A program made the translations under genes and the position numbers. The notes below the pieces were generated by a model. It did no database searches and was not told the origin of the DNA. It worked only from the letters and a program-made list of their open reading frames with translations. A DNA stretch of 22,464 nt. Origin: a virus. Location: IMG/VR virus record IMGVR_UViG_3300013094_000296, positions 1 to 22,464 of that record; one strand, written 5' to 3'. Positions 1 to 22,464 of the stretch are shown piece after piece (position 1 is the stretch's first letter; the number at the start of each line of letters is the position of its first letter).

Positions 1-1
1 A

Positions 2-172
2 AATAGGCTTCAATGTAAAAAATGTGACGATGTTATTGAGTCTAAAACTCGGCATGACTTTGTGTGGTGCAAGTGTAAATCTATCTTTGTTGACGGGGGT
101 AAGGACTACTTTAGGCGTGGTGGAGATATTAAAGATATGATTGACCTTTCTGTTTACTTGGACGATGAATAA
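2..172 (+). CDS. Small zinc-ribbon phage protein, DUF7695-like (5' end outside window)
   Basis: The frame is open from the first full codon to a TAA at 170-172, giving 56 residues with no start inside the window. It begins with a cysteine pair (QCKKCDD), continues with the stretch ESKTRHDFVWCKCKS and then the motif FVDGGKDYFRRGG. The CxxC...CxC arrangement suggests one bound zinc ion. The overall pattern (CKKC, IESK.RHDF, VDGG..Y.RR) matches, from memory, a small phage family catalogued as DUF7695, whose function is unknown. The stop overlaps the probable start of the primase gene (ATGAATAA), consistent with one transcript. The family assignment is by recall, not by search. Confidence 0.7.
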   Translation, partial: NRLQCKKCDDVIESKTRHDFVWCKCKSIFVDGGKDYFRRGGDIKDMIDLSVYLDDE

Positions 173-2489
173 CATGGAAAAACCAGTAGCGTTACCTGTA
201 CTGTTTCAAAACATACCCTACGAGTTAAAAAAGATTCCACGTTGGGTAATGTGGAAGTTTACCGAGATCGGCACGGACGACAACCGCCGGTGGAGCAAGC
301 TGCCCTCGCAGCCGAATGGGCAGCAGGCAAAGACCAACGACCCAAGCACTTGGGTGGACTTCTTGTCCGTCCAAGAGGCGTACAATAGCGGTCGGTTTGA
401 TGGCATTGGGTTCGTGTTCACCGACGACGACAACTTGGCCGGCGTGGACTTGGACGACTGCTTTGACAACCATACTGAGCGTTTCACAAATGCTGCACTG
501 CAGCAAATTGCAGACAAGGTCACGGGCTACATGGAGGTGAGCCCGTCTGGGACTGGCGTAAAGATATTCACACGCGCCAACCTCTCGACGGCGCACGTTG
601 ACCACGCGTTGGGACTGGAGGTGTACAACCGCGGGCGTTACTTCACGGTGACTGGTCACCTACTAGCCGGCGACATACCGACCGAGGCGCAAGACATCTC
701 TGCCATCGTGCCAGCGCGTACCATCCACCGGACCGGCGACGCGTTTGCGGACTACGTGCCACCACTGGACGGCTACGACCTGCACAGGGTTGAGACGGAG
801 ATACTGACCCAGCTAGACCCGAACTGCGGGTACGGGGACTGGTTACAGGTTGGCTTCGCGCTACACCACCAATTCTCTGGCGACTTAGAGGCGCTCGAGT
901 TGTGGGAGCGCTGGTCGTACGGCGACGGTCAGGTAGCAAACCACGTCGCGTCTGGACCGATGAGCTGCGAGGGTAAGTGGCGCACGTTTAAGGGGCAGGG
1001 CTCGACGTTGCGCTCGCTGTTGTTCAAGATCAACCAAGAGGCGCGTAAGGTTGCCATGTCTAACGGCGAGATCGTGCTTGACAACGGCAACCCACTGAAC
1101 CACGCCAAGCACTTTTTGGACAACATTTTTTCCTGCGAGGAGGGCTACAGGCTGGTGCACTACGCTGACGAGTTTTATGTTTACGTCACGACGCACTACG
1201 AGATCATCGAGGAGTCGACGGTTAGGTCTAAGCTGTACGCGTTCTTGGACAAGTGCAAGAAGTCAGGCAAGAAGGGCGAACTGACCTCGTTCAACCCGAC
1301 GCCGGCGAGCGTCTCGGCAGCACTGGACGCAGTCAAGGCGGTGACACACTTGGCAAACCATCCCAACACAAAACCGCCCATCTGGTTGGAAGACTACGCC
1401 CCAAACAAGCCAGACGCGTCGCAGTTGATCAGCCTAAAGAACGGGCTGTTCCACCTCAAGGACTCGTTGATCCTGCCACACTCGCTGGGGTTCTTCACAC
1501 AGAACGCGTTGCCGTTCGAGTACAACCCACTGGCGCAGTGTCCGACGTGGTTGAAGTTCTTAAACGACCTGTGGCCGGACGATCAGGAGTCAATCGAGAG
1601 CTTGCAGGAGATGTTCGGCTACATCATCTCGGGCGACACTAGACAGCAGAAGTTTTTTAACCTGATTGGCCCGCGTCGTTCGGGCAAGGGGACGATTAAC
1701 AAGGTGCTCGTATCACTGCTAGGACAGCACAATACGGTAGCTCCACAACTGGAGGAGCTCTGTGATACTTTTGGCTTACAACCTTGGCTTGGGAAACTGC
1801 TCGCTTCTTTTACTGATGCAAGAGCACCTGAACGAAACCGCAGTGCGGTTGTGTCTCAGCTGTTGCGCATTGTGGGTGGCGATACAGTTACTGTTAATCG
1901 AAAGAACAAAGAGGCATGGAACGGATACCTCCCAACGCGAATAGTGATATACTCAAACGAGGCGTTACAGTTGACGGAAAACTCCAACGCGCTGACTGGC
2001 CGTATGATCGTGCTTAAGATGACCAACACGTTCTTCGGTAAGGAGGACGCGGACTTGTCACACAAGCTCGAAACAGAGCTTAGTGGCATCTTCAACTGGG
2101 CGGTGGATGGCATCACAAGGCGTTTAGCGCGCGGTGGTTACTTCCTACAGCCAAAGAGCGGCCAAGAGTATCTGGAGCTCATGCAGGAGATTGGCAACCC
2201 GATGGGGACGTTTGCGGAGGACGCTTTAGAGTTTGATCCACTGGCGTACACGGTCAAGGACGACGTGTTTAACTGCTACAAACACTGGGCGCTGAAGAAG
2301 AGCATACCAGTGGGTACCGAGCTGGCATTTAAGCGTAGGTTCTTAGCGTCAACACAGGAGCACAGGGTTTCTGCAGACTTAATTCGCGACGGTGGCGATA
2401 GGACACACATTTATAGGGGCGTGCGGCTGAACAAGAAGGCGCAGAAGTACGTCGATTCAATTAGCAGCTTTGAACAGGAGATTTTTTAA
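165..2489 (+). CDS. DNA primase-polymerase / SF3 (D5-type) helicase
   Basis: A 774-residue replication protein that should make primers and unwind the phage template. The N-terminal third looks like an AEP/PrimPol domain: the acidic pair in GVDLDD (D95, D97), SPSGTG (126-131), and EVYNRGRYFTVTGH (about 152-165), a usual catalytic His/Arg region. Next comes a PriCT-2-like segment (DYGDW-type region with SCEGKWRTFKG). The C-terminal half is a superfamily 3 helicase: Walker A GPRRSGKGT (502-510), a Walker B-like region ending in FTDAR, and a motif C strand IVIYSN with Asn598. I chose ATG 165, which overlaps the upstream stop. ATG 174 is equally possible and a TTG at 141 is unlikely; neither ATG has a strong Shine-Dalgarno sequence. 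Roughly 1740-1960 uses codons ending in T or A far more than the rest of the gene. Confidence 0.93.
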   Translation: MNNMEKPVALPVLFQNIPYELKKIPRWVMWKFTEIGTDDNRRWSKLPSQPNGQQAKTNDPSTWVDFLSVQEAYNSGRFDGIGFVFTDDDNLAGVDLDDCFDNHTERFTNAALQQIADKVTGYMEVSPSGTGVKIFTRANLSTAHVDHALGLEVYNRGRYFTVTGHLLAGDIPTEAQDISAIVPARTIHRTGDAFADYVPPLDGYDLHRVETEILTQLDPNCGYGDWLQVGFALHHQFSGDLEALELWERWSYGDGQVANHVASGPMSCEGKWRTFKGQGSTLRSLLFKINQEARKVAMSNGEIVLDNGNPLNHAKHFLDNIFSCEEGYRLVHYADEFYVYVTTHYEIIEESTVRSKLYAFLDKCKKSGKKGELTSFNPTPASVSAALDAVKAVTHLANHPNTKPPIWLEDYAPNKPDASQLISLKNGLFHLKDSLILPHSLGFFTQNALPFEYNPLAQCPTWLKFLNDLWPDDQESIESLQEMFGYIISGDTRQQKFFNLIGPRRSGKGTINKVLVSLLGQHNTVAPQLEELCDTFGLQPWLGKLLASFTDARAPERNRSAVVSQLLRIVGGDTVTVNRKNKEAWNGYLPTRIVIYSNEALQLTENSNALTGRMIVLKMTNTFFGKEDADLSHKLETELSGIFNWAVDGITRRLARGGYFLQPKSGQEYLELMQEIGNPMGTFAEDALEFDPLAYTVKDDVFNCYKHWALKKSIPVGTELAFKRRFLASTQEHRVSADLIRDGGDRTHIYRGVRLNKKAQKYVDSISSFEQEIF

Positions 2490-2704
2490 TGAGCGTACAT
2501 TCACAGTTGGCGTACACCAAGTGGAAGAACCAACACATTGTAGACATGCAGGTACACACCGACGAACAGATGTTCACTATCGGGTTTGAGGAGGGGCAGA
2601 AACTTATCATGGAGCTGTCCGAGCTAATATTCGAGATGGAGAAGGAAAATAAGCGCCTCGACGCAATGGTTAAGAAGCTAAAGAAGGCCGCGAAGGATGC
2701 ATGA
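2489..2704 (+). CDS. Small coiled-coil protein of unknown function
   Basis: 71 residues, beginning at an ATG that overlaps the primase stop in TAATG, so it is probably translationally coupled. From about residue 30 onward the chain is charged and heptad-like (MELSELIFEMEKENKRLD, then KKLKKAAK), which suggests an alpha-helical coiled coil ending in a Lys-rich tail. No enzymatic motif is visible. Its position between the primase-helicase and the nuclease genes suggests an accessory role in replication, but that is inference only. Confidence 0.75.
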   Translation: MSVHSQLAYTKWKNQHIVDMQVHTDEQMFTIGFEEGQKLIMELSELIFEMEKENKRLDAMVKKLKKAAKDA

Positions 2705-2948
2705 CTTTCGGTTTCGTAAGACGGTAATGCGCAACGACTACACTAAGATATTTAGTACACCAGGGCGTCGCAGGTCGGCGCCCTGGAGAAAGGTGTTAGC
2801 CAGTAAGGTAAAGCATTTCAGGTCAGCGAGAACCCGTCGCGCAAACACTGGGTGGAAGAACAAGATGTTTAACAGGCTGGCCAAGTTTAAGTTTTTTATT
2901 CGATTTGGCTTAAAGAAACGATCACCAATTTCAAGGTTCAGAAGATGA
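2697..2948 (+). CDS. Very basic small protein of unknown function
   Basis: 83 residues with an unusually high Arg/Lys content throughout (examples: GRRRSAPWRK, RSARTRRA, FGLKKRSPISRFRR) and few acidic residues. The start overlaps the previous gene by 8 bases (ATGCATGA) and the stop overlaps the next gene in ATGA. This packing is the main argument that it is a real gene. The charge would suit nucleic-acid binding, but no named fold is recognisable. Confidence 0.6.
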   Translation: MHDFRFRKTVMRNDYTKIFSTPGRRRSAPWRKVLASKVKHFRSARTRRANTGWKNKMFNRLAKFKFFIRFGLKKRSPISRFRR

Positions 2949-3592
2949 CAAAAAAGTTTAACTACTACCACGTTGACGCAGGGCACTTCAAGGTGCAGAT
3001 CAAGCTGTGCTTCGACAACTACGAGTTTCAAAAAATACTATCCGACCATAACATCAGCACCAAGACGACGGCGCTTGACTACGGCATCGGTGAAACACAC
3101 TATATTAGCGACGGGCGTGAGGGCATCATCGTGCTTGCGTTTGACTTGGAGGAGTGCGACCAAGGGCCGGCGTACTTGGCGGGCGTGGTTGCGCATGAGG
3201 CCACACACTGCGTCTCGCGCGTGTTTGAGCACATCGGCGAGGAGGTAGACGAGATTGGCGAAGAGTCTCGCGCCTACCTGACGGAGCACATTGTTATGCA
3301 GTTAACTCAGGCGGTTATTTACGAAAAGGAAAAACGTGCTAGAAAAGGACTTGGAGGCAAAGCTAAACAAAAAAATAAAGCAGCTGGGGGGACTGAGTTA
3401 CAAGTGGATCAGCACGATCTCGGGGGTGCCGGATCGGATAGTGATACTGAACAACAGGGTACAGTTCGTGGAACTAAAGACGATGACAGGAAAATTGTCA
3501 GCACGTCAGGAGTTGGTCTTCAGCGAACTAGAGGCGCACGGATTCCCAGTGGTAGTCATAAGAAACACATCAGACGTGGAGAAATTAATTGA
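2945..3592 (+). CDS. HExxH metallopeptidase-like protein with long out-of-frame overlap
   Basis: 215 residues as read. Residues 1-130 look like an ordered domain: a strand-rich start, GREGIIVLAFDLEE, then VVAHEATHCVSRVFEHIGEE, which contains an HEATH zinc-peptidase motif at 84-88. The following EESRAYLTEHIV (about 106-117) may give the third metal ligand. I know similar short phage proteins with HExxH and EE..AYL, but not their substrate. From residue 131 onward the frame runs across the VRR-NUC gene in another phase and its sequence (Gly, Asp, Gln and Arg rich) reads like a shadow. Even so, its stop (TGA 3590-3592) overlaps the TTG start of the next gene, as if coupled. The start ATG overlaps the previous stop (ATGA). 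Confidence 0.72.
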   Translation: MTKKFNYYHVDAGHFKVQIKLCFDNYEFQKILSDHNISTKTTALDYGIGETHYISDGREGIIVLAFDLEECDQGPAYLAGVVAHEATHCVSRVFEHIGEEVDEIGEESRAYLTEHIVMQLTQAVIYEKEKRARKGLGGKAKQKNKAAGGTELQVDQHDLGGAGSDSDTEQQGTVRGTKDDDRKIVSTSGVGLQRTRGARIPSGSHKKHIRRGEIN

Positions 3593-3611
3593 AAATATGC
3601 TCAAAATGTAA
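3336..3611 (+). CDS. VRR-NUC domain nuclease
   Basis: A 91-residue stand-alone VRR-NUC nuclease of the PD-(D/E)XK superfamily. Visible motifs are an N-terminal Glu (LEKDLEAKLNKKI), the catalytic core SGVPDRIVI with Asp, the strand VQFVELKT with the Glu-x-Lys pair, and GKLSARQ. In characterised relatives this domain cuts branched or structured DNA; phage copies usually sit in replication modules like this one. The start is GTG, preceded by AGGA at 3327-3330 with a spacing of 5. About 93% of the gene lies inside the upstream HExxH reading frame, and its end overlaps the EndoVII gene by 23 bases. The motifs leave little doubt that this is the translated frame here. Confidence 0.9.
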   Translation: MLEKDLEAKLNKKIKQLGGLSYKWISTISGVPDRIVILNNRVQFVELKTMTGKLSARQELVFSELEAHGFPVVVIRNTSDVEKLIENMLKM

Positions 3612-4524
3612 GATAAATAAAAATAACTCTGAGTTTAATAAACATTCTAAAACGGTAGATAAACTACAGCCGTACTGTAAACCTTGTCAAAAAACAACAA
3701 GTCACGAATATCATAAAACCAAGGGCGCGAATAAACACCTTAAGTTGAAATACAATATTTCAACGGCGGATAAAGAAAAAATGATAGCAAGCCAAGGTTT
3801 TGCGTGTTCGATATGTAGAAATTTGTTTGATAACCCAAGATCAACGCACCTAGACCATTGCCACACAACTAACCAAATACGCGGAATACTTTGTAATCGT
3901 TGCAACCACGGAATTGGACAATTTAAAGACTCACCAGAACTTTTACGATTTGCTGCAATCTACTTAGAATATCATGCTCAAAAAAACAAAACTACACAAA
4001 TACCAACTAGAAATGGTGAGGTTAGCAAAAACTATCCCGCACATGGGACTGTTCATGGAACCTGGTCTTGGCAAGACGGTGACGGCGCTAACTATAATAT
4101 CAGAAACTACAGCTGGCACTACACTGATAGTAGCACCGAAGAGAGTAGCGGAGTCAGTATGGGCGCAGGAGTGCCAGAAGTGGGAGCACCTGAAGCACCT
4201 CAAGGTGGCGAAGGTAATGGGGACACCAACTCAACGGTTGGTAGCGTTGAAGAGTTTTTCGGACGTGTACGTGACAAATTTAGAGAACTTGACGTGGTTG
4301 CTGGATCAGAACCCGAAGTTCGACTACCTAATCTTAGACGAGTCAAGTCGGTTCAAAGACCCAAGCACAAAAAGGTTCAAAGCACTCAAGAAGCACCTAA
4401 AATCTTTCAAAAGAAGATTGATCCTAACTGGAACTCCGAGCCCACAGGGACTGCAAGATTTGTGGTCGCAGGTAGGTATATTAGATCTTGGGGAACGGCT
4501 GGAGACAAGCCTGACAAAATTTAG
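3589..4524 (+). CDS. Endonuclease VII-like (HNH/ββα-Me) nuclease with read-on C-terminus
   Basis: 311 residues as read. Residues 1-35 form a zinc finger (CSKC at 4-7, CKPC at 30-33). Residues 70-128 match recombination endonuclease VII: CSIC (73-76), LDHCHTT with the catalytic His region (88-94), IRGILCNRCN with the second Cys pair and the active-site Asn, then the GIGQFKDSPELLRFAAIYL helix. T4 endonuclease VII resolves Holliday junctions and branched DNA before packaging. The start is TTG, right after an in-frame TAA, with GGAG at 3578-3581 spaced by 7. From residue 129 on, about 180 residues overlap the helicase gene in another frame and look non-native, so the functional protein may be only the first ~135 residues. 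Confidence 0.85.
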   Translation: MKICSKCKINKNNSEFNKHSKTVDKLQPYCKPCQKTTSHEYHKTKGANKHLKLKYNISTADKEKMIASQGFACSICRNLFDNPRSTHLDHCHTTNQIRGILCNRCNHGIGQFKDSPELLRFAAIYLEYHAQKNKTTQIPTRNGEVSKNYPAHGTVHGTWSWQDGDGANYNIRNYSWHYTDSSTEESSGVSMGAGVPEVGAPEAPQGGEGNGDTNSTVGSVEEFFGRVRDKFRELDVVAGSEPEVRLPNLRRVKSVQRPKHKKVQSTQEAPKIFQKKIDPNWNSEPTGTARFVVAGRYIRSWGTAGDKPDKI

Positions 4525-5311
4525 AGACAAATACATGACACCCGGTCAGCGTAACCGCCATACCAACGTTGTCTATAACTGGGTTTTGAAAAATGGTGCA
4601 GCGCAACAAATACAGGAAAAGATTAGTGATATTTGTTTTTCATTAAAAGCAAGTGATTATTTACAGTTACCAAAATTAACCAATATATACCACGGCATTG
4701 AGATAGAGAAAGGGGTTCGTGAACAGTATGACAAACTTAAAAAAGACATGGTCCTTGATACAGGTAAGGGGATGCTCACAGCTACAAGTGCGGCGACACT
4801 GGCGGGCAAACTACTCCAGTTCACCTCGGGCGAAATTTATAGAGAGGATGGAAGCACACAAGAAATACACCGTGCTAAACTGGAACAGCTCGAGTCGATC
4901 ATGGAAGAGTCTTCTTCCCCGGCGCTCGTATTCTATCACTTCAAGCACTCGCTCCAACGACTACGTTTGCGCTTCCCGCAAGCTGTGGTCTTGGACGACA
5001 ACAACATTGAAGCGTGGGGTCGTGGCGAGATTCGTATGCTCCTTGCCCATCCCCAAAGCGGGGGAATCGGGATCAATTTACAGTGCAACGTTGGAGACAC
5101 AGCCCAGACGGTGTGGTTCGATCTGCCGTGGAGCGCTGAGAACTACATCCAAGCCAACGCTAGGGTGCACCGCCAAGGGCAAAAAGTCCCGGTTATCATA
5201 CACCATCTAACGATAAAGGATACAATAGACGAGCGCGTCATCAAGGTACTAGACGGTAAAATAAATTTACAAGAGGCGCTGATGGATGACCTAAAGTTTG
5301 CATTAATATAG
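3974..5311 (+). CDS. SNF2-type DEAD/DEAH-box helicase
   Basis: 445 residues with both RecA-like domains of an SF2 SNF2-family ATPase. LHKYQ (7-11) is the Q-motif region; Walker A is EPGLGKT (29-35), followed by LIVAPK (motif Ia), DESS as Walker B (122-125) and LTGTP (motif III, 151-155). In the second domain, SGGIGINLQ, LPWSAENYIQ and ANARVHRQGQ (394-403) are motifs V and VI with the arginine fingers. Phage proteins of this compact type are thought to translocate on DNA during replication or recombination. No good Shine-Dalgarno sequence precedes the ATG, which lies inside the EndoVII frame, so translation may depend on ribosomes coming from upstream. The stop lies 2 bases before the next start. 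Confidence 0.92.
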   Translation: MLKKTKLHKYQLEMVRLAKTIPHMGLFMEPGLGKTVTALTIISETTAGTTLIVAPKRVAESVWAQECQKWEHLKHLKVAKVMGTPTQRLVALKSFSDVYVTNLENLTWLLDQNPKFDYLILDESSRFKDPSTKRFKALKKHLKSFKRRLILTGTPSPQGLQDLWSQVGILDLGERLETSLTKFRDKYMTPGQRNRHTNVVYNWVLKNGAAQQIQEKISDICFSLKASDYLQLPKLTNIYHGIEIEKGVREQYDKLKKDMVLDTGKGMLTATSAATLAGKLLQFTSGEIYREDGSTQEIHRAKLEQLESIMEESSSPALVFYHFKHSLQRLRLRFPQAVVLDDNNIEAWGRGEIRMLLAHPQSGGIGINLQCNVGDTAQTVWFDLPWSAENYIQANARVHRQGQKVPVIIHHLTIKDTIDERVIKVLDGKINLQEALMDDLKFALI

Positions 5312-5313
5312 CC

Positions 5314-5625
5314 ATGAAGAAAATAACAACACACAAACTAAACGCATCAAAAACACGCCTGTCCGACGAGGAGGTTGATCCGATTGAGAAAGACGACCCA
5401 GACTCCCACCCAGAGGTTATGGTTGAGGGCTGGCTGCCATGGGATGCTGAGGACATTGCCGACATCCGGCGATTGATTGAGCGGCGTATGCCGTTAAGGC
5501 AGCGTGAGATTGTGATTGCATTTTTGGAGGGCAACACTTACAAGGACTTAGAGGTTAGTGAAAAATATTGGCGCTGGCACTTCACAAAGGGCGTCGAGTT
5601 TATTAAAAAGGAGCTTAAAATATAA
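5314..5625 (+). CDS. Sigma-70 region 4-like HTH protein
   Basis: 103 residues. The N-terminal 45 residues are acidic and probably disordered (SDEEVDPIEKDDPDS). Residues 48-101 resemble sigma region 4: an ERRMPLRQREIVIAFLEGNTYKDLEVSEKYWRWHFTKG-like pattern of helix, turn and recognition helix, ending in FIKKEL (shown here across two motifs). Such truncated sigma-like phage proteins could steer host RNA polymerase or act as DNA-binding regulators. Regions 2 and 3 are absent, so it is not a complete sigma factor. It ends where the next gene begins (TAATG). The promoter-like 12-mer TTTGCATTAATA lies directly upstream at 5298-5309. Confidence 0.68.
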   Translation: MKKITTHKLNASKTRLSDEEVDPIEKDDPDSHPEVMVEGWLPWDAEDIADIRRLIERRMPLRQREIVIAFLEGNTYKDLEVSEKYWRWHFTKGVEFIKKELKI

Positions 5626-5801
5626 TGCATTTAGTTATTGAGTACGAACAGGGCGGTGAGTGGATTATGGATGTGTTAAGGGACACCAACGAAATTGACA
5701 CAACAAAGCACCACACAATTAAGACACTCTTCTTCTGCGAAACTTGGCCTGAAGTGGAGCTTGTAATCAAAGAAATTAAAAACAGAGAGGAAACGAAATG
5801 A
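5625..5801 (+). CDS. Small hypothetical protein, 58 aa
   Basis: A short gene from ATG 5625 (sharing one base with the previous TAA) to TGA 5799-5801, which overlaps the next ATG as ATGA. The product begins MHLVIEYEQGGEWIMDVLRD and ends IKEIKNREETK. It is mildly acidic with alternating hydrophobic residues and no recognisable motif. The AGGAAACGAA before the next gene lies in its last codons. The exact start/stop fit between neighbours is the main support. Confidence 0.7.
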   Translation: MHLVIEYEQGGEWIMDVLRDTNEIDTTKHHTIKTLFFCETWPEVELVIKEIKNREETK

Positions 5802-6064
5802 CACATATATACCCCATTGGAACGCCGATATCATTCAGTGTACCAAACGATCCAGTAAACAAACCAAAGCACTACACTGAGCACCCAAGTGGCGTGGAGT
5901 GTATCCAGATTACAGAGCACATGGGCTTTAACCTTGGCAACGCTGTAAAGTATATCTGGCGATCAGATTTAAAGGGTAATGCAGTTGAGGATTTAAAGAA
6001 AGCAGAGTATTATATCAAAAGGGAAATTTCTAAACGTACTAAACTAGGGGAGTGTGGAAAATGA
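5798..6064 (+). CDS. DUF3310 family protein
   Basis: 88 residues. After a short leader comes the diagnostic DUF3310 stretch: DPVNKPKHYTEHPSGVECIQ, then NLGNAVKYIWR, KGNAVEDLKKAEYYIKRE. The family is common in phages. T7 gp1.7, a nucleotide kinase, contains a related domain, so a role in nucleotide metabolism is possible, but there is no Walker motif and I would not assign an activity. The start overlaps the previous stop (ATGA) and has GAGGAAACGAA upstream. The stop overlaps the next start. Confidence 0.9.
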   Translation: MTHIYPIGTPISFSVPNDPVNKPKHYTEHPSGVECIQITEHMGFNLGNAVKYIWRSDLKGNAVEDLKKAEYYIKREISKRTKLGECGK

Positions 6065-6303
6065 TGGAGATTAAACTCGACTATGATTGTGTGGACAAGA
6101 TTGTTCAACAGACATTAATTGAAACGTATGTTAATTTAAAATTTGATATAAAAAATGCAAATGAATTAACATTTGAAGAAGATTTAAAACTGTGGGAGGA
6201 CACTGTCGCGGCAATTGAGGTTTTAGGTAAGTGGTTCTTCTATGATTTTGAAGCGCAAGTTGAAGAATATAAAAAAAGTAAAAAGAAAGGCAAAAAGAAA
6301 TGA
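6061..6303 (+). CDS. Small acidic/Lys-tailed hypothetical protein
   Basis: 80 residues from ATG 6061, chosen because it makes an ATGA overlap with the DUF3310 stop and has AGGGGAG at 6046-6052 with a spacing of 8. A GTG at 6052 is an alternative. The body is acidic and helical (ELTFEEDLKLWEDTVAAIEV) and the C-terminus is nearly pure lysine (KKSKKKGKKK). Similar Lys tails occur in the next two genes, partly because their codons double as the AAGAAA/AAAGGAAG-type ribosome-binding stretch for the following gene. Function unknown. Confidence 0.7.
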   Translation: MMEIKLDYDCVDKIVQQTLIETYVNLKFDIKNANELTFEEDLKLWEDTVAAIEVLGKWFFYDFEAQVEEYKKSKKKGKKK

Positions 6304-6584
6304 ACAACAGTGTCGACTTAGAGTCCCCAATGATGCAGGTACTACAAACAGCCGATGATTTAAAATTGTTTGGCACAACATACTATGACGGCCCCAATGA
6401 AATGACGTTAGACGAGGTATACAACCACATTGAGGGCATCCGAGCAATGTTTGTACTGCGTTGGGAGCACATGTATGATCAGTACCTACGCAAGATGGAG
6501 TTAGACCAGTACTGCACAGACCCAGATAAGTTATTAGCAAGGGAAGAATTATTTAATTTTAAAAAGAAAGGAAGTAAAAAATGA
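6300..6584 (+). CDS. Hypothetical protein, 94 aa
   Basis: Starts in an ATGA overlap and ends in another. The product is predicted helical and acidic (NEMTLDEVYNHIEGIRAMF, WEHMYDQYLRKMELDQY), with a basic end (FNFKKKGSKK) whose codons supply AAAGGAAG as ribosome-binding site for the next gene. I do not recognise the family. The position suggests early expression with DUF3310 and its neighbours. Confidence 0.72.
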   Translation: MNNSVDLESPMMQVLQTADDLKLFGTTYYDGPNEMTLDEVYNHIEGIRAMFVLRWEHMYDQYLRKMELDQYCTDPDKLLAREELFNFKKKGSKK

Positions 6585-6799
6585 CTGACGAAGCACAGCA
6601 AGACCCAATGTTGCAAAAAAAAGTAACTTTAATATACTCAATTGGGGCTATTAATGACATCATTAACATGATGAATAACCCAATCACCGTGCCTGTAATG
6701 GTATGGGCAACCTTGATCAACAACATTCAAGGCCAACTTGCACCACAGATTGAAAAACTTAACGCGGAGGCGCAGACAGATGAGCAAGCTGCTGGATAA
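6581..6799 (+). CDS. Hypothetical protein, 72 aa
   Basis: Begins at an ATGA overlap, with AAAGGAAG upstream. The middle is hydrophobic (LIYSIGAINDIINMMNN, ITVPVMVWATLINNI) and could be an amphipathic helix pair, although it is too polar for a confident membrane segment. The C-terminus is acidic and Ala/Gln-rich. Its last 20 bases overlap the next gene. No family recognised. Confidence 0.68.
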   Translation: MTDEAQQDPMLQKKVTLIYSIGAINDIINMMNNPITVPVMVWATLINNIQGQLAPQIEKLNAEAQTDEQAAG

Positions 6800-6953
6800 T
6801 ATGATGGCCAAGGCGGACTTAAACCCTAAGCTCGACCCGCGGCGTGCCGAGTTAGCCAGTGCGCTCACCAAAACGTTTTTAAACAAGGTCATGCCCGAGA
6901 TTAAGCAAACATTGCAGCAAGTTGAGGCTATCAAGGGCGGAGATAAGAAATAG
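6780..6953 (+). CDS. Small hypothetical protein, 57 aa
   Basis: The same frame is open further upstream, but the ATG at 6780 has a good ribosome-binding site (GGAGG at 6766-6770, spacing 9) and gives MSKLLDNMMAKADLNPKLDP, a natural-looking start. The product is helical and basic at the end (VEAIKGGDKK). It overlaps the previous gene by 20 bases. It is the last gene before the first leader region in this arm. Function unknown. Confidence 0.7.
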   Translation: MSKLLDNMMAKADLNPKLDPRRAELASALTKTFLNKVMPEIKQTLQQVEAIKGGDKK

Positions 6954-6982
6954 TTTGCATTAATAGATATAGGGAATAGATC
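6953..6982 (+). promoter_or_regulatory. Candidate phage promoter/regulatory motif in 74-nt leader
   Basis: The gap 6954-7027 opens with TTTGCATTAATA (6954-6965), followed after two bases by TATAGGG. The same 12-mer followed by two bases and TATA occurs at 7634-7645, in the other substantial leader, and once more at 5298-5309. TTGCAT could be a -35, but no good -10 lies 16-18 bases on (TAGATC is weak), so the motif may be read by a phage-modified or phage-specific polymerase factor. A small CGTC-GGGA-GACG hairpin follows at 6984-6995. Confidence 0.4.
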
Positions 6983-7027
6983 ACGTCGGGAGACGCATCG
7001 AAACCTAACCAAATTCAAGGAAAAATC

Positions 7028-7186
7028 ATGGCAACTAAACCAGGACTTTATGCCAACATTCACGCAAAGCAGGAACGCATCAAGGCCGGCAGCGGTGAAA
7101 AGATGCGGCCAGTTGGAGCAAAAGGCGCACCCACAGCAGACGCATTCAAAGAGTCAGCTAAGACAGCAAAGAAACCAAAAAAATAA
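7028..7186 (+). CDS. Small conserved phage protein, 52 aa
   Basis: Starts at ATG 7028, with AAGGAAAAATC (AAGGA) upstream, and ends in TAA that shares a base with the next ATG (TAATG). The product contains KPGLYANIHAKQERIKAGSG, then EKMRPVGAKGAPTADAFKES, with a Lys-rich tail. I recognise this as a short, strongly conserved peptide found in many tailed phages (GLYANIH.K..RI..GSGEKMR..G.KGAPT). No function is known to me. It sits next to a terminase-like gene here. Confidence 0.85.
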   Translation: MATKPGLYANIHAKQERIKAGSGEKMRPVGAKGAPTADAFKESAKTAKKPKK

Positions 7187-7575
7187 TGGCAACTAAATCG
7201 GCGACAAAATACAAACCAGAAATGTGCGACCAAATCATAGAATTGGGCAAGGCAGGCGCGTCTCAAAAAATGATTTGGAGCCAGTTGGGCATATCAAAAT
7301 CCACGGCGGACACGTACCGTAAAAAGTATCCCGAGTTTGCAGAGGCGTTAGATTTAGCCTTGGTGCACGCGCAGGCATACTGGGAAACAATGATGCTGGC
7401 CAACATAGAAAACAAGAATTTTAATTCACGCATGGTCGAAATTGCGTTACGCGGTCAGTTTGCTTCTGACTACCGAGAAACCCGCGAGCAGAAGGTTGAC
7501 GTCAAGGCAGACGTTAACATTAACTTCTCGGAGGCAGTTAATGACCTAATCAAAAAATTAAAGGCCGCTGGATAA
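7186..7575 (+). CDS. HTH protein, putative small terminase subunit
   Basis: 129 residues. Residues 8-45 form a helix-turn-helix (ELGKAGASQKMIWSQLGISK and TADTYRKKYPEF), followed by a long helical region (ALDLALVHAQAYWETMMLA) and MVEIALRGQFASDYRE. This order, an HTH and then a coiled oligomerisation region, is typical of phage TerS, which recognises packaging sites and forms a ring that feeds DNA to TerL. No large terminase lies in the window, so the assignment rests on the sequence pattern; another HTH regulator is possible. The gene is followed by a terminator. Confidence 0.65.
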   Translation: MATKSATKYKPEMCDQIIELGKAGASQKMIWSQLGISKSTADTYRKKYPEFAEALDLALVHAQAYWETMMLANIENKNFNSRMVEIALRGQFASDYRETREQKVDVKADVNINFSEAVNDLIKKLKAAG

Positions 7576-7610
7576 AACGCCCTTAATACGCAAAAAATAA
7601 ATATTTTAAC

Positions 7611-7637
7611 AGGGGCTCTTCGGAGCCCTATTTTTTT
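7611..7637 (+). terminator. Intrinsic terminator with TTCG loop
   Basis: Stem GGGCTC (7613-7618), loop TTCG (7619-7622), stem GAGCCC (7623-7628), then A and seven T (7631-7637). It ends the run of small genes through the terminase-like gene. The cTTCGg tetraloop is especially stable. Confidence 0.9.
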
Positions 7638-7660
7638 GCATTAATATGTATACGGTAAAC
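7634..7660 (+). promoter_or_regulatory. Candidate promoter motif ahead of the DUF2800 gene
   Basis: TTTGCATTAATA (7634-7645) followed by TG and TATACGG. Its first bases are the T-tract of the terminator, so termination and re-initiation would be adjacent. It matches the motif at 6954. No standard -10 lies at normal spacing from TTGCAT. Confidence 0.4.
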
Positions 7661-7677
7661 AAACTAAAAAGGTAAAA

Positions 7678-8832
7678 ATGACAGCTCACGCACTCCTATC
7701 CGCCTCTGGATCCAAACGATGGTTGACATGCACACCAAGCGCACGTTTAGAGGCAACACTCCCCGAGGTTAAAAGGCCACCTAACGCGACCGATTTTTCA
7801 GGCGAGGGCACACTGGCCCACTCATTGGGTGAGATTAAACTAAGATTTTATTACAACCAAATAAAAAGAGAAGAGTATGAAACTGAGTACGAAGCAATTA
7901 AAAACCATCCAATATACAAAAAGTACAAGCCTGAAGAACAGAAAGACTTTGAAGCTAACGTTGACAACTACGTGCTCTATGTACGCTCACAAATTGGTGA
8001 AGGGGACACGCCGCTGTTTGAGCAACGCGTGGACTTTTCTGACTGGGTTAACGATGGATTTGGAACTGCGGACGTGGTTATTCTATCAAAACATAGCATA
8101 CGCGTTATCGACCTTAAGTTTGGCAAGGGTATTCCAGTCCACGCGCAAGACAACCCACAGCTCCGACTTTACGCACTTGGAGCCTATGCCAAGTTCAAAG
8201 ACGAGTTCCCGGACATTAAAGACGCCAGCTACACGATACACCAACCCAGACTTGACAGCATCAGCACCGACGGTACCAGCATCAGTAAATTACTCGACTG
8301 GGCAAACTACTTTGTCAAAGCCAAGGCCAAAAAAGCGTGGGCCGGCTCGGGTGAGTTCGTCCCCGGCGACCATTGTGGCTTCTGTCGAGCCAAATCCCAG
8401 TGCCGAGCCCGTGCAGACTTCAACACCGAAATTGCTAAAAACGAATTCCGGGCGCCTGCGCTCCTCAACGACCAGGAAATCGCAGAAACCCTCGCAAAAG
8501 CCCAAAGCCTAAAAGCGTGGGTGAACGACGTTGAGGAGTTTGCGCTCAACCGCGCGGTAAACGACAACATACTACCAACTGGCTACAAGCTCGGGACAAC
8601 CATCTCGCACCGCAAGATTACCGATACTGAGTTGGCTGCTACGGTGTTAAAAGAAAAAGGTTTGGCCGAGGATATTATCTGGGAGCCAAGGAAGTTAAAA
8701 TCAATTACAACGCTCGAGAAGCTAGGCCCAAAGGGTCAAATTGTTAGCTGGCTAGGTAACCTAGTCCAGAAGCCAGAAGGCTCTCCTAAGCTCGTTAAGA
8801 TTAAAGAAACTGTTGAGGAAGATTTTAAATGA
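7678..8832 (+). CDS. DUF2800 family PD-(D/E)XK nuclease (RecB/Cas4-like)
   Basis: 384 residues, the usual length for DUF2800. The nuclease core is visible as FGTADVVIL (Asp132) and IRVIDLKFGKG with the D-x-K pair (145-147), followed by QLRLYALGAY. Four cysteines fit a Cas4/AddB-like [4Fe-4S] site: C18 in RWLTCTPSA, and C233, C236 and C242 in DHCGFCRAKSQC. Proteins of this kind are exonucleases acting with recombination or replication genes. In phages they commonly sit next to DUF2815, as here. The start ATG has AAAAGG upstream with a spacing of about 7, inside a 16-base leader sequence repeated before the DUF2815 gene. Confidence 0.9.
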   Translation: MTAHALLSASGSKRWLTCTPSARLEATLPEVKRPPNATDFSGEGTLAHSLGEIKLRFYYNQIKREEYETEYEAIKNHPIYKKYKPEEQKDFEANVDNYVLYVRSQIGEGDTPLFEQRVDFSDWVNDGFGTADVVILSKHSIRVIDLKFGKGIPVHAQDNPQLRLYALGAYAKFKDEFPDIKDASYTIHQPRLDSISTDGTSISKLLDWANYFVKAKAKKAWAGSGEFVPGDHCGFCRAKSQCRARADFNTEIAKNEFRAPALLNDQEIAETLAKAQSLKAWVNDVEEFALNRAVNDNILPTGYKLGTTISHRKITDTELAATVLKEKGLAEDIIWEPRKLKSITTLEKLGPKGQIVSWLGNLVQKPEGSPKLVKIKETVEEDFK

Positions 8833-8972
8833 GTTCGTGGGCAATAGCAGCAATTGGGGTAGTTTATTTTTTTATTGGTTGTGATCTTATAAGAAAGGGA
8901 AGCATTGGCCTGGGTATCAGTTTTTATGGATACGCGCTGGGCAACGTAGGTTTGTTTATAGCCACAAAATAA
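8829..8972 (+). CDS. Small membrane protein, 47 aa
   Basis: Begins in an ATGA overlap with the DUF2800 gene. Two hydrophobic segments (AIAAIGVVYFFIG and GLGISFYGYALGNVGLFIA) are joined by a short polar loop DLIRKGS, so it is probably a two-helix inner-membrane peptide. I recall similar short phage peptides starting SSWAIAAI, all of unknown function. There is no lysis cluster around it, so holin activity is not supported. Confidence 0.75.
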   Translation: MSSWAIAAIGVVYFFIGCDLIRKGSIGLGISFYGYALGNVGLFIATK

Positions 8973-8990
8973 CAACAACAGGGATATAAC

Positions 8991-9248
8991 ATGCACTTCC
9001 AAGAAAACAAAGTTACAATAGAGGTACCCAAATATTTAATTGACAAGTACGTCGATGATTTTAAGGGGTTAGTTGGCGGTAAGGATCGGGACAGTGTATA
9101 CTCATTAAGAGACGCAATTGATGAGGTCATGGATATGATGTGGCAGGAACCAGAACTAATGGAAGATCCGGAGTATAAGTCAGACGTTGTTAAGGCAATC
9201 GCAATGAAGGAGTCGCTCATTAAGCTAGGAATTTACTACGACGCATAA
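8991..9248 (+). CDS. Hypothetical protein, 85 aa
   Basis: ATG preceded by AGGGA with a spacing of about 6. The product is acidic and mostly helical (EVPKYLIDKYVDDFKGLVGG, DEVMDMMWQEPELMEDPEY). No domain recognised. The end of the gene contains the candidate promoter of the DUF2815 gene. Its place between the nuclease and the ssDNA-binding protein suggests a replication or recombination accessory role, by context only. Confidence 0.7.
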   Translation: MHFQENKVTIEVPKYLIDKYVDDFKGLVGGKDRDSVYSLRDAIDEVMDMMWQEPELMEDPEYKSDVVKAIAMKESLIKLGIYYDA

Positions 9249-9261
9249 ATTTGTGTATAAT
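9232..9261 (+). promoter_or_regulatory. Candidate sigma70-type promoter for the DUF2815 gene
   Basis: TTTACT (9232-9237), an 18-base spacer, and a perfect -10 TATAAT (9256-9261) with TG nearby. The -35 lies in the last codons of the preceding gene. TTTG...TAATAGAT here resembles part of the motif at 6954. Confidence 0.5.
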
Positions 9262-9282
9262 AGATTTTGTAGTAAGGTTAAC

Positions 9283-9307
9283 GTGTTGGTACCTACAAAC
9301 CCAGCAC
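9283..9307 (+). promoter_or_regulatory. 5' leader hairpin before the DUF2815 gene
   Basis: GTGTTGG (9283-9289) pairs with CCAGCAC (9301-9307), including one G-T pair, around an 11-base loop. It lies downstream of the predicted promoter and upstream of the ribosome-binding site, and there is no T-tract. It could stabilise the transcript of an abundantly made protein; that role is inference. Confidence 0.35.
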
Positions 9308-9331
9308 AATCTAAAAAGGTAAAAATCTAAA

Positions 9332-9850
9332 ATGGCAGCTAAATCGAATAAAATTAAGTTTGTAACAGGCAAAGTACGTTTTTCTTTTCCTAATGTTTTT
9401 GAACCAGCTGAAACGTTAAACGGTGCGCTTAAATACTCAGCAATGATTTTAATTCCAAAGACGGACAAGGAAACAATTGCACGATTTAATAAGGCGTTTG
9501 ATGAGTGTAAGTCAACCAACGCAGCATATTTCGGGGGCTCGGTTCCTAAGATATTAAAGGGCGGTCTTCGCGACGGTGCTACAGAGCGTGAAGATGAAAC
9601 GTTTGCAGACTATTACTTTATTAACGCATCTAGTAACGAGAAGCCAGGGATTGTTGATGCAGACCTTAACCCAATCATGGATAAGAATGAGTTCTATAGT
9701 GGCTGCTACGGCCGCGCATCAATCACGCTATACCCATACGACGTGTCGGGTTCTAAAGGAATTGCGGCCGGATTAAACAACGTAATGAAGTCGGAAGACG
9801 GCGAGAAGTTCGGAGGAGCAAGTAGCGCAGCAGCAGATTTCGCAGTATAA
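9332..9850 (+). CDS. DUF2815 family ssDNA-binding protein
   Basis: 172 residues. The start has the pattern typical of DUF2815: VTGKVRFSFPNVFEPAET, KYSAMILIPKTDKETIARFN, then DYYFINASSNEKPGIVDADL, FYSGCYGRASITLYPYDVSG and GIAAGLNNVMKSEDGE. The family consists of phage single-stranded-DNA-binding proteins with an OB-like fold. The flexible end (GGASSAAADFAV) is short and has no acidic tip, unlike bacterial SSB. AAAAAGG lies about 12 bases before the ATG, which is longer than usual. It has its own probable promoter and terminator, consistent with high expression. Confidence 0.88.
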   Translation: MAAKSNKIKFVTGKVRFSFPNVFEPAETLNGALKYSAMILIPKTDKETIARFNKAFDECKSTNAAYFGGSVPKILKGGLRDGATEREDETFADYYFINASSNEKPGIVDADLNPIMDKNEFYSGCYGRASITLYPYDVSGSKGIAAGLNNVMKSEDGEKFGGASSAAADFAV

Positions 9851-9877
9851 GTAGTATCTTGAAGTAGAGCATTACTG

Positions 9878-9913
9878 GGGAGTGTCCGTAGAAACTGCGG
9901 CCTCCCTTTTTTT
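9878..9913 (+). terminator. Intrinsic terminator after the DUF2815 gene
   Basis: Outer stem GGGAG (9878-9882) with CTCCC (9902-9906), inner stem CCGTAG (9886-9891) with CTGCGG (9895-9900) around an AAA loop, separated by a TGT/C internal loop, followed by seven T (9907-9913). Confidence 0.75.
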
Positions 9914-9944
9914 ACCAACCAATAACAATAAAAGGAAAATAATT

Positions 9945-11840
9945 TTGGACCAGTACCGAGAATACATTGCAGCAAGTAGATATGCCCGTTTCATTGACGA
10001 AAAGGGCAGACGTGAAACTTGGGAAGAAACCGTAACACGCTTTGTAGAATACATTTTTGCAAGAACACCAAAGTTAAATTCAAACCTCGGTGCGGATTAC
10101 AACACAGATAAACTTAAAAAAGAAATACACAAATCAATTTTAAACCACGAAGTTATGCCCTCGATGCGGGCTATGATGACTTCAGGAAAGGCCGCTGATC
10201 GTGACAATACGTGCATATACAACTGCAGCTATCTCCCCGTTGACGACGTTAAATCGTTTGACGAGGCCATGTTCATCCTGTTGTGTGGGACAGGTGTGGG
10301 ATTCTCAGTCGAATCCAAGTACGTCAACCAGCTGCCTGACGTGCCAGAGACGCTTTACACAAGCAGCCACGCCATCAAAGTACATGACAGCAAAGAAGGA
10401 TGGGCTAAGTCCCTTCGACTTATTATTGCGCACCTCTATGCTGGAGAGATCCCAAAGTGGGACGTATCGGCAGTAAGACCAGCTGGCGCGCGTTTAAAGA
10501 CGTTTGGTGGGCGTGCAAGCGGACCACAGCCGTTGGAAGACTTATTTGCGTTTACTGTTAATATTTTTAAAGGTGCAAGGGGTCGTAAGTTAAACTCTCT
10601 CGAGTGCCACGATTTAATGTGTAAAATTGGTGAGGTTGTGGTTGTGGGCGGCGTCCGTCGCTCGGCTATGATTTCACTATCTGATTTAGACGATGAAAGG
10701 ATTCGACATGCTAAAGCTGGACCATGGTGGGAAACCGCACCTCACCGTGCGCTCGCCAATAATAGCGCGGTTTATAATGAAACGCCTACAGTTGGAAAGT
10801 TCATGGAGGAATGGCTCTCTTTGTATAACTCGCACTCCGGAGAGCGAGGTATTTTTAATCGAGAAGCTGCGCGGAAGACCGTGGAGAAGTACGGTCATCG
10901 TGACCCTAACTACGAGTTTGGTACGAATCCTTGTTCTGAAATTATTCTCCGTCCGTACCAATTTTGTAATCTTACTGAAGTTGTAATTCGACACGATGAC
11001 ACAAAGGAATCATTGCTGCGTAAGATTAGACTGGCCTCTATACTTGGTACAATCCAGGCCACATTTACAAAGTTTCCCTACCTGCGGAAAGTGTGGCAGC
11101 GCAATACGGAAGAAGAACGATTACTTGGTGTATCCCTCACCGGAATCTACGACAACAAACTTACATGCACACAAGGAGAAGGGTTAAATGTATTGCTCGC
11201 CGAACTTAGAGAAGAGGCTAGACGCACAAATGAAGAATATGCAGAACTGCTTGGAATACCTAAGAGTACTGCAATCACTGCCGTCAAGCCATCTGGAACT
11301 GTCTCCCAACTTGTCGATAGCGCTAGTGGAATCCATCCTCGCCATTCTAAATATTACATTAGAAGAGTTCGGGGGGATTCAAAAGACCCTCTCACCCAAT
11401 TCTTAATCCAACAAGGTGTACCAAATGAACCATGTGTTTACAAGCCCACGCAGACCACCGTATTTTCCTTCGCCCAACGAGCGCCTGACGGACTCACTCG
11501 AGAGGACGTTGACCCAATATCACATCTACAACTATGGCTTACATACCAGCGTCATTACTGTGAGCATAAACCTTCAGTCACTATCTCGGTGGAAGAAAAA
11601 GATTGGCCGGCTGTTGGGGCTTTTACTTGGGAGCATTTTTCAGAAATATCCGGAGTTTCATATCTCCCTTATGATGGGGGCTCTTATAGGCAAAGTCCTT
11701 ACGAAAGTTGCACAGAAGAAGAGTACAACGTTCTTAAAGCAAGTATCCCGACAATTGACTGGGAGGCATTTAAAGAAATAACAGATTTAACTGAGGGCGC
11801 TCAAACATTAGCTTGTGTTGGAGGTCAGTGCGAAATTTAA
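9945..11840 (+). CDS. nrdJ: Adenosylcobalamin-dependent (class II) ribonucleoside-triphosphate reductase
   Basis: 631 residues. It reduces ribonucleotides to deoxyribonucleotides using B12, and needs no oxygen and no second subunit. By position, C94 (NCSYLP) and C341 (QFCNL) are the redox pair, C330 and E332 in NPCSEI are the radical-bearing and catalytic residues, and the C-terminal CVGGQC (624-629) is the reductant cysteine pair. PSGTVSQLVDSASGIHPRH and LLGVSLTGIYDN are also typical. I start it at TTG 9945, with AAGGA at 9932-9936 spaced by about 9; the longer GTG start at 9882 would lie inside the preceding terminator hairpin. It is shorter than the Lactobacillus monomer (about 740). A terminator follows directly. 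Confidence 0.95.
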   Translation: MDQYREYIAASRYARFIDEKGRRETWEETVTRFVEYIFARTPKLNSNLGADYNTDKLKKEIHKSILNHEVMPSMRAMMTSGKAADRDNTCIYNCSYLPVDDVKSFDEAMFILLCGTGVGFSVESKYVNQLPDVPETLYTSSHAIKVHDSKEGWAKSLRLIIAHLYAGEIPKWDVSAVRPAGARLKTFGGRASGPQPLEDLFAFTVNIFKGARGRKLNSLECHDLMCKIGEVVVVGGVRRSAMISLSDLDDERIRHAKAGPWWETAPHRALANNSAVYNETPTVGKFMEEWLSLYNSHSGERGIFNREAARKTVEKYGHRDPNYEFGTNPCSEIILRPYQFCNLTEVVIRHDDTKESLLRKIRLASILGTIQATFTKFPYLRKVWQRNTEEERLLGVSLTGIYDNKLTCTQGEGLNVLLAELREEARRTNEEYAELLGIPKSTAITAVKPSGTVSQLVDSASGIHPRHSKYYIRRVRGDSKDPLTQFLIQQGVPNEPCVYKPTQTTVFSFAQRAPDGLTREDVDPISHLQLWLTYQRHYCEHKPSVTISVEEKDWPAVGAFTWEHFSEISGVSYLPYDGGSYRQSPYESCTEEEYNVLKASIPTIDWEAFKEITDLTEGAQTLACVGGQCEI

Positions 11841-11863
11841 ATTATTTCACATGGTGGTTCTTT

Positions 11864-11887
11864 AGGGCACTTCGGTGCCCTTTTTTT
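11864..11887 (+). terminator. Intrinsic terminator after nrdJ, TTCG loop
   Basis: AGGGCAC (11864-11870), TTCG, GTGCCCT (11875-11881), then T (to 11887). Same architecture as the terminator at 7611. Confidence 0.93.
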
Positions 11888-11888
11888 A

Positions 11889-11917
11889 TTGCACGATAAC
11901 ATAAAGCATGTTATGAT
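11889..11917 (+). promoter_or_regulatory. Strong sigma70-type promoter for zinc-ribbon and DNA polymerase genes
   Basis: -35 TTGCAC (11889-11894), 17-base spacer, extended -10 TGT-TATGAT (TATGAT at 11912-11917). It begins at the end of the nrdJ terminator. Transcription would start near 11924, about 55 bases before the ATG at 11979. Confidence 0.75.
11896..11914 (+). promoter_or_regulatory. Operator-like dyad overlapping the promoter
   Basis: ATAACAT (11896-11902) and ATGTTAT (11908-11914) form a perfect 7-bp inverted repeat around AAAGC, filling the spacer and reaching into the -10. A third ATGTTAT lies at 11927-11933. The position is what one expects of a repressor site. The binding protein is unknown. 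Confidence 0.45.
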
Positions 11918-11943
11918 GTATTTTGCATGTTATGATGTATTTT
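11906..11943 (+). repeat. Perfect 19-bp tandem duplication over the -10 region
   Basis: GCATGTTATGATGTATTTT occurs twice back to back (11906-11924 and 11925-11943). Each copy carries TATGAT and ATGTTAT. Only the first copy has a -35 at proper spacing. Confidence 0.9.
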
Positions 11944-11978
11944 TAATCGCAGATACGTCTGCTTGCCTAGGAGCATTT

Positions 11979-12203
11979 ATGAGTGTATTTAGAAGTAATA
12001 AAGTGGTTTGTGATTTTTGTGGTAAAACATTACACGAACACGAAATTCAATGTTATAACTCAAACAACTATGAACCTATGGTTCCCGTAAATAATTGTGC
12101 TGTTCAATTGCATGCTGTAAAAGTAGATTTGTGTCATAGCTGTATTGCCCCATTACAAGATGTTTTTATGACTGAATTTAAAAAGCATAAGGAGCACTTA
12201 TGA
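11979..12203 (+). CDS. Small zinc-ribbon protein, 74 aa
   Basis: The ATG at 11979 has AGGAG at 11969-11973 with a spacing of 5. The open frame reaches further upstream, but that part lies within the promoter. Two cysteine pairs, CDFCGK (11-14) and CHSC (about 52-55), make a likely zinc ribbon, with GKTLHEHEIQCYN between them. The stop overlaps the polymerase start (ATGA). It may bind DNA or a replication partner; that is inferred from the context. Confidence 0.78.
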   Translation: MSVFRSNKVVCDFCGKTLHEHEIQCYNSNNYEPMVPVNNCAVQLHAVKVDLCHSCIAPLQDVFMTEFKKHKEHL

Positions 12204-14137
12204 AAGAACTTATCTACAGCATTGACTTTGAGACACGTAGCAGAATTGATCTAACTGATCGTGGGCTAGATGTATACGCCAACGACCCTAGCACGGAGGT
12301 GTTGTGTATTGCGTTTGGTACCCACCCAGAAGGTATTTGTTTATGGACCAAAGACGGTCTTGAAGAACATACAAGTTGGCTAAAACGCTTGCTTGACCAC
12401 GTCCGCAACGGTGGCAAGATCCAAGCATGGAACGCCATGTTTGAGTACGCTATCTGGAACTGTGTCTGCGTGCCTAAGTACGGCTGGCCCCCACTAAAGT
12501 TGGAGCAGTGCATTGACTCGATGGCAATAGCAGCAGCCAACAACATACCGCAGGCACTTGGTGACTGTTCTATATTCTTGAATAGCGAACACCAAAAAGA
12601 CACCCGTGGTAGGTACCTCATTAACACACTCAGCAAGCCAAACAAAAAGGGTGAGTTTAACGAAGACCCTGTTCTAATGTCCGAGTTGTTCACGTATTGT
12701 GTACAAGACGTAAAAACTGAACAGTCAATTGTCAGCCAGTTACGCCCGCTGTCAGATAGTGAGCAGAAGATTTGGGAACTCACTCAGCGCATTAATTTGC
12801 GCGGTGTACCAGTTGATCCAGACGAGCTCCAAAACGCCGTAAAAGCCGTCCAGAGCGCACAAAAGAAGCTGGATGATGAGTTACTACTGCTGACTGGTTG
12901 TAAGCCCTCAGAACGTGCTAAATTGCTCGCTTGGATTAACAAAAACAGTCCCGACAAGCTGGAAAATTTGACCGCTGAGACAGTTGAAAAAATGTTGCAG
13001 TGCAACATAGCACCGGCAGTCAAACGTGCATTACAACTTCGCCAAGAAGGAAGCCAAACTAGCGTGGCTAAGTACGCTAAAATGTTGGAGATACAGAGAG
13101 ATGGAAGAATACGAAACACGTTGGTCTATCATGGCGCGTCTACTGGTCGTTGGGCTAGTCGTGGCGGACTTAACTTACAGAATATTGCAAGGCCTAACCA
13201 ATCGGACGAGGAAATTAAGAGATCAATCCCAAGAGTCTTTGGTCAGGGAGTTGGGACCATGGGAGAACTCTCTAGCTTGGTGCGTAGCGCTATTAAGGCT
13301 CCAGAACGCAAAGCCTTCGTGGACGTGGATTTTTCGTCCATCGAGAATAGAGTCGGAGTGTATCTTGCCGATCAAAAAGATAAAGTCGAACTGTTTAGGA
13401 AGGGATTAGATGAGTATAAGGTTTTTGCGTCGCAGTCTCTATATAACGTACATTATGATGAAGTTACAAAAGACCAGCGGCAAATTGCCAAGTCGGCAGT
13501 TCTTGGTGCGCTTTTTGGCCAAGGAGCTAAGGGCCTTGTTAAGTACGCTGAAGGGATGGGGGTGGTTATGTCGGAGGTACAAGCCAAAAACGCAGTAGAT
13601 AAATATCGTGCATCGTATCCTAAAGTAAGAGCACTTTGGGCTGCGTGTGAACAGGCCGCAATTGATGCGATAACAACACCCGGCGTACCATTCAAGGCTG
13701 GCAGCAAGTTGGTGTTAAAGGTTGCCAAGGGTGCACTATGGATGCAGTTACCGTCGGGCAGATTAATCTGTTGGCAGAGGCCACAGCTCGAGCTGGCAAT
13801 CACACCCTGGGGGCAAGAAAAGCATGGTGTCACTATTCACAGCCAGAACACTTACACTAGGGCTTGGAGTCGAAACCAGCTGATTGGGTCCAGTATCTTT
13901 CAGTCTGGGGTCCAAGGGACAGCCCGTGATTTTCTTGCCTTTGCTATGTGTAGCCTTGAGGATGCCGGTTACAATGTGTGTAACAGTATTCACGATGAGG
14001 TACTCCTATTAGTTGAAGAACAAAACGCGAAGTCCTCACTGGCGGAGGTCATAAAGATTATGACTACGCCACCAGCGTGGGCTCCCGATTTTCCTCTTGC
14101 AGCTGAAGGTTGGCACGGTAAACGCTACAGGAAGTGA
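12200..14137 (+). CDS. Family A DNA polymerase (phage DNA polymerase I type)
   Basis: 645 residues, the main replicative polymerase. The N-terminal 3'-5' proofreading domain carries exo I SIDFETRS (D9, E11), exo II AWNAMFEYAIW (about 76-86) and exo III YCVQDVKTEQ (D170). The polymerase domain has motif A VDVDFSSIENR (D377, E382), motif B RQIAKSAVLGALFGQG (R427, K431) and motif C IHDEVLLL (H598, D599, E600). The motif B position normally held by Tyr/Phe before GQG is filled by Phe. There is no N-terminal 5'-3' exonuclease, as usual for phage enzymes of this size. The gene is coupled to the zinc-ribbon gene and driven by the promoter at 11889. Its stop abuts the convergent gene. Confidence 0.95.
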   Translation: MKELIYSIDFETRSRIDLTDRGLDVYANDPSTEVLCIAFGTHPEGICLWTKDGLEEHTSWLKRLLDHVRNGGKIQAWNAMFEYAIWNCVCVPKYGWPPLKLEQCIDSMAIAAANNIPQALGDCSIFLNSEHQKDTRGRYLINTLSKPNKKGEFNEDPVLMSELFTYCVQDVKTEQSIVSQLRPLSDSEQKIWELTQRINLRGVPVDPDELQNAVKAVQSAQKKLDDELLLLTGCKPSERAKLLAWINKNSPDKLENLTAETVEKMLQCNIAPAVKRALQLRQEGSQTSVAKYAKMLEIQRDGRIRNTLVYHGASTGRWASRGGLNLQNIARPNQSDEEIKRSIPRVFGQGVGTMGELSSLVRSAIKAPERKAFVDVDFSSIENRVGVYLADQKDKVELFRKGLDEYKVFASQSLYNVHYDEVTKDQRQIAKSAVLGALFGQGAKGLVKYAEGMGVVMSEVQAKNAVDKYRASYPKVRALWAACEQAAIDAITTPGVPFKAGSKLVLKVAKGALWMQLPSGRLICWQRPQLELAITPWGQEKHGVTIHSQNTYTRAWSRNQLIGSSIFQSGVQGTARDFLAFAMCSLEDAGYNVCNSIHDEVLLLVEEQNAKSSLAEVIKIMTTPPAWAPDFPLAAEGWHGKRYRK

Positions 14138-14148
14138 TTAACACTTCC
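14130..14148. terminator. Hairpin at the convergent gene junction
   Basis: GGAAGTG (14130-14136) and CACTTCC (14142-14148) form a perfect 7-bp stem. The loop ATTAA holds the last base of the polymerase stop (TGA 14135-14137) and the whole stop of the opposing gene (TAA on the - strand, 14138-14140). No T-tract follows on either side, so it may slow polymerases or protect 3' ends rather than terminate alone. Confidence 0.5.
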
Positions 14149-17100
14149 ACTTACGCAGCGCCTTATTGATGCGTGAGTCTGGGTCGTTGGCTGTTTCAGC
14201 CGATGTTAATTTTTTCTTAGCACCTTCCATACGCGCACAGAATGAATCTTTACGTGACCCACCCTCGGGCTGCGGTGCCTTCAAGTGCGCGCCGTGTGCC
14301 TTGTTATACGAAGCGCGGCCCTTAGCGTTCAAGCCACCCTCTGGGTTTTTGCCCTCCGAACGCTGCCAAGCCTCACCGCCACCGGCTAGGTGCATCAATC
14401 CGCCCTCTGCCTTAGTGATGTCTGGCACGGTTGGATCGTACGTACCTTGGTTGCCAGTAGCAGATTTGATTTGGCGTGGGTCATAGACACCTAAGTTTTT
14501 AACGCCACCCTCACTAACATAATAGCTATCATGGCCCATATCTTTAATGGTGTTTTGTATTTGTGGGTGTTCTATATACGACCAACTACCCTCACCAACT
14601 CTTTTACCATAGTTTTTAGCATAACTTGGGCCAATAGATTCTGTAAGTCTATTTTTTAATTCTTCTATATGTTGGGGATTTTCGTAATCAAACGGATTAG
14701 TAACATTTACGTGAACGGGCATAATGTTTCCGCCTTTACTTGAACCACCAGCGTCAATAGTGAAACTATCTGCAAATTTTTTATTTGGTGACACGAATAC
14801 ACCACGATGGCCGGGATCAAATTCTGAAAAATCATATCTAGTGCCATGGTACATTGGCGTTTTAACTACACTATTTTCTAAAAACTTAGCCTTGTTCGCT
14901 TCCCGCTCCGCCAGCGGGAGAATCTTTTTTGCTAGTTCGGCTAGGCCTCCGCCAGCGTAGTGCTTGCCCTCAAAGTCAGACAACTGTAATCGTGGATCTT
15001 CCCAGTGTGATGTCTCTAAGCCCTGCTTAGGTACCATGACTAATGGACCAGATTGTAGTTTCTGTTCTGCGTGGAATACAGGCAACCCTGTAGACTTATC
15101 AAAGAACTGGGAGTGTGCGCGCGGGTCCATACCAATCTGTGTCCAGTTAGGATCCTTTAGGTACTCTTCCATCATGCGGCGCACTTCGTCATCGTGTGTG
15201 CCTACGTTGGTGCCCTTCATAAGCGCAAAGGGGCTCTTTCCTGACCCGATCTCGGCTCCCATGGGGGTTAGGGCTTGCTCCTTGGTTCCAAGGCCAACAC
15301 GGACCGCCTGGTTAGGTTTAGAACTAAAATCCACGTCGGTTAGGTGGCCTGTGCGGTTGTAGCTGATCGGCTTACCTGACGCATCGTGCACCGTGTCAAC
15401 ATACACGCCGTGCTGTGTATACGCTGGAATGTCTAACCGATTACCGACCTGCATACCGGCGGGTACATCGGCCAGTGCTTTAGGCTGTTTGTTAGACATT
15501 AAAGCATTACGAATCTGCTCGTCTGTATAGTTTGGTGGCAGCTCGTCCCACTTACGAATAGGTAAGTGCGAACGCATAACACCAATACGCTCGGCGTTAC
15601 TAATGTTGCCTTTTAAATAGTCTTCAAGCGCCTGCGCTACTTTAGGTATTTGGCTTACCGATTTACCACCAGCATACCCTTCAACCTCACCACCTTCTGC
15701 GTATGCACCTGGAGTTTTAAGAAACTGTAAAGTACCATAAGGATCATTAGGATCTACCTTACCTTGTTTAACGGCTTCGTGGTACGCACCGACACGGTTA
15801 ATTAATTCATCGTTTACAACTTCAGACACACCGGCGTTTCTTCTTTCTAATGCACCAATTGCCATTTGATGAATTTTTCCTTCAGGGTCATTAGGATAAC
15901 GAGCCTTCATTTCATTAAACACATTGGTGTACGGTTTATTTAGTAAAACATGCGCAGGTGTATTTTGTCCTAAATTACCTAAATAATTACCTAAAAAATC
16001 TGTAGAATAAGATTCATTTTTTGATGGTTGAACTTTTGCACCAGGTTGCATTTGAATAGCAGTATTTCCCGCAAAACCTCTTTCTAAGTTTGCTATTTCT
16101 GGTATTGTGTGGGCTGCTGAAATATCCTCAGCATTAACACCTAAGGCACGCTGATTGTCTTTAAGTCTTTGTAACCTAATAAATGCTTTTCTTGCATCAC
16201 CACCGGAAGCGTTTAAACCTTCGCCAGTTAAAAGTTGGTTGTAAGCATCAGGATGGGATAAATCAAGCAAGTTTGACATAATAGGCTTGCCTTGTTTTTT
16301 TTGTGAGCGTAGCCATTCAGTCATTATTGATAAATCTTCCGGACTACGCTCGGCTTGTTTGTGAAGATCCCAGTATGTTTGAAAAGTTGGTACAGCAAAA
16401 TCTTCACTATATTTACCCATTGACGAGGGCAACATAACTACTTGTCCTGTTCCGCCAGTTTTTTCACCTTCTTGTGAAGCAATGTTGGCGCGTGTTTGCA
16501 ACCTACCAGCTATAGCTGGTCCAGAAGCTCCAACAACACCCTGTTCCATGTGTTCAATATCTCTAGCGTAAGGAACACCGCCATGAGTAATAATATTACT
16601 TGTTAAAGGTCTTCCAGAAACACTAAGTATTTGTTGGTTGCGATGTGTTGCATCCCATGGAGTAATATTTATATTAGCACCACGTATGTCTTCTAAACTA
16701 ATTGGTTTTTCAGGTGCTATACCACCCAAATCTTTTAACTGAAACCTAGTGCCAACTAACGGATTAGGATTTTTTGGGGTATGTTCCAAAAAACCTGTAA
16801 CATTTTTAACAATGTCTCCAACTAATTTACCACCAGCATATCCTTGAATAGATCCACCAGCTGCGTGACCTTCTGGAAACATTTTACGCTCTAGGTAATT
16901 AACAACCGGCGCACCAGCACCGATTATAGGACCAGCAGCGCGTGCTATAGCTTGATATTTTCTAGGCAACATATTTGCAATTGCAGGCGCAACATACGGC
17001 GCCGCCGCACCAGTGGCAGATACACCAGCTTCAAGCGGGTTTTGAGACTGCAACATGTCTGAAATATTATAGCCAGTCATAAAACGTTTTGTTGCAGGTG

Positions 17101-17794
17101 TTTTACCAAAATTTAAAGCACCTTCACCAATTTGTGCGCCCAATGTAGGGCCAACTTGTGTTTGAGATAAACGTCGTTGGCGTAGGTCAGCGTTCATCCT
17201 AGCCTTATTTTCTAATTCTTTTTGTGCTTGGGCTTCTACAGACTTAATGTTGCTGTACTCGGATTCTGGTATTAAAAAATTTGACGTACCCGGTTTTATT
17301 TTATAGCCCGGATTTTTTCTTTCTAACTCATCGGCCTGCCTGTGCAGTTGAGCTTCATGTTCTTGGCTAGTTCCACCAAGGTAACCACGCTTGTACTGAC
17401 CACTCTCCGGTGTCTTACCCATGGCCCAGTTAACAACGTCTCCAGGACCTTCAGGCCTTGGAGGTTGACCCGCCTTAATGGTACGCGCCTCAATCTCACT
17501 AGGAGTTGCAAAGGTGCGTTGTGTCGGCATTATCCCCGATGGTTTTTCAATCGGTGCGTTTACACCCGCAGCACGTTTAAATGGCTCAACTATTAAATTT
17601 TTAGCGCCGTATGTAAGTGCTTTTGGACCCAAAGCGGCAGTGGTTCCCACCATTGCGTTGGTAACATTACTTACAGGTTCAGACGCAGCTGGGGTTGTTG
17701 GTGAAGGTTGGCCTGCAGTTTCTTCTGCGTGTGCCTTTGCAAACTCTTCTTCTTCGTGAGCTCTTTGAAATTCTAGTTCTTCAGGGGTCGCCAT
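14138..17794 (-). CDS. Large mosaic polyvalent-type virion protein with ADP-ribosyltransferase-like domain
   Basis: 1218 residues. The N-terminus is Glu/Ala rich (EELEFQRAHEEEEFAKAHAE) and leads to an Ala/Pro/Gly-rich region with a weakly hydrophobic stretch near 260-300. Gly-rich joints (GGSIQGYAGGK about 309-322, EGGEVEGYAGGK about 700-712, HYAGGGLAELA, AEGGLMHLAGGG) separate blocks. Residues 774-942 (VGNRLDIPAY, WTQIGMDPRAHSQFF, QSGPLVMVPK) resemble a domain of phage and plasmid polyvalent proteins. Residues 979-1125 resemble ART-PolyVal: MYHGTRYDF (H983), VFVSPNKKFADSF, VNVTNPFDYENP, KNLGVYDPRQIKSATGN. The tail (1142-1218: AWQRSEGKNPEGGLNAKGRA, SFCARM, INKALRKWKC) is DUF6321-like. It is probably virion-borne and may be ejected into the host; that is inference. 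The start ATG lies 3 bases after the preceding stop. Confidence 0.78.
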   Translation of the reverse strand: MATPEELEFQRAHEEEEFAKAHAEETAGQPSPTTPAASEPVSNVTNAMVGTTAALGPKALTYGAKNLIVEPFKRAAGVNAPIEKPSGIMPTQRTFATPSEIEARTIKAGQPPRPEGPGDVVNWAMGKTPESGQYKRGYLGGTSQEHEAQLHRQADELERKNPGYKIKPGTSNFLIPESEYSNIKSVEAQAQKELENKARMNADLRQRRLSQTQVGPTLGAQIGEGALNFGKTPATKRFMTGYNISDMLQSQNPLEAGVSATGAAAPYVAPAIANMLPRKYQAIARAAGPIIGAGAPVVNYLERKMFPEGHAAGGSIQGYAGGKLVGDIVKNVTGFLEHTPKNPNPLVGTRFQLKDLGGIAPEKPISLEDIRGANINITPWDATHRNQQILSVSGRPLTSNIITHGGVPYARDIEHMEQGVVGASGPAIAGRLQTRANIASQEGEKTGGTGQVVMLPSSMGKYSEDFAVPTFQTYWDLHKQAERSPEDLSIMTEWLRSQKKQGKPIMSNLLDLSHPDAYNQLLTGEGLNASGGDARKAFIRLQRLKDNQRALGVNAEDISAAHTIPEIANLERGFAGNTAIQMQPGAKVQPSKNESYSTDFLGNYLGNLGQNTPAHVLLNKPYTNVFNEMKARYPNDPEGKIHQMAIGALERRNAGVSEVVNDELINRVGAYHEAVKQGKVDPNDPYGTLQFLKTPGAYAEGGEVEGYAGGKSVSQIPKVAQALEDYLKGNISNAERIGVMRSHLPIRKWDELPPNYTDEQIRNALMSNKQPKALADVPAGMQVGNRLDIPAYTQHGVYVDTVHDASGKPISYNRTGHLTDVDFSSKPNQAVRVGLGTKEQALTPMGAEIGSGKSPFALMKGTNVGTHDDEVRRMMEEYLKDPNWTQIGMDPRAHSQFFDKSTGLPVFHAEQKLQSGPLVMVPKQGLETSHWEDPRLQLSDFEGKHYAGGGLAELAKKILPLAEREANKAKFLENSVVKTPMYHGTRYDFSEFDPGHRGVFVSPNKKFADSFTIDAGGSSKGGNIMPVHVNVTNPFDYENPQHIEELKNRLTESIGPSYAKNYGKRVGEGSWSYIEHPQIQNTIKDMGHDSYYVSEGGVKNLGVYDPRQIKSATGNQGTYDPTVPDITKAEGGLMHLAGGGEAWQRSEGKNPEGGLNAKGRASYNKAHGAHLKAPQPEGGSRKDSFCARMEGAKKKLTSAETANDPDSRINKALRKWKC

Positions 17795-17797
17795 GTA

Positions 17798-19795
17798 TTA
17801 TTTTCCGTTCGCTTTTTTCCAAGCCTCGTACCTAGCTTGTTTTTCTGGATCACTAAACCTTGGGGTTGCTGTAGTTTTTGCTGCGTTAGCTGCAGTTTCA
17901 GGAGATAACTTTTCAACCTTAACTCCTGTTCCGGCTGTTAGTTTTTGTTCCCCTTCAAGGTGTTTGTCTAACATACCGTCGTATTCTCTTGACTGCATAA
18001 AGTCACCCCATTGTTTGCCTGGGTGTTGTGGCAACCAATCATCACGGAATGTTTTATGTGCGTCCAAGACAAACTCGGCGTTACGTTTTGTAATAGAGGC
18101 ATAAAGTTTGTTTGTCTCCGGAGTAAATGACGGGCTAACGCCTTTACCTTGACTGCCTAATTTTTCTAAGCCAATACCAAGTCTAGCACCCTTAAACATT
18201 TGCGCGGTGTATTCAATACCTAACTTAGAAGCGTCGGTTTGTAGCTGTTGTAGTTTAGATCTTTCCGCCTCGTTAAATCCTAACGCAGAGGCAGCTTTTT
18301 CAAACTCTTCCTGACCAAATAATTTAGCTGTGCCCATATTCAAACCTTTAACAAGCAGCGTAGCGGCCTTGTTGCCACCCTCGTAGTAGCCCATTAACTT
18401 TTTGTATGTTGGGTCGTTAGCCAAAGTAATTACACGGTCGGCGGCACCAATTGTGTCAATCGCTTGTTGTTTGTGTTGCGGGCCAGCGCCGTAATCTTTA
18501 CCATATAATTCTGCAGCGGCTTGATCTTGTTTAGCCGTGGTTTCTATATTAGTTTCCGCTTGTTTTTTATTTATGTCGGCCTGTGTTTGTGCGTTCTTAG
18601 CTTCTTGTGCAATAAATTCTGTTGACCCTTTAGGGAACGGATTTGGCAACGGGGTTGCATTTGGAGTTGATGGTGCAACATCACTCATTACCTTACTTAC
18701 GTATGCCATCGGATCACTTTTCACAAACCCGCCATACTGCGCCATTGCCTTGTTGTAATCCCCACCATTTTTCTTAACCAGCTGCTGGATGTAATAGTCC
18801 GCAGCGGCTCTTGACTCATCAGGATCAAACGGATTAAATTTAACGCCCTGTTTGTGCAGCATAGCAACTGTATGGGGATCAAATTGATATTTACCCATTG
18901 TTTTGGTGCTAGGATTAACAGCATACGGATCGTTTGAACTTTCAGCCATACCTAAGTTGTCTAATAGTTTGGCTGGCGTACCGTATGATTTTTTAGGATC
19001 AAACGCACCAGTAGGCGTAGCCGCTGTGTTTGGAGGTTTATTAAACGCTGGATCGGTCGGACCACCAAGTGTATACTCATGCTTATAGCCATTTTCATCA
19101 ATGTGTGTATATGTACCATAAGTTTTTTCGAGTGCTTGACGTTTAAGTCGGTCTTTATCAGGACCCTCTGGTAATGAGTTAATGTACGACATATTTTTTT
19201 CAAGATCACTGCGGTGAATTGATGTATCTTGTGCTAGTTTAGCAAGTTTATCCCAATCACCGTCTCTTGCCAATTGCATACCTCGACCTTGCAACGCCGC
19301 CGGTAAACTTTGAATCATTTGCATCGCTGGAGACATTGAGTCAGCTTGGGTAGGTTGTCCTTGACCAGCTTGGGTAGGTTGTCCTTGACCAGCTTGGGTA
19401 GGTTGTCCTTGACCAGCCATAAATGCATTAGTTTGTGCTTGTTGTTTTTGCTGGCCCTGTAACGACGCAATGTTAGCGCGCATATTAAACAGGCTTTCTT
19501 CGCGCGCACGTTTCTCTGCATCGCGTGCAGCCATAGCGCTACCAGGATCGCGCGACGTAATCGCCACGGCGTCCTTCATACCCTCTAGGAACGTGTTAAA
19601 TCGCCCGAGCCCAGAGTTTGGTGTGCGTCGGTCGTACTCATCCTGCATGGCCTTTAAAAGCGCTTCGCTTTGCATCGGGCCCTTAACGTTTAATTTTTGA
19701 CCAGCAATGTTAAGTGTATGCCCCGCGTTTATGGTGCCGCTAGTATCCGCAGGAGTTTCCGTCGGTTCTGATTGGTTAAGTGTCTCTAACGCCAT
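17798..19795 (-). CDS. Virion/ejection-type protein with lytic transglycosylase-like segment
   Basis: 665 residues, Gln/Ala/Lys rich and mostly helical. Residues 276-355 look like an SLT-type lysozyme fold: NLGMAESSNDPYAVN with Glu285 as candidate catalytic acid, then TMGKYQFDPHTV and ADYYIQQLV...DYNKAMAQYGGF. Such domains in internal virion proteins (for example T7 gp16) open a path through peptidoglycan during DNA ejection. Three copies of GQGQPTQA (about 128-151) form a short flexible insert. The long C-terminal helical region (QTQADINKKQAETNIETTAK) fits an internal core protein. The start has TAGGAT about 7 bases upstream. A cell-lysis endolysin is less likely, given the size and neighbours. 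Confidence 0.75.
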   Translation of the reverse strand: MALETLNQSEPTETPADTSGTINAGHTLNIAGQKLNVKGPMQSEALLKAMQDEYDRRTPNSGLGRFNTFLEGMKDAVAITSRDPGSAMAARDAEKRAREESLFNMRANIASLQGQQKQQAQTNAFMAGQGQPTQAGQGQPTQAGQGQPTQADSMSPAMQMIQSLPAALQGRGMQLARDGDWDKLAKLAQDTSIHRSDLEKNMSYINSLPEGPDKDRLKRQALEKTYGTYTHIDENGYKHEYTLGGPTDPAFNKPPNTAATPTGAFDPKKSYGTPAKLLDNLGMAESSNDPYAVNPSTKTMGKYQFDPHTVAMLHKQGVKFNPFDPDESRAAADYYIQQLVKKNGGDYNKAMAQYGGFVKSDPMAYVSKVMSDVAPSTPNATPLPNPFPKGSTEFIAQEAKNAQTQADINKKQAETNIETTAKQDQAAAELYGKDYGAGPQHKQQAIDTIGAADRVITLANDPTYKKLMGYYEGGNKAATLLVKGLNMGTAKLFGQEEFEKAASALGFNEAERSKLQQLQTDASKLGIEYTAQMFKGARLGIGLEKLGSQGKGVSPSFTPETNKLYASITKRNAEFVLDAHKTFRDDWLPQHPGKQWGDFMQSREYDGMLDKHLEGEQKLTAGTGVKVEKLSPETAANAAKTTATPRFSDPEKQARYEAWKKANGK
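19342..19413 (-). repeat. Three tandem copies of a 24-bp unit
   Basis: Perfect 24-bp units at 19342-19365, 19366-19389 and 19390-19413, plus three more matching bases. They encode the eight-residue repeat AGQGQPTQ on the - strand and keep the frame. Confidence 0.95.
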
Positions 19796-19798
19796 ATA

Positions 19799-20806
19799 TT
19801 ATCCTATAGTTGGGTCTGTTGGATCTACCACGGGGGTTGGGTTCGCATTTGGGTCTGGTGCTGGCGGTACATCCACGGGAGCTGGTATATTACCACTAGG
19901 ATCAGTAGGTGACGGTGATCCGCCCGGTGTTACGGGCTGTGTTGTGTTTGAAGAGCTACTATTAAATAAATTACTAAATAGCCCTGGGGTATAACCTGCG
20001 GCACCCTTAGTACCCGAACCAAATAAAGAAGCGTACAGCCCTGGATTTGTAATAGGGTTGCCGTTCTTGTCTAATGTTGTGCTTGGTAATAACGCATTTA
20101 GTCCACCAGCCACAGCGGTTCCAAGTCCGGTAATTGATTGTAAACCCGACGGTGTTTGTGTTGTTGCTATCGTCTGCGGCGCCGTTAATGAGGCTAAAAT
20201 GTTTCCATAGTTAGCAGCATTTGTGTATGGTGCGGTCATTTGTTCTTGACCTACGTTCATGGCGTTAGTAATTCCAAGGTTGGCTACGTTGCCTTGGTTG
20301 GCCGCAGCTCCAACGCCGGTCTGTTGGTTTTGTAACGCGGCCTGCATCTGTTGTGCTTGCAATTGTGACAGTGCATTGGCCGCGGTAGTATCCACTGCAG
20401 TTTGGCCGCGCAAGCTGCCAAAGTTACCGGAGCCAATAGCCCCGGCATTAGATGGTGCAAGCGTGGTTGGTAGTAGCTGATTAAACGCTTGGTTTTGTGC
20501 TTGAAACAAGCCACCCATTGCCGTGCTTGTATTTGGTGTTACAGCGCCAGTATTTGGGTCTGTAATCCATGGGTTAGCTGCACCTGTAGCAATACTTCCC
20601 AGTGTGTTTGAGGCCGATGTGAAAGGGTTATTTGGCCCGCTTAGTGTGTTAATTGCGCCCTGTGCGGTTGTCTGCCCTAATGTTGGCGCCGCAGCTGCCG
20701 CAGTATTAGCCGCGTTAAGTACGTTAGTCTGCGCGGCATTATACCAATCCGGTAGCGTCGTGGTCGACGTGCCGCTTGTTTGTGTTAAATCAGTTAGTGC
20801 GCTCAT
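19799..20806 (-). CDS. Ala/Gln/Thr/Asn-rich probable virion protein
   Basis: 335 residues. The N-terminal two-thirds is Ala/Gln/Asn rich and helical (NAAQTNVLNAANTAAAAAP, ANALSQLQAQQMQAALQNQQ), with GSGNFGSLRGQ in the middle. The last 60 residues are Pro/Asp/Thr rich and disordered (GGSPSPTDPSGNIPAPVDVP). There is no signal peptide or enzymatic motif. Composition and position, between two large structural-type genes with gaps of 2-3 bases, suggest an internal virion or head-tail protein of podovirus type. AAAAAGG precedes the start by about 11 bases. Confidence 0.68.
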   Translation of the reverse strand: MSALTDLTQTSGTSTTTLPDWYNAAQTNVLNAANTAAAAAPTLGQTTAQGAINTLSGPNNPFTSASNTLGSIATGAANPWITDPNTGAVTPNTSTAMGGLFQAQNQAFNQLLPTTLAPSNAGAIGSGNFGSLRGQTAVDTTAANALSQLQAQQMQAALQNQQTGVGAAANQGNVANLGITNAMNVGQEQMTAPYTNAANYGNILASLTAPQTIATTQTPSGLQSITGLGTAVAGGLNALLPSTTLDKNGNPITNPGLYASLFGSGTKGAAGYTPGLFSNLFNSSSSNTTQPVTPGGSPSPTDPSGNIPAPVDVPPAPDPNANPTPVVDPTDPTIG

Positions 20807-20808
20807 AT

Positions 20809-22464
20809 TTATTTAACCTTTTTCTTTGCTTCAAGTAAGTAACCCAATGCGCCCTTAGAATCTGGGGGCAAGTGATTTACGTCGGCATGACGTTTATGCC
20901 GCCGAATTGTTTTTAAGAACTCGTCTAGCACCTTAGCGCCGGCGTCATTTGATCCGTTGCCTAGTCCAGACACCACATCCGCTGGTATGACAAACTCACC
21001 GTTAGCCAACATGGCCGGAATAGAGTCTGACGTACCGTCGCCATCACCAGTCACATACGTGTGCTTGATGGAATTTAAACCACCCTCGCTATAAAACTCG
21101 GGATTATGTCCTTCGATCTCGCCACCTTCTCTATGACCAAAGGGTATCAATCCCGTCGCTGGGTGTGGTATGTTACTAGTAAAATTTTGTAGGTACTGTG
21201 GGTGGCCGCGTGTTACCGACGAACCATCTGCATAACCCATTATACCACCTTCTGCAGCGTATTGCATTTGTGGAAGGGCTTGTGTACTATACTGGGCCGG
21301 ACTAATCATAGTGTCTGTAAAGGTTGGCTGCCCAACCAAATGAATTGCAGATCCCTGTGTAACGCCCGACGTCGGAGCACCACTAACGCCAGTTAATCCA
21401 CCCGATGCAAAATGTGTAAGGTGTCCCCCTTCTTTTATTTGTGGGATTGTCTGTTCGTATGTTTGTTGTGGTGATATCATAGTGTCTGTAAAGTTCGGTT
21501 GTCCTACAAGTTGTATTTGCTGCCCTTTTGATACGTGCGGCGTAAAATCTAACGCCGTTAATCCCGTGTTTGGTGTTGACGCTACGGGTGCCACTGGGTT
21601 CAACACCGGCGCAGGTGCAGGTGCAGGTGCAGGTGCAGGTGCAGGTGTAGGTGTAGGTGTAGGTACTGGTTTAACTATTGGCAACGGTGTTGGCGTTGGT
21701 GGTACTATTGGTAACGGTGTCGGTGTTGGTGCATTAGCATCAACCGTTATTGTGCCCATATCAGGCAAATTGTTTTCAGTTGGCGCATTAGCGTCAATCG
21801 TTATTGTTCCAGCGTCAGGCAAATTGTTTTCAGGGTTGAGCGCTATAATTGCCCCATTAACATCACCAGAAGCCAAGGCTGAAATAACATCTGGGTTACC
21901 GTTTGTAACCGCGGTAACTAAATCTTGGTTACCAGAGGCTACGGCTGTTGCTAAAGCATTTTGGTTGGCCTGTGCTACGGCATCTAGTGTGCTTGCGGTT
22001 GTATCTACTGGAGCAGTTGTGTCTGTTGTTGCTGTTGTCAAAGGCCCAGGAGCAGTTGTATCTACTGGAGCAGTTGTATCTACTGGAGCAGTTGTATCTA
22101 CTGGAGCAGTTGTATCCACTGGAGCAGTTGTATCTACTGGAGCAGTTGTATCTACTGGAGCAGTTGTATCTACTGGAGCAGTTGTATCTACTGGAGCAGT
22201 TGTATCCACTGGAGCAGTTGTATCCACTGGAGCAGTTGTCAAAGGCCCAGGAGCAGTTGTGTCTGTTGTTGCTGTTGTATCTGTTGTTGCTGTTGTATCT
22301 GTTGTATCTGTTGTTGCTGTTGTCAAAGGCCCAGGAGCAATTGTATCTACTGGAGCAGTTGTATCTGTTGTTGCTGTTATCAAAGGCCCAGGAGCAATTG
22401 TATCTACTGGAGCAGTTGTATCTGTTGTTGCTGTTGTCAAAGGCCCAGGAGCAATTGTATCTAC
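20809..22464 (-). CDS. Repeat-rich structural protein (5' end outside window)
   Basis: At least 551 residues are read through the window edge; the TTG at 22440 is only a leucine codon within a repeat, so the true start lies beyond 22464. The visible N-terminal part is low-complexity repeats (TTAPVD, TTATTD, APGPL). Then come an Ala/Asn region, two copies of NNLPDxGTITxDANAPT, a Pro-rich hinge of TP and AP dipeptides, and two copies of LVGQPxFTDTMISP each followed by a Gly-rich joint. The C-terminus (GDGDGTSDSIPAMLANGEFV, IPADVVSGLGNGSNDAGAKV, then RRHKR) is a phage structural module I recognise by its xSDxIPAML..GE[FY]V core, function unknown. The Pro/Thr hinge suggests an elongated or surface-exposed protein. 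Confidence 0.75.
   Translation of the reverse strand, partial: VDTIAPGPLTTATTDTTAPVDTIAPGPLITATTDTTAPVDTIAPGPLTTATTDTTDTTATTDTTATTDTTAPGPLTTAPVDTTAPVDTTAPVDTTAPVDTTAPVDTTAPVDTTAPVDTTAPVDTTAPVDTTAPVDTTAPGPLTTATTDTTAPVDTTASTLDAVAQANQNALATAVASGNQDLVTAVTNGNPDVISALASGDVNGAIIALNPENNLPDAGTITIDANAPTENNLPDMGTITVDANAPTPTPLPIVPPTPTPLPIVKPVPTPTPTPAPAPAPAPAPAPVLNPVAPVASTPNTGLTALDFTPHVSKGQQIQLVGQPNFTDTMISPQQTYEQTIPQIKEGGHLTHFASGGLTGVSGAPTSGVTQGSAIHLVGQPTFTDTMISPAQYSTQALPQMQYAAEGGIMGYADGSSVTRGHPQYLQNFTSNIPHPATGLIPFGHREGGEIEGHNPEFYSEGGLNSIKHTYVTGDGDGTSDSIPAMLANGEFVIPADVVSGLGNGSNDAGAKVLDEFLKTIRRHKRHADVNHLPPDSKGALGYLLEAKKKVK
21611..21670 (-). repeat. Hexanucleotide repeats encoding Ala-Pro and Thr-Pro runs
   Basis: Six GCAGGT units are followed by GTAGGT units, read on the - strand as Thr-Pro then Ala-Pro dipeptides. 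The hexamer length preserves the frame. Confidence 0.9.
22061..22240 (-). repeat. Ten tandem copies of an 18-bp unit
   Basis: Ten contiguous units of TCTACTGGAGCAGTTGTA, varying mainly by a T/C change (TCTACT or TCCACT) and the last base. Each encodes APVDTT. Near-identity points to recent expansion. Confidence 0.95.
22325..22464 (-). repeat. 57-bp higher-order tandem repeat running off the window
   Basis: Units begin at 22325, 22382 and 22439 with an exact 57-bp period. Each combines one AAAGGCCCAGGAGCAATTG block, one 18-bp APVDTT-type unit and a TCTGTTGTTGCTGTTGT block, which makes 19 residues. One base differs between the first two copies (GTTGTC/GTTATC). Confidence 0.9.

What the first reader, a model, noticed from the sequence alone, without database searches (positions are those of the whole stretch)
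14411..14860. ADP-ribosyltransferase-like domain embedded in a probable virion protein
Residues about 979-1128 of the 1218-aa - strand protein carry YHGT, VFVSP, NPFDYENP and VYDPRQIKSATGN, the pattern I associate with ART-PolyVal, a domain of polyvalent effector proteins in phages and conjugative elements. A DUF6321-like tail follows and another polyvalent-type block precedes it. If the protein enters the cell with the DNA, it could ADP-ribosylate a host target at the moment of infection. The sequence shows the motifs; the delivery route and target are inference.
Basis: partly seen in the sequence, partly recalled or inferred. Interest (0 to 1): 0.82.

Follow-up and report, generated by a model that had tools for sequence, protein, structure and literature searches.

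The report
Phage ADP-ribosyltransferase in shufflable protein
A freshwater-type phage encodes, next to the protein that helps it breach the cell wall, a long multi-module protein carrying a real ADP-ribosyltransferase domain; the domain is a known kind, but the way its modules are reordered, swapped or dropped between related phages suggests an exchangeable set of proteins carried into the host.

Summary
Residues 981-1118 of the 1218-aa minus-strand protein match Pfam ART-PolyVal (PF18760, E=2.4e-17, above cut-off), and 1148-1216 match DUF6321 (E=1.6e-20). An AlphaFold model (pLDDT 90) matches the ART fold; its best PDB hit is 6KYF, the ADP-ribosylating anti-CRISPR AcrIF11 (E=3e-5, fold only), followed by MbcT and PARPs. 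Among 62 non-redundant domains His983 is kept in 61 and Asp1089 in all 61 with a residue there. The strand-2 Tyr described for polyvalent ARTs is Phe (56/62), so this subfamily is H-F-D; AcrIF11, described as H-F-H-D, is active. Delivery is inferred: the gene follows an SLT internal-virion-like gene, and distant relatives lie between terminase and portal. The main addition is a conserved slot (virion genes, module protein, convergent polA and RNR) in about 18 other phage contigs, where modules N, X/Y, Z, ART and DUF6321 occur in different orders, fused or split, and one complete slot lacks ART, although polA/RNR are mostly 71-86% identical. Junctions carry a glycine linker (AEGG..GYAGGK). Best reading: a modular polyvalent effector, probably virion-borne, whose ART modifies an unknown host target early in infection. 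New member of a known kind.

The parts
14138..17794 (-). Module-protein gene, 1218 aa, order N-Y-Z-ART-DUF6321
16859..17794 (-). Module N (res 1-312), Gly/Ala-rich with two moderately hydrophobic stretches near 258-301; no Pfam family; 47-50% identical in L002 and L022, mostly absent elsewhere
16826..16867 (-). Linker 1 (res 310-323) HAAGGSIQGYAGGK
15701..16819 (-). Module Y (res 326-698), no Pfam family; distant homologue of module X that fills this place in other phages
   Evidence: (hhalign prob 98.2)
15662..15703 (-). Linker 2 (res 698-711) YAEGGEVEGYAGGK
14966..15661 (-). Module Z (res 712-943), no Pfam family; 68-87% identical across phages that share the slot (53% in L042) and found in different positions
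14945..14965 (-). Linker 3 (res 944-950) KHYAGGG
14441..14854 (-). ART-PolyVal domain (res 981-1118)
14846..14848 (-). His983, strand 1, predicted NAD-site residue
   Evidence: 61/62 relatives
14795..14797 (-). Phe1000, strand-2 position that is Tyr in the published polyvalent ART signature
   Evidence: F in 56, W in 4, Y in 2 of 62
14669..14698 (-). NPFDYENPQH motif (res 1033-1042), start of the helical part specific to this subfamily
   Evidence: conservation partly biased because the search pattern used it
14528..14530 (-). Asp1089 at start of strand 5, predicted catalytic acid
   Evidence: 61/61 relatives; model places residue 135 (=1089) just before strand 136-141
14495..14512 (-). Glu1095 and Lys1099-Asn1100, subfamily-specific residues
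   Evidence: 89%, 87%, 85% of 62
14375..14413 (-). Linker 4 (res 1128-1140) KAEGGLMHLAGGG
14147..14353 (-). DUF6321 domain (res 1148-1216), basic C-terminal tail
17798..19795 (-). Upstream virion-type gene with SLT transglycosylase domain (res 268-354), matches phrog_342 internal virion protein with endolysin domain
19799..20806 (-). Upstream gene of the same slot (335 aa), no family
20809..22464 (-). Repeat-rich upstream gene (runs off the window) with weak tape-measure-type matches and the same Gly linkers
12200..14137 (+). Convergent DNA polymerase A gene bordering the slot
9882..11840 (+). Ribonucleotide reductase gene next to polA, conserved border of the slot

Best explanation
The gene encodes a modular polyvalent effector of a podovirus-like phage. 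It is expressed late with the virion genes, probably packaged, and brought into the host with the DNA alongside the SLT protein. Its ART-PolyVal domain (H983-F1000-D1089) uses NAD+ to ADP-ribosylate one or a few host proteins early in infection, either to blunt a defence or to redirect a host machine, in the way AcrIF11 and T4 Alt do. The Gly-rich AEGG..GYAGGK linkers separate independent modules that are exchanged, reordered, split into separate ORFs or dropped between related phages in one conserved slot. Shown by sequence or structure computation: the domain, its fold, the conserved His and Asp, the late-gene context, and the shuffling and optional presence. Inferred: packaging, ejection, catalysis and target.
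For: Pfam PF18760 E=2.4e-17. AF2 model pLDDT 89.8 with best PDB fold hit 6KYF (E=3.2e-5), then MbcT and PARPs. H983 in 61/62 and D1089 in 61/61 relatives. The published polyvalent ART site is H (strand 1), Y (strand 2), D (strand 5) (PMC5512222). The active AcrIF11Pae1 is described as H-F-H-D, and D115A abolishes CRISPR inhibition (PMC12421852). SLT/internal-virion-like neighbour. Among distant relatives at least 14 of 44 upstream neighbours match terminase large-subunit families and 10 of 34 downstream neighbours match a portal family. The best viral-structure hit is a phage protein named LT_GEWL-domain protein, 42% identical over the ART. The slot with permuted or absent ART is bounded by polA/RNR. 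ART is only 41-45% identical between the window and L018/L002, while Z is 81-84%, the DUF6321 module 86-96% and RNR 79-86%, consistent with fast, arms-race-like change.
Against: No biochemical, proteomic or genetic data. Strand-2 Tyr is Phe, and the position occupied by the PARP-type catalytic Glu in many other family members is Asn1100, so activity could be weak or lost. The zincin peptidase common in polyvalent proteins is absent from this protein (no HExxH). In L124 the ART is a separate ORF downstream of the module protein, so fusion is not needed. P0001 itself matches no known virion-protein family.
Confidence: 0.62

Rival explanations
1. The ART acts only after late expression inside the infected cell (for example superinfection exclusion or late host takeover) and is not delivered by the virion.
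For: The delivery route rests on gene position only; in L124 the ART is a free-standing ORF.
Against: Placement beside SLT, terminase and portal genes; an LT_GEWL-ART protein; published argument that phage polyvalent proteins and many phage ARTs sit with virion genes (PMC5512222, PMC9503650).
Confidence: 0.2
2. The domain is a degenerate ART that binds NAD+ or ADP-ribose, or a partner, but is not catalytic.
For: Tyr to Phe at strand 2 and Asn at the PARP-Glu-like position in nearly the whole subfamily. Detached pieces with only the FDYENPQH half occur in L006 and L008.
Against: H983 and D1089 are near-invariant although the rest is only 34-56% identical. AcrIF11Pae1 is active with H-F-H-D (PMC12421852). 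Loss of function would not be expected to keep extra near-invariant E/K/N residues.
Confidence: 0.15
3. The long protein is mainly structural (internal scaffold or ejection conduit) and the ART is a passenger.
For: N module is Gly/Ala-rich with moderately hydrophobic stretches; it lies next to the SLT protein.
Against: Module order and content vary freely and modules can be split or dropped, unlike an obligatory structural part.
Confidence: 0.1

Closest known systems
ART-PolyVal (PF18760) domains of phage polyvalent proteins (Iyer et al. 2017, PMC5512222)
   Same: Sequence family, conserved His and Asp, multi-domain host protein, late-gene context, sometimes several copies per protein
   Different: This subfamily has Phe instead of the strand-2 Tyr plus conserved FDYENP and E..KN motifs; the protein that carries it has modules X/Y and Z that match no Pfam family and has no zincin peptidase
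AcrIF11, ADP-ribosylating anti-CRISPR (PDB 6KYF; PMC12421852)
   Same: Best PDB fold match; described key residues H-F-H-D parallel H983-F1000-D1089
   Different: No detectable sequence similarity; the solved AcrIF11 chain is 137 residues, not part of a multi-module protein; target identity cannot be transferred
T4 Alt, head-packaged ART
   Same: Proposed logic: ART carried in the virion and acting on host proteins at once
   Different: Alt belongs to the R-S-E clade (PMC5512222), not the H-Y-D clade; it is not a polyvalent protein
T7 gp16-type internal virion proteins with a transglycosylase domain
   Same: The neighbour P0002 matches phrog_342, internal virion protein with endolysin domain
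   Different: In the window the ART is on the next gene, not on the SLT protein; P0001 itself matches no ejection-protein family

Membership tests
ART-PolyVal (PF18760) | Profile match above the curated cut-off | tested here: met
   64.4 bits against 31.2; all 53 relatives match at E up to 0.1
ART-PolyVal (PF18760) | ART fold | tested here: met
   AF2 model pLDDT 89.8; PDB hits 6KYF, MbcT, PARPs
ART-PolyVal (PF18760) | Active site H (strand 1), Y (strand 2), D (strand 5) | tested here: inconclusive
   H983 and D1089 conserved; strand-2 position is Phe in 56/62 relatives. Two of three residues as published; Phe is also listed for the active AcrIF11Pae1
ART-PolyVal (PF18760) | NAD+-dependent ADP-ribosyl transfer | not testable with these tools
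   needs biochemistry
Phage polyvalent effector proteins | Several unrelated domains in one polypeptide | tested here: met
   N, Y, Z, ART, DUF6321
Phage polyvalent effector proteins | Encoded among late/virion genes | tested here: met
   SLT neighbour; terminase/portal neighbours in relatives
Phage polyvalent effector proteins | Packaged and delivered into the host | not testable with these tools
   no proteomics available
AcrIF11 anti-CRISPR | Sequence homology | tested here: not met
   no match to an anti-CRISPR chain at E up to 10 by phmmer, nor at E up to 5 by profile search
AcrIF11 anti-CRISPR | Same ART fold variant and H-F-..-D residues | tested here: inconclusive
   best fold hit E=3.2e-5, TM 0.60 on target; residue superposition not available
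T4 Alt / VIP2 clade | R-S-E active site | tested here: not met
   strand-1 residue is His, 61/62

The most novel reading that the evidence does not exclude
The slot between the SLT virion gene and polA is a swappable cargo bay of the ejected proteome, in which linker-delimited effector modules are exchanged like cassettes. The H-F-D ART would be a virion-delivered enzymatic anti-defence (AcrIF11-like logic) acting before any phage gene is expressed.
Probability: 0.17. Interest if true: 0.82.

Novelty: new member of a known kind. Interest (0 to 1): 0.5.

Why it matters
It supplies a well-defined H-F-D ART subfamily and a natural series of related phages in which the same genomic slot holds the ART in different positions, as a separate ORF, or not at all. 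That makes it directly testable whether such domains are packaged and which host process they hit. It also exposes two unknown modules (Z, highly conserved, and X/Y) that travel with the ART.

Tried and rejected
AF2 of modules X-Z-DUF6321 taken from L123 gave a poor model (pLDDT 60, pTM 0.40) with no credible PDB match, so no function is claimed for X/Y, Z or DUF6321. A first mixed alignment of module fragments was misaligned and dropped (A6). Sequence searches of the PDB for P0001, for Z and for the ART gave only chance hits. NCBIfam and PADLOC gave no credible match for the ART. Module Y has no close relative in the viral collection by pattern search; distant ones came from other loci. A link to PARP-type H-Y-E chemistry was considered: Asn1100 sits where many other family members have Glu or Gln, but the published H-Y-D assignment and the invariant Asp1089 made Asp the better candidate. 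An in-cis zincin protease was looked for and not found. Pattern choice biases the FDYENP and MYHGT conservation, so the argument rests on positions outside those patterns (1000, 1089, 1095, 1099, 1100), apart from His983, which lies in the MYH pattern. Module boundaries of Y, Z, X and the DUF6321 module were cut by eye at the linkers, so the junction enrichment of GG (about 33 against 4.7 per 1000 residues) is partly circular. An attempt to name the one relative with SLT and ART in the same ORF failed. Searches were input errors.

Full report
Observation. The minus-strand ORF 14138-17794 encodes 1218 aa. Pfam finds ART-PolyVal at 981-1118 (E=2.4e-17, 64.4 bits against a cut-off of 31.2) and DUF6321 at 1148-1216 (E=1.6e-20) and nothing else.

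Fold and active site. An alignment of 53 ART domains from the window and related phage loci gave an AF2 model of window residues 955-1140 with pLDDT 89.8 and pTM 0.84. The best solved match is 6KYF (E=3.2e-5, TM 0.60 on the target), the crystal structure of the anti-CRISPR AcrIF11 according to PMC12421852, followed by MbcT and PARP catalytic domains. By sequence there is no match to AcrIF11. In 62 non-redundant domains, His983 is kept in 61 and Asp1089 in all 61 with a residue there. The strand-2 residue is Phe in 56, Trp in 4 and Tyr in 2. Glu1095, Lys1099 and Asn1100 are kept in 85-89%. Iyer et al. 2017 (PMC5512222) give the polyvalent ART site as His-Tyr-Asp in strands 1, 2 and 5. In a combined alignment, members without the FDYENP motif mostly have Tyr or Trp at strand 2 and often Glu or Gln where this group has Asn1100. 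The window thus belongs to an H-F-D subfamily. Phe does not argue strongly against activity: PMC12421852 describes AcrIF11Pae1 as H-F-H-D, and D115A abolishes its CRISPR inhibition.

Context. The gene lies directly after a gene with an SLT domain that also matches the PHROG 'internal virion protein with endolysin domain'. It abuts the convergent polA gene (14137/14138). A relative, the 59-kb contig IMGVR_UViG_3300027741_000071, has the same order, with terminase, portal and head genes on the same strand as the module gene. In more distant loci carrying this ART, at least 14 of 44 upstream neighbours match terminase large-subunit families and 10 of 34 downstream neighbours match a portal family. 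One of 37 ART proteins also carries an SLT domain. The best match among predicted viral structures is a phage protein named LT_GEWL-domain protein, 42% identical over the ART. These facts support, but do not prove, virion packaging.

Module shuffling. The protein consists of N, Y, Z, ART and DUF6321 modules. About 18 other phage contigs share the slot, bounded by the same upstream genes and/or by convergent polA and RNR (polA 55-82%, mostly 71-76%; RNR 74-86% identical). The slot content differs. The window and L018 have Y-Z-ART-DUF6321. L002 has N-X-ART-Z-DUF6321. L022 has N-X-ART-DUF6321. L115 has X-ART-Z-DUF6321. L033 has Z-ART. L113 has ART-Z-ART. L116 has X-DUF6321 in one ORF and ART-Z in the next. 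L123 has X-Z-DUF6321 and no ART. L124 has X-Z-DUF6321 and the ART as a separate downstream ORF. X and Y are distant homologues (hhalign probability 98%). Identity to L018 is a mosaic: DUF6321 module 96%, Z 81%, ART 41%, Y 34%, N not detectable.

Linkers. Junctions between modules carry a Gly-rich linker, typically AEGG..GYAGGK; 47 of 51 junctions contain GG (boundaries partly defined by it). Relatives encode the same GYAGGK with different synonymous codons, so the conservation is at the protein level. In the window two copies match at 21 of 24 bases, which could also help recombination. No HExxH peptidase motif is present in the protein.

Mechanism. The most likely reading is a polyvalent effector packaged with the virion whose ART modifies a host target early in infection. 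T4 Alt is the precedent for delivery and AcrIF11 for an H-F-D type enzyme, but neither target can be transferred by analogy. The low identity of ART compared with its flanking modules, its permutation and its optional presence fit an accessory effector under changing selection. Catalysis, packaging, ejection and target are inferred.

Known or new. ART-PolyVal domains and mosaic polyvalent proteins are described (PMC5512222, PMC9503650). This is a new member, with a variant active-site signature, in a phage group with a clear swappable slot. Full-text searches found no paper naming DUF6321 and only one naming ART-PolyVal; papers outside that library were not searched. 'Freshwater-type' in the plain sentence is my guess from the relatives' collection, not a tool result.

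Noticed in passing
14137/14138: polA (+) and the module gene (-) end on adjacent bases, tail to tail with no intergenic space.
   Followed up: no
2945-3592 (+): A 215-aa protein with HEATH (HExxH) and no Pfam match; a similar protein is present in the relative (L129:4560-5213). It could be a trans-acting zincin-type peptidase; a processing role is speculation.
   Followed up: partly
14966-15661 (-) and L002, L016, L018, L033, L113-L125: Module Z, about 235 aa, 68-87% identical across phages whose other slot modules differ, with no Pfam family; a distant member (L066) shows a weak match to Phage_L5_gp82 (PF25735), as do three of 37 whole ART proteins.
   Followed up: partly
20809-22464 (-): Neighbouring gene starts with long TTAPVDTTAPVDTT repeats and contains similar AEGG..GYADG linkers.
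   Followed up: no
L006:9707-12907 and L008:6309-8948: Detached FDYENPQH pieces occur without the His-strand half of the ART; in L008 in the same protein as a complete ART, in L006 in the gene after one with two ARTs. Meaning unknown.
   Followed up: no
L066:5064-10190: Module protein with two ARTs also carries a GDSL-lipase-like block (read by eye; one of 37 proteins hits GDSL); other relatives carry PcfJ, PBECR5, ParB and GP88 domains.
   Followed up: no
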